This document shows positions 1 through 64,000 of a stretch of DNA of 64,000 bases, in pieces (the first letter of the stretch is position 1; each line of letters begins with the position of its first letter). The notes below the pieces were generated by a model. It saw only the letters and a list, made by a program, of their open reading frames with translations, was not told where the DNA came from and made no database searches. This DNA is from an uncultured Clostridia bacterium. GTDB taxonomy: Bacteria; Bacillota; Clostridia; Oscillospirales; Acutalibacteraceae. The stretch spans positions 25,348 to 89,347 of the forward strand of contig CALWUT010000003.1 in the NCBI GenBank assembly GCA_944384825.1. The letters are read 5' to 3'. The position numbers and the translations under genes are program-made.

Positions 1-1
1 A

Positions 2-133
2 ATTGCAAAGGTTAATATGGATATAGTAATAATTGATAAACTAGTTAATGCAATGGAAAAATGTTTACATAGCCAAAGAACCATTCTTAACGATACTTAT
101 GAAGCCTATAATGATATAATTTCAAAAAACTAA
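2..133 (+). CDS. C-terminal end of an unidentified protein (partial)
   Basis: An open frame enters from the left edge and ends at a TAA 29 bases before leuS; 43 residues are visible, ending YNDIISKN. The fragment is too short to assign to a family. The short gap and lack of a terminator suggest that leuS is co-transcribed with it, which also means that no leuS leader or T-box is present here. Only the reading frame and stop are observed. Confidence 0.55.
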   Translation: MAKVNMDIVIIDKLVNAMEKCLHSQRTILNDTYEAYNDIISKN

Positions 134-162
134 AGTTTTGAAAGTAGAAAAGGAAGATAAAT

Positions 163-2568
163 ATGGTAGATAAAATATCTAAATATAACCCTGAAGAGAT
201 AGAAACAAAATGGCAAGACCATTGGGAGAAAAATAAGCTGTTTTACGCTGAAAACGACTGCACAAGACCTAAATTTTATGCTTTAGTTGAATTCCCTTAT
301 CCTTCCGGACAAGGACTTCATGTAGGGCATCCGAGAAGTTATACGGCGCTGGATATTGTAGCGCGAAAAAAACGCATGCAAGGATTTAATGTATTATATC
401 CTATGGGATGGGATGCTTTTGGACTTCCGACTGAAAATTTTGCTATTAAAAATAAAATTCATCCTGCTGTAGTAACGGAAAAAAATATTTCAAGATTTAA
501 ATCACAATTAAAATCATTGGGAATTTCTTTTGACTGGAGTCGCGAAATTAATACCACAGATCCTAAATATTATAAATGGACTCAGTGGATATTTTTACAG
601 CTTTTTAAAAAAGGCCTTGCATATAAAAGTGAGGTTGCAGTTAATTGGTGTACATCATGCAAATGTGTACTGGCAAATGAAGAAGTAATAGACGGTAAAT
701 GCGAAAGATGTTCTAGTGAGGTAATTCAAAAAGTTAAGTCACAGTGGATGCTTAAAATAACAAAGTATGCGCAGCGTTTAATTGACGATCTGGAACTTGT
801 AGATTATCCGGAAAGAGTTAAGGCTCAGCAAATTCATTGGATTGGCAGATCAAGTGGAGCAGAAGTAAATTTTGAGACTGACATCGGAGAAATCATTAAG
901 ATTTATACTACACGTCCGGAAACCATTTTTGGAGTCACTTACTTAGTGCTTTCTCCGGAACATCCTTTTATAGAAAATCATAAAGGAAAAATTAAGAATT
1001 TTGATGAAGTTGAAAAATATAAAATAGAAGCAAATAAAAAATCTGATTTTCAAAGAATGGAAATGGTAAAAAACAAAACTGGAGTTCAACTGGAAGGCAT
1101 TGAAGCTTTAAATCCTGTGACAAGTAAAAAAATACCTGTCTTTGTTTCCGACTATGTCTTGATGAGTTATGGTACGGGGGCAATAATGGCTGTTCCTGGT
1201 CATGACAAAAGAGATGAAGAATTTGCAGATAAATATAAATTACCTATTTTAAAAGTGATAGAAGAAGTAAATAAAAGAGAAAAAATGGTAAATTCAGAGT
1301 TTTTAAATAGTTTGGAAGTTTCAGAAGCTAAAACAAAAATAACTAACTGGTTGGAAACTAATAATAAAGGAAAAAAGAAAGTAAACTACAAATTAAGAGA
1401 TTGGGTATTTTCACGTCAAAGATATTGGGGTGAACCAATCCCGATAGTGCATTGTGATAGATGCGGATATGTACCTCTTAATGAAGAAGATTTGCCTTTA
1501 AGACTTCCAAATATAGAATTAATAAAGCAGTCAAAAAATGGAGAATCCCCGCTTGTAAGTGTGCATGATTGGGTAAATGTCACGTGCCCTAAATGCAAAG
1601 GAAAAGCAAAAAGAGAAACTGACACTATGCCTCAATGGGCTGGGTCATCTTGGTACTTCCTGAGATATACAGACGCATTTAATGATAAAAACTTAGCGTC
1701 AAAGGAAGCTATAGACTATTGGATGCCGGTTGACTGGTATAACGGAGGTATGGAGCATACTAATCTTCATTTGCTGTATAGTAGGTTTTGGTATAAATTT
1801 TTATATGATTTAGGTATAGTACCTTTTCCGGAGCCTTATAAACGACGTACTAGTCACGGAATGATATTAGGGGAAAATAGTGAGAAAATGAGTAAATCGC
1901 GGGGTAACGTAGTAAATCCCGATGATATTGTAAATAAGTATGGCGCTGATACTTTGCGCGTCTATGAAATGTTTATAGGCGATTTTGAAAAAGCAGCTCC
2001 TTGGAATACAACAGGAATAAAAGGAAGTCGCAGATTTTTAGAAAGGTATTGGGGACTTCAGGAAATTTTTGATGTTTCAATTAATGAAAAAGAATTAGAT
2101 TTTAAGTTAGAAGCGAAATTTCACCAGACTGTAAAAAAAGTAAGTGAAGATATTGAAAATTTAAAATTTAATACAGCTATTGCAGCTTTAATGAGTCTAA
2201 TAAATGATATTTATGACGTTAAAGCAATAAATAAAAAATATTTTAGAATTTTTACTCTTCTTTTATCTCCTTTTGCTCCGCATGTAACTGAAGAAGTCTA
2301 CCATAGATGTAATCTTGGTGAAGGGGTTGCTTGCGCTCAAAAGTGGCCTACGTATGATAATTCAAAATGTATAGATTCAAATATTGAAATAGTACTTCAA
2401 ATCAACGGCAAATTAAGAAGTAAATTAACGGCTCCTCGAGGAATTCAAAAGGACGAAATTTTTGAGCTGTTCAAAAGTATGCCGGAATTTAACAAATGGA
2501 CGGACGGAAAAGGAATAGTAAAAACAATTTACATCCAGGATAAACTACTAAATATAGTAGTTAAATAA
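163..2568 (+). CDS. leuS: Leucyl-tRNA synthetase
   Basis: Charges tRNA-Leu with leucine in the cytoplasm. The 801 residues match the usual bacterial length. Visible signatures are the class I HIGH motif as HVGH at residues 53-56, a zinc-knuckle region with CTSC and CERC, the editing (CP1) domain with TTRPETIFG and the HDKRDEEFA stretch, a second CDRC/CPKC pair, and KMSKS at 575-579 before the anticodon-binding helices. Start ATG follows an AGGAAG ribosome binding site. There is no T-box in the 29-base gap upstream, so expression probably depends on the preceding gene. All core motifs are intact. Confidence 0.98.
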
Positions 2569-2642
2569 ACATTTTTGAATAGATTTATTTATTGTTTCAT
2601 AAGTTATATTAGCACAAATTTTTAAATAAGGGAGGTTATCAA

Positions 2643-5243
2643 ATGAATTCTAAAGAATTAAATAATATTGAAGCGTCCATTGATAATATGGTTAAAAAAG
2701 CAAATTTAGCACTAAAGGAGTATATGAAGCTCAATCAATGCGATATAGACAGAATAGTAAAAAATATGGCATTTGCAGCCATGAAAAATCACGTTAAGCT
2801 TGCAAAAATGGCCGCTAAAGAAACAGGCAGAGGAATAGTTGAAGATAAAATTATAAAAAATATGTTCGCTTCGGAATATGTTTGGAACTTTATAAAAAAT
2901 AAGAGAACTGTTGGAATAGTGGAAAGAAACGACGCTGAAGGATATATAGAAATTGCAGATCCACTTGGAGTAGTTGCTGGAGTAACTCCAGTAACTAACC
3001 CAACTTCTACGACTGTTTTTAAAGCTCTTATATGTGCTAAGACTAGAAATCCTATTATTTTTGGATTTCATCCCGGTGCTCAGAAGTGTTGTGTTGAAAC
3101 AGCTAAAATTTTAAAGGATGCCGCTTCGGAAGCAGGAGCTCCAAAAGATATTATTCAGTGGATAGAAAGCCCGTCCATAGAGGCAACTTCAATACTTATG
3201 AACCATCCGGAAGTGGATATGGTTTTAGCGACCGGTGGCTCCGGAATGGTTAAATCTGCTTATTCGACCGGAAAACCTGCTTTAGGAGTTGGACCGGGAA
3301 ACGTCCCTTGTTACATTGAAAAGACTGCCGATCTTTTAAGAGCATCTAATGATTTGATAATTTCTAAAACTTTTGATAATGGAATGATATGTGCCTCGGA
3401 ACAGTCTGTAATTGTAGACGAGTCGGTTTCTGAAGCATTTGAAAAGATAATGAATGAAAATGGTTGCATATTTTTAAACGAAGATGAAACTGAAAAGCTT
3501 TCGTCAGTAGTAATAGACCCCGAGAAAAAGACTTTGAATCCAAAAATCGTTGGGAAAAGTGCCTGTCAAATTGCAGAAATAGCTGGAATTGATGTACCGA
3601 GTAGTACTAAAATTTTATTAGTTAGTTTAAAAGGAGTAGGTGAAGAGTTTCCGCTTTCTCAAGAAAAGCTTTCACCTATTCTTTCTTACTATAAAGTTAA
3701 AAGTGTGGAAGAGGGATTTGAAATATGTAAAAAAGTGATCGATTTTTCAGGTCACGGTCATACTGCTGCAATTCATAGTAATAATAAGGAAGTAATAAAA
3801 AAATTCGGTTTCGAAATGGATGCAGGTAGGATAATTGTTAACTCTCCTTCTTCTCAAGGAGCAATCGGGGATATTTATAATAGAAACATTCCTTCACTTA
3901 CGTTAGGATGCGGCTCACATGGTAAAAATTCCACATCTTCAAATATTTCATGTGACCAGCTTATTAATCGTAAAAGAATTTATGAAAGGAAAGTCAATAT
4001 GCAGTGGTTTAAAGTTCCTCCTGAAATATATTTTGAAAAAAATTCAATACGCCGTTTAGAATCCATGGAAGGAATTAAAAGAATATTCATTGTAACCGAT
4101 CGTACTATGATAAAGCTTGGTAATCTTGATAAAGTTCTTTATTACATAAATAAAAGAGAAGAAATATGTAATGTAGAGATTTTTTCAGACGTGACTCCCG
4201 ATCCTGACGTTAAGACTGTATCTGAAGGCCTTGAAATCATAAAAAAATTTAATCCTGATGCTATATTAGCTTTGGGGGGAGGTTCTGTAATAGACGCAGC
4301 AAAAGGAATGTGGATATTTTCCGGAGAAAGCAAGTTAGATTTTGAAAGTTTGCGTCTTAAATTTCTAGACATTGAAAAAAGAATCTGTGAGTTCCCAAAA
4401 TCTCATAAAAAAATTAAGTTTATTGCAGTTCCTACTACTTCCGGAACCGGGTCTGAAGTTACCTCTTTTGCGGTTATCAGTGATAATTCGAGTGGTAAGT
4501 CTATAAAATATCCCTTAGCCGACTACTCTCTCACGCCGGACGTTGCTATTGTTGATCCCCAGTTTGTTGAATCTCTTCCTAAATCTGTTACCGCTGACAC
4601 AGGCATGGACGTATTAACTCATGCTATAGAGGCCTACGTTTCCACTATGGCAAACGATTATACTGATGGACTTTGCTTGCAAGCGATAAGTATAGTATTT
4701 AAGTACCTAAAACGAGCATATGAAAATGGATCTTCAGATAGTGCTGCACGTGAAAAAATGCATAATGCGTCTTGTATTGCCGGAATGGCATTTACTAATT
4801 CATTTTTAGGACTTAACCATTCTATGGCTCATAAAATCGGAGGTGAATTTCGAATTTCTCACGGTAGAGCTAATGCTATACTACTTCCGTATGTTATAAA
4901 ATACAATTCTTCTTTACCATCTAAATTCAGTTTATTTCCTAAATATGAAAATTTCATAGCAGACAAAAAGTACGCTTCACTCTCAAGATTAATAGCTAAA
5001 GAAGGAGAAACGCTTCAAGACAGCATTGAAAATCTTATAAACGCTGTAATAGAAATGAACAGCTCATTAAATATTCCTTTAAGTTTAAAAGCTCTTGGAA
5101 TTTCTGAAAAAGAATTTTTAAATAAAGTTGACTATCTTGCCGAACTTGCCCATGAAGATCAGTGTACTGTAACTAACCCACGATATCCGCTAATTTCCGA
5201 AATAAAAGATATTTATTTGAAATGTTTCTACGGAAATTTATAA
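2643..5243 (+). CDS. adhE: Bifunctional acetaldehyde-CoA / alcohol dehydrogenase
   Basis: Reduces acetyl-CoA to acetaldehyde and then ethanol, recycling NADH during fermentation; family members assemble into spirosomes. The N-terminal half (about 1-440) is a CoA-acylating aldehyde dehydrogenase with the catalytic Cys near residue 250 (GMICASEQ). The C-terminal half (about 455-866) is an iron-dependent alcohol dehydrogenase with GGGSVIDAAKG near 545, PTTSGTGSE, GMDVLTHAIEAY and the metal-ligand region LNHSMAHKIGGEF near 724. The 866-residue length is typical. GGGAGG precedes the ATG. It is convergent with ruvX, only 6 bases apart, and no classical terminator is visible in that gap. Confidence 0.97.
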   Translation: MNSKELNNIEASIDNMVKKANLALKEYMKLNQCDIDRIVKNMAFAAMKNHVKLAKMAAKETGRGIVEDKIIKNMFASEYVWNFIKNKRTVGIVERNDAEGYIEIADPLGVVAGVTPVTNPTSTTVFKALICAKTRNPIIFGFHPGAQKCCVETAKILKDAASEAGAPKDIIQWIESPSIEATSILMNHPEVDMVLATGGSGMVKSAYSTGKPALGVGPGNVPCYIEKTADLLRASNDLIISKTFDNGMICASEQSVIVDESVSEAFEKIMNENGCIFLNEDETEKLSSVVIDPEKKTLNPKIVGKSACQIAEIAGIDVPSSTKILLVSLKGVGEEFPLSQEKLSPILSYYKVKSVEEGFEICKKVIDFSGHGHTAAIHSNNKEVIKKFGFEMDAGRIIVNSPSSQGAIGDIYNRNIPSLTLGCGSHGKNSTSSNISCDQLINRKRIYERKVNMQWFKVPPEIYFEKNSIRRLESMEGIKRIFIVTDRTMIKLGNLDKVLYYINKREEICNVEIFSDVTPDPDVKTVSEGLEIIKKFNPDAILALGGGSVIDAAKGMWIFSGESKLDFESLRLKFLDIEKRICEFPKSHKKIKFIAVPTTSGTGSEVTSFAVISDNSSGKSIKYPLADYSLTPDVAIVDPQFVESLPKSVTADTGMDVLTHAIEAYVSTMANDYTDGLCLQAISIVFKYLKRAYENGSSDSAAREKMHNASCIAGMAFTNSFLGLNHSMAHKIGGEFRISHGRANAILLPYVIKYNSSLPSKFSLFPKYENFIADKKYASLSRLIAKEGETLQDSIENLINAVIEMNSSLNIPLSLKALGISEKEFLNKVDYLAELAHEDQCTVTNPRYPLISEIKDIYLKCFYGNL

Positions 5244-5249
5244 AATTAA

Positions 5250-5681
5250 CTATAAATTTCTTTTTCTGTAATTTAAATAATTTTCCAGTATAATTGACGC
5301 ACTCAGAGCGTCGATTATATTTTTTCGCTTATTTCCCCTAATATTGAGCGTATTTAAATACTCGTGTGCGGTAAAAGTAGTTTTTCTTTCGTCCCACAAA
5401 CTTATTGGCAAATTAATTTGAGAAGCTAGAATTTCTTTAAACTCCATAGATCTTTTGGCACTTTCTCCGAGACTGCCGTCCATGTTTAAGGGTAGTCCGA
5501 CTATTATTAATTCTGTTTTAGTTTCAATTACTTTTTCTTGGATTTTTTCTGCTAGAGGTTTTAATTTTTTTTCCTTTATTGTACAAAGCGGAGAAGCTAA
5601 AATTTCTTCTTTATCGCAAACTGCAAGTCCTGTTCTTGCTTGCCCCAAATCTATAGACATGATTATCATTGATTTTTTCAC
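5250..5681 (-). CDS. ruvX: RuvX/YqgF-family Holliday junction resolvase
   Basis: RNase H-like fold protein implicated in Holliday junction or pre-16S rRNA processing. The 143 residues carry the family hallmarks: an N-terminal SIDLGQARTGLAV with the first catalytic Asp, the central VGLPLNMDGS, WDERKTT with Asp/Glu, and a C-terminal IDALSASIILENYL with the last Asp. The start is uncertain: the GTG at 5681 has GAAAGG only 2 bases upstream, while in-frame ATGs 4 and 7 codons later are equally plausible and closer to homologue N-termini. Transcribed toward adhE. Confidence 0.93.
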   Translation of the reverse strand: MKKSMIIMSIDLGQARTGLAVCDKEEILASPLCTIKEKKLKPLAEKIQEKVIETKTELIIVGLPLNMDGSLGESAKRSMEFKEILASQINLPISLWDERKTTFTAHEYLNTLNIRGNKRKNIIDALSASIILENYLNYRKRNL

Positions 5682-5719
5682 GGCCTTTCAAAAAATTTAA
5701 AAAATTTCAAATATAGGTA

Positions 5720-5748
5720 TTGACAGACTAAAAAAATAGTGGTAAAGT
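5720..5748 (+). promoter_or_regulatory. Sigma-A promoter of the hrcA operon
   Basis: TTGACA at 5720-5725 and TAAAGT at 5743-5748 are separated by 17 bases. The CIRCE operator begins 4 bases after the -10 box, so bound HrcA would cover the transcription start. Confidence 0.85.
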
Positions 5749-5752
5749 TAAG

Positions 5753-5779
5753 TTAGCACTCAAAGCATACGAGTGCTAA
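5753..5779 (+). promoter_or_regulatory. CIRCE operator (HrcA binding site)
   Basis: A perfect inverted repeat TTAGCACTC-N9-GAGTGCTAA, identical to the CIRCE consensus, lies between the promoter and hrcA. HrcA repressor is known to bind this element and release it on heat shock, so the hrcA-grpE-dnaK-dnaJ operon should be autoregulated here. Confidence 0.98.
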
Positions 5780-5899
5780 AACTTGAGTATTTAGAAACAG
5801 GTATAAGGAATACAAATTACTCTTTTAAGTTATTTGAGTTGATGCTACAGCCAAAAAAGTGTAATTGGTTTTAAACGGATAAATAAGAGGTGAATGAAA

Positions 5900-6928
5900 G
5901 TGAAGCCACTTGATCGAAAATTAAAGATTTTGTCTGCGGTAGTTGAAAAATACATCTTGACTGGTGAACCAGTAGGATCGAAATCAGTTTCTGAAGATTC
6001 AGAAATATCTTTTTCTTCAGCTACGATCAGAAATGAAATGGCAAATTTAGTAGAATGTGGATATTTACTTCAACCTCATGTTTCGGCAGGAAGAATACCG
6101 TCACATTTAGGTTATAGACTATACCTTAACAAATTAATGAATGAAAAGCCACTTGTTTCTGAAGAAAAAAATCTAATAAACGGAGCACTAAGTTCTGCAG
6201 CTATGGATCCTGAAAGTCTACTGGAAACGGCAGCGAAAGTCTTAGCGGACATAACTGGTTTAACGTCAATTATATCGACTCCTATAAATCAAGAGTCCAG
6301 GATTAAGAATATTAAATTCTTGCAAACCGGCAGGCGAAGTGGGATGTTGGTTCTTATAACCACTAGTGGAATGATAAAAAATAAATTATTTCGCTGTGAC
6401 TATAATTTAAATGCTGAAATTTTAAAAATGTTCGAAAAAATTCTTGAACAAAAATTTTGTGGAAAGCTTTTAAAAGAAGTAGAAAATGGTAACGTAGATA
6501 TAATTGTAGGAAATGGTGGCGAGATTGCACTTCTTTTATTGCCAATAATAGGTATTTTATTAGAGACTATAAGAGAAGCACGTCAAGTTAAAATAAAGAT
6601 ATGTGGGCAAAAGAATCTTTTGGTTATTCCCGGTGTAACAAATGAAACAGTAGTTGATATATTCAATTTTTTAGAAGACAATGCTAAAGTATTGGATTTA
6701 CTTAATTGCACAGACTATGGAATAAATTTTATTGTAGGCAAAGAAAATAATTACAGACAACTTCAGAATGCAAGCATAGTATCGACTCAGTATAACGTAG
6801 GCGGAAGATTCGGAGCTATGGGTATAATAGGTTCGACACGTATGGATTATAGTACAGTTGCTTCACAGCTTCAATATGTATCTGCTTTAATAGGAGTATT
6901 CTTAGAAAGAATGCTAAAAGGTAATTAA
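5900..6928 (+). CDS. hrcA: Heat-inducible transcription repressor HrcA
   Basis: Represses the class I heat-shock operon by binding CIRCE; GroEL normally sets its activity. The N-terminal winged helix (LDRKLKILSAVVEKYI, then SFSSATIRNEMANL) and the C-terminal dimerisation region are complete; about 342 residues is normal. The GTG at 5900 is chosen because AGAGGTGA at 5886-5893 gives a 6-base spacing. The ATG at 5894, two codons upstream, overlaps that site too closely. First gene of hrcA-grpE-dnaK-dnaJ, with about 110 bases of leader after the CIRCE element. Confidence 0.96.
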   Translation: MKPLDRKLKILSAVVEKYILTGEPVGSKSVSEDSEISFSSATIRNEMANLVECGYLLQPHVSAGRIPSHLGYRLYLNKLMNEKPLVSEEKNLINGALSSAAMDPESLLETAAKVLADITGLTSIISTPINQESRIKNIKFLQTGRRSGMLVLITTSGMIKNKLFRCDYNLNAEILKMFEKILEQKFCGKLLKEVENGNVDIIVGNGGEIALLLLPIIGILLETIREARQVKIKICGQKNLLVIPGVTNETVVDIFNFLEDNAKVLDLLNCTDYGINFIVGKENNYRQLQNASIVSTQYNVGGRFGAMGIIGSTRMDYSTVASQLQYVSALIGVFLERMLKGN

Positions 6929-6956
6929 GTTAATTTTAACGAAAGGAGAAAAGTTA

Positions 6957-7529
6957 GTGGAAGATAATAGCAATTTTTCGGAAACTGAAAGCAATTTCGT
7001 AGAAGATAGTGGAGAAGGTAAATCTCCTCCTAAAAAAGAAGATATCCCCAAAGATAATGAGGAAGAAAAGGAAGAGAATACTATAGATAGAAAAATAGAA
7101 AGCCTTCAAAAGGAACTTAAAGAGTGTAAAAACCATCTTTTAAGGACAGCCGCAGAATATGAAAACTTTAGGAAAAGAAGTGAAAAAGAGAAAGATGCTG
7201 TTTATTCAGATGCGCTAAGCTTTGTAGTTTTAGGTATACTTCCGGTAGCGGACAGTTTAGAAGCAGCGTCAGAAACCTTTGCAAATCAAGGAGAAGAATA
7301 TAAAAAAGGTATAGAACTTTTAAAAAATCAATTTGATGGTGCATTAAAAAAACTAGGAGTAGAAGCTTTCGGTGAAAAAGGTGAAAAATTTGAACCTACA
7401 ATTCACAATGCTATTTCTCATATTGAAGAAGAGTCAGAGGAACAAAATGTAGTATCGAAAGTTTTCCAAAAAGGTTACAAGACTAAAAATAGAATAATTC
7501 GTCATGCAATGGTACAAGTGAGTAATTAA
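6957..7529 (+). CDS. grpE: Nucleotide exchange factor GrpE
   Basis: Releases ADP from DnaK in the chaperone cycle. The 190 residues show an acidic low-complexity N-terminus, a long coiled-coil helix (IDRKIESLQKELKECKNHL) with YENFRKRSEKEK, and the C-terminal beta domain ending NRIIRHAMVQVS. Starts with GTG behind AAAGGAG. Lies 28 bases after hrcA and 64 bases before dnaK, in the same operon. Confidence 0.96.
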   Translation: MEDNSNFSETESNFVEDSGEGKSPPKKEDIPKDNEEEKEENTIDRKIESLQKELKECKNHLLRTAAEYENFRKRSEKEKDAVYSDALSFVVLGILPVADSLEAASETFANQGEEYKKGIELLKNQFDGALKKLGVEAFGEKGEKFEPTIHNAISHIEEESEEQNVVSKVFQKGYKTKNRIIRHAMVQVSN

Positions 7530-7569
7530 TTTTAACATTTGTCAGTTATAATAAAATATAAATTTTTAA

Positions 7570-9432
<1,863 letters not shown>

Positions 9433-9460
9433 TACTGAAGATTAAATATTTAAGGTTACA

Positions 9461-9494
9461 GGTCCCTTTGTTGCCTTGCTGCGATAGAGGGACC
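9461..9494 (+). other. 14-bp intercistronic hairpin between dnaK and dnaJ
   Basis: The 5' arm GGTCCCTTTGTTGC pairs with GCGATAGAGGGACC (four G-U pairs in RNA) around the loop CTTGCT, filling 34 bases exactly. The following bases AAAATTTG form no U-tract, so this is more likely an mRNA stability or processing element, or a leaky terminator lowering dnaJ, than a full terminator. Function is inferred from structure and position only. Confidence 0.7.
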
Positions 9495-9526
9495 AAAATT
9501 TGAAGTTTTGAGAGGGTGAGATAAAA

Positions 9527-10681
9527 TTGTCAGAGAAAAGGGACTATTATGAAGTATTAGGTATAGATAAAAATGCTTCAGAAGATGAAATTAAAAAAGC
9601 TTACAGAAAACTAGCTAAAAAATATCATCCCGATTTAAACCCAGGTGATAAATCGGCAGAGATAAAATTTAAAGAAGTAAGTGAAGCGTATGATGTTTTA
9701 TCGGATAAAACAAAAAAAGCTAGGTATGATCAGTTTGGACACGCTTCCACCGATCCTAATTATGGAGCGTCCGGCGGGTACAATTATTATTCTGAAAGTC
9801 CGTTCGGTCCAGATATAGATTTAGGAGATATATTCGGAAGTTTTTTCGGAGGATTCGGAGGCGGAAGAAGCAGGTATAACTCAAATGCATCGCGAAGAGG
9901 TACAGATGTTGAAATAACAGTTAATATTTCTTTTATTGAGGCTGCAAAAGGCTGCAAAAAGAAAATTAATTATGAAAAAATTGAAACGTGCCAAAAATGT
10001 TCCGGTACTGGAGCAAAAGAAGGAACACATCCTAAAAAATGCAATAATTGTAATGGTTCCGGTCAGATAGTAATAAATCAGAGGACTCCGTTTGGCGTTA
10101 TGCAGACTTCTCGTACGTGTACTAACTGTGGCGGCAGCGGAAAAATCATAGAAAGTCCTTGTAATTCTTGTGGTGGCAATGGAAGGGTAAGAAAAAACAA
10201 AGAAATAGAAATAAATATTCCTGCTGGAATAGACAGCAAACAAATATTAAACGTAAGCGGTCAAGGTAATGCAGGAAAAAATGGTGCTGAATCCGGAGAT
10301 TTGCATATTTACATAAATGTAGCAGCTCATCCGGTATTTGAAAGAAAGGATTATGACGTATGGTGTGACGTCCCTATTACTTTTTCTCAAGCGGCTTTAG
10401 GAGCTGATATAGTGGTTCCTACGATTGATGGTAAAGTTGAATACCACGTTCATGAAGGAACGCAAAATGGAGATGTATTTAGGCTTAAAGGAAAAGGAAT
10501 TCCAAAACTTCACGGACGAGGATGTGGAGATCAGTTTGTAAAGGTTCACATTGAAGTACCTAAAAATTTAAATTCTTCTCAGAGAAAAGCACTTGCAGAA
10601 TTTGAAAATGCACTTACAGAAAAAAACTATCAAAAAAGAAGATCCTTTTTTGATAGATTAAGAAATTTATTTGAAAATTGA
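9527..10681 (+). CDS. dnaJ: Co-chaperone DnaJ (Hsp40)
   Basis: Delivers substrates to DnaK and stimulates its ATPase. Visible are the J domain with the HPD motif ([11 protein letters not shown]), a Gly/Phe-rich stretch, four zinc-binding repeats ([32 protein letters not shown]) and the C-terminal substrate domains; 384 residues is typical. Starts with TTG behind GAGGGTGAG. Last gene of the hrcA operon. Its stop is 4 bases from the end of the convergent degraded peptide gene. Confidence 0.97.
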
Positions 10682-10684
10682 AAT

Positions 10685-11094
10685 TTAACGCTTGTTCACA
10701 TTAGGATTTATTTTATAATTTGGCTGAGAATTTTTTTCACCATGAATACAATAATTCCACCAACTGTTAGCATAGTCAGTTCCTTTTTTGAATGCCTAAA
10801 CGCATACTGGAGTCATGGCTGCGGCTCCAATCGCTACTCCTCCTACGCCTATACCTATAGCTACGCCAGTAGAAACACCGCCGGAAATATTTTTAAGCTC
10901 TTGATCAGGTATAATTCCTGATTTAGATGCATTTCTGCCTATTTCTTGAGCCAGGAGATTAATATCACCTTCTTGCAGTTTTACTCCTTTTTCAGCAAAT
11001 ATTTCTTTAACTTCTTCTTCTCTGTGGCAGCTTCTAAAACTTTTTCCATAAAGTTTGTATCCTGAAGTAACTCTAAAATTTTTTCATTATTCAT
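10685..11094 (-). pseudogene. Decayed double-glycine (Nif11-like leader) peptide precursor
   Basis: Behind AAAGGAG a frame opens with MNNEKILELLQDTNFMEKVL, a Nif11/bacteriocin-type leader start. It shifts frame in a GAGAAGAAGAAG stretch near 11011-11022. In the next frame it continues EEEVKEIFAEKGVKLQEGD and ends the leader at ELKNISGG, a classical double-glycine cleavage site. The core begins with a Gly/Ala-rich hydrophobic segment (GVAIGIGVGGVAIGAAAM), then TPVCV, meets an in-frame TAG at 10796-10798, and stays open in the same frame through AFKKGTDYANSWWNYC to a TAA. With one base restored and the TAG read through it is 136 codons. Two lesions argue for a pseudogene. No dedicated transporter or modification enzyme lies nearby. 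Confidence 0.75.
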
Positions 11095-11128
11095 AATATT
11101 TTTCTCCTTTCATGATTAATTTGTAGAT

Positions 11129-11157
11129 ATAATATTATATTTGTATAGTTATGTCAA
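11129..11157 (-). promoter_or_regulatory. Sigma-A promoter of the decayed peptide gene
   Basis: On the minus strand TTGACA (11152-11157) and TATTAT (11129-11134) are 17 bases apart, about 35 bases upstream of the start codon. A near-consensus promoter is retained in front of a broken gene. Confidence 0.75.
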
Positions 11158-11233
11158 CAGTTTTAAAGTAATTTGTTGAAAACGACGAAAAAATAATTTT
11201 TATTTTAAAATTGAAAAAATATAAATAATTTAA

Positions 11234-11262
11234 TTGACTATTCAATATAATTTGGTTACAAT
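11234..11262 (+). promoter_or_regulatory. Sigma-A promoter of the DUF1292 gene
   Basis: TTGACT at 11234-11239 and TACAAT at 11257-11262 are 17 bases apart, placing the start about 30 bases before the DUF1292 ribosome binding site. Confidence 0.65.
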
Positions 11263-11296
11263 TATCATTGTAAACAATCTGAGTAGGAGGATATCA

Positions 11297-11578
11297 ATGG
11301 AAGAAAATTTTTCTGCAGATGATATTATTACTTTAGTAGACGATGAAGGCGTGGAGAGAGAATTTGAGATCTTAGATTTTATTGAAAATTCAAAAGGGAA
11401 ATTTTATGCACTAATGCCTAACTTTGACTTAGAAGGCAAGGAACTCACAAAAGAAGAAACTTACTTTATTTTTGAATTGATTGAAGAAAACGGGGAAGAA
11501 CAATTAACAGAAGTAGATGACGACTTGCTTCTTGATGAACTTTCAGAGGAATTTGAAAAAAGATTAGGGAATATATAA
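11297..11578 (+). CDS. DUF1292 domain protein (YrzB-like)
   Basis: A 93-residue acidic protein of the DUF1292 family, widespread in Bacillota and of unknown function. Visible is the family pattern IITLVDDEGVEREFEILDF, a FYALMP-like strand and a strongly acidic C-terminus. GGAGG at 11286-11290 places the start at ATG 11297. A frame continues upstream to 11234, but that part overlaps the promoter and lacks a ribosome binding site. In related genomes this gene often sits near ruvX and alaS. Confidence 0.9.
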   Translation: MEENFSADDIITLVDDEGVEREFEILDFIENSKGKFYALMPNFDLEGKELTKEETYFIFELIEENGEEQLTEVDDDLLLDELSEEFEKRLGNI

Positions 11579-11601
11579 GTTATTAGGATGAATAAATTGA
11601 T

Positions 11602-11796
11602 TCTGCTTAATTCGCGGACTGTGTTCATATAACCCTACAAGATTTGATAAGGAGCTTGATACTGTATAAGATTGCAGACCTCTTAATGTAAATAGTAATT
11701 TACATTAAACGAAGGGAGCGTGAGGATACGGCAAAAGCACCAACCTGCATATTGTGGCAGGTTATCAAGAACACGATACGGTTAAGCGGATTTTTC
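11602..11796 (+). ncRNA. ssrS: Probable 6S RNA
   Basis: A noncoding segment of about 195 bases whose ends pair: CTGCTTAA with TTAAGCGG and GTGTTC with GAACAC, giving a long interrupted terminal stem. The middle holds a bubble and an internal helix, and ACCTGC pairs with GCAGGT near the 3' side. It ends in TTTTTC after CGGTTAAGCGGA. This architecture (closing stem, large central bubble, terminal stem) and the size fit 6S RNA, which binds sigma-A RNA polymerase. A possible promoter is TTGAAA at 11553 with an AT-rich -10 near 11574, inside the end of the previous gene. Assigned by structure and pattern resemblance only. Confidence 0.65.
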
Positions 11797-11953
11797 ATTT
11801 AGTATAATTTATTATAAACAAATTAACATATTTTAAAGATTAAAATAAAAACAGCTTTAAAAACAAAAAAATTGAGTTGTCTAATTAAAATAGCTATGAT
11901 ATAATATAAAAGTGAATGCAATTAATTTTTTAAAGGAATAATGGAGGTAAGTC

Positions 11954-12661
11954 TTGAGTGCTTTATTATTAGATGTTAGCTTAATATTAATTTACATGAT
12001 ATTTGCATTTACTGGATTTAAAAGTGGAATTATAAAATCTTTTTTGACATTTATAAATTCAATTTTTTCTTCATTTGCTGCTCTTTATTTTTCTAAAGTA
12101 TTTTCAAATTTGACTTACAATTATTATTTTAAGCCTTTACTTTCAAATTACTTAATCAATAATTTACCGGAATGTAACTTCAACACAAGAGATTTATTGG
12201 AAAAAGTTCCGGAGCGAGTCATAAAGATATTATTAAGCTCTGGAATAACATTCTCAAATATTACCCATATTATAGGTAAGGTAGACAAAGAATTTTTACA
12301 TGAAAGAATTATAGAAATTTTTAAACCGATATTTATGGAATTTACTCGATCTTTGTTAAGTAGCATATTGTTTATATTATTTATATCTCTGGGACATTTA
12401 ATTATAAGACTAATTTTGAAATTTTTAAAATTAGGTGCAATTAAAAATATCAGTAAAGTGATAGGAAGTATATTCGGGATCTTGAAAGGATATATAATAA
12501 TTTCAATTTTTATGTGCTGTCTTAAAGCTATAATACCATATTGCGGAAATAAAACTTATAATTTATTTACCCATGACAGTATATCGTCTACAAAGATATT
12601 TAAACATATGTATATTAACAATCCTATTTATGAAATTTTTGAAATAATGAATAATACATAA
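11954..12661 (+). CDS. CvpA family membrane protein
   Basis: An integral membrane protein of 235 residues in the colicin V production (CvpA) family, whose exact role is unsettled. The N-terminus has the family start: two hydrophobic helices with GFKSGIIKSFLTF between them. Two further membrane segments lie at about 138-160 and 185-205. Starts with TTG behind GGAGG at 11943-11947, spacing 6. Followed 41 bases later by pgsA. The family call rests on topology and the N-terminal pattern. Confidence 0.75.
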   Translation: MSALLLDVSLILIYMIFAFTGFKSGIIKSFLTFINSIFSSFAALYFSKVFSNLTYNYYFKPLLSNYLINNLPECNFNTRDLLEKVPERVIKILLSSGITFSNITHIIGKVDKEFLHERIIEIFKPIFMEFTRSLLSSILFILFISLGHLIIRLILKFLKLGAIKNISKVIGSIFGILKGYIIISIFMCCLKAIIPYCGNKTYNLFTHDSISSTKIFKHMYINNPIYEIFEIMNNT

Positions 12662-12702
12662 AATTTCCTTGTATAAAAGGCCGGATTGGAGGATGAGTAA
12701 AG

Positions 12703-13278
12703 ATGAACAGTTTTCAATATATGAAAACTAATTTTAATATTCCTAATTTTCTTTCATTATTAAGAATAGTAATTTTAGTACCTTTTGTTATTTTTGTCAC
12801 AAAAGATGAGTATAGTAAAGTTGGATTCGTTTTAATATTATCCGGTCTTACTGATTTAATGGATGGATATATTGCTAGAAAATTAAATCAAATAACAGTC
12901 CTTGGAAAAATGCTTGATCCTACTGCTGACAAGCTTACCTTAATGACGATTATGGTTTGTATAAGTTTGAAATTTCCTCAAATGTTTCCTTTTATGGTCA
13001 TTTTAATAATCAAAGAAGTTTTGATGTTGGCCGCAGGAGGTATTTTGCTGAAACTTAAAAAAACACCTCCTTCTTCTCAGTGGTATGGTAAAGTTTCGAC
13101 GGTAGTTTTTTACGTTTCTGCCATAATAATAATTAGTATTAAAGCATTAATAGGTAAAGATATTGAGATATTAAATAACTTACTTATGTTTTTTACTTCT
13201 GTATGTATGCTTTACTCTTTATGGAGATACTTTAAAATTTTCAAGACATTAATTAAAAGTGAAAAAGTAAATCTGTAA
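12703..13278 (+). CDS. pgsA: CDP-diacylglycerol--glycerol-3-phosphate 3-phosphatidyltransferase
   Basis: Makes phosphatidylglycerophosphate, the committed step to phosphatidylglycerol, in the membrane. The CDP-alcohol phosphatidyltransferase signature D-G-x2-A-R-x8-G-x3-D-x3-D is present as DGYIARKLNQ...GKMLDPTADK. Several transmembrane helices follow; 191 residues is the normal size. GGAGG stands about 11 bases before the ATG. An internal Met at residue 7 is an alternative start nearer to NIPNFLSLLRI, where homologues usually begin. Confidence 0.95.
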   Translation: MNSFQYMKTNFNIPNFLSLLRIVILVPFVIFVTKDEYSKVGFVLILSGLTDLMDGYIARKLNQITVLGKMLDPTADKLTLMTIMVCISLKFPQMFPFMVILIIKEVLMLAAGGILLKLKKTPPSSQWYGKVSTVVFYVSAIIIISIKALIGKDIEILNNLLMFFTSVCMLYSLWRYFKIFKTLIKSEKVNL

Positions 13279-13378
13279 GATAAATTCGTATAAAGTACAA
13301 ATATTTAAATAAAATTGAAGTATATGAAGATTAAATAAATTAAAATTTAATAAGTAATGTAATTTAAGGAGTAGTGTT

Positions 13379-15670
13379 ATGCTGTGTTCAAGGTGTAAAA
13401 AGAGATCAGCGATACTTTTTGTATCTTCGGGTAAAGAAAAGTCCGGAGCAGAAGGGCTTTGTGCGAACTGTGCCAAAGAAATAGGCGTAGATCCTCTTAA
13501 AAATATAATAAACAAAATGGGTATGTCTGAACAAGATGTTTCAGAGATGCAAGAACAATTTTCTCAAATATTAGAAAGTGAACTTGATGTTTCAGACTCT
13601 GAAGAAAAAACAGAAGATTTTACTCCCGGAGGAGCAACTACTCTTCCGATCATAAAAAATCTTTTTTCTAATATACTTTTTCCAGAAAGAGACGGATTTT
13701 CAAATAATCAAGATAAAGAAAATTCAGATGGAAATAAAACAAGAAAAAAATCTAAACGTAAAAACTTAGACTTATATTGCAATAATCTTACTGCAAAGGC
13801 AAAAAATGGTGAACTTGACCGAATCATCGGGCGAGAACAAGAAATAAATCGCACTATTCAAATTCTTTGCAGAAGAACTAAAAATAATCCATGTTTAATT
13901 GGCGAACCGGGAGTAGGTAAAACTGCCATTGCAGAAGGACTTGCAATAAAAATTCAAGAAGGAAACGTTCCTTACAGATTAAAAAGCAAAGAAATTCATC
14001 TTCTTGATTTAACTGCCTTGGTTGCCGGAACTCAGTTTAGAGGTCAATTTGAAGGTAGAATAAAAGGTCTTGTTGAAGAAGTTAAAAAAGATGGTAATGT
14101 TATATTATTTATTGATGAAGTTCATAATTTGGTGGGAGCAGGGGACTCAGAAGGATCAATGAGTGCGGCAAATATTTTAAAACCGGCACTTTCAAGAGGA
14201 GAAATACAAGTAATTGGTGCAACTACATTTGCGGAGTATAGAAAACACATAGAAAAAGATGCTGCTTTGGAAAGACGCTTTCAATCTGTAAAGATTGCAG
14301 AGCCGTCTATAAACCAAACTATAGAAATTTTAAAAGGTGTAAAAGATTATTATGAATCTCATCACAGAGTAAAGATATCTGACGAACTCATAAGAAGTTT
14401 AACGATATTATCTGAAAGATATATTACAGACCGATTTTTACCGGATAAAGCTATTGACTTGATGGATGAAGCATGTACTTATGCATCATTACATAATAAG
14501 TATCTAGTTGCTTACGATAAAATAATTTATGAAATTGAGAAGTTAAAAAAAGAAGAAGAGGCACTTGCCACAGGGGAAAATTCGGACTATGAGGCACTAG
14601 CTAAAATAAGGTGCGAGCTGGCGAAAAACGAAAAAGAACTTGAAGAAATAAGATTGCAAGCTTTAGGCAAATCAGTAAATTCATCAGATGTTGCGCACGT
14701 TATAGAGCTTTGGACTGGTATACCTTCTTCTAAAGTCGAAGAGAGAGAGTTTAGTAAACTCAGATCTTTGGAAAGTAAACTAAAAAGTAAGATTATTGGC
14801 CAAGATAAAGCAGTAGAAGAAGTTACTGCAGCAATAAGAAGAAACAGAGTACAAATAAGTCCCAGACGCAGACCGGCATCATTTATTTTTGCCGGACCTA
14901 CGGGTGTTGGTAAAACTGAGCTCGTGAAAGTACTTGCTAACGAACTTTTTGATACTCCCGATTCGTTAATAAGACTAGATATGTCAGAATACATGGAGAA
15001 GCATTCTGCTGCAAAGATAGTAGGATCACCTCCGGGATATGTGGGATATGATGAAGCAGGACAGCTTACCGAAAAAGTACGTCAACGTCCGTATTCAGTT
15101 GTTTTACTTGATGAAATTGAAAAAGCTCATCCTGACGTCATGAATATACTCCTTCAGATCCTTGACGAAGGAAAAATTACTGATTCTCACGGAAGAGCTG
15201 TTAATTTTGAAAATACAGTAATCGTTATGACTTCTAATGCCGGAAGTGACAAAAAAATTGGAACTTTAGGTTTTGGAAAGAACGAAAATGAGTTTACAAA
15301 AGAAAAAACTATAAAAGCACTCAGGGAGTTTTTAAAACCGGAATTTATCAGTCGGATCGATGAAATTATAGTATTTAATAACCTCACTAAAAATGATTTT
15401 ACTAAAATAGCAAAACTTATGTTAGATGAATACGTAGATTCAATGTCAGAGCATGGAATAAGGTTCCGGTATGATGATAAATCCTTAGGGCTGCTGGCGG
15501 AAAAGTCTTTTGGAGGAAAGAGTGGAGCAAGAGATTTACGTAATTTAATAAGGAAAGAAGTAGAAGACAAAATTTCTTTATCTATTATTGAAAATAATGG
15601 CACCAATATGGGAAAAGTATTTTTAACTATAGATGGAGATAATAAACTTAAAGTTATGAAAGATAACTAA
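13379..15670 (+). CDS. clpE: ATP-dependent Clp protease ATPase subunit, ClpE type
   Basis: Hsp100 unfoldase that feeds substrates to ClpP. The N-terminus is a zinc finger with Cys pairs at 3/6 and 28/31, the ClpE hallmark, instead of the ClpC N-domain. Two AAA+ modules follow: Walker [10 protein letters not shown] near 175 and GPTGVGKTE near 506, with Walker B LFIDEVHN and [11 protein letters not shown]. Between them lies a coiled UVR-like region rich in Lys/Glu. At 763 residues it is slightly longer than classical ClpE, through an acidic linker after the finger. GGAG precedes the ATG. ClpE genes are often under CtsR, but no CtsR box is visible in the 100-base gap upstream. Confidence 0.92.
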
Positions 15671-15698
15671 CTCCAAACTAGTTAGTGAAGTGATAAAA

Positions 15699-16157
15699 AT
15701 GAAGTGTCCGTATTGTAATTTCGAAGATACTAAAGTAGTTGAATCGCGTTGTGCAGAAGATGGTTTAAAAGTTAGACGAAGACGAGAATGTGAAAATTGC
15801 TTGAAAAGATTTACGACTTATGAGGCAGTTGAACAGCTTCCTATAATAGTGGTTAAGCGTGACAATTCACGTGAAAGATTTGATAGAAAAAAAATTCTTT
15901 TTGGGCTTATGAGGGCTTGTGAAAAAAGAGCGGTATCAATGGCAGAGATCGAAGCTATGGTTCAAAGTGTAGAATCTATACTGCAAAATTCTTTGGATCG
16001 CGAAGTAAAATCTTCATTTATTGGTGATCTCTCTATGGAAGCTCTCAGACGTAAAGATGAGGTAGCTTACATTAGATTTGCATCTGTTTACCGGCAGTTC
16101 AAAGATGTGAAAGCTTTTATGGATGAACTTAAAAATTTTTTAGATGAGAGAAAATAA
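15699..16157 (+). CDS. nrdR: Transcriptional repressor NrdR
   Basis: Zinc- and nucleotide-dependent repressor of ribonucleotide reductase genes. Visible are the N-terminal zinc ribbon CPYC...CENC and the ATP-cone domain starting IIVVKRDNSRERFDRKKI. The ATG at 15699 gives the canonical MKCPYC start (152 residues). A GTG at 15690 would add three residues and is less likely. Follows clpE by 28 bases and ends in a strong terminator, so it probably closes a clpE-nrdR transcript. Confidence 0.97.
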   Translation: MKCPYCNFEDTKVVESRCAEDGLKVRRRRECENCLKRFTTYEAVEQLPIIVVKRDNSRERFDRKKILFGLMRACEKRAVSMAEIEAMVQSVESILQNSLDREVKSSFIGDLSMEALRRKDEVAYIRFASVYRQFKDVKAFMDELKNFLDERK

Positions 16158-16164
16158 ATTATAT

Positions 16165-16196
16165 CCAGACATTAATATAATGTCTGGAATTTTTTA
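16165..16196 (+). terminator. Rho-independent terminator after nrdR
   Basis: CCAGACATTA pairs perfectly with TAATGTCTGG around a 3-base loop (16165-16187), followed by AATTTTTT. Confidence 0.93.
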
Positions 16197-16330
16197 AAGT
16201 ATCAGATTAATTTTCATAAAGAATTAATTATACGATTATATTAAAGTAAATATTAAAAAATAATTGTGATTTCAAAAAAAATATGATAGAATTAAAATGT
16301 CGAATTTTCAAATAAGGAGAAAAGTAAATT

Positions 16331-16935
16331 ATGAAAAAAACTTTAAAATTTTAAAAGCTCTTTTCGGTTTAATTATTACTTTGAGTCTATTTTCTCATTA
16401 TCAAGTAAATGCGCAAATTAGAGCTTGTGAGCTAGCATCAGGTGCGATTTTTGAATACACAGGAGATGAATTACAAGATTTACGTCAAGCTTTAGAGGAA
16501 ATTAAAAAAACTTTCAATTCTAAGGGCGATAGAGTGACGAGTATAGAAGCTGCATGTTCAGAGATTAATCAGTTTTTAGAGAAATATAGTTTTTCACGTA
16601 AAGTATGCAATAATATCTGTGCACAGAATACAATATTAGATTTAATATTTGAATATAGTAGTGCACGTTTATGCTTTTTTGATAATGAGGGTAAAAAGAA
16701 CTTTATATATTCTCCTAATTATAAAATAAACAATTTACGATTATCTAAGAGTGTTCATATATTATCTGAACTTATTAAGAACGTTAAACGTTGTTGTATA
16801 TGCGTAAGCGTAGATCTAGTTATTAATTCTATTAAGCTAACTTGCGGAAGAAATTTAGAGTATGAAATAGATTTTTGTAAAAATGAACTTTTGAAAAATT
16901 TTAAATCATATTGTGATAGTATAGTTATATGCTAA
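16331..16935 (+). pseudogene. Secreted Cys-rich protein with A-tract frameshift at the start
   Basis: An AAGGAG site stands 8 bases before ATG 16331, but that start reads seven A's and stops after MKKTLKF. One extra A would give MKKNFKILKALFGLIITLSL, an excellent signal peptide, open for 201 residues to 16935. The same frame is also open from an ATG at 16297, which has no ribosome binding site. The mature part starts near residue 30 after VNAQ and carries many Cys (SRKVCNNICAQN, VKRCCICVS, and a terminal VIC), probably disulfide-linked. No family recognised. It could be switched off by slippage, rescued by transcriptional slippage, or broken. Confidence 0.6.
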
Positions 16936-16961
16936 TCTATTTTAAATATTTAGATATAAAA

Positions 16962-16986
16962 TCTAGACATTCAATTAATGTCTAGA
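16962..16986. terminator. Hairpin between convergent genes, probable terminator
   Basis: TCTAGACATT and AATGTCTAGA form a perfect 10-bp stem with a 5-base loop between the Cys-rich secreted protein gene and the convergent double-glycine peptide gene. T-rich sequence follows on the plus strand, less strongly on the minus strand, so it may serve both. Its stem shares the bases AGACATT with the terminator at 16165. Confidence 0.75.
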
Positions 16987-17005
16987 TAAATTTTAACTAT
17001 TTTTT

Positions 17006-17317
17006 TTAACGATAATAATGAACATGCTCTACTGTAACATCCGGTCTTCTACATTTGGATGTAGAAGTAAAATATCCATCCTTATTTCCTCTTAAAATTC
17101 CTACAGCCATCATAATTAAACCGAATATTGTAAGAAATCCTCCGGAAAGTATAGTTACCGCTGGGCAATTGTAATCCGGTTTAATTTTAATACTTCCACC
17201 TCCGCCTGAGATTTCTTGTAACTCTTCTTCCGAACATTCTTGCAATAAAATCCTTGATTTTTTGAATTCTGTTTTATTCCTTAACTCAGTATCAAAACTT
17301 TGTTCAATTAGTTCCAT
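17006..17317 (-). CDS. Double-glycine leader peptide, bacteriocin-like, with one membrane helix
   Basis: An intact 103-residue small protein behind AAGGGG. Residues 1-39 look like a class II bacteriocin or ComC-type leader: polar and acidic, with LLQECSEEELQEISGGGG, so processing by a peptidase-containing ABC transporter after a Gly-Gly is likely. The mature part has a Cys, then a hydrophobic helix at about 50-74 (GGFLTIFGLIMMAVGIL), then a basic tail with a second Cys (STSKCRRPD). The plan (leader, GG, membrane segment, polar tail with flanking Cys) resembles the decayed gene at 10685-11094. No immunity, transporter or kinase gene is adjacent. Function is inferred. Confidence 0.65.
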   Translation of the reverse strand: MELIEQSFDTELRNKTEFKKSRILLQECSEEELQEISGGGGSIKIKPDYNCPAVTILSGGFLTIFGLIMMAVGILRGNKDGYFTSTSKCRRPDVTVEHVHYYR

Positions 17318-17424
17318 TTTTATTTTCCCCTTATCAAATTATTTATAATTTTATTATATAATATAAATAATTTTTTATCAATCTTTAATTTAGTGAAACT
17401 AGATTAATTAAAGATTTAATATTT

Positions 17425-19254
17425 TTACTCAACCGTAACTGACTTAGCTAGATTTCTAGGTTTATCTATATCGCATCCTCTGAATTTAGCAGTATAATAA
17501 GACATTAATTGCATAGGTATCACGCTAAGAGAAGGTAAAACAGTTTCATAAGTTTGAGGAATAGAAACTATATGATCGGAAATAGGTTTTAGCTTTTCAT
17601 AATATTTTTCAGTAGTTAAAAACAAAATCTTAGCTCCACGCGCTTTAACTTCCCGTACATTGCTTATCATTTTATCCATTAATTTTTCTTGAGTTGCAAT
17701 TGCAATTACTAAGGTATTTTTGTCAATCAAGGAAATCGTACCATGTTTAAGTTCTCCTGCAGCGTAAGCTTCAGAATGAATATAAGAAATTTCTTTAAGC
17801 TTTAAAGACCCCTCCATACATACCGCATAGTCTACGTTTCTACCTATGAAAAACACTTTTTCGTAATAATAATAATTTTTTGCTATACTCATTATTTCTT
17901 CTTTACCTTCAAGAATTTTTTCTATATTTTCAGGTAAATTTTTTAAAGCTTCGATAATTGATTCATATTTTTCATCAGAAATTTTATTTAAAGCTTTGCC
18001 AATATGAAGAGCTAAAATATACATTAGTGCAAGTTGAGTACTGTAAGCTTTAGTGGTGGCAACTGCTATTTCCGGACCTGCATGTGTATATAGTACATAA
18101 TCTGATTCACTAGCTATTGAACTTCCCACTACGTTAACAATCGAAATAACTCTTGCTCCTAATCTTTTAGATTCTCTAAGAGCTGCCAAGCTATCTGCTG
18201 TTTCACCGGACTGACTTATTATTATCACAAGGGTATTTTCATCTACAATTGGAGATCTATATCTAAATTCAGAAGCTAAGTCTATTTCCACAGGTTTTCT
18301 AATTAGAAGTTCCATGAAGTATTTTGCAATGCATCCCACGTGATATGCCGATCCGCAAGCTACAATACAAATTTTATTTAAATTCTCTAAATACTCTTTA
18401 GAAAGATTTAAATTATCCAGTTTCAAGCTTTTACCCTCAATTCGTGGGTAAACTGTATCTTTAATTGCACGAGGCTGCTCCATTATTTCTTTTAACATAA
18501 AATGTTCATATTGATTTTTTTCTGCTGCGTCTATTGACCAATTTATTACTGTTAATTTTTTTTCAGATAAATTTCCCTCGAAATCATAAAGCTTAAACCC
18601 TTCAGAATTAATTAAAGCAATTTGTTTTTCTTGGAGTCTGCAGATAGTGTCTGTTTTTGACAAAAGAGCCGGAATATCAGAAGCTATATAATTTTCATTT
18701 TCTGATGTTCCTATAATAAGCGGGCTGTCTTTTTTTACAGCTATTAATGTATCGGGATTATCCGCGCATATTATTCCAAGAGCAAAAGATCCTTGCAGTT
18801 TTTTAATTGAATTTTTTACTGTTTGAAATATGTCTCCTTCATAAAGACTGCTCATAAGCTGCACAATTACTTCTGTATCTGTATCTGATTTAAATAAAAA
18901 TCCTTTTTTCATTAGTTCTTCTTTTAACTCTATATAGTTTTCTATTATTCCATTATGTACTAATGCAATTTTTCCGCACGCAGATACATGAGGATGAGCA
19001 TTTATGTCTGTTGGATTTCCGTGTGTTGCCCAACGTGTGTGACCAATGCCTAGACCCGCACAAAAGTCGTTGTTATCCTTTAATATTTCCTTTATTACTT
19101 TTAAATGACCTTGTTTTTTTACGACTCTTATTTTACCATTTGAATAAATTGCTATTCCGGAAGAATCATAACCTCTATACTCAAGTTTTTCTAAGCCTTG
19201 AATTAAAAAAGGAACGGCGTTTCCTTTTCCTATACATCCTACTATTCCACACAT
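17425..19254 (-). CDS. glmS: Glutamine--fructose-6-phosphate aminotransferase (isomerizing)
   Basis: Makes glucosamine-6-phosphate for cell-wall synthesis. Catalytic Cys2 starts the glutaminase domain (MCGIVGCIG, RGYDSSGIA, HTRWATHGNP). Two SIS sugar-isomerase domains follow, with IISQSGETADS, and the conserved C-terminal LAKSVTVE is present; 609 residues is standard. GGAGAG precedes the ATG. The 120-base upstream region holds a sigma-A promoter but none of the glmS ribozyme core, so the usual Bacillota control by glucosamine-6-phosphate self-cleavage appears absent. Confidence 0.98.
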   Translation of the reverse strand: MCGIVGCIGKGNAVPFLIQGLEKLEYRGYDSSGIAIYSNGKIRVVKKQGHLKVIKEILKDNNDFCAGLGIGHTRWATHGNPTDINAHPHVSACGKIALVHNGIIENYIELKEELMKKGFLFKSDTDTEVIVQLMSSLYEGDIFQTVKNSIKKLQGSFALGIICADNPDTLIAVKKDSPLIIGTSENENYIASDIPALLSKTDTICRLQEKQIALINSEGFKLYDFEGNLSEKKLTVINWSIDAAEKNQYEHFMLKEIMEQPRAIKDTVYPRIEGKSLKLDNLNLSKEYLENLNKICIVACGSAYHVGCIAKYFMELLIRKPVEIDLASEFRYRSPIVDENTLVIIISQSGETADSLAALRESKRLGARVISIVNVVGSSIASESDYVLYTHAGPEIAVATTKAYSTQLALMYILALHIGKALNKISDEKYESIIEALKNLPENIEKILEGKEEIMSIAKNYYYYEKVFFIGRNVDYAVCMEGSLKLKEISYIHSEAYAAGELKHGTISLIDKNTLVIAIATQEKLMDKMISNVREVKARGAKILFLTTEKYYEKLKPISDHIVSIPQTYETVLPSLSVIPMQLMSYYTAKFRGCDIDKPRNLAKSVTVE

Positions 19255-19310
19255 AAAATATTCTCTCCTTGAAAATTTGTATTATATACATATTAAAATA
19301 TGTAATTGTT

Positions 19311-19339
19311 ATTATACTAATTCGCACTTTAGATTTCAA
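19311..19339 (-). promoter_or_regulatory. Sigma-A promoter of glmS
   Basis: Minus-strand TTGAAA (19334-19339) and TATAAT (19311-19316) are 17 bases apart. An AT-rich palindrome lies in the short leader around 19286-19303. Confidence 0.8.
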
Positions 19340-19375
19340 TTTATATGTTATTTAAAACAATAATATGCTTAAAAG

Positions 19376-20140
19376 CTATAGGTATTTTACTTTATCTGTA
19401 AATACATTGGAAATATAAAATTTTACATCAAAAAATTTTTCTTTTAAAGTTTTTGAAAGGGGAGAGAGTATTAAATTTTCCGTTTTAAAGTGTCCGGCGT
19501 CCACAACAGTAATATCAAATTGGTTAGCTTCTAAGAGCTGACTGTGTTTTATTTCTCCTGTTACAAATGCGTCCGCGTGATTTTCCACGACTTTATTAAT
19601 GAGATTTCCTCCTGAACCTGAACAGACCGCTACTTTATTTATTTTGCGCGAATTTTGAGTATATCTAACTCCTTCGCAGTAAAGTTTATTTTTTACAAAA
19701 AGGGCAAATTCTTCAGAAGTCATTTCTGACTTTAAATTTCCAATAAATCCAAGCGGATAAGTTTCAAAGTAAGAAAGAGGGGTTAATGAAGTAAGCTCTA
19801 AAGTTTCGGCTAAATAAAAATTTACACCATTTTTAGCTACATCCAGGTTAGTATGTGCACATATTGCACTTAAGTTATATTTAATTAATTTATGAACTGC
19901 TTTATTAAATTCTATACTTTTTAAAGGCTTAAAAATAACAGGATGATGACTTATTATTAAATTTACATCCAGTTTTTTCGCTTCTTCACATACTTCCGGT
20001 GTTATATCTAAAGAAAGAAGTACTTTATCAACTCTACAGTTTGGATCACCCACCAAAATCCCACAGTTATCAAATTCCATAGCTGAAGCGAAAGGAGCGA
20101 TAAGGTCTAAAAAATCATAAATTTGTTTTACTGTTTTCAC
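19376..20140 (-). CDS. Nif3-like dinuclear metal centre protein
   Basis: A 254-residue member of the Nif3/YqfO family (GTP cyclohydrolase I type 2 homologues), forming toroidal hexamers with two metals per subunit; cellular role uncertain. Visible metal-ligand motifs are ISHHPVIFKP, CAHTNLDVAKNGVN and the C-terminal DAGHFKTE. Starts with GTG behind GGAGA. It follows trmK by 13 bases on the same strand, the usual trmK-nif3 pairing of Bacillota. Confidence 0.93.
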   Translation of the reverse strand: MKTVKQIYDFLDLIAPFASAMEFDNCGILVGDPNCRVDKVLLSLDITPEVCEEAKKLDVNLIISHHPVIFKPLKSIEFNKAVHKLIKYNLSAICAHTNLDVAKNGVNFYLAETLELTSLTPLSYFETYPLGFIGNLKSEMTSEEFALFVKNKLYCEGVRYTQNSRKINKVAVCSGSGGNLINKVVENHADAFVTGEIKHSQLLEANQFDITVVDAGHFKTENLILSPLSKTLKEKFFDVKFYISNVFTDKVKYL

Positions 20141-20153
20141 TTTTAATTCTCCT

Positions 20154-20855
20154 TTAGGGTTTACTGTTTAAAATATCTCTCAGATTTTTTATTATTTTAC
20201 TGTAATATATTTCTTCCGATTTTAAATTTTTAGCTTCTGCACCTTTTTTTTGATTGATAAGACTGTTAATTTGCTTATTAATGTATAGCTTAGCAGCTAA
20301 ATCTAAAGAATTTTCTAAGAGACCTATATATAACTCTGCAGCGCTGAGGGTATAAGGCATACCGGTATAAGACGCTTTCATAACTACATAGATTTTTTTT
20401 TCGCATTCTACTGCATATTCTTCTTCTATTTTGTATCCGTCTGCCGCTAAGTAGGTTCTTAAATTTTTTTCGTACTTCATTGGCTGAAGGATGAATTTTT
20501 TACTTTTTTTATTTTGCCAAGTACATTCTTTTAATATTTTAGATATAAGATTTCCACCCATTCCTGCTATAACTATTTCGTCTGCTTCTTTTTCTGATAT
20601 ATTTTTAAGTCCGTCTGAGGTACGAATTTTTATTATCTTTTCAAGATTATATTTTTCTACATTACGCTTGGCATTTTTTAAAGGGCCTTCACGCAAATCT
20701 GAAGCTACTGCGAAAGCTATTTTACTTTCAAGTGCTAAATATATGGGTAAGTACGCATGATCAGTTCCAATATCTGCTATACTTGATCCGGGAGTAATCA
20801 TATCAGCACACTTTAAAAGTCTTGTGCTGAGTTTAAATTTATCATAATTACGCAT
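20154..20855 (-). CDS. trmK: tRNA (adenine22-N1)-methyltransferase TrmK
   Basis: Methylates A22 of tRNA using S-adenosylmethionine. Rossmann-type motif I is ADIGTDHAYLPIYL, followed by ASDLREGPLKNAKRN and IVIAGMGGNLI; the C-terminal helical part is complete (233 residues). The ATG at 20855 is chosen because AGGAA lies about 7 bases upstream. A TTG two codons earlier nearly touches that site. Operon with the Nif3-like gene downstream. Confidence 0.94.
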   Translation of the reverse strand: MRNYDKFKLSTRLLKCADMITPGSSIADIGTDHAYLPIYLALESKIAFAVASDLREGPLKNAKRNVEKYNLEKIIKIRTSDGLKNISEKEADEIVIAGMGGNLISKILKECTWQNKKSKKFILQPMKYEKNLRTYLAADGYKIEEEYAVECEKKIYVVMKASYTGMPYTLSAAELYIGLLENSLDLAAKLYINKQINSLINQKKGAEAKNLKSEEIYYSKIIKNLRDILNSKP

Positions 20856-20929
20856 TTTCAAATTCCTATTTATTTTATAATTTAATTATCGACCATAATA
20901 TGTTTTCCGGACAAAATTTTATTTACAAA

Positions 20930-20958
20930 ACAAAGAAGCTACGATTTTAAAACGTAGC
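20930..20958 (-). terminator. Terminator of the zinc-ribbon gene
   Basis: GCTACG (20938-20943) pairs with CGTAGC (20953-20958), extended by an inner TTTTAAAA. On the minus strand it is followed by TTCTTTGTTTTG. Confidence 0.7.
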
Positions 20959-20998
20959 CTCATTAACTTAGTTAATAGGGAGGGAAAAATAGATTTGA

Positions 20999-21286
20999 TT
21001 ATCTTGATTCTTCTTTCATTTTTGCAAAGCATTCACTGCAGTAAACCGGACGATCTTCACGTGGTTTAAATGGAACTTTTGCTTCCCCACCGCAAGAAGC
21101 ACATTCAGCTATGAAAATTTCACGTTCTTGACCTTGTCTGTTTGCCATTTTACGAGCATCGCGACAAGCTTTACATCTTTGAGGTTCATTTGTAAAACCT
21201 TTTTCAGCGTAAAATTCTTGTTCTCCTTCTGTAAAAATGAATTCGTTTCCGCAATCCTTGCAGACTAAAGTTTTGTCTTCGTACAT
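20999..21286 (-). CDS. Small zinc-ribbon protein
   Basis: A 95-residue protein with three paired CxxC knuckles: CKDC near 9-12, CKAC near 38-41, CASC and CSEC in the C-terminal half. This is the probable zinc-ribbon family common in Clostridia, with no assigned function. It may bind nucleic acid or ribosomes; that is inference. Its leader contains a tRNA-like element (21318-21387) driven by a good promoter with no terminator in between, so the two appear co-transcribed. Confidence 0.9.
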   Translation of the reverse strand: MYEDKTLVCKDCGNEFIFTEGEQEFYAEKGFTNEPQRCKACRDARKMANRQGQEREIFIAECASCGGEAKVPFKPREDRPVYCSECFAKMKEESR

Positions 21287-21317
21287 GAGACATACCTCGC
21301 TTTATTAAAATAAAATT

Positions 21318-21387
21318 TGCCCTAGGACGGGTTCGCACCGACACCTCTGAATAAAAACAACGCTCTGCTACACTAAGCTACTTGGGC
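21318..21387 (-). tRNA. tRNA-like element with an unpaired anticodon arm
   Basis: A 70-base minus-strand segment with a cloverleaf layout: acceptor GCCCAAG with CTAGGGC (one A-A mismatch), D stem GCTT/GAGC, and a T arm CGG-TGCGAAC-CCG. The expected anticodon arm (TTGTT, loop TTTATTC, AGAGG) does not pair, the variable loop is reduced to one base, and no CCA is encoded, unlike the three normal tRNA genes here. A cloverleaf reading would give anticodon UAU, but decoding is doubtful. Possibilities are a degenerate tRNA gene or a tRNA mimic in the leader of the zinc-ribbon gene. Confidence 0.45.
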
Positions 21388-21418
21388 ATACATTATATGT
21401 TTTAAATTTAGTAACTGA

Positions 21419-21447
21419 ATTATACATTAGTATAAAAATTAAGTCAA
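21419..21447 (-). promoter_or_regulatory. Sigma-A promoter of the tRNA-like element and zinc-ribbon gene
   Basis: Minus-strand TTGACT (21442-21447) and TATAAT (21419-21424) are 17 bases apart, about 32 bases upstream of the tRNA-like element. The strength of the match suggests that the element is actively transcribed. Confidence 0.8.
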
Positions 21448-21611
21448 TGATTTTTCTTGTTTTTTCTTTTAAATTGTTAAATATTAATAATTGATCTCTG
21501 TAATTAGGTGTGGGTAGCTTGTACAATTTTACTATATATATGGTATATACTGGATTTTTTTGTAATAAATTATGTACTAAAATTCATTTAAGAATTATGG
21601 CATTTAAAAGA

Positions 21612-22487
21612 TTATATTTGTCCTTTAACCGTTATTGAAACAATTCCAGGTGTAGTTGATATATTTCCTGTAACATTATCCTGTTCAAATGTTGCAGGCG
21701 GTACTGAAATATCTAGTTTTGAATCATAACTGGGAACTGTAAGAGTTCCATTTATATATGAAAAATCTTCTACGAGTAGTTCTGTTGAGTTTAAGTATAC
21801 ATTTATAACTTCAGGAGAAGGAATAAACGTATCGTTCAGTACAACGTTTTTAGCTTCCGTATTACCATAATTATATAGGGAAAAGCTGTAAGTTATTTTT
21901 TCCCCTGGAAGTACTGGATTGGGGCTCATATTTTTTATTATTCTTACATCTGCTTGATCTTTAACTGTTACACTTACTGAAGCATTTAAAGAATGAGTTA
22001 AAATTTTAGAAGAAAGAGTAGCATTACTGGTTATTCTGGATCCTCTTCCAAGGGGAGCAAATTCATTTACGGAAGTCCTGTAAATAATCAGTGCATTTGA
22101 TTTAGCGGGTATAGTCGGTACTGTAAAAACTATTTTTTCTTGTAAAACTTTTGGTTCAATATTAGAAAAGAAAGTTCCACCTAGATATAAAAAAGAAGGC
22201 TCTACGTAGCTAAGGGGAGTGAATGATTTATTGCATAAATTGGAGTTTAGGGAGTACGAACCTAAGTCATCAGTAATTTTTATGTTTTTTACTGATTCGG
22301 TGTAATTATTAGTTACACTTATCATAAAGGTTATTTCGCCGTTTTCATTGTAAGATTCACCGAGAGATGATTTGGTGATACTGAGTGCTTCTTGTAAAGT
22401 AGTCATTGCGATATTAGACGAAGCGGACTTTTTTTGAGAACCGAATTCAAATGTAAGGGAAGCGGTATTATAAATGGGAACAGGCAT
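21612..22487 (-). CDS. DUF11 repeat-domain protein
   Basis: A 291-residue protein with two DUF11-type beta-sandwich repeats: one near 45-165 (ITFMISVTNNYTESVKNIKI) and one near 175-255 (GEKITYSFSLYNYGNTEAKN). Such repeats occur in clostridial surface, spore-coat or phage-associated proteins. No signal peptide or anchor is visible: it begins MPVPIYNTASLTFEFGSQKK. Starts with ATG behind a plausible AAAGGAGG site. It is a single-gene unit. Localisation and role are unknown. Confidence 0.75.
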   Translation of the reverse strand: MPVPIYNTASLTFEFGSQKKSASSNIAMTTLQEALSITKSSLGESYNENGEITFMISVTNNYTESVKNIKITDDLGSYSLNSNLCNKSFTPLSYVEPSFLYLGGTFFSNIEPKVLQEKIVFTVPTIPAKSNALIIYRTSVNEFAPLGRGSRITSNATLSSKILTHSLNASVSVTVKDQADVRIIKNMSPNPVLPGEKITYSFSLYNYGNTEAKNVVLNDTFIPSPEVINVYLNSTELLVEDFSYINGTLTVPSYDSKLDISVPPATFEQDNVTGNISTTPGIVSITVKGQI

Positions 22488-22797
22488 TTAAATTTACCTC
22501 CTTTTTAAAATCAATAAAAATGAATATCTCATTTCTAGTATATTCGTATTGGTTTAGTTTTGATAAATTTTTATATGGGAATAGTAAAGATAAAAATACA
22601 ATTATTGATGTAATTTTTTGTTACCAATGTGTAACTATTAATTTTGTAAGTTTATACAAATTTTTAAAGAATAAAATAGAGCTTATGTAATTTAATTTAT
22701 AGTTTTTAAGATATAAAAAAATATATTTTTATACTATTTGTATATATAAAAATTTAACTGTTTGTGTAAATGTACAAAAAACTATAATTATGTACTA
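22488..22797. other. Noncoding AT-rich spacer between divergent genes
   Basis: About 310 very AT-rich bases between the divergent DUF11 gene and the cell-wall protein gene. I see no RNA fold, repeat or gene here; in particular no c-di-AMP (ydaO-type) riboswitch, which sometimes precedes 3D-domain genes. Confidence 0.6.
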
Positions 22798-22826
22798 TTG
22801 ACAATTAGCAAAACATCTAATAATAT
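22798..22826 (+). promoter_or_regulatory. Sigma-A promoter of the 3D-domain protein
   Basis: TTGACA at 22798-22803 and TAATAT at 22821-22826 are 17 bases apart. It leaves a leader of about 115 bases before the start codon. Confidence 0.8.
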
Positions 22827-22948
22827 ATCAAAGTGTAGTGGTTAAGTTTGATAAATTAAAGAATTTAAAAGTTAGAAATTATTACAAAATTTATACATAA
22901 AAAAACAATTTTAAAACGTTTTTGAAAGATCAGAACAGGAGGAATATA

Positions 22949-24142
22949 GTGAATAAGAATTCTAAAAGTAGTGTAAATAAAAGGCTGGTACGATTAGCAT
23001 CACTAACTTTAATGGCAGGAATATGTGCAACTTCAATTTTTTCAGTTAAATCTTTTGCAAAAGAAGTTTATGTAAACGTTGATGACAGTATAGTGCATGC
23101 TTTTACTTTGGAAACTGACACTAATAAAATCCTTGATAAATTCGGAGTAAAAGTATACGATAAAGATATCGTAGAGAAAATAGATGACTCTGACGGATCA
23201 ATAAAATTAAATGTAAAAAGAGCATTTGACGTAAAAATAAGCGATGGAAGCAAAGAAGTATATTTAAAAATGACTCAGGGTAATGTAAAAGGCGCAATAG
23301 AAGCTTCGGACTTAAAACTATCTAAGTACGATATAACAAATTTCGATTTACACAAACCTTTGGAAAAAAATATGAAAATTGTTATTACAAGAAGATTTAG
23401 GATAATAGTTTCAGCTGATGGAGAAAGTAAAGAATATATTGTACCTAAGGGTTCAGTAAAAAATGCTTTAAATTATATAAAAATAAAGCTTTCCCCAGAT
23501 GACATTATAAATTTAGATTTGTCCAGTAACGTTTATGAAAACATGGAAGTAGTTATTAATAGAATTACTTTTGATGAAACTACACATAATGAAACAATTC
23601 CCTATACTAGAATTACGGAATCAGCTGATTATTTGAATAAAGGAATAGAAAAAATAAAAACACAGGGAAGAGAAGGCGAAAGAAAGATAAAAATAAGAAA
23701 AAAATTCAAAGATGGAGAGCTTTTAAGTTCTGAGGAAATTGAAAACACTGTTATAAGGGAAGCAACAAATGAAATAGTACTTAAAGGGACTAAGGAAAAA
23801 GTAAATGTAACCGATAAAGAAAAATCCGACACTCATAACTATAAAACAACTAGCCAAATCTTTGGTTCAGCAACAGCTTATACGGCATCTCCAGGAGCAC
23901 GTACTTCCACTGGAAAAGTTCCGAAAGATGGAGAAACAGTAGCTGTAAACCCTAAGATAATTCCTTATGGGTCTAAAGTTTTAGTAGAAGCTGTAGATGG
24001 TTCTTTTAAAAAAACATTCATTGCTCAAGATACCGGTGGAGCTTTAAAATCCGGATCAGCTGTAGTAGATATTTATATGAGTTCTTTAAAATCATGTAAA
24101 ACATTTGGAAGAAAACAAGTCAAAGTTTCAATAATTAAATAA
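22949..24142 (+). CDS. Secreted DUF348/G5/3D-domain cell-wall protein (YabE/RpfB-like)
   Basis: Probable peptidoglycan-acting exported protein. Residues 1 to about 33 form a signal peptide (RLASLTLMAGICATSIFS, cut near SFA-KE). Three DUF348 repeats follow (about 34-190), then a G5 domain (about 205-275), then a 3D domain at the C-terminus (GSATAYTASPGARTSTGK ... AQDTGGALKSGSAVVDIYM), which has the conserved Asp residues of MltA-like lytic enzymes. The GTG at 22949 is chosen for its GGAGGA site; an in-frame TTG at 22922 lacks one. 397 residues. Ends in a strong hairpin. Confidence 0.9.
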   Translation: MNKNSKSSVNKRLVRLASLTLMAGICATSIFSVKSFAKEVYVNVDDSIVHAFTLETDTNKILDKFGVKVYDKDIVEKIDDSDGSIKLNVKRAFDVKISDGSKEVYLKMTQGNVKGAIEASDLKLSKYDITNFDLHKPLEKNMKIVITRRFRIIVSADGESKEYIVPKGSVKNALNYIKIKLSPDDIINLDLSSNVYENMEVVINRITFDETTHNETIPYTRITESADYLNKGIEKIKTQGREGERKIKIRKKFKDGELLSSEEIENTVIREATNEIVLKGTKEKVNVTDKEKSDTHNYKTTSQIFGSATAYTASPGARTSTGKVPKDGETVAVNPKIIPYGSKVLVEAVDGSFKKTFIAQDTGGALKSGSAVVDIYMSSLKSCKTFGRKQVKVSIIK

Positions 24143-24149
24143 AACTGAT

Positions 24150-24188
24150 AAAATCATAGCCATGCCTGAAAGACATGGTTATGATTTT
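24150..24188 (+). terminator. Terminator after the 3D-domain gene
   Basis: AAAATCATAGCCATG pairs with CATGGTTATGATTTT (15 bp, one G-U) around a 9-base loop; the 3' arm itself ends in TTTT. Confidence 0.85.
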
Positions 24189-24490
24189 AGAATAAATATA
24201 TTTCTTATAGATCAGAAAGTTTTTAATATAAATTTTGAAATACATAATAAGTAATTAAAATATAGGTTGTTAGTAAACAACCTAACTATATAAACGAATA
24301 AAATCATTTATTTAAACTTTAATATTTTATTTTTATACCTAAATGATTTATAAATTATTAGATACTTGCTTTAGAAGATCATATATTGATTTTTGGAAGT
24401 TAATATAACTTTAGAGATAAATAGAATAAAAATGTCTTAAATATAAAAAGAGAATTTTTTATATAACTAAAGATATTTTTCCATTTACTA
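24189..24490. other. Noncoding AT-rich spacer
   Basis: About 300 bases without a credible gene. It holds one 9-bp perfect hairpin, TAGGTTGTT-AGTA-AACAACCTA, at 24263-24284 without a U-tract. Nothing else is recognisable. Confidence 0.5.
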
Positions 24491-24519
24491 TTGACATATT
24501 AATTTGTAATTGATAAAAT
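24491..24519 (+). promoter_or_regulatory. Promoter of tRNA-Gln
   Basis: TTGACA at 24491-24496 and TAAAAT at 24514-24519, 17-base spacing, 14 bases before the tRNA. Confidence 0.85.
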
Positions 24520-24533
24520 TAAAAAGTAAATGT

Positions 24534-24607
24534 TGCGGAATGGTGTAACGGTAGCACAGCAGACTCTGACTCTGTTTGTGAGGGTTCGAATCCTTCTTCC
24601 GCAGCCA
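24534..24607 (+). tRNA. tRNA-Gln (CTG)
   Basis: Acceptor TGCGGAA pairs with TTCCGCA, followed by G and an encoded CCA. The anticodon arm GCAGA-CTCTGAC-TCTGT gives anticodon CTG, reading CAG; the T arm contains GGTTCGAATCC. 74 bases. Confidence 0.95.
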
Positions 24608-24851
24608 TTTATTTAAGTTATATTATGAAAGCTATGAGTTGTGGAAGAAATTTTAAATAAAAAATTATTCAGAACCTTAATTAATGTTGTTACTTAGAAT
24701 TTACTTGTCATAAATTTATGGTATACAGCAGATAATCTAGGATTACTGAATTCAATAACAATCTGTACTTTAGTTGCAGCAATTTGTTTTAATTGTGGTA
24801 ATATTCAAATAGATATTATTTAAAAGCTAAGTTCGAATAATTGTTTAATTT

Positions 24852-24928
24852 CGAGGTGTAGCTCAGTTTGGTAGAGTGCCACGTTCGGGACGTGGATGCC
24901 GCAGGTTCGAGTCCTGTCACCTCGACCA
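24852..24928 (+). tRNA. tRNA-Pro (CGG)
   Basis: Acceptor CGAGGTG pairs with CACCTCG plus encoded ACCA. The anticodon arm CCACG-TTCGGGA-CGTGG gives CGG; the T arm contains GGTTCGAGTCC. 77 bases. The prophage relic starts directly behind it. A hairpin GCTATAAG/CTTATAGC follows at 24938-24966. Confidence 0.96.
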
Positions 24929-25018
24929 GTCTAGGGTGCTATAAGGGGCATGAAATTTCTTATAGCAACTTCTTTAAGTGAATAAAGTGTTTTAAGTTGT
25001 TTGTAAACATATTTAATG

Positions 25019-25438
25019 TTAGCAAGCAACTTTTTCCTTTTTTGCTCTGCCAAAATATTTAATAAGCCCGATTTCTTCTTTTCGAGAAAGTTTAGGAATT
25101 TGAATATTTCCAATCAGTTTGTAAAAAATCTCAACTCTTTGAGATGTCATTCCGTTAATAGTTTCACTATGATAAACTACAATCTTATCTATAAACTCAT
25201 TCAGAATATCAATCGTTAAATTGGGAATTTCAGAATAATTTTTTACAATATCCAAAAAGCTATCAACGTTAAGCTCATGCTTCTTATCTTCTAAAACAAT
25301 TCTTTTTTGAGCAACTATATCTTTGTGCATAATTCCATCAAGCGTTCTCCCAAAATCTTCACTTGATAGGTCTTGCAAATTCCACGTACAGCCTTGCGGT
25401 GTTTTTATTTCTGTATCGTTTATTTTGAAAAATGACAT
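25019..25438 (-). pseudogene. Deletion scar: phage DUF6711-like tail protein fused to serine recombinase C-terminus
   Basis: One open frame of 139 residues joins two unrelated families. Residues 1 to about 52 (MSFFKINDTEIKTPQGCTW, then GRTLDGIMHKDIVAQKR) look like the N-terminus of a small phage structural protein (DUF6711-like). From about residue 58 (NVDSFLDIVKNYSEI, then LTIDILNEFIDKIVVYHSE) it matches the C-terminal DUF4368 region of large serine recombinases. The catalytic recombinase part is missing. The ATG at 25438 has AGGAGG 7 bases upstream. Interpreted as a prophage excised by internal deletion, leaving its last recombinase segment beside tRNA-Pro. Confidence 0.7.
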
Positions 25439-25721
25439 TTTCATACCTCCTAAGTACAAAACAAAAAAGCCAAACCAAAATCAATTGATCCGGCTCTTTT
25501 AAGCTCTGCTCTTATTGTATCACAATAAATTATTTTTTTCAATCGCATATATACATACAACAAAATAACTGTTTTAAATTCAGTAAACATATAAAAAATG
25601 AGAGGGATGTAGAAAATCACGCGTTTCATAAAATACACTTGAAGTTTGTAAAATTATAGTCTATAATTTATAACTAGATGTAAATTTATGTAAAATACTA
25701 GATGAGTTGGAGGGGGTTTTA

Positions 25722-25820
25722 ATGGCAAAAGCTGAGGATAATTTTGATAGATTTATTGATGATTTATTTTCCGACTGGATTGCAATTATCGTCAAGAATA
25801 TCGCAATACGTAAACGCTAA
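25722..25820 (+). pseudogene. Truncated start of an unidentified gene
   Basis: Behind a strong GGAGGGGG site, a 32-codon frame begins MAKAEDNFDRFIDDLFSDW and then runs into the antisense of the portal fragment before stopping. The first 19 codons look like a genuine protein start cut off by a deletion near 25770. The reading frame and site are observed; the parent gene is unknown. Confidence 0.4.
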
Positions 25821-26342
25821 AATTGGCTTGTGCTGTGCTTCTGATAAATAAATTACAGAGGTAAATTTTGGGTCTAAAATTGGTATTAAAAATGGTGCAG
25901 ATTCTTTATCTACGTTTTCAATATCTTCATCGACGCAAATTAAACGATAAGCCGTACCGCATATTGACTGCCACTCTCCGAGCTGCGTATCTCCACAAGC
26001 CTTGTCAACGCTGTCCATCATGTTATTTAAAATCTCGACATTTTCTCTGCAATCTGTATCTTTTGAAGCGTATTTTATTGGTTCACCCAAGAAATATCCG
26101 TTAGCATTTCGTACAATTGAATACGCATTATTTACCACAATTTTATTGTTTACATCAGGTCTTATTACTTTGTTTCTTTTCAAAATCGGCTGATTTCCTG
26201 TAAAATATCTTTCTAAGTATGCAATTTGTCGGCTGTTTTCTTCATGCCTTGTCATCGCTCCGTTTATGATTTTTACAATGGAATTTACGTTTAAATTTTT
26301 GCATGATGTATATATTACTTTTCTTCCAAAAAGATTTTGCAC
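25764..26342 (-). pseudogene. Phage portal protein, N-terminal fragment (SPP1 gp6-like)
   Basis: The 192 residues match the N-terminal part of SPP1-type portal proteins (IAYLERYFTGNQPI, DVNNKIVVNNAYSIVRNANGYFLGEP), which form the DNA-entry ring of the capsid. Full-length members are roughly 450 residues, so the C-terminal half is gone; the frame ends at the junction near 25770. Starts with GTG behind AAAGGAGG. It lies downstream of terL as in intact phages, but the AbiE genes separate them. Non-functional as a portal. Confidence 0.85.
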
Positions 26343-26382
26343 TTTTGAATATTCCTCCTTTCAAAATCAATTTTTATAAAAC

Positions 26383-26421
26383 AAAAAAAGAACCAAAAAC
26401 CTAATTTTAGATTTCTGGCTC
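26383..26421 (-). terminator. Phage terminator upstream of the portal fragment
   Basis: On the minus strand GAGCCAGAAA pairs with TTTTTGGTTC (10 bp with wobbles), followed by TTTTTTT. A related AT-rich hairpin segment with similar flanks lies at about 25455-25515, in front of the recombinase scar. Confidence 0.7.
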
Positions 26422-26496
26422 TCTTGAAGCTCTTATTTACTTTTATTTTATTATACTATATTTGGAATTTTTTTGCAAATATATATTTTGAGTAAT

Positions 26497-27354
26497 TTAA
26501 TTATTTCTAGTTAATTCCTCCATGATTTTCATAATTAAATTACAAATATCCATAAAATCAATTCCTTGTGTATAAACAAACTCTTGTTGATATTTTATCC
26601 ATAGATTTTTAATAGGTGCATATTGTTTTATTCTTTCAATAATCACTTTATAGTCTTCAAAAAGTCCTAAAGTATTCTTTCTTTTACAAGTTTCATATAA
26701 AGCCACAGAAAGAATATTAGTATCAAATTTATTTTTATAGAGATTATAGAGGGTATAAACATCATAGTAATCACGCATTCTTGTACTATCTTCTCCTAAA
26801 CTTAAAATAGCATGGAGCTTCTCGGACAAAACAGTTTCAATATTATAAGACATAATTTTTATTTTTCTATCTTCAAATAATAATTTATAATCATACTCTA
26901 TCTCTTTCGGAGTAATTTTATCTCCGGTTGTTATATCTATGACTAGTGGAATTTTCATTTGCTCCATAAATGCGGTAAGCGATACACGAAGTCCAGGATA
27001 TAAATCTTGAACTCGTATATCCACAAATCCATTTAATTTAAAAGTTACATCATCATCAATTTTTATTTCTAATATCTCACTTAAAATATTTTGAGTTGAT
27101 TCTTTTGACAGTTTTAAACCCTTTAAAGTTGTGTCTAAATCCATTGTTGCTCTGTTTTCTATCCCCATAATCGAAGAAAGCAATACTCCACCTTTGATTA
27201 TAAAATTGCATTTATATTTTGAAACTGAAATTCTTTCCAGCAAACGCTCTATCATGTAATTTTGCATTATAATTTGAGGACTAAGTTTTGTTTCTATTGA
27301 CTTATTTTTTATGTGCTGACGTAAACTTTGTGCATTTTTTATGTTTTTTCCCAT
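26497..27354 (-). CDS. abiEii: AbiEii-type nucleotidyltransferase toxin
   Basis: Toxin of a type IV toxin-antitoxin and abortive-infection system; the family is a nucleotidyltransferase thought to block tRNA or GTP-dependent processes. Visible are the core IIKGGVLLSSIMG and ATMDLDTTLKG (the GG and the DxD-like metal motif), VIDITTGDKI, and the SEKLHAILS and RMRDYYDVYTLY motifs. About 285 residues, complete. The ATG at 27354 is preferred over a TTG 4 codons upstream that abuts its GGAG site. It follows abiEi by 16 bases. Located between terL and the portal fragment, a position typical of phage-borne cargo genes. Confidence 0.9.
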   Translation of the reverse strand: MGKNIKNAQSLRQHIKNKSIETKLSPQIIMQNYMIERLLERISVSKYKCNFIIKGGVLLSSIMGIENRATMDLDTTLKGLKLSKESTQNILSEILEIKIDDDVTFKLNGFVDIRVQDLYPGLRVSLTAFMEQMKIPLVIDITTGDKITPKEIEYDYKLLFEDRKIKIMSYNIETVLSEKLHAILSLGEDSTRMRDYYDVYTLYNLYKNKFDTNILSVALYETCKRKNTLGLFEDYKVIIERIKQYAPIKNLWIKYQQEFVYTQGIDFMDICNLIMKIMEELTRNN

Positions 27355-27370
27355 ATTTTTAATCAATCTC

Positions 27371-27973
27371 CTATAATAAAACAGATAAATATTTTTTTAT
27401 AGCTTGTTTTACTTTTAAAACCCCGGCATAATCATTCAATTTATGTAAATTATAATTTCCGCTATTAATGTACTCTCTAAAAGCATTATTTATAAATCTA
27501 ATATCACAATTAGCAGATTTTTTCACAATATCGCAAAGTGTTTTTTCTACATCATAAACCTTAACTTTTCTCCCAAATGATGTTTCTTTTTCAGTAATTC
27601 CAACTCTGTACTGACTTTTTATTGATGTTCTGATTCTGACATTTTGTTCTGACAACTTTCCCAGTCCATAATTATTGGGAACAGTAACAGAAAGTCTGCT
27701 GGGAGTTACATCTGTCATGCCATGCAAAAAAAGGGCTGTTTCATGCGAGAAAATTGCTTTTGAGAACATTGTTTGAAGAATAAACATATCATCTTCCCAT
27801 GTATCTGGAGTAATATAAATTCCTCTGCCTATCTTTTCTAATTCTCCATTTTTTACCATTCTTGACAAATAAATTCGTGGTATTTTTTTTTCGGTTAAAT
27901 TATTAGATAAAATCATTCCATTTTGTTTATTTAAAATTTCTTCTATTAATTTTTTATATTTCGTACTTTTCAC
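27371..27973 (-). CDS. abiEi: AbiEi-type antitoxin and repressor
   Basis: Partner of AbiEii: a transcriptional autorepressor and antitoxin. The N-terminal winged helix covers about 1-55 (NLTEKKIPRIYLSRMVKNGE, GIYITPD). The C-terminal domain holds AIFSHETALFLHGMTD and VYDVEKTLCDIVKK. 200 residues, complete. Starts with ATG behind GAGGTG. First gene of the abiEi-abiEii operon, which looks intact inside otherwise decayed phage genes. Neighbourhood and both domains agree, so the pair assignment is firm. Confidence 0.9.
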   Translation of the reverse strand: MKSTKYKKLIEEILNKQNGMILSNNLTEKKIPRIYLSRMVKNGELEKIGRGIYITPDTWEDDMFILQTMFSKAIFSHETALFLHGMTDVTPSRLSVTVPNNYGLGKLSEQNVRIRTSIKSQYRVGITEKETSFGRKVKVYDVEKTLCDIVKKSANCDIRFINNAFREYINSGNYNLHKLNDYAGVLKVKQAIKKYLSVLL

Positions 27974-28058
27974 CTCGTTTTGTTACTTGCATCATTAAAT
28001 CAAAATTTATTTACATGATAATAGTAACATATAAAACGATTTTGTCAAGCAATTTATT

Positions 28059-29715
28059 TTAAAAAGGCAAAGATTTTCTATCAATAAACTTAACCGAAAG
28101 TGTAGACAGTTCTTTAAAAAGTTGTGAAAGCATGGCGATAGCGTCGGGAGCGTCGTCATGTTTTGCTTTTCCGGTTACTGTAAAACTAAAAAGATTTTGC
28201 ATGAACCTTTTGTACTGTGTATCTTGTTTAGACTTATGAAGAAATATAAAATTTTTCTTTACAAAATCGCTCTCTGTGATAATTTTTGTGATCTTATTAC
28301 TTGATGTAAAAAATGTACGAACCCCAGTATTTCCGCCTTGATTTTTTTATTTGCTCGTCGACCTTTTTAGCATAGTAATCACCGCCGTTATTGGATTCTA
28401 TATCCATTCTTGAAACTTTATTTTTTACGCATAAATTAGCTACCATTGGTTTTGTGATTTCGTGTAGTCCGTTATTAAATACAACTTCATTTATATAAAT
28501 TTTATCTCCATAAACGTATCTACAAGGGCAGCAAACATAGTCTTCGCCTTGCCCTTTACTGTCGCACACTGCAATAATTGTGTTTTGCTTTTCTTTTGGT
28601 AGCTCAAAAAAATACTGAAAATCATCTTCTGAATATAACAATCCCTAACGTTCAATCGGTTCTTGCATATAAATTGTTCGCCATGAAATATCATCCATAT
28701 TTTCTTTCAAATCCAAAAAATATTCAGTAGAAAATCCTACGCCGTAATCGTAGTCAAAATTAGATTTTCCGTTTATATCAAGTGCCGGAAGTTTTACAAA
28801 TTTTGACTTTTCATCATCTAAATATCTTTGTTCCAGTCTGCCGATTGGGTCATGTATGCTCCATCTAGTGCCAATTATTAGCATTTTGCAATCTTGTTTC
28901 ATTCGTGACATAAAATCATTTGAAAATTTCGTCCATAAAATATCCATTCTTTCGTGATTTAACGCTTCTTCGCTGCCGGATACCATGTCATCGGCATACG
29001 CCAAAACCTCGCACCTCGTTGCTCCGGTTAATCCGCTGTCAATTGAGCGACAAGTCAAGGTTTTAAAGCGTTTGACTTGCTTTAAGTCGATTGTTTCATC
29101 TTTTGAATTTGTGCTGGCAAGTGGGGAATCGGGAAACACTTCGGAAAATTTATATTTTGGGTCTTTGATTATCTGTAAAGCTCCGTCAAAAAATGAACGT
29201 GTCAATTTATCGGCACAAGCTGTTGCTAGACTTGGCTTTAATGCTTCTTTTCCCATAAGCCATGTGATATAAAATATTCCGAGCGTTGATTTACCTGTTC
29301 CGGGTGGCATAGATATTCCTAATCTTACTAATTTTCCGTCTGCTAAGTCTTGTAAATCTTTGATAACTGAACATAAAACCTTGATTATCGGCTGATAAAA
29401 GCGTTTTTCAGCATCTCGGTCTTTCTCGATATAAAGCAAATATGAATGAAAATCGTATGGTGCAGCAGATGAAAACGTCTGCCAGTATTTTTTAAGTAGT
29501 CTTTTTCGCTGATTTATTCCTAAGTTGGCACTGGATAAAATTTTGTCAATTCTTTTTCTAAATTCTAAATTAATTCCCAAAGCATAAGAAATATCACTTT
29601 CACGAATATACAAAGTCCACAAGGCTTCGCATTTTTGTAAGTACAAATTATCTTGCATATTTGTGTGCTTTTTTAAATCTTTCAATAATTTGCTGATTAA
29701 TTCTCTGTTATTCAT
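28059..29715 (-). pseudogene. terL: Phage terminase large subunit, inactivated
   Basis: DNA-packaging ATPase. Residues 1-356 carry the ATPase with Walker A GMSIPP-GTGKST-like sequence (GISMPPGTGKSTLGIFYITW), Walker B VLAYADDMVSG and IIGTRWSIHD. An in-frame TAG at 28645-28647 interrupts EPIER-GLLYSEDD. The frame continues to near 28340, where one extra base after KKS shifts it; the next frame resumes GGNTGVRTFFTSSNK and TGKAKHDDAPDA, the nuclease-domain end, to 28059. With both repaired it is about 551 residues. Start ATG follows GAGGTGATG. One nonsense and one frameshift lesion make it a pseudogene. Confidence 0.88.
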
Positions 29716-29740
29716 AACATCACCTCAATTTTTTAAATAT

Positions 29741-29770
29741 AAAAATCACTAACGTCTTGTGTTAGTGATT
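29741..29770 (-). terminator. Terminator of the DUF952/NUDIX gene
   Basis: AATCACTAAC and GTTAGTGATT form a perfect 10-bp stem with a 7-base loop, overlapping the stop codon of the gene; TTTTTATAT follows on the minus strand. Confidence 0.85.
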
Positions 29771-30538
29771 CTCGTGGAACTCTCTAAAAAATTCAATAAA
29801 TTTCATTAATATTTTTTTATCGCAGTCATAAGTTAAATGACTATACGCTTCCTCAAAATTAAACCAGTCTGTTCTTTCTACTTCTCCTTTTTGACAAGTG
29901 ATTTCTAAAGATTTAGCCTCTGCACAATAGTACACTGCCTCGTTTATCGTGCCTTTTTTCATAGAAAATAGTGTTGAAACTCTTAACTTAGAAATTATAT
30001 CTATATCAATTCCAACTTCTTCCTTAACTTCACGAAGTGTCGTTTGTATTTCTGTTTCGTTATTTTCAACGTGCCCTTTTGGAAATCCCCATCTCGATTC
30101 GTTGTTATAAATAAAATTGGTTAATAAAACTTTATATTCGCTAATAAATTCACGGAATATAACTGCACCACATGATTTTTCATAATGTGAAAAATTTAAT
30201 AGTTCATCTGATATGAAAAAATCTCCATATTGATTTTTCCTAAAATCTATTACATCAATAACGCTATCTGTATTAATTAAACCATAGATATGCGGAAAAG
30301 TCATTCAGTTATTTTTGTTTGTTTCCCATTTAACTTCGGACTTTAAGTTGTCGGTATCTATACATAATACAACTAAATCAGTATTCACCTTTTTTAAATT
30401 ATTATTTGCTACATGTAACAACTGATTAAACTCTGAACAGTGAATAAATCCATATTTTTCTATCGAAAATTCGCCATAAATCCTATTTTTTATGCTTTGT
30501 TCCCACGTGTCTTTTCTTGCAATATGAAATAATAACAT
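29762..30538 (-). pseudogene. DUF952-NUDIX fusion protein split by an in-frame TGA
   Basis: The first 77 codons encode a DUF952 domain start (LLFHIARKDTWEQSIK, YGFIHCSEFNQLLHVANN). A TGA at 30305-30307 follows NKNN. The same frame then continues MTFPHIYGLINTDSVIDVIDF, which is the normal DUF952 end, and runs into a complete NUDIX hydrolase with the GHVENNETEIQTTLREVKEE box (nucleoside diphosphate-linked substrates). No frameshift is needed: 259 codons in one frame. The NUDIX part could still be made by re-initiation at the ATG directly after the TGA. Either a nonsense mutation or two coupled proteins. Confidence 0.7.
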
Positions 30539-30542
30539 AATT

Positions 30543-30818
30543 CTATTTCTCCATTTCTTTTAATTCTCTCTGATAAAACGGGCAAATCTTCGAATGTATA
30601 CACTTATCTTTTTTCCTCCCTAAAGGTTCATCAATTATATCAAAAATGGTACAGTCTAAACCTTTTGCGAGCTTTTGTAAGATTTGAATTGTTGGGATGC
30701 CTTTGTCCATTTCGTAAAAACTTACTCTTGCCGGTAATATTCCGCTGTCATCAGCAACCTTTGCAACAGTTTTTTCAGAAATCTTTCTAAGCTCTTTTAA
30801 TTTTTCTCCGATTGTCAT
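30543..30818 (-). CDS. XRE-family helix-turn-helix regulator
   Basis: A 91-residue DNA-binding protein with a Cro/CI helix-turn-helix near residues 5-62 (IGEKLKELRKISEKTVAKVA, ARVSFYEMDKGIPTIQILQKLA). A short Cys-containing tail follows (CIHSKICPFYQREL). GAGGTG precedes the ATG. It lies 4 bases upstream of the DUF952/NUDIX gene, probably the same transcript. Typical of phage or genomic-island regulators. Confidence 0.85.
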   Translation of the reverse strand: MTIGEKLKELRKISEKTVAKVADDSGILPARVSFYEMDKGIPTIQILQKLAKGLDCTIFDIIDEPLGRKKDKCIHSKICPFYQRELKEMEK

Positions 30819-31034
30819 GTGTTCACCTCAATGTGTTTTTATTCTTCGTTTTATTATATCATTATTCTTTGATTTGTCAATTATTTAATTAATTCAATAT
30901 TATGTTTATTAATTATTTAGTTTATAAATTCTGTTTGATTTTTGAGGGTGTTGATGGGTATTATTTGTTCTTATTATATCTTAAAAATAGAGGTATATCT
31001 TGATTTTAAGCCAAAATATTTTTTAAAAAAAGTG

Positions 31035-31063
31035 TTGACAGAAATAAAAGTCCAGTATATTAT
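31035..31063 (+). promoter_or_regulatory. Sigma-A promoter upstream of the raiA-like RNA
   Basis: TTGACA at 31035-31040 and TATTAT at 31058-31063 are 17 bases apart. Transcription from here would include a 23-codon frame and then the structured RNA. Confidence 0.75.
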
Positions 31064-31144
31064 ATAAATGTAGTTAATGATTTTTGTTTATTAATTAATG
31101 AATAGAATCTGAACTAAATAATTAATTTAAGAGGTGATAAGTAT

Positions 31145-31216
31145 TTGAGATTTTTAATTGCAGTAATTGCAATTCCTTTTTTAGCATTTGCAAAGTTAGT
31201 AAAAGGCAAAAAATAA
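31145..31216 (+). CDS. Putative 23-residue hydrophobic peptide
   Basis: Behind AAGAGGTGATAAG, a TTG-initiated frame encodes MRFLIAVIAIPFLAFAKLVKG plus two Lys: one membrane-length hydrophobic helix with a basic end. It is similar in design to small membrane peptides or type I toxins, but no antisense RNA or paired gene is evident. It ends 4 bases before the structured RNA. Coding is plausible from the ribosome binding site and amphipathic pattern, not proven. Confidence 0.45.
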   Translation: MRFLIAVIAIPFLAFAKLVKGKK

Positions 31217-31220
31217 GAAT

Positions 31221-31400
31221 CTTCACCCGTCACGAAAATTAAAAATTTTCTACGGGTACCCGGGAACCTTGTTGCTAACGCAATAAAGCCACTTGTAACA
31301 GTGGCAAATTTTAGAAAAGTGGTGTTTATTTAAGCCCTAAGAATCTAACGGAAAGTGTTTAAAAATTCAAAAAACAATTTTAAATAAACGCTTTTATTTA
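31221..31400 (+). ncRNA. Structured noncoding RNA, candidate raiA-motif RNA
   Basis: A GC-richer, strongly foldable block of about 180 bases. ACCCGT (31225) pairs with ACGGGT (31252) and encloses AAAATT/AATTTT. GGGTACCCGGG follows, then TTGC-TAAC-GCAA, the perfect hairpin GCCACT-TGTAAC-AGTGGC, and a 12-bp helix between 31322-31333 and 31380-31391 enclosing GCCCTAAGAATCTAACGG. The order and the conserved-looking CCCGUC, ACGGGUACCCGGG and CCCUAAGA stretches resemble my recollection of the raiA motif RNA, an abundant clostridial RNA of about 200 bases linked to sporulation and aggregation. Identity needs a covariance-model search; the structure itself is clear. Confidence 0.55.
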
Positions 31401-31582
31401 AAAAAATCGTGTTTGTTTAGACTATACTTTATAAAATACAAAAAAATTAATTATATTATTTGTTGTGGTTGTGTTAAAGAAACTCAAATTTTTGGATTTA
31501 AATAAAATTTTATACAAAAATCAGAGAAGTATGTGATAAAATATAGATTAATATTTTATCAGCGCAGGAGGATGAATATTGT

Positions 31583-32773
31583 ATGTTATTGATGAAAAAA
31601 TTTTTGAAAAAAATGAGCAGAGAAATTACTTTAACAGTAGTTACAATTACCTCAGCAGCTATAACAATTTATGGAGCAGTAAAAGCTGTCGAAAGCAATA
31701 TTGTAGACGACACGAGTGAAAGCGTTCAAACGGAAACGCAGCTTACTAGTGAAGAAATTGATAAAATAATAGAAGACTTGAAAATGTCGGGAGATATAGA
31801 TAACATATTAGAAAAATTGGATGAAATTATTCAGAGAGCTCAGTTGTCAGGAAATTCGGCATTACAAGAATATGCAACTAATATGAAGACGTCTTATGAA
31901 CTTCAAAAACAACTCGACAGTGTAAATAGTCTTATAGAAGCTATGAAAAAGAAAAATTCTGAGATAGCTGCTGTAGATGAACAAGTAAAACGTATCCTTT
32001 CAGTTGACACTATTGTTCAGGATTTAAAGGGTGCCGTTTCAGATGAAGCACTTTTATTACTGGAATCTTTAAGTGATGAAAATTTAAAAGCACTTCAAGA
32101 ATTACTTGCAGAGATTGAAAGTTTGTTCGATCTGAATGATGTTTCTTCACTTACTATCCAAGAACGAAGTTTGCTAGATATTTTAGTTTTAAAAGAAGTA
32201 ATAGAAGAAAGTATGGTAGAAGGAGAAAGGTTAGAGCTTGCAAAAAATACTCTTTCAGTAGCTGTAACCATTCTTGAGTCATATCAAAAGCAAAATTATG
32301 CTCAAGCTGAATATAACGAACTTATTCAGGGAACTGAAGAATTCCTGAAAGCGGGTAAGAAAGCTTCTAGCGTTTTACCGGAACAGATAATTTTTTTGGG
32401 AGGATATTTTAATTTGCAGCATTCCCCCATAATGTATGACGGACATATTCTAGTAGCATTAGAAGATTTGTATCAGTACATTGACGCAACAGTTGAATAT
32501 ATGTATAACAATGCAACAATGGTTATAAATTCTCCTGATAAGATTTTAGAAATAGTAAGCGGAAAAAATATCGCTTACTTAAATGACAAACCATATAATA
32601 TGCCGGTTCCTATATTATCTTTTAAGGATACTATTTACATGTCAATTGAGTTCTTTGCGCAGGCTTATGATATCTCATTCCGCTATCTTCCTGATCATGG
32701 TTTTATAATTTTATATAAAAATCTAAACCAGCTTAAAAATCCTTCAGTACCTAATCAACTAAATAAAGGATAA
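31583..32773 (+). CDS. Secreted coiled-coil protein with copper amine oxidase-like (stalk) domain
   Basis: 396 residues behind AGGAGG. The N-terminus (KKMSREITLTVVTITSAAI, then TIYGAVKAV) is a signal peptide or membrane anchor. About 50-260 is Glu/Lys-rich helical coiled coil (LTSEEIDKIIEDLK, MKKKNSEIAAVDEQVK). About 270-385 matches the copper amine oxidase N-terminal-like domain found in many clostridial surface proteins (PIMYDGHILVALEDLYQYI, AYLNDKPYNMP, YMSIEFFAQAYDISFRY). No catalytic residues are expected in this domain. It immediately precedes the contractile-injection-related genes, but a functional link is only inferred from position. Confidence 0.75.
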   Translation: MLLMKKFLKKMSREITLTVVTITSAAITIYGAVKAVESNIVDDTSESVQTETQLTSEEIDKIIEDLKMSGDIDNILEKLDEIIQRAQLSGNSALQEYATNMKTSYELQKQLDSVNSLIEAMKKKNSEIAAVDEQVKRILSVDTIVQDLKGAVSDEALLLLESLSDENLKALQELLAEIESLFDLNDVSSLTIQERSLLDILVLKEVIEESMVEGERLELAKNTLSVAVTILESYQKQNYAQAEYNELIQGTEEFLKAGKKASSVLPEQIIFLGGYFNLQHSPIMYDGHILVALEDLYQYIDATVEYMYNNATMVINSPDKILEIVSGKNIAYLNDKPYNMPVPILSFKDTIYMSIEFFAQAYDISFRYLPDHGFIILYKNLNQLKNPSVPNQLNKG

Positions 32774-32848
32774 CCATTATCTTAACGATTAAAAGATATA
32801 AAATACTTTTGAATTAACCTTACACTTCTAAAGAGGGGATGTAACAAA

Positions 32849-33721
32849 ATGGCAAAGTACACTATAATCTCGGATATTGGAAAAGGAATGATTGAACTCC
32901 TTAGAGATAAATTAGTTCCGGATCCTGTAGATAAAGCAGAAAGTATTGGAATATGCGATCCAAAGGAAAGAGGAGGTTATATAGTAGGTGTTCATCCTTA
33001 CGACATAAAAGAAGATACAAGTGGGAGAGGAGCTGAAAATAATCCGCTTCCTGATGGTAGTGTTCAAGATCCTCCGGCTATGGTAGAGCTTTATTATGTA
33101 ATTTCCGTGAGCAGTAAAGCAGAGCTTGAAGTTAAAGCGCTGGACGAAGCAAAAATAATAGGGAAAATAATACAGACTTTTAAAGACAATGCTACTATTC
33201 CTGCAAGGTATATGCCCAACAATGCTGGGATGCCGCTTGAGAGTGTTCCGATCAGTATGCTTCCGATTAGTATGGAAGAAAAGGTTAAAGTTTGGACTAT
33301 GTTTGGAGAATCCTATAAGTTGTCAGTTTTTTACGTTGTAGGGCCTGTAGCTATTGATTCAGAAAAAATTCATAAAGCTAAGAAGAGAGTGGAAACCGTA
33401 CACCTGGGAAGTAAGCAGTACACACCGGAAAAAGTTTTGGAGTTTGCAACTTTTATTAAAGAAGAAGATATAGACGATGAATATACTCAGCGTCCCGATG
33501 AAGATGAAGACGAAGATGAAAATGATGAATTCGGCGATGAAAGTTCAGATGATGAAAATAGTGATGAATTCGGAGATGAAAGCTCGGATGATGAAAATGT
33601 TGATGAAGTGGGTGATGGAGAAGAAAGTAATAGCGTTGATGGGGAAATTACTGAGGATGACGAAACTTCAAATGAAGGAGAATTAAATGAAGATATAAAT
33701 TTTGAATCTTCTGATGAGTAA
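32849..33721 (+). CDS. DUF4255 / Pvc16-family contractile injection system protein with acidic repeat tail
   Basis: Residues 1 to about 180 match the DUF4255 family: IISDIGKGMIELLRDKLVP, VELYYVISVSSKAELEV, DEAKIIGKIIQTFKDN and KVWTMFGESYKLSVFYVVGP. Afp16/Pvc16 members are described as terminator or cap proteins that set the length of extracellular contractile injection tubes. The remaining 110 residues are a highly acidic tail with a 13-residue tandem repeat (NDEFGDESSDDEN and variants), which is unusual for the family. GGGG-rich site before ATG. First of four closely spaced genes with DUF4280 and the AAA+ ATPase. The family call is confident; the role in this organism is inferred. Confidence 0.85.
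   Translation: MAKYTIISDIGKGMIELLRDKLVPDPVDKAESIGICDPKERGGYIVGVHPYDIKEDTSGRGAENNPLPDGSVQDPPAMVELYYVISVSSKAELEVKALDEAKIIGKIIQTFKDNATIPARYMPNNAGMPLESVPISMLPISMEEKVKVWTMFGESYKLSVFYVVGPVAIDSEKIHKAKKRVETVHLGSKQYTPEKVLEFATFIKEEDIDDEYTQRPDEDEDEDENDEFGDESSDDENSDEFGDESSDDENVDEVGDGEESNSVDGEITEDDETSNEGELNEDINFESSDE
33521..33634 (+). repeat. 39-bp tandem repeat encoding an acidic 13-residue unit
   Basis: Two near-identical 39-base units (33521-33559, 33560-33598) and a third diverged copy encode DEFGDESSDDEN-type units inside the DUF4255 gene. Differences between units 1 and 2 are mostly synonymous, suggesting selection on the acidic pattern. Confidence 0.85.
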
Positions 33722-33753
33722 ATGTATTTTAAAGAGTAGGAAAGGGAATAAAA

Positions 33754-34542
33754 ATGAGAGTTATATATAGAGCATCATTGGTTTTTCTTCTAAAAGATAT
33801 TTATTCTAAGCTTCCTATAACAAGCGCAGTAATTTTATGTAATGGAAAGCAAAATCCTTACACCAGAAAAAATGATGGTCATTATGTTTTTTCAAACTTA
33901 TATCCCGGAAGTTATGAAGTGGACATAAATTGCAAGGGCTACAATCCTTTAAGGATTCATATTGATCTTAAAGAGAATGAGACTAAAATAATAAATTCAG
34001 ACTTATCTTATACCCCTGATAATCAAAATATTGCAAATGTAACTCGTTTTGAAATTACATGTATAAGAAAGAAACAACCTTTGGCAAATACTCAGGTAAT
34101 TGTTAGACTTCAAAATGAAGCAAGTTTTATGAAATTATTAGAGCCTATTAAAGCAGGAAGTGATGAACTAAAACTTAACATCGAAATGATGACTGGTTTG
34201 CTTGGTCAAAGTTACATTTATGAGGTTGATAAAAAAAAGTATAATATGTATTTGTGGAGTTATAATCAGGAAAATAAATGTTATATTTTAAAAGATATCG
34301 TAAATGAAGAAATAAAACCGGGAGGTAGATTTTATCCGCAATGGGAAATACGTTCTGATTCGATTGGGCGAGCTGTAATGCCGCTTATAGGTCAATTTAT
34401 GAAAGATGATGAAATAAAGTTTGAATGTATTTCAGAGGATTTAAGGTCTAAAGTGTCATTTAACGTAAAAGATAAACATCAATCTGGAGAAGTGCTTTAT
34501 GAAAAAGCAAATTTTAGAAAGATACCTAAAAGAAAAAAATAG
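33754..34542 (+). CDS. Carboxypeptidase regulatory-like domain protein of the injection-system cluster
   Basis: 262 residues, no signal peptide. About 15-85 is a carboxypeptidase regulatory-like or SpaA-type beta-sandwich (LPITSAVILCNGKQNPYTRK, VFSNLYPGSYEVDINCKGYN, PLRIHIDLKENE). The remainder, with RFEITCIRKKQPLANTQVIV and WEIRSDSIGRAVMPLIG, looks like a second beta-rich domain that I do not recognise. It sits between the DUF4255 and DUF4280 genes with 32- and 12-base gaps, so it is almost surely co-transcribed. It might be an adaptor or fibre-like component; that is inference. Confidence 0.6.
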   Translation: MRVIYRASLVFLLKDIYSKLPITSAVILCNGKQNPYTRKNDGHYVFSNLYPGSYEVDINCKGYNPLRIHIDLKENETKIINSDLSYTPDNQNIANVTRFEITCIRKKQPLANTQVIVRLQNEASFMKLLEPIKAGSDELKLNIEMMTGLLGQSYIYEVDKKKYNMYLWSYNQENKCYILKDIVNEEIKPGGRFYPQWEIRSDSIGRAVMPLIGQFMKDDEIKFECISEDLRSKVSFNVKDKHQSGEVLYEKANFRKIPKRKK

Positions 34543-34554
34543 GAGAATAATATT

Positions 34555-34944
34555 ATGGGAATATTAGTAGTTAATGGAGCTCAGTGTACTTGCTCTATGG
34601 GAACCGCTCCGTCTTCGTTAGTAGTAATACCTGAAAGTATGGCTATGGGTGAAAACAACCCTATAGCTACTATTATGGACAATAAACCTATGGTTAATAT
34701 TATGCCTTTTGCGATGTGTACATCTCTTGCAAATCCTCAGGTATCTGCCGCAACGTCTGCAGCAGGTGGAGTTTTAACTCCCATGCCTTGTACTCCGGTA
34801 ACTCCCGCTCCATGGACTCCTGGATCTCCAACAGTTATGATAGGCAACAAACCAGCTTTAAATAACTCTTCTACTGTTATGTGTAATTGGGCCGGATTAA
34901 TTTCTATAACTAATCCTGGAGCTACGAAAACCATGGTGCCTTAA
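34555..34944 (+). CDS. DUF4280 PAAR-like spike-tip protein
   Basis: 129 residues matching the DUF4280 family: begins GILVVNGAQCTCSMGTAPSS, has PIATIMDNKPMVNIMPFAMC, a Pro/Thr-rich stretch (CTPVTPAPWTPGSPTVMIG) and ends CNWAGLISITNPGA. The Cys spacing is well conserved. DUF4280 proteins are PAAR-like and are thought to sharpen the spike of contractile injection systems or type VI-like machines and to carry effectors. GGAGAATAAT precedes the ATG, 12 bases after the previous gene. Intact. Confidence 0.88.
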   Translation: MGILVVNGAQCTCSMGTAPSSLVVIPESMAMGENNPIATIMDNKPMVNIMPFAMCTSLANPQVSAATSAAGGVLTPMPCTPVTPAPWTPGSPTVMIGNKPALNNSSTVMCNWAGLISITNPGATKTMVP

Positions 34945-34979
34945 ATAAAAATTTATGTTAAAGTCAGAGAGGTCTGAAA

Positions 34980-37052
34980 GTGGAAGAAAAATTTTTTAAT
35001 ACATTTTTAGTTCGCGAAAATGAAGGATATAATAATAATTCTGAATATATAGCAGATGAATTCAGACATAAACTTTACTTATTAAAATATTATTTAAAAT
35101 GTCAGGCAAATAATGAATTAGATGAATACAAAGACAAGGTTTTAAAAACTTTTTATAATATCGAATTAATAATGGGGAAAAAAATAAAATTAACTGAAAA
35201 TAATGTATTTTTTGCTTCCAGATATGTAAAAGAAATTTTTAAGTTAAATAGAATAGAGTGGTTTAGTTTAATCCTTGCTATGATGGCTAATGCGGATGCT
35301 GAGTATCTCAATTTGATGTTAAAAGTTGAAAAATCGAATATTTTAACTTACAATGCTATTTTAAAAGTTTATTTTTTTGTGTCCGATATTACTCAAATAA
35401 AAGATTATTACAATATATTATCTTCACTTTCCGAAAAAATGGATTTGTTTTGCTTTATGCACGGACGTCCCGAGATAGATAAAAGACTTTTTGAAAACAT
35501 AATGAGTAATTCTGAAAGTAATATAAATATTTCTGGATTAAATATGTATATACCTTTAAATGACGAATACAAGAATTTAATTATTCGTGAAGATATTTCA
35601 AAAAGTATAGTTAATTTTTTGAAAAACTCAAAAATTTCTGATAAAAATTATTTTTATATTCACGGAGAAAAAGGGATAGGTAAAAGAACTATTGTACGCC
35701 GGGTGTGTTCTTTAAGAAATAAAGGGGTTATAGAAATAGATCTGGAAAGATTAAGAGAAGACGAAACAAGTTTTACTGATTATGTTCTTATGGGATGTAG
35801 GGAAGCTTTTTTTATAAAAGGTTATATTTACATCTTTAATATCGATAAAATACTTCAGAAAGAAAACAAAGATTTATTTTACCTTAAATTTGCGATTAAC
35901 ACCGCTTCTCAATTTTCGGAAGTAGTTTTTTTAGTTTCGGATAAGGATATAAATTTAGTACAAAAAGTTCCTGAGCTAAAGTACATTGAAATACCTGTGC
36001 CTCCGCTTAGTAACGATGAAAGCTTTAAACTGTGGGATCATAATATAAAAAGTTTAAGTAAAGATAAAACAGTCGATGCACATGAATTAGCAAATAAATT
36101 CAATTTTACTCCTAAACAAATAAAAAATACTGTTTTAAACGCTCTAAATCAAAGTTTATTAGAGGAAAAAAAGAAAATAAATAAAAACTTAATTTCCAGG
36201 TGTGCGTATAAGCAAGTAACAAGTAATTTATCTGATAAAGCTACTTTAATTGAGAAAAAACATTCCTGGAATGAATTGGTTCTAAGTCCAAAAGAAAAAG
36301 AAATAATTAAAAGAGCTTGCGATCAAATAAGATACAGACATATTGTATATGATAAATGGGAAATGAATAAACGAGTTTTATACGGCAAAGGCCTCAGTAT
36401 GCTTTTTGCAGGTCCTTCGGGCACAGGTAAAACTATGGCCGCACAAGTAGTAGCTAACGAGCTTGAACTCGAAATTTATAAAGTTGATTTATCGCAAGTA
36501 ATATCAAAATATATAGGGGAATCAGAAAAAAATCTTGGAGAAGTATTTGAAAGTGCTAAAAAAAGCAACGTCATACTTCTTTTTGATGAAACTGATGCAC
36601 TTTTTTCAAAACGTACAGAAGTAAAAGACTCTCATGATAGAAATGCTAATGTAGAAACGTCTTATCTTTTACAAAAAATGGAAGAGTACAACGGAATAAC
36701 TATTATGACTACCAACTTCCTAGAGAATATTGATAAAGCCTTTTTTAGAAGAATAAGTTATGTAGTTCACTTTGCATTTCCGAATTCTAGCGCAAGGAAA
36801 GAAATATGGGAAAAGATTTATCCCTCGAGTATGCCGCTTTCCAAAGATGTGGATTTTAACTTTTTAGCTCGGCAGTTTGAAATATCAGGAGGAAGTATTA
36901 AAAATATAGCACTCAATTCAGCTTTTATGGCAGCAGCGGAAAGTAAAAAAATTGAAATGAAGCATATTATAAAAGCAATTGAATATGAAGTAAAAAAACA
37001 AGGTAAAATGGTTTCTAAAAGTGATTTTGGAGAGTATTCGTACATGCTATAA
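34980..37052 (+). CDS. AAA+ ATPase of the extracellular contractile injection system type (Afp15-like)
   Basis: 690 residues, GTG start behind AGAGAGG. An N-terminal helical region (1 to about 200) precedes a first, degenerate AAA module with P-loop GEKGIGKRT near 229. The second, canonical AAA module has Walker A GPSGTGKT at 478-485, Walker B VILLFDETDALFSKR near 532, sensor 1 TIMTTNFLENIDKAFFRR and HFAFPN. The NIDKAFFRR...FAFPN pattern is characteristic of the ATPase conserved in eCIS loci (Afp15/Pvc15), thought to help assembly. Last gene of the cluster. Downstream is the unrelated tspO, so core sheath and tube genes must be elsewhere or lost. Confidence 0.85.
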   Translation: MEEKFFNTFLVRENEGYNNNSEYIADEFRHKLYLLKYYLKCQANNELDEYKDKVLKTFYNIELIMGKKIKLTENNVFFASRYVKEIFKLNRIEWFSLILAMMANADAEYLNLMLKVEKSNILTYNAILKVYFFVSDITQIKDYYNILSSLSEKMDLFCFMHGRPEIDKRLFENIMSNSESNINISGLNMYIPLNDEYKNLIIREDISKSIVNFLKNSKISDKNYFYIHGEKGIGKRTIVRRVCSLRNKGVIEIDLERLREDETSFTDYVLMGCREAFFIKGYIYIFNIDKILQKENKDLFYLKFAINTASQFSEVVFLVSDKDINLVQKVPELKYIEIPVPPLSNDESFKLWDHNIKSLSKDKTVDAHELANKFNFTPKQIKNTVLNALNQSLLEEKKKINKNLISRCAYKQVTSNLSDKATLIEKKHSWNELVLSPKEKEIIKRACDQIRYRHIVYDKWEMNKRVLYGKGLSMLFAGPSGTGKTMAAQVVANELELEIYKVDLSQVISKYIGESEKNLGEVFESAKKSNVILLFDETDALFSKRTEVKDSHDRNANVETSYLLQKMEEYNGITIMTTNFLENIDKAFFRRISYVVHFAFPNSSARKEIWEKIYPSSMPLSKDVDFNFLARQFEISGGSIKNIALNSAFMAAAESKKIEMKHIIKAIEYEVKKQGKMVSKSDFGEYSYML

Positions 37053-37127
37053 CTTCTTTTATTTTTAATAAATTATAAAATAAAACATATAATTATAAAT
37101 GTAAGTATGAAATAAAGGAGGAATAGT

Positions 37128-37592
37128 ATGATAAAATTGAAATCGCTGTTTTTAAGTTTGCTTATAAGCTGGGGAATTGGAGGTATTGCTGCATTTCTTA
37201 CAAACGATTCAATGGGTATATATAGTTCAATAAGACTTCCTGCATTTGCGCCGCCTCCTTTGGTTTTTCCTATCGCTTGGAGTATACTTTATACTTTAAT
37301 GGGGATCTCAGCTTATATGATATATGAAAGTTCGTCAGAAAAGAAATCTTCTGCACTTGTAATTTATGGGATACAATTAATTGTAAATTTTTTATGGCCG
37401 TTAATATTTTTTGATGGTAGAATGTTTTTAACGGCCTTTGTATGTCTTATAGTATTATGGTTATTGGTTATATGGATGACTATATCTTTCTATAAAATAA
37501 AGCCTATGGCAGCTTATTTGCAAATTCCATATGTTTTATGGCTAACTTTCGCAGCTTATTTAAATTGGAATATATTCTTACTTAACAGGTAG
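37128..37592 (+). CDS. tspO: TspO/MBR family membrane protein
   Basis: 154 residues with five transmembrane helices and the family signatures LPAFAPPPLVFPIAWSILYT, NFLWPLIFF and LWLTFAAYLNWNIF. TspO proteins bind porphyrins and other ligands and are linked to stress responses. GGAGGA precedes the ATG by about 6 bases. Single gene between the injection-related cluster and pgeF; no terminator separates it clearly from either. Confidence 0.95.
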   Translation: MIKLKSLFLSLLISWGIGGIAAFLTNDSMGIYSSIRLPAFAPPPLVFPIAWSILYTLMGISAYMIYESSSEKKSSALVIYGIQLIVNFLWPLIFFDGRMFLTAFVCLIVLWLLVIWMTISFYKIKPMAAYLQIPYVLWLTFAAYLNWNIFLLNR

Positions 37593-37732
37593 AAAAATTT
37601 AAGTTTTTAATTTAAGCTTTGAATGACAATAATGTGTTGCTTATAAGCAGAGTATATGCTTTAACAATCTATTTGAAACATAAAAGAAATAATAAGTATT
37701 TGGAAAAATAAACTTTTACAATGGAGTTTTTT

Positions 37733-38554
37733 ATGATATTTAAAAGTAAAGCTATGAATATTAACTTTATAGATTCGGTAGCTTTTTTAACATTTAAGGA
37801 ATTAGAAAAATATTCTTTCGTAAGACATGGTTACTCTACCCGACTTGGAGGAGTAAGCAAAAATGAATTTAAATCGTTAAATTTAAGTTTTTCAGTAGGA
37901 GATGATACAAAACTTGTAAATGAAAACTATGATATATTTTGTTCATGCTTAGGAGTGCAAAGATACAATTTAGCTTTAGCTTCGCAAGTTCATGAAGATA
38001 AAGTAACGAAAGTCAGTAAAAAAAACCTTAATAAAATTGACTTTACCAAGTTTGAAGAAACTGATGGACTTATTACTAGTGAATCCGGAATTGTCCTAAC
38101 TACTTTTCATGCCGATTGTATAGTCATATATATGATTGATATATCCAAAAAGATAGTGGGATTAGCGCATGCAGGATGGCGTGGAACAGTTAAGAATATT
38201 GCAGGGAAGCTTGCTAAGAAATTTATAACTGAGTATAATTCTTCATTTTCAGATATGGTATGTGCAATAGGACCTGGGATAGGAAAATGTTGCTTTGAAG
38301 TTTCTGAGTCTGTTTTAACGTATTTTCGTGCTTTGAATATTCCAAATAATTTTATTCAATTTTCCAGAGACGATAGTCGAATCTATATAGATTTATTAGA
38401 AGTAAATAAAATCCTTCTTTTAAGAGAAGGATTAAAAAATGAAAACATCTTTAAATCAGATATTTGTACTATGTGCAATCATGACATGTTATTTTCTCAT
38501 AGATTTACTGGAGGTAAACGTGGTACAAATAGTGCGTTTATTTTTATTAGCTAA
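37733..38554 (+). CDS. pgeF: Peptidoglycan editing factor PgeF (polyphenol oxidase / YfiH family)
   Basis: Cytoplasmic multi-Cys/His enzyme; E. coli PgeF removes L-Ser wrongly built into peptidoglycan precursors. Visible are VRHGYSTRLGGVS, ASQVHEDKV, TTFHADCIVIYM, GLAHAGWRGTV, AIGPGIGKCCFEV and the terminal CTMCNHDMLFSHR...GKRGTN, which together make the metal site. The ATG at 37733 has GGAG 5-6 bases upstream; an in-frame ATG at 37721 has none. 273 residues, complete. Confidence 0.93.
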   Translation: MIFKSKAMNINFIDSVAFLTFKELEKYSFVRHGYSTRLGGVSKNEFKSLNLSFSVGDDTKLVNENYDIFCSCLGVQRYNLALASQVHEDKVTKVSKKNLNKIDFTKFEETDGLITSESGIVLTTFHADCIVIYMIDISKKIVGLAHAGWRGTVKNIAGKLAKKFITEYNSSFSDMVCAIGPGIGKCCFEVSESVLTYFRALNIPNNFIQFSRDDSRIYIDLLEVNKILLLREGLKNENIFKSDICTMCNHDMLFSHRFTGGKRGTNSAFIFIS

Positions 38555-38567
38555 ACTTTAAAATTAT

Positions 38568-40286
38568 TTAATCTTCTCTTAATGCATCGAAAGTATCCAT
38601 AAGATTTAACGTTCCATATCCCCATTGGACATTTGGGTATTCTCTGCTGTTGTCTCTGCTACATCCTCTAATTAAAATTGAGCGAAGTCTTGTTCCAGTA
38701 GTATACGAAGCATTTTCTTGAACAATTGCCCATTGGAAAAATAAAGCTCCGGCACCGGCGGTTATTGCGGAAGAAATGCTTGTACCTGTCATGGTTCCTA
38801 TTCCGAAAGGAAAGAGTCCTGATACATTAACTCCCGGTGCAACAAAATCAGGTGCTAGTTTTGAGGTTGTAGTTGGACCCCAAGAGCTGTTAATATACAA
38901 ACTGTTTTCTTTGTTATTATATGCTCCTACTGCAATGGTTCCGATTGAAGTAGAAGGAATAACTACAGTATAATTAGGTGTAGGAGATACAAATTCTATG
39001 TCTGGACTTATAAATCCTTTCATAGGAAGCCACGCATGAAATTTTCCATCTACGATTACATCTCCATGTAATCGTATTTCCCATATTCCCGGTACAATAT
39101 CTTCTATTTGAACAATAGAAAATCTATTTCCATTTTGATGATATAAAATTTTTACCAAAGATTTCTCAAAGATTAATCTTTTTTCATAGTACGTTCCGAC
39201 AAAGAAAGGTATACGATTGATAACTTCTCCGGTAGGTGATTTTAAGGAAAAAGAGATTTTATCCCAACCGCTATACCATATGTAAACACTTAGTGACTTT
39301 GCTTTTTCTCCTACTCTTATTTCAATAGGAAAGACTTCTTCATTTTTGGTTATTATTCCTTCGGTATGATGTCTGGCATTACTTTCATTACCTACCGCAG
39401 TACATACTGCTATTCCTATTGCATTTGAAATGAAAGAAATGAAACTTTCCAGTCTATTGCGTCCATTGTGTGCTCCAAAATTACTTCCTATTCCCAAACA
39501 TATAACACAGGGAGCATTCAATAATTGTACTGCTCTATTTATAGCAAAATTTATTCCTAACATTATATCTATTGATTCAAATGCATTTTCCTGATCTTCC
39601 GGGACTAAAAATTGTCTTCTGTAATAATTGCTTGCACTTTTAAGTTTTACTGCTATTATATCCGCATCAGGAGCAGCACCGATAAAACCTTCATATTCTC
39701 TTCCTGCTGCAATAGAAGCAAGAAAAGTACCATGACCTACTGTATCTTGATGAGGTACTATGCTATAAGGATCTTCTGATCTGAGTGCTTCATTTATTTG
39801 CTCTTGCGTGTAAACAGTGCCAAAAAAAGCGTCTTCTTCAGGTTGAGAATCAATAGTTTGATCCCATATGTACTTTATCTTAGTGGTTCCGTCTTCATAT
39901 TTAAATACAGGACTTGTATAGTCTATACCGGTGTCTATAAATGCTGTAACAACCCCTCTGCCCGTCAAATTAAGATATGGTCTTTCTTGAACCCTTATTA
40001 TTCCTGCGGCTTCTAAGGCTTCTATTCCAGTTAATCCGTAAACTTCAGAATAGACGTTTAAAAAATCATATCCAAGCTCTTTAAAAATTTCTTCCATGTG
40101 ACTTTCAGTAGTGTATAGTATTGCTACAAAGTTTGGTAATACTGTTCCTAGTCTAATATAAGGTCTTTGAGAAATATAATCTTGAAATTGAGGAGTATAC
40201 CAATAGTAAAAACTTACTGTATAAGGCAATTTTATAAATTCATTTAAAGGCATTTCTTGAATTTGTTCGTTGGATAATTCTTCCAT
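38568..40286 (-). CDS. S8 family subtilisin-like peptidase (Csp-like), second copy
   Basis: 572 residues without a signal peptide. Catalytic triad intact: Asp near 117 (VTAFIDTGIDYTSP), His near 185 (DTVGHGTFLAS), Ser near 502 (MTGTSISSAITAG). The roughly 300-residue insertion between His and Ser has the beta-rich jelly-roll design of clostridial Csp proteases, which process the cortex hydrolase SleC during spore germination. It follows the other S8 gene by 25 bases on the same strand. A germination role is inferred from architecture; other cytoplasmic or spore roles are possible. Confidence 0.85.
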   Translation of the reverse strand: MEELSNEQIQEMPLNEFIKLPYTVSFYYWYTPQFQDYISQRPYIRLGTVLPNFVAILYTTESHMEEIFKELGYDFLNVYSEVYGLTGIEALEAAGIIRVQERPYLNLTGRGVVTAFIDTGIDYTSPVFKYEDGTTKIKYIWDQTIDSQPEEDAFFGTVYTQEQINEALRSEDPYSIVPHQDTVGHGTFLASIAAGREYEGFIGAAPDADIIAVKLKSASNYYRRQFLVPEDQENAFESIDIMLGINFAINRAVQLLNAPCVICLGIGSNFGAHNGRNRLESFISFISNAIGIAVCTAVGNESNARHHTEGIITKNEEVFPIEIRVGEKAKSLSVYIWYSGWDKISFSLKSPTGEVINRIPFFVGTYYEKRLIFEKSLVKILYHQNGNRFSIVQIEDIVPGIWEIRLHGDVIVDGKFHAWLPMKGFISPDIEFVSPTPNYTVVIPSTSIGTIAVGAYNNKENSLYINSSWGPTTTSKLAPDFVAPGVNVSGLFPFGIGTMTGTSISSAITAGAGALFFQWAIVQENASYTTGTRLRSILIRGCSRDNSREYPNVQWGYGTLNLMDTFDALRED

Positions 40287-40311
40287 GTTGTGTACCTCTC
40301 TTTATAATCAC

Positions 40312-42045
40312 TTATGAATATCCGTTAAACGTTTGGAGCTGCATAAGAGTATCATACAGACACAAACTTCCATATCCCCATTCTCGATTGGGATAAAGGA
40401 TATTTGGTTGACGTCTTGCTCCACTTTTAAGATAAGCTTTTATTCTTTCACCATATAAAAAAGGATCGTTAAGTTCAACTATTCCCCACTGCATCATTAA
40501 AGCAGCGGAACCGGTTACGAAAGGCGCTGCCATACTGGTTCCACTAAAAGTAGTATATCCTCCATTTATCTTCGTTGTAACTATTCCAATCGATGGAGCT
40601 ACTATATCGGGCTTTGTAAAAACTATATTTAATGTATTTCCTCTTCCCGAAAAACCAGCTATAATGCTCCGAGCAGAATCATATCCTCCAACAGTTATGA
40701 CGTTTAAAGCTGTGGAAGGAAGAGTAAGAGTAGTGTTAGTACTTGAAATTGTAAATGATGTTTCCTCAGTTACTTCTTCAACAGTAGGTAGATAAATATT
40801 GTATTTTCCATCTACTATTTCAGCTGCACGTATTCTAATTGTAAAAATTCCTACCGGAGGAGTATTTCGATTTGATTTTACTTGGAAAAATACTTCTTGA
40901 AATGAACTGTAAAATTGAGGTTGACTGTAATTTATAAGTATTGATATATCTCCAATGCGATAAGTGCGAGTAAGGTCAAACTGTAATATTTCACCGGTTG
41001 ATTGTCCTCCTGGAAGCACAAGTTCGACAGTGATGGAATCTACAAAATTTTTCCATAAAGTTATATAAAACGAAGAAAATTTTCCTGCATAGAAAAATGA
41101 CACTTCTTGCATTTCACCAGATTTTATTTCTCCTTCATAATGATGTCCTGCTTCTCCTTCGTTTCCAGAAGCAACAATTATGGAAGTTTTCCAGTATTGA
41201 GCCATATCATCTATGAAATTTTCAAAAAGAGATTGACCATTATGTGGTCCGTCATTAGTGCCGTAGCTTATATTTATTGCAATAGGCATTTGAAGCTCTC
41301 TAGCTTTGTCTATAACGTACTTCAGCGCTCTCATAAATTCGGTAGTTCTAGCAAATGAAGGAAGTCCTTTTTCTCCTAATTTGACTATTATCAGCGATGC
41401 TTTAGGAGCTACTCCCACATTTTCTCCGTTAGATGAACGACCATTTCCGGCTGCTATTCCTGCTACAGCGGTTCCATGACCTACAGTATCGACTTCTGGA
41501 ACGATTTCATAAGGATTAGAACTCAAAAGGGCGGCGTTTATATCCTCGTTTGTATACTCTGCACCATGAGTAAATCCTGAGGGTATTTTACCTGTTTCTG
41601 TTTGATCCCACATGTATAATATTCTACTGGTTCCATCTTCATTTATAAAATCAGGATGAGTATAATCAATTCCTGAATCTATAATTCCAATTATTACTCC
41701 TTCTCCTGATAAATTAAAGTCTTTGGGACTTCTTACATTAGTTATACATGATTTATTAATTGCATCTTTAAGATTAAGAGTCAAAGTTTTAGGAGACTCT
41801 ACGTGTTCTACTTCGGAATATCTGATTAAAAGAGGAATTTTATCTAGCGTAAGTGTAGCTATAGCGTAATTTTCGCTTACAATCTCTACTTCAATATCTA
41901 ATTCTTCTCCTACTTTCATGATATCTCCGTTAAATTTTATAATTACTTCCCAAAGACTAATTGAAGATACATATCCGGCTTCCAATTCGGTATTTTGAAA
42001 TTCTGATATTATTTGTCTGTCGGGGATCCGATTTATAAAAGGCAT
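40312..42045 (-). CDS. S8 family subtilisin-like peptidase (Csp-like), first copy
   Basis: 577 residues, first gene of a two-protease operon, ATG behind AAAGGAGG. Triad: Asp near 124 (GIIDSGIDYTHPDF), His near 190 (DTVGHGTAVAGIAAG), Ser near 498 (FSGTSMAAPFVTGSA). The prodomain-like first 100 residues contain the EVEHVESPKTL segment common in this family. As in Csp proteases, a long jelly-roll region separates His and Ser. It is clearly paralogous to the neighbouring copy and also keeps all catalytic residues, unlike the CspA/CspC pseudoproteases of C. difficile. Confidence 0.87.
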   Translation of the reverse strand: MPFINRIPDRQIISEFQNTELEAGYVSSISLWEVIIKFNGDIMKVGEELDIEVEIVSENYAIATLTLDKIPLLIRYSEVEHVESPKTLTLNLKDAINKSCITNVRSPKDFNLSGEGVIIGIIDSGIDYTHPDFINEDGTSRILYMWDQTETGKIPSGFTHGAEYTNEDINAALLSSNPYEIVPEVDTVGHGTAVAGIAAGNGRSSNGENVGVAPKASLIIVKLGEKGLPSFARTTEFMRALKYVIDKARELQMPIAINISYGTNDGPHNGQSLFENFIDDMAQYWKTSIIVASGNEGEAGHHYEGEIKSGEMQEVSFFYAGKFSSFYITLWKNFVDSITVELVLPGGQSTGEILQFDLTRTYRIGDISILINYSQPQFYSSFQEVFFQVKSNRNTPPVGIFTIRIRAAEIVDGKYNIYLPTVEEVTEETSFTISSTNTTLTLPSTALNVITVGGYDSARSIIAGFSGRGNTLNIVFTKPDIVAPSIGIVTTKINGGYTTFSGTSMAAPFVTGSAALMMQWGIVELNDPFLYGERIKAYLKSGARRQPNILYPNREWGYGSLCLYDTLMQLQTFNGYS

Positions 42046-42120
42046 GAACTTTAACGACCTCCTTTTTCTCTACTTATATTATATGAAAGAAGTATTAGTT
42101 TATATAACTCAGCAATAATT

Positions 42121-42151
42121 AAAGCTATCGGTCAATTTTGCCGATAGCTTT
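42121..42151 (-). terminator. Terminator of the decayed lipoprotein gene
   Basis: AAAGCTATCGG and CCGATAGCTTT make a perfect 11-bp stem with a 9-base loop; on the minus strand the 3' arm ends in TTT followed by AATTATT. It isolates the subtilase operon from the gene upstream. Confidence 0.8.
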
Positions 42152-42210
42152 GTATGTGACTTTTAAAAGTTATTTATTTTTATCAAAAAAGTGGATTAAA
42201 TTTAAATCTT

Positions 42211-42850
42211 CTAATATAAACTATTAATGCATTCAGGAATTCCTTCGTCTACAATTTTATGTAACAAATCAATGAGACTAAGATATCCTCTTTCAATTTT
42301 ACTAAAATTAGGGTTTTGAGTTGTTTGAACTGCTTGTATTTTCTTTATAAAAAGGTTTGTTAACTCAGTAATAAATTTAATCTCTTGTCCGGCGAAATTG
42401 TGAACAAATTTTGTATTCCTCGGATCATTATATATAGGTATTAATATATTGCTTACATATATCTCAAGGAACTGAGCTATATTATTGAAGTCAGAATTCA
42501 AGTTAATTATCGTTCCTTGACAACCAAGTTCGAACTTAAATTCTACTGGAAAAAGATTTAAAAAAGTGTTCGGATTTAGTTGATGTGTGCTTCGAAATCG
42601 AATCACATCACCAACGCTATTCCGGAAACAAGTTTTCTGAGTATCTTTTTCACCATATACTTTCTCATTAAAACTTCTGAGTGCTATTTCAAAAAGCTCA
42701 CGAATACCATCATTTGTCAACTCATTACTTACTTACAAGGGAGTTTCCTGTTATATAGTTTACTTTAAAAGCTCCAACGTTTTGGCAAGCTGATCATCCC
42801 ATTAATAATGCTGCTACTGATGCACTTACTTTTTTAATTGCTTTTTTCAT
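42211..42850 (-). pseudogene. Lipoprotein gene with a nonsense codon in the lipobox and a tetranucleotide-repeat frameshift
   Basis: On the minus strand, behind AAAGGATG, MKKAIKKVSASVAALLMG is followed by TGA and then SACQNVGAF. A single change TTA to TGA would explain the loss of a normal LSAC lipobox. The frame ends at a (GTAA)3 tract at 42725-42736. Deleting one GTAA joins ...GNSLVSNELTNDG in one frame to the 169-residue remainder (IRELFEIALRSFNEKVYGEK ... PECINSLY), total 211 residues. The body is mostly helical and I do not recognise a family. The downstream part could start at a TTG (42720) but has no ribosome binding site. Confidence 0.7.
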
Positions 42851-42995
42851 TTGTTTGACACATCCTTTATTATTTATTGTATTATTATTACAACATTAAA
42901 TTTAGTTTAATGCAATTGTAAATTTATATTTCTACTTAAATCACAAAAATAATTTTTATTATACATAAATTTAAACAAATATTTATATAATATTA

Positions 42996-44531
42996 TTACG
43001 CATTTAAATGAAATAAGTATTTTCTGTCTAAGTTTCTATATTGTATAGCTTCGGAGATATGATTAGTGCTTATAAGTTCTTTTCCGTCTAAATCAGCAAT
43101 TGTTCTAGCTACTCTTAAGACTTTGCTATAAGCTCTTGCGGATAAGGAGAGTGAATTAAAAGCGTTTTGAAACATTTTTTCAGCATCTGGAGTTAATGGA
43201 CAGGCTTCAGAAATCAAATGAGAAGGAAGCTTTACATTGGAAAGAATATTATGCCTTTTATATCTTTCAATTTGAATATTCCTTGCTTGGTTCACTCGTT
43301 TGCTTATTTCCTCAGATGTTTCATTTATATCACTTGAATTTAAATCTTCAAATTTAATACTGGGAACTTCTATATGTATATCAATTCTGTCTAGTATCGG
43401 GCCTGAAATTTTAGACATATATTTTCCGATTTGCCATGCTGAGCATGTACAGGGTACTGAAGGATGTCCATAGTATCCGCATGGACACGGATTCATAGCA
43501 GCTATAAGCATTATAGCCGAGGGAAATGTAATACTACTTTGCGCTCTTGATATTGTAATATATCCGTCTTCTAGTGGTTGCCGGAGAGTTTCTAAAGCGC
43601 TGCGCGAAAATTCAGATAATTCATCTAGGAAAAGCACTCCGTTATGAGCAAATGTAATTTCTCCGGGGTAAGGTGGACTTCCGCCTCCACACAATCCAGC
43701 AGTAGAAATTGTATAATGAGGAGCTCTAAATGGTCTTTGAGTTACCAACGATGTTCCGCTTTTCAACATTCCGCGCGATGAATAAATCGCAGTAGTTTCT
43801 AACATTTCTTCAAAAGTCATTTCGGGAAGAATGGAAAGTATTCTTTTAGCCATCATACTTTTACCTGAACCTGGAGGTCCAATCATTAACACGTTATGTC
43901 CCCCGGCAGCCGCTATTTCTAGGGCACGCTTAACTTCGATTTGACCTTTAACTTGAGAAAAGTTTAACAGTTCATTTTCTGGTTTTTTTATTATGATATC
44001 GGAAGAATATACTTTGAGTTCTGTTTCGTTAAGTAAATAACTTGTAAGTTCAGAAATATTTTTAATAGCGTAAACGTTTATTCCCTTTATTACGGAAGCT
44101 TCTTGAGCATTGTTGAACGGAACGAATATATTTTTGAATCCTAATTTTTTAGCTTTTAGCGTCATTGAAAGTACTCCGCTTACAGCGCATACATCTCCTT
44201 TTAAAGACAGTTCTCCAATAAATATGCTGCTATTTAATTCTTTACTAATTTGGTTGCTTGCATGTAAAAGAGACATAAAAATAGGTAAATCGTAAAGAGT
44301 GCCACTTTTTTTTACATCCGCAGGAGCAAGATTAATAGTTATTCTAGCTAACGGAAATTTAAATCCGCAATTTTTCATTGCTGCTCTTACTCTATTTTTA
44401 GATTCTTTTACTGCACTATCCGGTAATCCTACTATATCGCAGGCGGGCATACCTTTAGATATATCAGATTCAATTTTAACTAAGAATGCTTCTACTCCGT
44501 TTACACCCATACTATATAAGGTTGAAACCAT
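42996..44531 (-). CDS. comM: YifB/ComM family Mg-chelatase-like AAA+ protein
   Basis: 511 residues. In Gram-negative competence ComM is a branch-migration helicase; Bacillota homologues are less studied. Visible are the N-terminal lon-like region (GMPACDIVGLPDSAVKESKN, ITINLAPADVKKSG), the AAA module with Walker A GPPGSGKSMMAK near 217, Walker B VLFLDELSEF, MNPCPCGYYG with a Cys cluster, and the C-terminal domain SLSARAYSKVLRVARTIADL. ATG near a GGAGG site. Complete. Confidence 0.95.
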   Translation of the reverse strand: MVSTLYSMGVNGVEAFLVKIESDISKGMPACDIVGLPDSAVKESKNRVRAAMKNCGFKFPLARITINLAPADVKKSGTLYDLPIFMSLLHASNQISKELNSSIFIGELSLKGDVCAVSGVLSMTLKAKKLGFKNIFVPFNNAQEASVIKGINVYAIKNISELTSYLLNETELKVYSSDIIIKKPENELLNFSQVKGQIEVKRALEIAAAGGHNVLMIGPPGSGKSMMAKRILSILPEMTFEEMLETTAIYSSRGMLKSGTSLVTQRPFRAPHYTISTAGLCGGGSPPYPGEITFAHNGVLFLDELSEFSRSALETLRQPLEDGYITISRAQSSITFPSAIMLIAAMNPCPCGYYGHPSVPCTCSAWQIGKYMSKISGPILDRIDIHIEVPSIKFEDLNSSDINETSEEISKRVNQARNIQIERYKRHNILSNVKLPSHLISEACPLTPDAEKMFQNAFNSLSLSARAYSKVLRVARTIADLDGKELISTNHISEAIQYRNLDRKYLFHLNA

Positions 44532-44672
44532 AAATCCTCCTTGATTATTTGCTTAAATTAATATTTAATATATATTAATTATATATTATAACAAAGAGAA
44601 TTTCAATTATTTAAATACTTCTAATATATAAGCTAACCTTAAATGGTTATGAAAAATTGATTAAAGTATATT

Positions 44673-45038
44673 CTAACTGCAATAATCTTCCAATAAAGTA
44701 ATAAGCTCTTCTTCAGAAGATACTTCTATTCCTTTTTTCAACAATTCTTGGTCGACTGGCGGAAGTTCTTCTACTGCAACTGAAGTTACACTAATAGGGT
44801 CATAACTCTCGGAACTGAATACAGCTACATTTCCATTGTAATTTTTAACTTTATATACTTTAAATTCAGATTGTGCGGTAGAGCTTTGCGGTTTAGACTC
44901 TTCTTCTGTAGATAATACAGATTCAGTAGCAGGCGGAACCACGGGATTTTCTTTAGGAACTGAGTAGTTTGTTATAAAATATACTCCAACAATAAAAATA
45001 AGTACAAAAATAGTTACACTTATGATAGTTTTTCTCAT
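44673..45038 (-). CDS. Membrane-anchored protein with BofC-like C-terminal domain
   Basis: 121 residues. An N-terminal membrane anchor (ISVTIFVLIFIVGVYFI) is followed by a Pro/Ser/Glu-rich linker and a compact domain (KVYKVKNYNGNVAVFSSESY, ELPPVDQELLKKGIEVSSEE, ELITLLEDYCS). This domain resembles the BofC C-terminal-type domains in many small clostridial membrane proteins. BofC restrains sporulation signalling in Bacillus, but that function should not be transferred here without test. AAAGGAAG before ATG; monocistronic. Confidence 0.65.
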   Translation of the reverse strand: MRKTIISVTIFVLIFIVGVYFITNYSVPKENPVVPPATESVLSTEEESKPQSSTAQSEFKVYKVKNYNGNVAVFSSESYDPISVTSVAVEELPPVDQELLKKGIEVSSEEELITLLEDYCS

Positions 45039-45150
45039 AATAAACTTCCTTTAAAACCATATAACAAAATATAATTTATACTTTGGTATTATTTGCATAA
45101 TATGAGAATTTATTCTTTAAATTAATTAAGATTAGAGCTATTAGCGATAA

Positions 45151-45179
45151 TTGATTATTTTTGGGATTATTGTTATAAT
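45151..45179 (+). promoter_or_regulatory. Sigma-A promoter of the thyX operon, with palindrome at the start site
   Basis: TTGATT at 45151-45156 and TATAAT at 45174-45179, 17 bases apart. A perfect 10-bp palindrome GCGTATACGC lies at 45184-45193, over the expected start site, and could be an operator. Confidence 0.8.
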
Positions 45180-45221
45180 TTATGCGTATACGCTTATATT
45201 AAATTTCAGGAGGAAAAACAA

Positions 45222-45980
45222 GTGCAAGTAAAACTAATATCTCATACTCCTAATCCGGAAAAACTAGTTGCCGCAGCGGCAAAGCTTTGCTATTCAAAGA
45301 GTAGTGCCGAAGACATTTTGGAAAAACTTACAGAAGAAGAAACTTCGAGTTTTATTGATAGACTTATGAAATTAGGTCATGAAAGTCCGCTGGAACATAT
45401 TACGTTTACTTTTGCATTAGAGGGAGTGTCGAGGTCTCTTTTAGCTCAAATTACCAGACACCGCATCGCATCATATAGCGTTCAAAGTCAAAGATACGTA
45501 AAAAGCAGAGAAATCAAATATGTTATTCCGCCTTCAATAGAAAGTATTCCGGAAGCAAGAGAAGAATTTTGCTCGGCTATGGAAATGCTATTTACGTCTT
45601 ATAATAAACTTACAGAAATCCTTGAAAAAAAATATGTTGAACAATTAGACTATGAAACAGCAGATGCTAAAAAACAAAATAAAAGCATAGAAAAGTCAGC
45701 GATTGAAGACGCAAGATATGTGCTTCCAAACGCGTGGAAGACGAACTTAATTTGTACCTTTAATGCCAGAAGCTTAATTAATTTTTTTTATCATCGATGC
45801 TGTAACAGAGCTCAGTGGGAAATAAGAGGACTTGCATGCGAAATGCTAAAAATAGTTAGAAACATAGCTCCTAATATATTTAGTGATATTGGTCCAGGAT
45901 GTTTAAAGGGGATATGCCCGGAAGGTAAAATGTCATGCGGTAAATTTTTAAAGGTTCGTGAGTTTTTTAAAAGTTTATAA
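45222..45980 (+). CDS. thyX: Flavin-dependent thymidylate synthase ThyX
   Basis: Converts dUMP to dTMP using FAD, NADPH and methylene-tetrahydrofolate. The signature region is ITRHRIASYSVQSQRYV; compared with RHRxxSxNxxSxR, the Asn position is Ser. Also visible are GHESPLEHITFTF and NARSLINFFYHRCCNRAQWE. 252 residues. GTG start behind AGGAGG. Followed by tmk, a natural pairing for dTTP supply. Confidence 0.95.
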   Translation: MQVKLISHTPNPEKLVAAAAKLCYSKSSAEDILEKLTEEETSSFIDRLMKLGHESPLEHITFTFALEGVSRSLLAQITRHRIASYSVQSQRYVKSREIKYVIPPSIESIPEAREEFCSAMEMLFTSYNKLTEILEKKYVEQLDYETADAKKQNKSIEKSAIEDARYVLPNAWKTNLICTFNARSLINFFYHRCCNRAQWEIRGLACEMLKIVRNIAPNIFSDIGPGCLKGICPEGKMSCGKFLKVREFFKSL

Positions 45981-46043
45981 ACGAATAAAAGAGGTGATTT
46001 TAGGAATGACAATGTACATATAAATTGTGGGTCTTTTAAAATT

Positions 46044-46709
46044 ATGAGAGGGAAATTAATTGTAATAGAAGGACTTGACGGCTGTGGGAAAAATACTCAA
46101 ACTAACTTACTGGTAAATCATTTGAAAAACAGAGGGAAAAAAGTAAAATATTTCTCTTTCCCTGATTACTCTCAGCCTTCTTCTTCACTTATAAAAATGT
46201 ACCTAAATTCTGAATTCGGAAATACTCCAAATGATGTTAATGCTTACGCAGCAGCATCATTTTATGCCGTAGATAGGTTTGCTAGCTTCAAGAAAAATTG
46301 GAGTAAGGATTTTGACGGCGGATGTAATATTATTTGCGATAGGTACACAACTTCTAATACTTTTTATCAAATGTGCAAACTTAAAGAGTCTTCATGGGAG
46401 GAATATTTAGCTTGGCTTTATGATTATGAATATAATAAGTTGGGACTTCCGAAACCGGATGTAGTTTTATATTTAAAAGTTCCTATTGAACTTTCTCAAA
46501 ATTTGATAACTACTAGATACAAGGGAAATGAAAATAGAAAAGATCTTCATGAGTCAAATACTTCATTTCTTAAAAATTGTGAACATGCTGCAAATTATGT
46601 AGCTAAAAGAGATAAATGGTCTATAATAGAGTGCTGCGAAGGAATAGAAATGAAGTCTAAACTTTCGATCCATGAAGAAATTATTAACTGTATAGAAGGA
46701 GAGATTTAA
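46044..46709 (+). CDS. tmk: Thymidylate kinase
   Basis: Phosphorylates dTMP to dTDP. P-loop IEGLDGCGKNTQT near residues 9-19, in which the usual Ser/Ala after Lys is Asn; DRY motif as CDRYTTSN; the LID region has TTRYKGNENRKDLHE. 221 residues. The ATG at 46044 has no clear ribosome binding site: the nearest good GAGGTGATTTTAGG, at about 45991, fronts a 5-codon leader frame (MTMYI), so translation may depend on re-initiation. It overlaps the next gene by one base. Confidence 0.88.
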   Translation: MRGKLIVIEGLDGCGKNTQTNLLVNHLKNRGKKVKYFSFPDYSQPSSSLIKMYLNSEFGNTPNDVNAYAAASFYAVDRFASFKKNWSKDFDGGCNIICDRYTTSNTFYQMCKLKESSWEEYLAWLYDYEYNKLGLPKPDVVLYLKVPIELSQNLITTRYKGNENRKDLHESNTSFLKNCEHAANYVAKRDKWSIIECCEGIEMKSKLSIHEEIINCIEGEI

Positions 46710-47611
46710 TGGAATTAGAGTTCCGAAATCCTACTATTCAGGATAGAGAAGTATTTTACAAACTTCAAAATTCATTTAATAATATGAGTTCCGAATCCGC
46801 TTTTGGAATGCTTTATTTGTGGTCCGAAGCTTACAATATAAGTGTATGCGAAAGCAAAAGAGTGTTTTTTAAAAAAATAGCGGGACATATTCCTCTTTAT
46901 GAATTTCCTAAAGGAATAAATAATGAAGAACAGTTAAAAAAAAGTATTGAGCTTTTGAATTTAGATTCCCTGAAAAGCAGTAAAGCAAATCTCAATTTAA
47001 CAGGTCTCATTGATTCAGAAGTAAAGATTCTTAAAAAAGTATTTCCCGGAAAATTTTCGTATACTGCGGATCGAGATAATTACGAGTATATTTATAGAAT
47101 TTCGGATCTTGCAAATTTAAAGGGTAAAAAGTATCATAGCAAAAGAAATCATATTCTAAAGTTTAAAAAAATATATAACTGGAACTACGCTCCTCTTTCT
47201 TGCGAAAATAAAGAGGAGAGTTTAAAGTTTTTTGAAAAATGGTTTCATTTAAATTTAAAAAGTGAAAGAATTTATGATTTAAAAGAGTATATTGCTATAA
47301 AAAAAGCTATCGAGAATTATGAGTCTCTTGAACTTGTGGGAGGATTAATTTACGCAAATAATGAAGCAGTAGCTTGTACAATAGGAGAAAAGATTAATTC
47401 AAAGGTATTGTTAGTCCATTTTGAAAAGGCATTTACGGACTATGAAGGATCTTACAGCGTTATAAACAACGAATTTTGTAAAAATTTTGAAAATGAGTTT
47501 GAATTTGTAAATCGTGAAGAAGACATGGGAATACCGGGTCTTAGGAAATCCAAACTTTCATATAAACCGAGTATTCTTTTGGAAAAATATAATGCAGTAT
47601 GGGAGGAATGA
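46709..47611 (+). CDS. DUF2156 / phosphatidylglycerol lysyltransferase C-terminal-like protein
   Basis: 300 residues with an acyltransferase-like fold related to FemX and LPG-synthase C-terminal domains: YHSKRNHILKFKKIYNWNY, LVGGLIYANNEAVACTIGE and VNREEDMGIPGLRKSKLSY. These soluble clostridial proteins lack the membrane part of MprF, so the substrate is unknown; transfer of an amino acid from aminoacyl-tRNA is only a possibility. Its ATG overlaps the tmk stop (TAATG) and its end overlaps the ribosome binding site of the next GNAT gene. Translation is therefore probably coupled. Confidence 0.8.
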   Translation: MELEFRNPTIQDREVFYKLQNSFNNMSSESAFGMLYLWSEAYNISVCESKRVFFKKIAGHIPLYEFPKGINNEEQLKKSIELLNLDSLKSSKANLNLTGLIDSEVKILKKVFPGKFSYTADRDNYEYIYRISDLANLKGKKYHSKRNHILKFKKIYNWNYAPLSCENKEESLKFFEKWFHLNLKSERIYDLKEYIAIKKAIENYESLELVGGLIYANNEAVACTIGEKINSKVLLVHFEKAFTDYEGSYSVINNEFCKNFENEFEFVNREEDMGIPGLRKSKLSYKPSILLEKYNAVWEE

Positions 47612-47613
47612 TA

Positions 47614-48513
47614 ATGGAAGAATATAAAAAAGCTGACGCCAGTATGACTTATGCAATCATCGAAATTATGAGTGAATGTTTTGATGATCCTAAGTGGTTT
47701 GTAAAATTTTTTCTTGATAAAAAGTTAAGTCTTGAAAATTGTTATGTGTGTACTTTAAAAAGTAAGGTAATTTCGCTTTTACATGTTATTCCGTTAAAAA
47801 TCAGATTATGTGGCCATTATTTTAAGGGTGCGTATATTTATGGAGCATGCACTCTGCCTAATTATAGAAATAATGGTTATATGACCAAACTTATTAAGTA
47901 TACCCATGAGGTATGTTTGAAAGACGGTTATGAATGTGTATTTTTAGTACCAGCAATCAAGGATTTAGAAAAGTTTTATGGAAAATTAGGTTACGTTAAC
48001 TTTTTTAAATTTAAGCAAGTAGAATTAACAAGAAATGAAATTCTCAAATTATGCGAAAAATGTAATTTATCTTCATCTATGAATAAGCTTGATTCGGTGT
48101 ATTCTTTATTAGGTAAACTGCGAAATGACATATACATTAACGAGAATGCAGTTATTTATCGCAGCGAGGACTTAAGATTTGCCGATCAGCTTTATGCACT
48201 AAATTTAGGAGGTTTAGTCGCTAGTGATGCAGGTTACGGATTTTGTATGATTTTAAATTCAACAGAACTTAAAATAATTGATTTTACTGCAATAGAAGGG
48301 AAAGAATGTGAAATACTTAGAAAAATAACTGATACCTTTCCAAGTTATGATAAGTTTCTTATAGAAACCTCACCTTTAAATAAGTTTTTTAAGAACTTCG
48401 GTTCAAATTACTTTAATGGTATGATTCTATCTCTATCCGAAAAATGTAAGACGGCGATAAAATTAATTCAAAATGAGAAGGTAAATCCTTATTTGGGAAT
48501 CTCATTTGAATAG
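47614..48513 (+). CDS. GNAT-family N-acetyltransferase
   Basis: 299 residues. The acetyl-CoA binding core is YIYGACTLPNYRNNGYMTKLI (the R/Q-x-x-G-x-G/A loop as RNNGYM), followed by YECVFLVPAIKDLEKFYGKL. The C-terminal half has a second, GNAT-like or sterol-carrier-like part. The ATG at 47614 is chosen because GGGAGGAATGATA directly precedes it; an in-frame ATG at 47599 lies upstream of this site. Overlaps the tail of the DUF2156 gene region; substrate unknown. Confidence 0.82.
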   Translation: MEEYKKADASMTYAIIEIMSECFDDPKWFVKFFLDKKLSLENCYVCTLKSKVISLLHVIPLKIRLCGHYFKGAYIYGACTLPNYRNNGYMTKLIKYTHEVCLKDGYECVFLVPAIKDLEKFYGKLGYVNFFKFKQVELTRNEILKLCEKCNLSSSMNKLDSVYSLLGKLRNDIYINENAVIYRSEDLRFADQLYALNLGGLVASDAGYGFCMILNSTELKIIDFTAIEGKECEILRKITDTFPSYDKFLIETSPLNKFFKNFGSNYFNGMILSLSEKCKTAIKLIQNEKVNPYLGISFE

Positions 48514-48574
48514 TTAAATACGTTTTATTAATATTATTTTTGAGTTTAAAATAAGAAAGGAGATGTTAAATTTT

Positions 48575-49156
48575 ATGAATATAAAAAAATACAAATTAGG
48601 ATTAAGAAAGAATTACCGCCAACGAAGAGAGAATATGGTTCCTAGCTTAAAGGAATCTAAAGATAGAAAAATACTAAGCAATCTATGTATTTTAAATGCA
48701 TATAAGAAAAGTAAGCTGATTCTTACTTATGTTTCTAAAAATATAGAAGTTGATACTTATAAAATAATAAGTAAATGTTGGGAAGACGGGAAAGAAGTTG
48801 CCGTACCGGCGTGTAAAATTGAAAATAAAAGTATGGATTTTTACAAAATAAAATCACTAGAATATTTAGAAAAACGTACATTTGGGCTTTTAGAACCTAT
48901 CCTTGAAAAATGTGAGAAAGTTTTTAATTTTGATGATACTTTGTGCATAGTTCCGGGATTTTGTTTTGATCGGAAAGGTTATAGGCTGGGATATGGTTAT
49001 GGATATTATGACAGATTTTTAAATCGTTTTGATGGGACAAGTATCGGAATATGTTATAGCGATTTCATACGTATAAAATTGCCCTGCGGAAAATTTGATA
49101 AAACTGTAGATTACCTTATAACCGAATCGTATATCAAGCAATTTTGCAATAACTAG
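48575..49156 (+). CDS. fthC: 5-formyltetrahydrofolate cyclo-ligase
   Basis: Recycles 5-formyl-THF to 5,10-methenyl-THF. Signatures: basic N-terminal LRKNYRQRREN, KEVAVPACK, PGFCFDRKGYRLGYGYGYYD (the Gly/Tyr-rich phosphate loop) and VDYLITES. 193 residues from ATG 48575. An upstream ATG (48563) touches the AAAGGAG site, so the later start is preferred. Followed 18 bases later by mltG. Confidence 0.94.
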   Translation: MNIKKYKLGLRKNYRQRRENMVPSLKESKDRKILSNLCILNAYKKSKLILTYVSKNIEVDTYKIISKCWEDGKEVAVPACKIENKSMDFYKIKSLEYLEKRTFGLLEPILEKCEKVFNFDDTLCIVPGFCFDRKGYRLGYGYGYYDRFLNRFDGTSIGICYSDFIRIKLPCGKFDKTVDYLITESYIKQFCNN

Positions 49157-49174
49157 AAGGATGGATCCTTATAT

Positions 49175-50317
49175 ATGGAAAAACTAAAAGAAAAAAACAA
49201 AAGATTAAATGGCTGTTTTTTTAGAATGTCTTGGTTTGTATTTATAGCTTTAATTTCCGTTTTGATTTCTCGTTTTATTATGACCGGTGTAAATGATATG
49301 CTTGCAGTAGGTAAACCTAGTGAGGTCGTACAAATTGAACTGCCTGAAAATGCTTCTATTGATACAGTAGCAGACGTGCTTGCAAGTAAAAATGTAATTA
49401 GTGAAAAATGGTTTTTTAAATTATATTCTATAGCTACAAAATCGCCCAAATTCTTTTATGGTGGATTTTATGAACTGGAAACTGATATGGATTATCAGTC
49501 AATATTAAACCATATAAAAAATCAAGATAATGTAAAAGATGTCGTAGAAGTTACAATCACAGAGGGAATGAATGCTCTTGAGTGTGCCGCTCTTATGGAA
49601 AAGAACGGAGTTTGTGGCAAGGATGATTTTTTAAAGTGTTGCAATTCAGATAAGTTTAAGGAAAAATACAGTTTTTTGGAGCAAACTGATAAATCTTCAA
49701 AAAGACTTTACAAGCTCGAAGGATATTTATTTCCAGATACTTATAAATTTTATCGTGATGAAAAAGAAGAGAATGTAATAAACAAGCTTTTAAATAATTA
49801 TCAGAAAAAAATTTATCAAAAGACAAATAATGCAGAAGGAAATTCTGTTAATAAAAGTATTAAAGAGCTTGCAGAAGCTCAAAGTATGACTGTAGACAAA
49901 GTTTTGAATATTGCTTCTTTAATTCAAGCGGAAGCTGCAAATAAAGAAGATATGTATAAAATTTCTTCTGTAATTCATAATAGACTAGCGACTCTTAGTA
50001 GCGGAGGTAAGAATCGTTTTGGTGAATTCTCTATGCATATACTGCGTATAGATGCTACTGTATATTATCCATATAGAAATAAATCTTCAGTTCCTAAAGA
50101 ACTCTCCAAAAACTTTAGTAATGGTTACAATACCTATCAGATTGAGGGACTTCCTCCCGGACCTATATGCAATCCGGGGCTTGACGCAATTTACGCAGCA
50201 TTATTTCCATCTCAAACTGATTTTTATTATTACTGTCATAGTGATTCTGGAGAAGCTTTTTATGCTAGAACTAATCAAGTTCACTTATCTAATCTAAAAA
50301 AAGCTGGACTTGTATAG
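49175..50317 (+). CDS. mltG: Endolytic transglycosylase MltG
   Basis: Cuts nascent glycan strands and so sets glycan length. One N-terminal transmembrane helix (about 20-40), a LysM-like region, then the YceG domain: EGYLFPDTYKFYRD, the catalytic-region helix NIASLIQAEAANKEDMYKIS, SVIHNRL, YNTYQIEGLPPGPICNPG and DFYYYCHSDSGEAFYA. 380 residues, complete. It stands upstream of a class B PBP, consistent with shared cell-wall work. Confidence 0.93.
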   Translation: MEKLKEKNKRLNGCFFRMSWFVFIALISVLISRFIMTGVNDMLAVGKPSEVVQIELPENASIDTVADVLASKNVISEKWFFKLYSIATKSPKFFYGGFYELETDMDYQSILNHIKNQDNVKDVVEVTITEGMNALECAALMEKNGVCGKDDFLKCCNSDKFKEKYSFLEQTDKSSKRLYKLEGYLFPDTYKFYRDEKEENVINKLLNNYQKKIYQKTNNAEGNSVNKSIKELAEAQSMTVDKVLNIASLIQAEAANKEDMYKISSVIHNRLATLSSGGKNRFGEFSMHILRIDATVYYPYRNKSSVPKELSKNFSNGYNTYQIEGLPPGPICNPGLDAIYAALFPSQTDFYYYCHSDSGEAFYARTNQVHLSNLKKAGLV

Positions 50318-50355
50318 AATTTTTTAAATAATTATGTATTTTACAACTATTTATA

Positions 50356-50403
50356 GCCGACACTTATCTTAAATTATGTATTATTGCTTAAGATGAGGTC
50401 GGT
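50356..50403 (+). promoter_or_regulatory. Hairpin that buries the PBP ribosome binding site
   Basis: CCGAC (50357-50361) pairs with GTCGG (50398-50402), and TTATCTTAA (50364-50372) with TTAAGATGA (50388-50396), around a 15-base loop. The Shine-Dalgarno GAGGT (50395-50399) for the ATG at 50410 is inside the 3' arm. Either mltG read-through termination or translational control of the PBP is possible; there is no U-tract. Confidence 0.7.
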
Positions 50404-50409
50404 TGATTT

Positions 50410-52038
50410 ATGTACAGAAGGATTGTAGTTTTCTTTGGGATAATAATGGTTAGTTTTTGCTTTTCTTTTTTTGTTCTCGATTCTATTTCTAACAAAAACG
50501 TACTGAGAGACGCTGCTATAAATCAGCAGTCTTATAAACTTAAAGTATCTGATGTTCGGGGTTCCATATATGACTGTAGAAATATACCTCTAGTTAATAC
50601 AAATAAAAAAATCGTAGCAGCAGTTATTCCATGTTTAGAGTCGCTTAGTGCTCTTACGCCGGTTGTACCGGAGTCTAAACGGGAGGAGCTTTATAAAAAG
50701 TGTTCTGGGAATATTCCTTTTACTATAGAGATGTCTAAGAATATAACTTGCCCGTGGATAAAAGTTTTTGAAGTTCCTATAAGATATTCCGGAATAATGC
50801 TGGCACCTCATATTATTGGTTATATATCCGGAGAAAAAAAAGGTGTTTATGGTATTGAAAAAGCTTTTGATGAATACTTATCCGGCAAAGATCAAAACAT
50901 ATGTATAAAATATGATGTAGACGCTTCGGGTAAAATGCTCCCAGGTGGAGAAAGCGTTATAGAAGATAGGTCTTATTGCAATTCAAAAGGAGTTATATTG
51001 AATTTAGACGGTAGAATCCAAGCAATCGCAGAAGAAACAGCAAATAAATATATAAATAGAGGGTCAGTAGTAATAACTCAAGTTCCTGAATGTGAAATAA
51101 GAGCGTCAGTTAGTTTACCTTCTTTTTTTCCGGGTGATGTTTCCGGTTATCTTAATGATAAAAATTCTCCGCTTTTAAACAGAAGTCTTTGTTCTTTTAA
51201 TTTGGGATCAATATTTAAATTAGTGACTTCTGCAGCAGCGCTGGAAAAAGGGACTAGTAAAACTCTTATATATAAATGCCCGGGAATAAATGAAGTAGAG
51301 GATGCAAGGTTTAAATGTTTTAACTGTAAAGAACATGGCGAAATAAATATGGAACAAGCTATAGCTTATTCCTGTAACGGATACTTTATTGAGCTTATAA
51401 AAAATGTAATCTCCAAAGACGAACTTTTAAAAATGGCACAAAAGTTTGGCTTAGGAAGAGAAATCGTTTTATCAGAGGGGATAGTTTCTAAAGAAGGAAA
51501 ATTACCTTCCAAAGAAAGTTTGGAGAATGTAAAAACTTTAGCTAATTTTTCTTTTGGACAAGGAGCTCTTCTTGCAACACCAATCCAAATTGCTGGAATG
51601 ATAAATGCAATAGCCTCAGATGGAGTGTATACCTATCCTAAATTGGTTAAAGGACTGGCAAATGAAAATATGAAATTTTCTAAATACGATTTAAATGATA
51701 AACTAGATACAAAAGAAAAAATACTTTCTTCTTATGTAGCTTCAGAGCTTAAGTCTTTTATGAAAGCGTCCGTGGAATACGGAACGGGACTTAAAGGTAA
51801 ACCTCAAATGGTGGAAGTCGGTGCAAAAACTTCAACTGCCCAAACCGGTATAATAGAAAACGGAAAAAGAATAGAGCAGTCATGGTTTGCAGGATTTTTC
51901 CCTTACGATAAACCTAAATATGTAATGGTGGTGTTATCAGAAGGAGGAGAAGGCGGTGGGGAAAGTGCAGGGCCTATATTTAAAGAAATTGTTGAAAGAA
52001 TGTACTACGAGCTTCCGGAAGTTTTCCTTGATGACTAG
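50410..52038 (+). CDS. Class B penicillin-binding protein (transpeptidase)
   Basis: Cross-links peptidoglycan. An N-terminal membrane helix (about 5-25), a PBP dimer-type motif VRGSIYDCRN, and a transpeptidase domain with SxxK as GSIFK near 278, SxN as SCN (AYSCNGYF) and the third motif as KTSTAQTG, i.e. KTS rather than KTG. 542 residues, shorter than FtsI/SpoVD, with no PASTA domain. The active-site Ser is present, so activity is expected; the Gly-to-Ser change could alter beta-lactam binding (inference). Ends before a good terminator. Confidence 0.9.
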   Translation: MYRRIVVFFGIIMVSFCFSFFVLDSISNKNVLRDAAINQQSYKLKVSDVRGSIYDCRNIPLVNTNKKIVAAVIPCLESLSALTPVVPESKREELYKKCSGNIPFTIEMSKNITCPWIKVFEVPIRYSGIMLAPHIIGYISGEKKGVYGIEKAFDEYLSGKDQNICIKYDVDASGKMLPGGESVIEDRSYCNSKGVILNLDGRIQAIAEETANKYINRGSVVITQVPECEIRASVSLPSFFPGDVSGYLNDKNSPLLNRSLCSFNLGSIFKLVTSAAALEKGTSKTLIYKCPGINEVEDARFKCFNCKEHGEINMEQAIAYSCNGYFIELIKNVISKDELLKMAQKFGLGREIVLSEGIVSKEGKLPSKESLENVKTLANFSFGQGALLATPIQIAGMINAIASDGVYTYPKLVKGLANENMKFSKYDLNDKLDTKEKILSSYVASELKSFMKASVEYGTGLKGKPQMVEVGAKTSTAQTGIIENGKRIEQSWFAGFFPYDKPKYVMVVLSEGGEGGGESAGPIFKEIVERMYYELPEVFLDD

Positions 52039-52087
52039 TATAAAGAACTGAAAATTCAATCTTTCTTAAATTAATGTAAAAAATATA

Positions 52088-52137
52088 GATAGTTGAAATT
52101 TAAGATTTTAGATCCAAAACTTCAACTATCTCGTTTT
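52088..52137 (+). terminator. Terminator after the PBP gene
   Basis: GATAGTTGAA (52088-52097) pairs with TTCAACTATC (52121-52130), followed by TCGTTTTT. Confidence 0.85.
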
Positions 52138-52156
52138 TATTTATAGAAATTGCTCA

Positions 52157-52615
52157 CTATTTATTTAATACTAATCCTGAAGACAATTCTTCGATAATAA
52201 GAAAAATTTCTGAGAAAGGTTTCGTTAAAGGATTATCAGTAAAGTCATGTATCAACCGTTCATACAACATATGCATTTCTTTGGCCAGTTCCTCGAAAGC
52301 GGAGTAGTACGACTCTTTAGAAGGAAGTGAATTGCCTTTAATAGTAGTCAAAACCTTTATATATTTGTTAGCACATTGTTTAATAATATTTACTCTTTTT
52401 TGGCAATTCTTATAAAGAGAGATTACTGCTTTGTCATCAAGAATTGATGACACATTCTTTAAAAAAATTACAATATCGTCATAATAATTTGGAAATGATT
52501 CTCGATAATCCATAGGACTATGCTTTTTAGCTCTTGATCCTGCGAGATTGTTTAATTTTGTTCCCTTGTAAAAATCGCTAGTAACCTTTTCAAGTTTTTT
52601 TGCTACTTGTTCCAT
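52157..52615 (-). CDS. Unidentified helical protein
   Basis: 152 residues, ATG behind AAAGGAG with good spacing, so very probably a real gene. No signal peptide, membrane segment or recognisable motif. Predicted mostly alpha-helical with heptad-like leucines (FLKNVSSILDDKAVISLYKN, FEELAKEMHMLYERLIHDF). Single-gene unit, convergent with the PBP gene. Its overall helical style and size recall the body of the decayed lipoprotein at 42211-42850, but I see no convincing sequence match. Confidence 0.7.
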   Translation of the reverse strand: MEQVAKKLEKVTSDFYKGTKLNNLAGSRAKKHSPMDYRESFPNYYDDIVIFLKNVSSILDDKAVISLYKNCQKRVNIIKQCANKYIKVLTTIKGNSLPSKESYYSAFEELAKEMHMLYERLIHDFTDNPLTKPFSEIFLIIEELSSGLVLNK

Positions 52616-52770
52616 AGAACAACACTCCTTTTTATGTAAATTTTATAGTTTTTTATCCGTTTTCAAATTTATTATATATATTGTCAATAGTATATTTAAA
52701 AAATAAGGAAAAATTAACAATTTTCTTATATAGTTTAATATTTAAGTAATATTAAACTGTTTATTGCTTG

Positions 52771-52798
52771 TTTACTAACTTCAAAAAAGTGATATAAT
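52771..52798 (+). promoter_or_regulatory. Promoter of the small membrane protein and tmcAL
   Basis: TATAAT at 52793-52798 with TTTACT at 52771-52776, 16-base spacing. It leaves a leader of about 90 bases with the weak palindrome AAGTAT...ATACTT. Confidence 0.6.
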
Positions 52799-52892
52799 AT
52801 TATTAAGTATTTTAACTTAGATACTTTGTAGTCTTTTCTTAATTTATTAAAAATCAAAAAATCTCGAAATATAAAATTAGGAGGATATTTAA

Positions 52893-53042
52893 ATGGTAAA
52901 AAACAATATTATTAAATATGATTTTAAAAACTATAAAAAAAGTGAAACAGCTAAAAGAAAAAAGCGTGCAAGACTATTGGCAATTTTGGGATGCATTTTA
53001 ATACTTAGTAGTTTGGTTGGTTCTTTAATATATTATATTTAG
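52893..53042 (+). CDS. Small single-pass membrane protein, 49 residues
   Basis: ATG behind TAGGAGGA. A Lys/Arg-rich N-terminus (KKSETAKRKKRARL) is followed by one hydrophobic helix (LLAILGCILILSSLVGSLIY), giving an N-in topology by the positive-inside rule. Below usual gene-calling size but with strong translation signals and a promoter. It lies 31 bases before tmcAL on the same strand. Function unknown. Confidence 0.75.
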   Translation: MVKNNIIKYDFKNYKKSETAKRKKRARLLAILGCILILSSLVGSLIYYI

Positions 53043-53073
53043 ATAGAAAATATAAGATAAGAAAGGCTTTACA

Positions 53074-54255
53074 ATGAGGATTTGTGCCATAATAGCAGAG
53101 TTTAATCCTTTTCATAATGGACATGCTTACTTAATCGAACAAGTTAGACATCATGGTTATACTCATATAATAGTAGTGATGAGCGGAAATTTTGTTCAGC
53201 GGGGAGAACCAGCAATAGTTTCTAAAGACGTACGCACTTTAGTTGCTTTAAAAAGTAATGTTAATCTTATAATTGAACTGCCGATTTCTAAAGTTATTTC
53301 TACAGCAGAAAAATACGCTAATTCCGGAATAAGTTTAATTAACTCATTAGGATGCGTAGACGCAATTGCATTTGGTATGGAAGCAGAAAACATTGAATGT
53401 ATTTTAAATATTGAAAACGCTTTAAGAAGTAAAAATTTTCATAAGCTTATTAAAACTAATTTGAGTAAAGGAATAAGCTTTGCAAAGGCACGGGAACAAT
53501 CACTTGAAGAAATAGTTGGTAAAGAAAATTTAAAAGACGAAATAAGAAGAAGTAATAATATATTGGCAGTAGAGTATATAAAAGCTATAAATGACATGAA
53601 ATTATCTTTTGAAATTTTAGGAATAAGACGTTTAGAAGATCCTGATTTTTATCTTTCTGCCTCTAAAATAAGAGAATTAATTAAATTAAATAATAATTCT
53701 TATGTAAAATATATTCCGGAATTTTCTTATTGTCATCTCAAAGACAAAATAATTAAAAAAGAATCACCCGCTGATATTTTTAGTTTAAGTTCACAGCATG
53801 CTGTGCTTTCACGTCTTAGAGGATTAGATATTAAAGATATTTCTGCTTTGCCCGATATAAGCGAGGGAATAGAAAATCGAATTTTTAAAGCAATTAAAAG
53901 ATCAACTTCTGTTTCTGAGCTCCTTTTTAATATTAAAACTAAAAGGTATGCTCTTTCACGTATAAGAAGGATTATCCTTTCCGCTTTTATTGGGATAACT
54001 TATAAAGAATCCAATAATCCTCTGAATTACATAAGAGTGTTAGGAATGGATGAAAAGGGAAAAGAGCTTTTAAAAGTTATAAAGCAAAAGTCTAAATTAC
54101 CTATTATAACTAAGTATAAAGATGTTTTAAAGTGCGGTGAAGAAGTGAGGGAATCTTTTGAAAAAGAAAGTAAGTTTAATGATTTTTATGGTCTTTTAAC
54201 TACTAAAATATTGGAATGTGACTTGGATAAAAATTTTAAGTTAATTAAAGGATGA
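53074..54255 (+). CDS. tmcAL: tRNA(Met) cytidine acetate ligase TmcAL
   Basis: Activates acetate with ATP and acetylates C34 of elongator tRNA-Met. The HIGH-type nucleotidyltransferase start is CAIIAEFNPFHNGHAYLIEQ, then VVMSGNFVQRGEPAI, LPISKVISTAEKYA, and FYLSASKIRELI, which completes the nucleotide site. 393 residues, typical. Preceded by a short AAAGG site, followed by folC after 6 bases. Confidence 0.94.
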   Translation: MRICAIIAEFNPFHNGHAYLIEQVRHHGYTHIIVVMSGNFVQRGEPAIVSKDVRTLVALKSNVNLIIELPISKVISTAEKYANSGISLINSLGCVDAIAFGMEAENIECILNIENALRSKNFHKLIKTNLSKGISFAKAREQSLEEIVGKENLKDEIRRSNNILAVEYIKAINDMKLSFEILGIRRLEDPDFYLSASKIRELIKLNNNSYVKYIPEFSYCHLKDKIIKKESPADIFSLSSQHAVLSRLRGLDIKDISALPDISEGIENRIFKAIKRSTSVSELLFNIKTKRYALSRIRRIILSAFIGITYKESNNPLNYIRVLGMDEKGKELLKVIKQKSKLPIITKYKDVLKCGEEVRESFEKESKFNDFYGLLTTKILECDLDKNFKLIKG

Positions 54256-54261
54256 TTATTA

Positions 54262-55548
54262 TTGACTTATGATGAAAAAATTCAAAAAATAAATAAGCTG
54301 AGTAAGTTCAGTTCTAAGCTAGGACTTGAAAGGGTAACTAAACTTTTAAATATGATGGGTAATCCGCAAGATTCTTTAAAATGTATACATGTAGCCGGAA
54401 CGAACGGAAAAGGATCAGTATGCTTTATGCTTTCTAGTATACTTAAAGAATCCGGATACAAGACGGGAATTTTTATTTCACCTCATATTGAGGACTTTAG
54501 AGAACGAATTCAAATCAACGGAAGTTTAATTCCTAAAAGTAAAGTCTGTGAAATTTTAGACTATTTTGAATCTTATTTAAACAGTCCTATATTTAAATAT
54601 GATCCTATTACCGAGTTTGAATTAACTACTGCTATAGCTTTTAAATATTTTAAAGATGAAAACTGTGATATAGTAGTTCTTGAAACTGGTATGGGTGGAA
54701 GATTAGATGCGACCAATGTTATTAAGAGTCCGCTTTGCTCTGTTATAACAACAGTATCATTTGATCATACAAAAATTTTAGGAAAAAATATTTTGGAAAT
54801 AGCTAAAGAGAAATTTGGCATAATAAAGCCTGGATGTCCGGTAGTTGTAGGTTCAAACCAAGAAAGTGAAGTATATGAACTAGCAAAAGACATATGTACC
54901 CAAAGGAAAAGTAGTCTTATAATAGTAAAAAAAGAAAAGATTAGTTGCACTCATGAATCTATTCAAGGAAAAATGATTTTTAATTATAAAAATCTAAAGT
55001 TAAGCTTACCTCTATTGGGGGAATATCAAAAAAGTAATATTTCGATTGTTTTATCTGTTATAGAAACTTTAAGTAATAATCTTATTGTTTCGGAAGAGTC
55101 TTTGATTAAAGGTTTAAGTAAAGTCAATGTACCATGCCGAATGGAAATTGTTAATAATTGTCCTTTAATAATTTTAGACTCCGCTCACAATGTGGAAGGA
55201 GCTCAGGCACTTGCAAACTTTATAGAAAAAAAATTTAAATTTAAAAACATAATAGGTATAGTCGGAATACTTGCAGATAAAGACGTCGAGGGAATATTTA
55301 AAACTTTATCTTGTTATTTTTCTAAGATCATAACTATAAAATCTGATTCTCCGCGAGCAATGTCATTGAGTAATATAACGTCTATTGCTAAAAAATATGG
55401 TAAATTAGTTCATTCATATGAAAATAATGAGCAAGCTATTCGAGATGTTATTAAGTTTATGTCAGAAAAAGACATTTTAATAATTTTTGGGTCGTTTTCT
55501 ATAATGAAAAAATGTAAAGAAATAATTAAAAATATTTTTAACCCTTGA
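54262..55548 (+). CDS. folC: Folylpolyglutamate synthase / dihydrofolate synthase
   Basis: Adds glutamate to folates. Mur-ligase-type fold: IHVAGTNGKGSVCFM (P-loop), GIFISPHIEDFRERI, VLETGMGGRLDATNV, ITTVSFDHTKILGK and DSAHNVEGAQALANF. 428 residues. TTG start behind AAAGGATG, spacing 9. Ends just before tRNA-Ala, the integration site of the right-hand element. Confidence 0.95.
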   Translation: MTYDEKIQKINKLSKFSSKLGLERVTKLLNMMGNPQDSLKCIHVAGTNGKGSVCFMLSSILKESGYKTGIFISPHIEDFRERIQINGSLIPKSKVCEILDYFESYLNSPIFKYDPITEFELTTAIAFKYFKDENCDIVVLETGMGGRLDATNVIKSPLCSVITTVSFDHTKILGKNILEIAKEKFGIIKPGCPVVVGSNQESEVYELAKDICTQRKSSLIIVKKEKISCTHESIQGKMIFNYKNLKLSLPLLGEYQKSNISIVLSVIETLSNNLIVSEESLIKGLSKVNVPCRMEIVNNCPLIILDSAHNVEGAQALANFIEKKFKFKNIIGIVGILADKDVEGIFKTLSCYFSKIITIKSDSPRAMSLSNITSIAKKYGKLVHSYENNEQAIRDVIKFMSEKDILIIFGSFSIMKKCKEIIKNIFNP

Positions 55549-55604
55549 CTTTTGTTTTGAGTTGAGTTAAAATAAGTTTGCAAGCGGTAATCATAATTAG
55601 TTGT

Positions 55605-55680
<76 letters not shown>

Positions 55681-55748
55681 CCTCTAACACCGCATGGATA
55701 CTGAATTTTTAAAGCGTCTGTGTGGTTTTTATTTTACCCATTTCTCTG

Positions 55749-55772
55749 TTTTTCTAAGAATTTTTCTAAGAA
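55749..55772 (+). repeat. Two 12-bp tandem direct repeats, candidate integrase arm sites
   Basis: TTTTTCTAAGAA occurs twice head to tail between tRNA-Ala and the integrase gene. Short direct repeats in this position are typical binding sites for the N-terminal domain of Tn916/lambda-type tyrosine integrases. Confidence 0.6.
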
Positions 55773-55812
55773 TTATTTTATAAACTATTTTGTAGATTAA
55801 TGTTTTTTTATG

Positions 55813-56975
55813 TCATAGAGAAAAAATCTCATCAACGTTATCATTTTCGATAACTTGTCTTGATTTTAAAATATGAACATAAATATTGCCCGTTGTTTCA
55901 ATATTCGAATGTCTTAACCATTCTTGAATTTGTTTCAAGCTATAACCTTTATCATGGAGAATACTCGCGCAACTGTGCCTTAAATCATGAAATCTCATGT
56001 GTACAAATCCACTCTTTTTTAAAACTTTTTGAAAACCTTTTGTTACGTAATCCGGTCTAAAGAGTTTTCCATTTTGCCATGTAAATACATAATCTGATTT
56101 TATATACTCATTACCAAAAAGCTTTTTGTTTTCTTCTTGTTTAGCTTTTAAACTTTCCAAAATCTCTCTTGCTTTAGGTGTAAGCTTATATGTTGCTTTG
56201 CTTGAAGTAGATTTTGTTCGGTCTTTCTTTTCGATAGTCAGTCCTTTTACGACTGTATGCTCAATTTTTAGAGTGTTTTCTTTAAAGTTTATAGCTTTCC
56301 ATTTAAGTCCCAAGACTTCACTCCGTCGAAGTCCATAACATAAAGATATAAATACTAAAGGTTGTAAAGGATGCCCTTCAAAAGCTTTAAGCATTTCATT
56401 TGCTTGCTCTGCATTTAAAAATACGTTATACTCTTCTTTTACTTTTTCAAGTTTAGGTAAGGGAACGTTTGAAACTGGGTTTTTTGTTATTATTTCATCA
56501 ACTGAAAGAGCGTGGTTAAATATACATTTAAGAACAAATCTTTGAGCTTTCAGCGAACACATTGAAAGCCACCTTTATTATCACATCTTCCATGTCGGAA
56601 TTTATGATTGTAATATTCTGATATGTGCATAGGCTTAATGTCCTTAAGATTAAGGTCTAAATCTTTAAAGTATGGTATAATATGTTCTTCCACAGAGTTA
56701 TAATATCCATCCCATGTACATTTCTCAACTGTCTCTTTTTTATTCTCAAGCCACTTTTTAGCGTAATCTGTAAATTTTATATTAGCTATTCCTTTTTTAA
56801 AGTCTATTGATGAATATGTGTCTATAACATTATTTAGAAATTCTATTGCTTTGCGTTTATTCCCTTTAGTTTTTAGTTTAGTACTTATCCATTTTTGTTT
56901 GTATTTATCACCTTGCTTAAAATTTATTACTGCATAATAAGTGTCATTTTTAATTTGTAAGTTACCTGTGGGCAT
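55813..56975 (-). pseudogene. int: Tyrosine integrase with a single-base frameshift
   Basis: Site-specific recombinase of the Tn916/phage type. The N-terminal part (arm-binding and core-binding domains) runs from MPTGNLQIKNDTYY (ATG 56975, AAAGGATG upstream) to RHGRCDNKGG and then hits a stop. The other part starts in the next frame with LSMCSLKAQRFVL and holds the catalytic domain: GLRRSEVLGL (Arg), HDLRHSCASIL (His-x-x-Arg), and the nucleophile in TTGNIYVH. One base inserted after the GG codons near 56562 restores about 387 residues. As read, no full integrase is made, so the element should be immobile unless the frame is corrected. Confidence 0.85.
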
Positions 56976-57061
56976 TTTTCCCATCCTTTCACTTTTTATC
57001 AAGTAACCTACTACCGATATATTTATTATACCATGGTAAGTTACATTTAAAAGAACTTCGA

Positions 57062-57253
57062 CTAACAGCTAACTAAATATTCGATTAAGAAAACTTTGGG
57101 AATTTTATACTTTTTCCCTATCTTGACACTATGTATGATGTTATCTTTAAGAAGTCTGTAAACTGTATTTTTGCCTATATCAAGAATTTCTATTAAATCA
57201 CTTGGGTTCAATACATCTGAATATTTAGACAATATATTGTAATCAGTATTCAT
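57062..57253 (-). CDS. xis: Excisionase-like helix-turn-helix protein
   Basis: 63 residues with a MerR-type/HTH_17 fold: VLNPSDLIEILDIGKNTVYR, LLKDNIIHSVKIGKKYKIPK. Recombination directionality factors of Tn916-like elements have this size and place, directly upstream of the integrase. GGAGGT before ATG. Intact while the integrase is broken. Confidence 0.85.
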   Translation of the reverse strand: MNTDYNILSKYSDVLNPSDLIEILDIGKNTVYRLLKDNIIHSVKIGKKYKIPKVFLIEYLVSC

Positions 57254-57319
57254 TTTGAATACCTCCTGTTTTTTTGTAATTAATAATTTTTTTGGTTTCT
57301 CAATCTGCTAATGGTTAGT

Positions 57320-57480
57320 TAGCAACACACGAATCACGGGGTCCCCAGCAAGTTTTTACTTGTTGGGGTAAAGTAGACGTTCCCCTCATTGGGACTACAC
57401 TCTGGGACTTAACCTCGACTATGTAGGAGTATCATTATCACCGCCATTATCGTTGCGGATTGTCTACCACAGACAATTTT
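57320..57480 (-). ncRNA. GC-rich structured noncoding region between xis and the sigma-like gene
   Basis: In a 470-base gap without genes, about 160 bases are clearly richer in GC than their surroundings and full of hairpins: CCCCAGCAAG/CTTGTTGGGG (57343-57368), GGGG-T-CCCC beside it, TCCC-CTCATT-GGGA flanked by GTAG/CTAC, and ATTGTCT-ACCAC-AGACAAT (57459-57477). This suggests a conserved RNA or a replication/recombination site of the element. Strand is uncertain; the neighbouring genes run on the minus strand. The rest of the gap (57481-57726) shows nothing. Confidence 0.45.
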
Positions 57481-57726
57481 ATATATGAGTAGAATATCGC
57501 TCGCTAAACTTGCATATAATAAATATAGAAAATTTAGGTCGTGGCGTACTATATAAAACGCTTACTATAAATAGCATGACGGATAAAGTAATTGAGTTCG
57601 TCCATATTCAGTTGTCAATGTGCTTGTTTTACAAATAAAGGGATATATAGAAAAATATTCCTCTAATTATTTAAGAGTCTTTTTAAGTCTTTTTTTATAC
57701 CTTATTTAGTATAAAAATTTCAAATT

Positions 57727-58113
57727 CTATCTTTTTGATAAAATATTTTTTAATTTTTCTAATATTTTATTTATTTTCAGACTTATGTTTTTTTGTGCAA
57801 CACAATAAAACTTTGCTACTTCACTTTGAGTTTTCTCTTTATGGAAAATATAACTTATTAAAACCTGTTCTTTTATGTTTAGACTTTTTAATGCTTTATA
57901 TAAATCTGCATTTTCAATTAATTCAATCCACTCTAATAAATTACTATCGCAAAAATATTCATCTTCATAAAAGAAAATATTTTCTATTTCTTCATATACA
58001 ATTTCGTGATTATCTATTTTTGAATCTTTTATACTCTGCTTTATATCCATATTTTTGATAATCTTATTAAAGTAAGCAATTTCATTTTTTATACCATCAT
58101 GACGATTTCTCAT
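57727..58113 (-). CDS. Sigma-70 region 4-like regulator (Tn916 Orf7-like)
   Basis: 128 residues. The C-terminal half is a sigma region 4 helix-turn-helix (LYKALKSLNIKEQVLISYIF, KTQSEVAKFYCVAQKNISLK). The N-terminal DGIKNEIAYFNKIIKN resembles sigma-like proteins of conjugative elements. GGAGGT before ATG. In Tn916 the order int-xis-orf8-orf7 is the same, which supports an ICE/IME origin of this end. Probably controls the element's own genes. Confidence 0.75.
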   Translation of the reverse strand: MRNRHDGIKNEIAYFNKIIKNMDIKQSIKDSKIDNHEIVYEEIENIFFYEDEYFCDSNLLEWIELIENADLYKALKSLNIKEQVLISYIFHKEKTQSEVAKFYCVAQKNISLKINKILEKLKNILSKR

Positions 58114-58191
58114 AACTATACCTCCGAATTATTTGATTTTTTTAATAATTCGGATATCTACGGGTATCTTATGTAATAGAGAAACCACCTA

Positions 58192-58281
58192 ATCAATAGC
58201 TTGTCCTCATAAAGCCTAAAAAGAGAGCGAGGTTAACACATATGTGTGCAAACTTCGCTCTTAATTTCAGGTGCTATTGAT
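58192..58281 (-). other. Nested inverted repeats, candidate RNA element or terminator
   Basis: ATCAATAGC (58192-58200) pairs with GCTATTGAT (58273-58281) and encloses a second long hairpin of AGAGCGA/TCGCTCT with an inner ACACATATGTGT palindrome (about 58221-58262). On the minus strand TCTTTTTAGG follows the inner hairpin, so it may be the terminator of the gene at 58639-59454. The remaining 58282-58638 contains no gene or fold that I can support. Confidence 0.55.
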
Positions 58282-58638
58282 ACTATTCTGCACTAAATTA
58301 CAGAATTAAATATAAATGTGTTTTTTGCAATGCAGAATATCATCAGAAAGTTACATTTCAAATCTCCTTTTGACTGTGCAGCACCTAAACTTAAAATAGG
58401 CTTTGCACTTTCTTCGTTTATTTTTATGTATGCTAAAGGATAGCCAAATTTATTGAGAAAAATAAAAATGACTGCTAATCAAAGCATATCGTAAACACTC
58501 TAAGAAACTTGTTATAATATGAATGGCTGTTTTTAAAGGATTTATGGTGGTTTTTTGTTTATTTGTAAATATTTAAAATAAAACATAAAAATAGACCGAT
58601 TTATCTCGGTCATTTAATTTATCAAGTCTAAAATTTTA

Positions 58639-59454
58639 TTATTTGCATACATCAACTTCAACAGTGAGTAAAAGTTTTCCATTTAATCTAGTTTCAAAAC
58701 ATACAAATTTGGAATATTTTAAAACATCTATAAATTTATTTTTTAGTTCCTCTGTATCAAGGTCCAAAGTTTCGCTTTCTAATTCTATTATTATTTTAGT
58801 GCTATTAGGGAGCATTTTTATTGTCATAATTGTACTGTTTTCAACTGCTATATAATTTAATTTTTGTTTTAGGGTGCAAAACTTTTTAATTTTTTCTTGG
58901 TCTATTTCTATCTTTTTATCATTATTTTCACTAAGTTTAAGGGCTTCTCTTATAAGATTATCAAGTGTATCGTCTTTTTCTTTTTCTTCGTCAAAATAGC
59001 TGTTTTGAGAGTAATCAACACTATATTCAAATTTTGAATTTATTTTCTCTTTTTGATGGTTAATAGTAAATTCGTTTAAACATTTTTCCGTGTTTTTTCC
59101 ATATCTTACGCCGTACATAAACATTAATTTACTGATTTCTCTTATAGCATTATCATATAAATCTCTTATTTGAACTGATAATCCTTCATTAATGTCAAAA
59201 CTATCATCATTCTTTTTCACTTCATCCTCTAAATTGTATATCTCATCTTCTACTTTTCCTATTTTCTTAAATAAGTTATAAAATTTACCACCTTTTTCAA
59301 AAGCTTCGTTTTTAACAACCCTACTTAATTCTCTAATTTTTAAATCTTGCGGTTTTTCAAGGTCATAAGAGCCAAAAATTAAGTCATAATAGGCTTCAAA
59401 AGCAGCTTTTAAATCTCCTTTCACATCATTAAAATAATAATCTTTATTTTCCAT
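58639..59454 (-). CDS. Unidentified protein of the mobile element
   Basis: 271 residues from ATG 59454, chosen for its AAGAGG site; a longer frame to 59493 has none. The N-terminal half is helical and charged (KIGKVEDEIYNLEDEVKKND), the C-terminal half mixed (MTIKMLPNSTKIIIELESET). No recognisable domain. It follows an XRE-type regulator on the same strand and ends before a terminator-like hairpin. Role unknown. Confidence 0.65.
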   Translation of the reverse strand: MENKDYYFNDVKGDLKAAFEAYYDLIFGSYDLEKPQDLKIRELSRVVKNEAFEKGGKFYNLFKKIGKVEDEIYNLEDEVKKNDDSFDINEGLSVQIRDLYDNAIREISKLMFMYGVRYGKNTEKCLNEFTINHQKEKINSKFEYSVDYSQNSYFDEEKEKDDTLDNLIREALKLSENNDKKIEIDQEKIKKFCTLKQKLNYIAVENSTIMTIKMLPNSTKIIIELESETLDLDTEELKNKFIDVLKYSKFVCFETRLNGKLLLTVEVDVCK

Positions 59455-59489
59455 TTTAAAAACCTCTTTTAGTCTACAAAATAATATTT

Positions 59490-59846
59490 TCAAACATCTT
59501 TATAATCTAATTTTTTTACCAATGTTTTCATTGCAACCATGATTTTATTTTGAACATTCGTTGGAACCATTCTGAAGTAACACAAAAGCTCACATTCTTT
59601 TTTGCAAATACTGTTTAGAAAATCGTATGCATCGACTGAATTTGTCTGTTTTATGTCGCTTTTCATTAGATAATCGCATGGAGCTGAATATAATTCAGAT
59701 AATTTAATTATTATTGAAATACTTGGAAAAATCCTTCCTGACTCATAGTAAGCATACGTTGACCTGTTAATTTTCAATAAATCTGCTACTTGTTTTTGAG
59801 TAAATCCGTGACTTTCTCTTAGATTTCTTATCTTAATGTGCATCAT
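59490..59846 (-). CDS. XRE-family phage regulator
   Basis: 118 residues. The N-terminal Cro/CI helix-turn-helix (IRNLRESHGFTQKQVADLLK, INRSTYAYYESGRIFPSIS) is followed by a C-terminal tail with several Cys (CKKECELLCYF). Its ATG overlaps the end of the small frameshifted gene upstream. Probably a lysogeny regulator of the element. Confidence 0.85.
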   Translation of the reverse strand: MMHIKIRNLRESHGFTQKQVADLLKINRSTYAYYESGRIFPSISIIIKLSELYSAPCDYLMKSDIKQTNSVDAYDFLNSICKKECELLCYFRMVPTNVQNKIMVAMKTLVKKLDYKDV

Positions 59847-60020
59847 TCTGTAATACTTCGTCCTTTATAATTATTAAAAATTCATCTAAAGTCGGCTTGC
59901 CTTTGGGAAATAATTCCCTTAATTTTTCATTGTTACTATCCCATGCTATATATAGTGTTAATTGCATTTTCTCTTTTATTTGCTCATAAATTTTTTCAAA
60001 CCTTTTTTATTAATTTTCAT
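59833..60020 (-). pseudogene. Small phage gene with an A-tract frameshift
   Basis: ATG 60020 reads MKINKK through six A's and then stops shortly. With a seventh A the frame becomes MKINKKRFEKIYEQIKEKMQ and continues TLYIAWDSNNEKLRELFPKG to a TAA at 59833, total 62 residues, overlapping the XRE start by 14 bases. The overlap and sensible composition support a real gene with a one-base loss. No family recognised. Confidence 0.5.
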
Positions 60021-60038
60021 TTTTAAATTTCTTTATAA

Positions 60039-60272
60039 TTAGCAATCTTCATCCCACATTTTTAAAGCTGTTATATTTATGTCATATATTTTTTCTATGG
60101 TATTTGCCATAAAAGGTGTGCAATATCCTGTTGTATTTTTAATTATCATAAAAATTAAGCAGGCAATATCTGATATAAGCATCACTGAAAGCGTTAATAA
60201 TAAAACACCTAAAAACAACCATTTTATTATGGTAGTCATTTTAATGTTTTTGTGATTTTTAAAAGATTTCAT
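60039..60272 (-). CDS. Small membrane protein of the element
   Basis: 77 residues with two likely transmembrane helices (IIKWLFLGVLLLTLSVMLIS and the ACLIFMIIK region) and a basic N-terminus. It starts 2 bases after the SLOG-domain gene, so it is translationally coupled. Family unknown; such small membrane proteins are common in phage early regions. Confidence 0.6.
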   Translation of the reverse strand: MKSFKNHKNIKMTTIIKWLFLGVLLLTLSVMLISDIACLIFMIIKNTTGYCTPFMANTIEKIYDINITALKMWDEDC

Positions 60273-60274
60273 AT

Positions 60275-60745
60275 TTATGCTTCCTTAGCTATATTGATTA
60301 TTTTTATATTCTTTCTTTTTTCTGCGTACTCTAGTGTTTTGTATGCTCCGCTACCTAAATCGTGCTTAACATACGAAATTAAAAAGTCAGATTTATCAAC
60401 CATACATTTATTTCTTTTTAAAATTGCAAAACGCCTTGGCACATTTTCAATGTTGGGATAAACAGTCTTATCAAACATTTCCTCATATAAGATAGACTCC
60501 GGGGAATCCTTTTCTTTAGGCATGTAAGCTAGCATTAAATAAGATTTTATATATTGATACTCATTTTTTAGTTCTTTAAGCGTTTCGGCACAAAGCCAGT
60601 CGAAAGCCCCTTTGCCACCGCTATAAAAAGTGGTGACATTTTCATTTTCAATGAGATTTATAATCTCTTTTTTTAATTTTATTTTGACTTCTTCCTCATC
60701 AGGAATGTTTGCGTGTCCTGCGAAACAACAGATTTTTATTTTCAT
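60275..60745 (-). CDS. SLOG-superfamily (YpsA/DUF1273-like) protein
   Basis: 156 residues. The Rossmann-like SLOG pattern is ICCFAGHANIPDEEEVKIK, FYSGGKGAFDWLCAETLKEL, YMPKEKD and KSDFLISYVKHDLGSGAYKT. SLOG proteins bind nucleotide-derived ligands; phage-encoded versions are common and unassigned. GAGGAAG before ATG. First gene of the leftward operon, divergent from the repressor-like gene at 60872. Confidence 0.78.
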   Translation of the reverse strand: MKIKICCFAGHANIPDEEEVKIKLKKEIINLIENENVTTFYSGGKGAFDWLCAETLKELKNEYQYIKSYLMLAYMPKEKDSPESILYEEMFDKTVYPNIENVPRRFAILKRNKCMVDKSDFLISYVKHDLGSGAYKTLEYAEKRKNIKIINIAKEA

Positions 60746-60791
60746 AATCTTCCTCTTTCTAATTTTTTACACATTTTCTTAAAACTAAATA

Positions 60792-60836
60792 TTACTACCA
60801 TTCGATAGTAATATCAACACTATTAAATGATAGTAA
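60792..60836. promoter_or_regulatory. Operator-like inverted repeats between divergent genes
   Basis: TTACTACCATTCGATAGTAA (60792-60811) and ACTATTAAATGATAGT (60819-60834) are two related imperfect palindromes built on TACTAtCATT half-sites. They lie in the 126-base gap between the divergent SLOG and XRE genes, as expected for a lysogeny switch bound by an XRE repressor. Confidence 0.7.
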
Positions 60837-60871
60837 CTTAAAATTTAGGTAAGAGAAGGGATGGTGTAAAA

Positions 60872-61120
60872 ATGTGTTACTTTTATAGATTAAAAGATTG
60901 TAGAGAAGATAGAGATATGTCGCAAACTGATGTTGCAGAAATTTTAAAAATTGACCAAAGAGTTTATAGCAATTATGAAATTGGCAAACGCAAAATACCG
61001 ATAAATCATCTAATCACTTTAGCGATATTCTACAATACTAGCTTAGATTACTTAGTTGGTTTAACAAATGAATTTACACCTCCGCCTAGAGTAAAAAAAT
61101 ATATGATGGATTTTAAATAA
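60872..61120 (+). CDS. XRE/CI-type repressor, short form
   Basis: 82 residues, mostly one helix-turn-helix (FYRLKDCREDRDMSQTDVAE, ILKIDQRVYSNYEIGKRKIP, HLITLAIFYNTSLDYLVGLT). No C-terminal dimerisation or peptidase domain. GAAGGGATGG upstream of ATG. Its position next to the inverted repeats makes it the likely switch regulator. Confidence 0.85.
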   Translation: MCYFYRLKDCREDRDMSQTDVAEILKIDQRVYSNYEIGKRKIPINHLITLAIFYNTSLDYLVGLTNEFTPPPRVKKYMMDFK

Positions 61121-61167
61121 TATTGAGATTTCTTTATAAAAAATAATTTCTAAGAGAGGTGGATAGA

Positions 61168-61422
61168 ATGAAAGATGAAGATTTTGGAAATATAGAAATT
61201 ACTATTAACCAACTTTTGGAAAAAAGAGGAATTAGTAAAAATAAACTTATGAATAGAGCTGAAATGCAAAGAACTCAATTAAATAACTATTGCAATCAAA
61301 AAGTTCAAAGATTAGATATTTCCATACTCTCAAAAATTTGTTATGCACTAAAATGTAACATAGAAGATATTCTTAAATATTATCCGCCTAAAAGTTTAGA
61401 AGAAGATAGTGGTAGCGAATAA
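61168..61422 (+). CDS. XRE-family (Cro-like) regulator
   Basis: 84 residues with a Cro-type HTH_26-like domain: IEITINQLLEKRGISKNKLM, MQRTQLNNYCNQKVQRLDIS, ICYALKCNIEDILKY. The ATG at 61168 follows AGAGGTGG; an in-frame GTG at 61159 lies within that site. Same direction as the repressor 47 bases upstream, likely the same transcript. A hairpin CTTACTAA/TTAGTAAG follows at 61439-61462. Confidence 0.82.
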   Translation: MKDEDFGNIEITINQLLEKRGISKNKLMNRAEMQRTQLNNYCNQKVQRLDISILSKICYALKCNIEDILKYYPPKSLEEDSGSE

Positions 61423-61496
61423 TTTAATAAAAAAATAGCTTACTAACAAAAAAATTAGTAAGTCTTGATAATAATAGAATTATTGTAGAAATGTCG

Positions 61497-61525
61497 TTGT
61501 AAATGCTTGTCCTACAATGTATAAT
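61497..61525 (+). promoter_or_regulatory. Promoter of the type I toxin mRNA
   Basis: TTGTAA at 61497-61502 and TATAAT at 61520-61525, 17 bases apart, give a 5' leader of about 60 bases. Confidence 0.7.
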
Positions 61526-61566
61526 TGTACATTAGTAGTAGGAGTTTAGCCTGAGAATGGCGGTTA

Positions 61567-61590
61567 ATCTACCTCCGAGAGGAGGTAGAT
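61567..61590 (+). promoter_or_regulatory. Perfect hairpin sequestering the toxin ribosome binding site
   Basis: ATCTACCTCC pairs with GGAGGTAGAT around a GAGA tetraloop. The GGAGG of the toxin start lies wholly in the 3' arm, so translation of the full-length mRNA would be blocked, a known feature of type I toxin messages. Confidence 0.88.
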
Positions 61591-61593
61591 ATT

Positions 61594-61689
61594 ATGTTGG
61601 ATTTTATCATCTTTATAAGTCCTCTTATAATGTATTTCGTGGTACTTTTTAGTGCTATTGATTATATAGATAAAAATACAAAAATATAA
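61594..61689 (+). CDS. Type I toxin-like hydrophobic peptide, 31 residues
   Basis: Encodes MLDFIIFISPLIMYFVVLFS followed by AIDYIDKNTKI: one transmembrane helix with a short charged tail, the classical shape of type I (TxpA/BsrG/clostridial) membrane toxins. Its ribosome binding site is locked in a perfect hairpin, it has its own promoter, and a convergent promoter makes an RNA overlapping its 3' end. These four features together support a type I toxin-antitoxin system. The peptide family itself is not one that I can name. Confidence 0.78.
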   Translation: MLDFIIFISPLIMYFVVLFSAIDYIDKNTKI

Positions 61690-61777
61690 AAACCGCCACT
61701 CTACCAAAGGAACGGTTTTTATATTACCTAATTTCTTCTGGAGGCTGACCGCTTTTCAAACGGTTTTGCTCCTGCTA
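61685..61777 (-). ncRNA. Antisense antitoxin RNA of the type I system
   Basis: A minus-strand promoter (61784-61812) should start an RNA near 61777 that runs through the hairpin AAAACCG/AAGCGGT-type region and ends at the stem 61688-61720, overlapping the 3' end of the toxin message including its stop codon. Length about 90 bases. By analogy with RatA/SR-type antitoxins it would pair with the toxin mRNA and trigger decay. Confidence 0.72.
61688..61720. terminator. Bidirectional terminator of toxin mRNA and antisense RNA
   Basis: AAAAACCG (61688-61695) pairs with CGGTTTTT (61713-61720). The T-rich arms give U-tracts in both directions. Confidence 0.8.
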
Positions 61778-61783
61778 CTTTCT

Positions 61784-61812
61784 AGTATATACCCTGTGTT
61801 TTTAAAAGTCAA
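61784..61812 (-). promoter_or_regulatory. Promoter of the antisense antitoxin RNA
   Basis: Minus-strand TTGACT (61807-61812) and TATACT (61784-61789), 17 bases apart; closer to consensus than the toxin promoter, as expected for an antitoxin in excess. Confidence 0.8.
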
Positions 61813-61861
61813 CACATTAATATAATATTCTTCCTGTGAATTCTTTATTCATGGGATAATT

Positions 61862-62140
61862 TTATATTGCAGTTAATTTATTGATTAAATCATAGAGATA
61901 ATTGCTGCCACGAGAAATTAAAATTCCAGTCAAAACGCTACCAATATAAGAAGTATCAGACTGTAAGCCTAAATATTTAGGTAAATCCAGCTTGTACGAT
62001 ATAGCAATGATAATTCCTAAAATTAGGCTTAAAATCATCTGCCATGGAGTGTGTCCAGAAATGAAAAATTCATTAAAGTAAGTTATTACTCCTTCAACAA
62101 GTATTGCAGTCATAATCATTTTTGATATGTCTTGATTCAT
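61862..62140 (-). CDS. Phage holin
   Basis: 92 residues with three hydrophobic stretches (MIMTAILVEGVITYFNEFFI, QMILSLILGIIIAISY, and GSVLTGILISRGSNYLYDLI). It overlaps the end of the amidase gene by 4 bases (ATGA), forming a classical lysis cassette. It would form membrane holes that let the amidase reach the wall. The specific holin family is not certain. Confidence 0.78.
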   Translation of the reverse strand: MNQDISKMIMTAILVEGVITYFNEFFISGHTPWQMILSLILGIIIAISYKLDLPKYLGLQSDTSYIGSVLTGILISRGSNYLYDLINKLTAI

Positions 62141-62805
62141 GGCTGCACCTCTTTTATGAAAGCGTCGGTAAATCCGGCGTTTTTAGCTTTTTGTAGGCAG
62201 TTTTCAGCATTGGTTTTTTCTTTGAAAGCTCCAATTTGTACACGATATAATTTATCTGATATTTCTGATTCATCTATTTTATATGTAACTCCGTAATAAC
62301 CACAAACACCCTTACAAATAGCTTCACTAATGGTTTTGACGTTATTTATAATCCAGTTTGCACCTGTTTCGTTGTCGTGGAACTCTACTTCTAAATATAC
62401 TGCAATAGCCTTAGTTCCATTAAGTTCGGCAAGCCCAGGATTTTCTCTTAAACTGTAGTCTGGACCTGGAGAAATTGGTGCGACAGCGTTTAAAATAGCT
62501 TTCCCTGCACGTTTGTTTTCATCTTCCATAGAATAGAGCATAACAAGCGTTCCACCGAGTGTCTTACCGTTAAATGCATTTGTATGAATCGGAATATGCA
62601 AATCAGAACCCCAAGCGTTACTTTCTTTTATACTCGTGTAAATATTTTGTCCCTCTGGTGCTTTCTTGACGTTAAATCCGCACCTTTCTAAAGCTACTTT
62701 TGCGAACTCTGCAATTTTGTTGCACTGTTCGCATTCGTTCGTATTTCCTGCTGCGTAAATATTATTAATCTGATTGCTAGGTGATAAATATATTTTTTTA
62801 TTCAT
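62137..62805 (-). CDS. N-acetylmuramoyl-L-alanine amidase with SPOR domain (endolysin)
   Basis: 222 residues. An Amidase_3 domain covers about 1-175: KKIYLSPSNQINN, LHIPIHTNAFNGKTLGGTLV (zinc-ligand His region) and AVYLEVEFHDNETGANWI (catalytic Glu). The C-terminal 45 residues are a SPOR-type domain (KLYRVQIGAFKEKTNAENCL). It is the phage lysin that cuts peptidoglycan, in a cassette with the holin. ATG behind GGAGATA. Confidence 0.93.
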   Translation of the reverse strand: MNKKIYLSPSNQINNIYAAGNTNECEQCNKIAEFAKVALERCGFNVKKAPEGQNIYTSIKESNAWGSDLHIPIHTNAFNGKTLGGTLVMLYSMEDENKRAGKAILNAVAPISPGPDYSLRENPGLAELNGTKAIAVYLEVEFHDNETGANWIINNVKTISEAICKGVCGYYGVTYKIDESEISDKLYRVQIGAFKEKTNAENCLQKAKNAGFTDAFIKEVQP

Positions 62806-63139
62806 TCTTAATATCTCCTTGATTCAAAATTTTTGTTATCTCATCGTCTATCACAGTTTTGTCCCAAACTGCCAAAACTGCGGTGAGAAATGGTTCTGGT
62901 ACGCTTTGTTTTAGCAGTTTTATACCTTCTTCTGTATTTTGAAAATCTTGAATTTCTGCATCTCCAATGTACGCCCATTCACCGTTTATATTTATTTTTG
63001 TTTTATTCAAAAAACAAACTGTTTTTTCGTTTAGCCAAGTGATTGCTCGTTCTTCCTTTATCTCGTTTTCTGTAAGTTTTGCACTCGTTAAAGCGGCTTT
63101 TATTTTATTTGTCTTATTTATAATTAGATTTGTTGGCAT
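62798..63139 (-). CDS. Small phage protein between tail fibre and lysin
   Basis: 113 residues from ATG 63139, which has AAAGGAG at ideal spacing; a longer frame to 63238 overlaps the tail gene and lacks one. Sequence PTNLIINKTNKIKAALTSAK ... TVCFLNKTKININGEWAYIG has no recognised domain. Its place between tail protein and lysis genes is typical of small XkdX-like or fibre-associated proteins. It overlaps the amidase start by 8 bases. Confidence 0.75.
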   Translation of the reverse strand: MPTNLIINKTNKIKAALTSAKLTENEIKEERAITWLNEKTVCFLNKTKININGEWAYIGDAEIQDFQNTEEGIKLLKQSVPEPFLTAVLAVWDKTVIDDEITKILNQGDIKNE

Positions 63140-63164
63140 AATAAATCTCCTTTGAAAGCTGAAT

Positions 63165-64000
63165 TTATGCAGTTCTTTTCCACATATAGCACGTAATATA
63201 AGGCTGTAAATTGTTGTGATCCCCATTTCCACCCTCATTATTTGACCGCAAACACATTTCGTTTCCGGCTCTTAAAACATAAGGACGATTTGTTGCGTGC
63301 TGAAATACTGCTCCACTGTTCCTGTCTAAAACATAGGTTGCCTCGCCTGCATCGCCCCAAGCATAAGAAGCGTTTGGAATATGTCCGCCATGACTTGGAA
63401 TTTGTGAGACTGTGAGTTTATGTGTTTCTGCACCCCCGGTTTTTTCTACTGAATTAAATTTTGAATTTGAAGTGTTTACACAAACAGGAACCCTACCCGA
63501 ACCCCATTGTATCCACGTTCCACCAAATAAATTTTTAGGGTTTGTACTGTTTACCGACAGATATATTGACCCAATCGGATAAATTAAATCAAAAATTGTT
63601 TTGTTATTTATCCTTAAATTCCCCTCAATTTCCGTGTCCATTTTTATCTGCATTTTCTTTTCATTTGAATTTGCTGTCGAAACACGCCCAAAAGCTACGC
63701 TCCGCCCACTTGCGTTATAATCTACAAGCGTAAAGGCAGTACCTAAATTTAAAGATTTTTCCGCAAAGCTAAAATAATCTGAAATCTTAAAAATAAACTC
63801 GTATTCACTGTTTATATCTGCCTCGATTATTTGTGTGCTTTCATAATAATAACTGTTGTTAGGTAAATTTATTGTTGTATAATTACTGTCTGTTAGTTTT
63901 TTATATAGTAACTGAAATGCTTTATCGTTTCTATTATTCACACTTGAAATATTCGCTTTAAGCATACACTTGGCATATGCCCCCTCGTCATTTTCTGTTC
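63165..64000 (-). CDS. Phage tail/baseplate fibre protein (partial, continues past the right edge)
   Basis: The minus-strand frame is open to the window end, upstream of an internal Met at 63965, so the N-terminus is missing. The C-terminal part has the collar/Gp10-like pattern LIYPIGSIYLSVNSTNPKNL, FGGTWIQWGSGRVPVCVN and SQIPSHGGH, ending PYITCYMWKRT, as in many clostridial phage receptor or baseplate proteins. The N-terminal visible part resembles BppU/DUF2479-like upper baseplate domains (FKISDYFSFAEKSLNLGTAF). Late gene of the phage part. Confidence 0.85.
   Translation of the reverse strand, partial: TENDEGAYAKCMLKANISSVNNRNDKAFQLLYKKLTDSNYTTINLPNNSYYYESTQIIEADINSEYEFIFKISDYFSFAEKSLNLGTAFTLVDYNASGRSVAFGRVSTANSNEKKMQIKMDTEIEGNLRINNKTIFDLIYPIGSIYLSVNSTNPKNLFGGTWIQWGSGRVPVCVNTSNSKFNSVEKTGGAETHKLTVSQIPSHGGHIPNASYAWGDAGEATYVLDRNSGAVFQHATNRPYVLRAGNEMCLRSNNEGGNGDHNNLQPYITCYMWKRTA

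What the first reader, a model, noticed from the sequence alone, without database searches (positions are those of the whole stretch)
31583..37052. Orphan accessory module of an extracellular contractile injection system
Four tightly spaced intact genes encode DUF4255 (Afp16/Pvc16-like), a carboxypeptidase-regulatory-like protein, DUF4280 (PAAR-like tip) and an eCIS-type AAA+ ATPase (Afp15-like). These families are known from contractile injection loci, yet no sheath, tube, gp25-like or baseplate gene lies on either side: a phage relic and an RNA precede, tspO follows. Either the machine is split over two loci, with this one supplying tip, cap and assembly factor, or the module serves another purpose. 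The adjacent stalk-domain surface protein could be part of it.
Basis: partly seen in the sequence, partly recalled or inferred. Interest (0 to 1): 0.85.

Follow-up and report, generated by a model that had tools for sequence, protein, structure and literature searches.

The report
Injection machine split across two loci
A small-genome gut bacterium keeps the genes for a phage-tail-like injection machine in two distant places; this one makes the cap, tip, motor and a likely surface anchor, the other makes the barrel and baseplate, and the genome also carries genes typical of bacteria that live inside other cells.

Summary
Window 31583-37052 holds five tightly spaced intact genes: a membrane-anchored 'stalk' protein, a DUF4255/Pvc16 cap, a carboxypeptidase-regulatory-like (CRD) protein, a DUF4280 PAAR-like tip and an AAA+ ATPase. 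The same 1.18-Mb genome has a 13-gene sheath-tube-baseplate operon on another contig, at least 127 kb away, without cap, tip or ATPase. In 398 genomes of the family, the 22 with the operon marker zn124 all lie among the 24 with DUF4255; the other two (G129, G131) have the sheath. Two named metagenome-assembled genomes carry both halves on one contig, about 51 and 103 kb apart, so the split is not an assembly artefact. In G097 the halves are neighbours. The stalk protein is confined to this lineage and stays beside the ATPase when the genes are reshuffled. New context: the genome has two ATP/ADP translocases and a deubiquitinase-domain protein, marks of a published 'small genome clade' that includes protist-dwelling Clostridia and whose paper's main text does not mention contraction, phage or secretion. 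Use against a eukaryotic host is likely but untested; relatives without the machine share those marks.

The parts
31583..32773 (+). Stalk protein, 396 aa: N-terminal hydrophobic stretch (from residue ~15), helical region, C-terminal Cu_amine_oxidN1 domain; candidate membrane anchor
   Evidence: AlphaFold pLDDT 71.8; hydrophobic N-terminus in all 9 rows of A3; at E<=1e-20 in 15 of 24 DUF4255-positive and 0 of 374 DUF4255-negative family genomes
32849..33721 (+). DUF4255 / Pvc16 N-terminal domain protein, 290 aa: sheath-tube cap/terminator, with a 95-residue acidic tail (47 D/E, 2 K/R)
   Evidence: Pfam 93.1 bits; profile matches solved cap protein 9gts (E 3.7e-5) and, weakly, 9wt1 and 7adz Algo1 (E 0.03-0.04); one copy in the genome; tail count
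33754..34542 (+). CRD protein, 262 aa: N-terminal carboxypeptidase-regulatory-like domain plus further beta structure; role unknown, encoded between cap and PAAR
   Evidence: profile match over 100 columns to the gene in the same slot of three loci of the second lineage (hhalign probability 97.2, E 3.5e-11)
34555..34944 (+). DUF4280 PAAR-like spike tip, 129 aa
   Evidence: Pfam 125.7 bits; NCBIfam IglG 41.7 bits, below that model's cut-off of 200; no solved relative by sequence
34980..37052 (+). AAA+ ATPase, 690 aa, GTG start; position and type of Afp15/Cis15; Walker A GPSGTGKT and Walker B ILLFDETDA
   Evidence: Pfam AAA 110.2 bits; core motif residues invariant in the 9 rows of A5

Best explanation
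The window holds the cap-tip-motor half of one contractile injection system (eCIS type). The sheath, two tube proteins, spike, gp25, two baseplate wedges and tail-I protein are made from a second operon at G000:C18:81.6-99.7 kb. Shown: both halves are intact, complementary, co-distributed and co-inherited, and in one relative (G097) they lie side by side. Inferred from known CIS: the AAA+ protein assists assembly or loading, DUF4255 caps the tube and sheath, DUF4280 tips the spike, and contraction drives the tube through a membrane. Inferred more weakly: the stalk protein tethers the particle to the bacterium's own envelope, so that it fires in a T6SS-like, cell-bound mode, as reported for the closest solved relative; and the target is the eukaryotic cell the bacterium lives in, since the genome carries ATP/ADP translocases and a deubiquitinase-domain protein. 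The confidence given is for the split machine; I put host-directed use at about 0.45 and anchoring by the stalk at about 0.4.
For: Sheath and two tubes in the same genome; operon content. DUF4255 in 24 of 398 family genomes, operon marker zn124 in 22 of 398, all 22 inside the 24 (Fisher 4e-34, not corrected for kinship); the other 2, G129 and G131, have a sheath. Of the six own-genus genomes shown, five have both markers and G067 has neither, nor a sheath. Own genome: least possible distance 127.6 kb. Distance matrices of DUF4255 and zn124 agree: Mantel r 0.81 (21 genomes) and 0.715 (14 lineage-A genomes), 0 of 2000 permutations each. G097 has the halves about 5.8 kb apart and branches just outside the other lineage-A genomes in the zn124 tree. 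Stalk linkage. Two ATP/ADP translocases and one UCH-domain protein in the own genome.
Against: No expression or particle evidence. The genome is a 23-contig draft. DUF4280 and the ATPase were not searched genome-wide, so a second copy elsewhere is not excluded. G131 has sheath and tube but no zn124 in the 2.6 kb that follow on its contig, so the marker is not strictly universal. Sheath alone is not specific: it rings in 3 of 14 control genomes, and G078, G131, G153 and G157 have a second sheath hit; the tube family rings in 0 of 14. No LysM (Afp7) protein among the 13 operon proteins. UCH and TLC also occur in relatives without the system (UCH: G046, G067, G086, G093, G201, G274; TLC: G041, G046, G067, G086, G201, G274), so they mark lifestyle rather than prove cargo. 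4 of 16 lineage-A genomes showed no TLC (G129, G131, G164, G209). The own UCH gene is beside neither half. Agreement of distances is confounded with descent.
Confidence: 0.92

Rival explanations
1. The module is an orphan relic or has been repurposed; no machine exists in this cell.
For: None of the 18 neighbouring window proteins scanned is a sheath, tube or baseplate protein.
Against: Sheath-tube-baseplate operon in the same genome; co-occurrence over 398 genomes.
Confidence: 0.03
2. The separation is an assembly or binning artefact.
For: The own genome is a draft of 23 contigs; in several relatives the halves sit on short contigs.
Against: Two named metagenome-assembled genomes carry both halves on one contig about 103 and 51 kb apart; in G000, G189 and G099 the least possible distance is 127.6, 52.9 and 40.8 kb.
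Confidence: 0.02
3. The particle is released by lysis and acts on other bacteria, like a tailocin or antibacterial eCIS, not on a eukaryotic host.
For: Known eCIS include free particles, and some loci carry antibacterial toxins (PMC8213781, passages). A MazF/PemK-family gene sits upstream of the sheath operon, with relatives in 5 other structural loci (cluster c5).
Against: A co-distributed protein with a membrane-anchor-like N-terminus; ATP/ADP translocases and UCH domain in the genome; in G152 and G368 a UCH-domain gene lies directly upstream of the stalk gene.
Confidence: 0.3
4. The system acts inside its own cell, as the Streptomyces cytoplasmic CIS does in stress-induced death.
For: A Streptomyces coelicolor sheath (8bky) is the second-best solved match; PMC10066040 (passages) describes a cytoplasmic CIS in a Gram-positive bacterium.
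Against: The haloarchaeal, cell-bound system is the better match; a reduced genome keeping about 18 kb plus 5.5 kb of genes for self-killing seems costly (inference).
Confidence: 0.1

Closest known systems
Haloarchaeal CIS/T6SS of Halogeometricum borinquense (clade IIa; sheath 9EZM; PMC11566945)
   Same: Best solved sheath match (E 2e-117); structural genes in two subclusters; the paper reports Bacillota as nearest Cis11 relatives, a cell-bound mode and a conserved putative membrane anchor (section 6 and passages).
   Different: There the subclusters are about 8.7 kb apart in one gene cluster; here 51 to over 127 kb. Its putative anchor has six predicted membrane helices; the stalk here has one N-terminal hydrophobic stretch and a Cu_amine_oxidN1 domain.
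Streptomyces coelicolor cytoplasmic CIS (8BKY; PMC10066040)
   Same: Gram-positive host, second-best sheath match (E 1.3e-104), two tube homologues (passage).
   Different: One gene cluster; the paper says a conventional tail fibre and a typical tape measure are absent (passage).
AFP / PVC eCIS
   Same: Sheath matches Afp2-4 and Pvc2-4; same roles of cap, ATPase, PAAR, gp25 and baseplate.
   Different: Several sheath genes in one cassette (three of each in the matches; cassette layout recalled); here one sheath gene in the operon and two loci.
Amoebophilus asiaticus subtype-4 T6SS (PMC8831229, PMC7394362)
   Same: eCIS-related machine in an intracellular bacterium that also has an ATP/ADP translocase and predicted ubiquitin-specific proteases (passages).
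   Different: Bacteroidota, not Clostridia; the layout of its genes was not checked here.
Small genome clade of Acutalibacteraceae (PMC10579323)
   Same: Reported genome size 0.86-1.4 Mb (one 1.9 Mb), GC 30-39%, ATP/ADP translocase, ubiquitinyl hydrolase domains (section 19 and passages); the window's genome is 1.18 Mb, window GC 31.2%, two translocases, one UCH-domain protein.
   Different: Main text has 0 uses of words beginning with 'contractile', 'phage' or 'secretion'. Only three members were shown to live in protists; the rest are gut metagenome-assembled genomes. That the window's genome belongs to this clade is inferred; no name was available.

Membership tests
eCIS-type contractile injection system | Contractile sheath gene | tested here: met
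   PF04984 69.1 bits at C18:98327-98779, the only one in the genome; also Phage_sheath_1C
eCIS-type contractile injection system | Tail tube genes, gp19 family | tested here: met
   Two, 115.1 and 42.3 bits; 0 of 14 control genomes
eCIS-type contractile injection system | Baseplate: gp25, wedges, spike OB protein, tail-I | tested here: met
   GPW_gp25 46.5 bits, Phage_base_V 63.9, Baseplate_J 29.6, Tail_P2_I 48.7; the 1002-aa gene has no Pfam hit but matches a PHROG baseplate wedge, E 4.6e-12
eCIS-type contractile injection system | Cap (Pvc16/DUF4255), PAAR tip and AAA+ ATPase | tested here: met
   All three in the window; no Pfam match to them at E<=0.01 in the 13 operon proteins
eCIS-type contractile injection system | LysM baseplate protein (Afp7) | tested here: not met
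   No LysM match in the 13 operon proteins. I do not count this against membership: PMC8213781 lists LysM as a shell domain, not core (passage)
eCIS-type contractile injection system | Tape-measure protein | tested here: inconclusive
   893-aa gene in a fitting place, no Pfam family, one weak PHROG match of unknown function
eCIS-type contractile injection system | No capsid, portal or terminase with the cluster | tested here: met
   C18 flanks read as LemA/TPM on one side and MazF-family, GNAT, hemN-, lepA- and pnp-like genes on the other (by reading; 4 of them by Pfam); the portal and terminase fragments are at the window locus, in a separate degraded element
Type VI secretion system | TssJLM membrane complex and ClpV | not tested
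   Not searched in the genome
Cell-bound (T6SS-mode) CIS | Particle attached to the membrane in situ | not testable with these tools
   Needs imaging; only the co-distributed stalk protein points that way
Small genome clade of intracellular Clostridia | ATP/ADP translocase in a ~1 Mb genome | tested here: met
   Two PF03219 genes, E 1.4e-140 and 3.6e-123; 0 of 14 control genomes; 1 of 41 arbitrarily taken DUF4255-negative family genomes
Small genome clade of intracellular Clostridia | Phylogenomic position in that clade | not testable with these tools

The most novel reading that the evidence does not exclude
An ATP-stealing intracellular lineage of Clostridia keeps a cell-bound injection machine whose membrane anchor is the stalk protein, and uses it from inside a protist to breach a host membrane and deliver deubiquitinase and other eukaryote-like effectors. 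The cap-tip-motor set was uncoupled from the barrel operon in an ancestor of at least two genera, so that loading or arming can be regulated apart from building.
Probability: 0.25. Interest if true: 0.88.

Novelty: new variant of a known kind. Interest (0 to 1): 0.7.

Why it matters
Surveys that define eCIS by linkage (PMC8213781 groups genes within 12 kb and asks for four members, passage) would record only the barrel half here, or miss the cap half. The finding adds a candidate delivery machine to a group of Clostridia proposed to be energy parasites; their paper names eukaryote-like proteins and, in the passages that I saw, suggests export of those with signal peptides by Sec. It also gives a testable candidate for a Gram-positive CIS membrane anchor, and a convergence with Amoebophilus: injection machine, ATP/ADP translocase and deubiquitinase in one genome.

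Tried and rejected
Orphan or relic module: rejected, the barrel operon is on C18. Assembly artefact: rejected by single-contig cases. RNA upstream as a riboswitch: no Rfam match and no conservation. CRD protein as a known CIS part: sequence and fold searches give only the CRD domain and generic beta proteins. Stalk fold: only the Cu-amine-oxidase N1 domain matches, weakly (best E 3.5e-3). Zn124 as a solved protein: no meaningful match; weak PHROG tail-assembly-chaperone match (E 0.0028). The first Mantel run was wrong because loci of the genome search are not turned to the match strand; corrected, and only one search is used (G336, a fragment, left out). In one search a DUF4255-to-marker distance over 10 kb does not by itself prove a split, since G097 with neighbouring halves already has 22 kb; only the cases over 40 kb (G000, G099, G189, G263) and G152 are used as proof. 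Unresolved by contig ends: G005, G033, G246, G336; between 10 and 16.4 kb: G164, G209, G307, G323, G368, G398. Literature: 10 of 10 searches used; in the titles, abstract starts and passages that I saw, none described a split eCIS in Clostridia or an eCIS in the small genome clade; only open-licence PMC papers are held. I first guessed the GTDB family CAG-508, then judged Acutalibacteraceae more likely from the translocase and UCH results; neither is proven.
Full report
Observation. The window is G000:C3:25348-89347 of a 1,179,751-base draft genome in 23 contigs, 98.64% complete. Between 31583 and 37052 five intact + strand genes follow each other with gaps of 75, 32, 12 and 35 bases: stalk protein (Cu_amine_oxidN1, 49.9 bits), DUF4255/Pvc16_N (93.1 bits), a CRD-like protein (28.5 bits, below Pfam's cut-off), DUF4280 (125.7 bits) and AAA (110.2 bits). 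DUF4255 occurs once in the genome; DUF4280 and AAA were not searched genome-wide.

The missing half. The same genome has one sheath gene (69.1 bits) and two gp19-type tube genes (115.1 and 42.3 bits), all on contig C18. The sheath family rings in 3 of 14 control genomes, the tube family in 0 of 14. Reading C18:80000-99999 gives an operon of 13 genes on the minus strand: sheath 573 aa, tube 174, a 124-aa protein with a CxxC pair (here zn124), tube 298, a 208-aa coiled coil, an 893-aa protein (possible tape measure), a 388-aa hub-like protein, a 251-aa spike protein with the phage-baseplate OB domain, gp25, 1002- and 723-aa baseplate wedges, Tail_P2_I 401 aa, and a 597-aa protein (domain). Upstream of the sheath lies a 312-aa gene whose relative in G189 has no Pfam match; relatives (cluster c0) occur in 11 of the 14 genomes whose sheath locus was read. 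The flanks are ordinary chromosomal genes: LemA and TPM on one side; MazF/PemK-family, GNAT and, by reading, hemN-, lepA- and pnp-like genes on the other. None of the 13 operon proteins matches cap, PAAR or ATPase families at E<=0.01. The two halves are complementary.

Co-occurrence. In 398 genomes of the family, drawn evenly from a larger group, DUF4255 is in 24 and zn124 (profile A1) in 22, all 22 among the 24. The two others have a sheath: in G129 the contig ends inside it; in G131 sheath and tube are followed by 2.6 kb without zn124. Of the six own-genus genomes shown, five have both; G067 has neither DUF4255, zn124 nor sheath. Family genomes are related, so the Fisher value is only descriptive. 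I call the 16 DUF4255-positive genomes that resemble the window lineage A and the other 8 the second lineage; G336 is a fragment and its place is unsure.

Split, and when. In the own genome the halves are at least 127.6 kb apart even if C3 and C18 were neighbours. G099 (at least 40.8 kb) and G189 (at least 52.9 kb) agree. For the other lineage-A genomes the contigs are too short to exceed G097's 22 kb. G189 shares the tspO, laccase-like and subtilase flanks of the window. In G097 module and barrel operon lie on one contig about 5.8 kb apart, with HAMP-domain, MORN-repeat and LysM genes between. In 7 genomes of the second lineage DUF4255 is 3.1-3.8 kb from zn124. In its four loci that I read (G078, G124, G156, G157) DUF4255 and PAAR come directly before the sheath, and in the three where I looked (G078, G124, G156) a CRD-like gene lies between DUF4255 and PAAR. 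In the zn124 tree G097 branches outside the 13 other lineage-A genomes (support 93/96 for the inner group); the DUF4255 tree has long branches and leaves G097 unresolved within lineage A. The simplest history is a joined ancestor and a later separation, shown in at least two genera (g1, g99) and, in another arrangement, in g34; the number of separation events is not settled.

Further reshuffling, and the stalk protein. Profile A3 finds the stalk protein in 18 of 398 genomes: 15 at E<=1e-20, all in lineage A (15 of 16, missing in G398), and 3 weak hits to the C-terminal domain alone in DUF4255-negative genomes (G061, G102, G290). None of the 8 second-lineage genomes has it. It lies beside DUF4255 in 11 of the 15. 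In g34 it does not: in G164 and G246 it is on the barrel side, in G033 and G307 on a third contig, and in all four it sits next to a relative of the window's ATPase while DUF4255 and CRD are elsewhere; no PAAR gene showed up in the g34 stretches that I read. A gene that moves with the ATPase and was not found in full without the machine is very likely part of it. All 9 aligned members have a hydrophobic N-terminus and no second such stretch. The model is fair (pLDDT 71.8). I read it as a membrane-anchored partner of the ATPase or baseplate; this is inference.

CRD protein. Its model is good (pLDDT 91.5): a carboxypeptidase-regulatory-like domain and further beta structure. Fold searches give generic surface, pilin and phage-tail beta proteins. 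It is a conserved small part between cap and tip; adaptor or spike accessory is my guess.

Closest solved machines. The sheath's best match among solved structures is 9EZM (E 2e-117), the haloarchaeal Cis2 of PMC11566945, then 8BKY of Streptomyces coelicolor. In section 6 and the passages that I read, that paper places the haloarchaeal system in clade IIa with Bacillota as nearest Cis11 relatives, describes two structural subclusters about 8.7 kb apart, a cell-bound mode of action and a putative membrane anchor. The Clostridia described here look like the bacterial side of that clade, with the two-subcluster layout carried to full separation; this placement is inferred from sheath similarity only.

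Host context. The genome has two ATP/ADP translocases (PF03219, E 1.4e-140 and 3.6e-123; 0 of 14 control genomes), the first 3.8 kb from the barrel operon; in G189 the gap is 3.7 kb. In all, 23 of 80 genomes tested have one: 12 of 16 lineage-A genomes; G150, G152 and G153, also lineage-A-like; G156 and G157 of the second lineage (0.8-0.9 Mb held, completeness not told); 0 of 9 others with the system (G078, G124, G155, G197, G221, G224, G270, G336, G373); and 6 of 50 without DUF4255, of which 9 had been picked for other hits (5 of 9) and 41 were arbitrary (1 of 41). The G067 match is weak (9.2e-15). A deubiquitinase-family domain (UCH, PF00443) is in 17 of 398 genomes: 11 of 24 with DUF4255 and 6 of 374 without (one of the 11, G307, is below the cut-off); all 11 are lineage A. 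The own copy (C18:217997-218674) is next to a MORN-repeat gene and near neither half. In G152 and G368 a UCH-domain gene lies directly upstream of the stalk gene; in G150 a relative by BLAST lies two genes upstream, after a Macro-domain gene. PMC10579323 (section 19 and passages) describes a 'small genome clade' of Clostridia with these marks, three members of which were found inside termite-gut protists; its main text has 0 words beginning with contractile, phage or secretion. PMC8831229 (passages) reports an eCIS-related T6SS, an ATP/ADP translocase and ubiquitin-specific proteases in the amoeba symbiont Amoebophilus. The same trio in an unrelated lineage makes host-directed use the leading functional reading, but relatives with UCH and TLC and without the machine (G046, G067, G086, G201, G274) show that it can be uncoupled.

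What is shown and what is not. Shown by computation: presence, intactness, complementarity, co-distribution, separation, linkage of stalk and ATPase. Inferred: assembly of one particle from both halves, anchoring, target and cargo. No particle has been seen. Only open-licence literature was searched (10 searches); a description elsewhere cannot be excluded.

Noticed in passing
window 26497-27973: An AbiEii toxin / AbiEi antitoxin pair (126 and 33.3 bits) lies inside the degraded phage region upstream of the module.
   Followed up: partly
window 25019-28641: Phage remnant: DUF4368 fragment of the kind seen in recombinases (recalled), SPP1-type portal fragment, T7-type terminase RNase-H fragment.
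   Followed up: partly
window 38568-42045: Two subtilase genes, one with a CspB prodomain (recalled as spore germination), conserved with tspO and the laccase-like gene in sister genome G189; odd for a suspected intracellular genome.
   Followed up: partly
G000:C18:217997-218674 (L162): UCH deubiquitinase-domain gene next to a MORN-repeat gene, away from both halves.
   Followed up: partly
L017:5379-6392, L139:4820-7324, L144:2181-3143: UCH-domain genes directly upstream of the stalk gene in G152 and G368, and a Macro-domain gene beside it in G150: possible cargo.
   Followed up: partly
G000:C18:76345-77793: ATP/ADP translocase gene 3.8 kb from the barrel operon; 3.7 kb in G189.
   Followed up: yes
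L040:7695-13318: In G097 the stretch between the two halves holds MORN-repeat, HAMP-domain and LysM genes; relatives of the first two lie upstream of the stalk gene in 7 other loci, but not in the window.
   Followed up: partly
   Followed up: yes
window 33434-33718: The cap protein ends in a 95-residue acidic tail (47 D/E, 2 K/R); the second tube protein varies from 162 to 647 aa in total length among relatives.
   Followed up: no
L074, L077 (G156, G157): Two small genomes carry the second-lineage, joined machine together with ATP/ADP translocases, so both lineages of the machine occur with this mark.
   Followed up: partly
L054 (G131:C74): In G131 sheath and tube are followed by a 699-aa gene and no zn124: a different order or a lost marker.
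   Followed up: partly
L022 (CACXMR010000002.1; G155): Two AAA genes of this type about 7 kb apart, the second about 1 kb before a sheath gene, on one contig.
   Followed up: no
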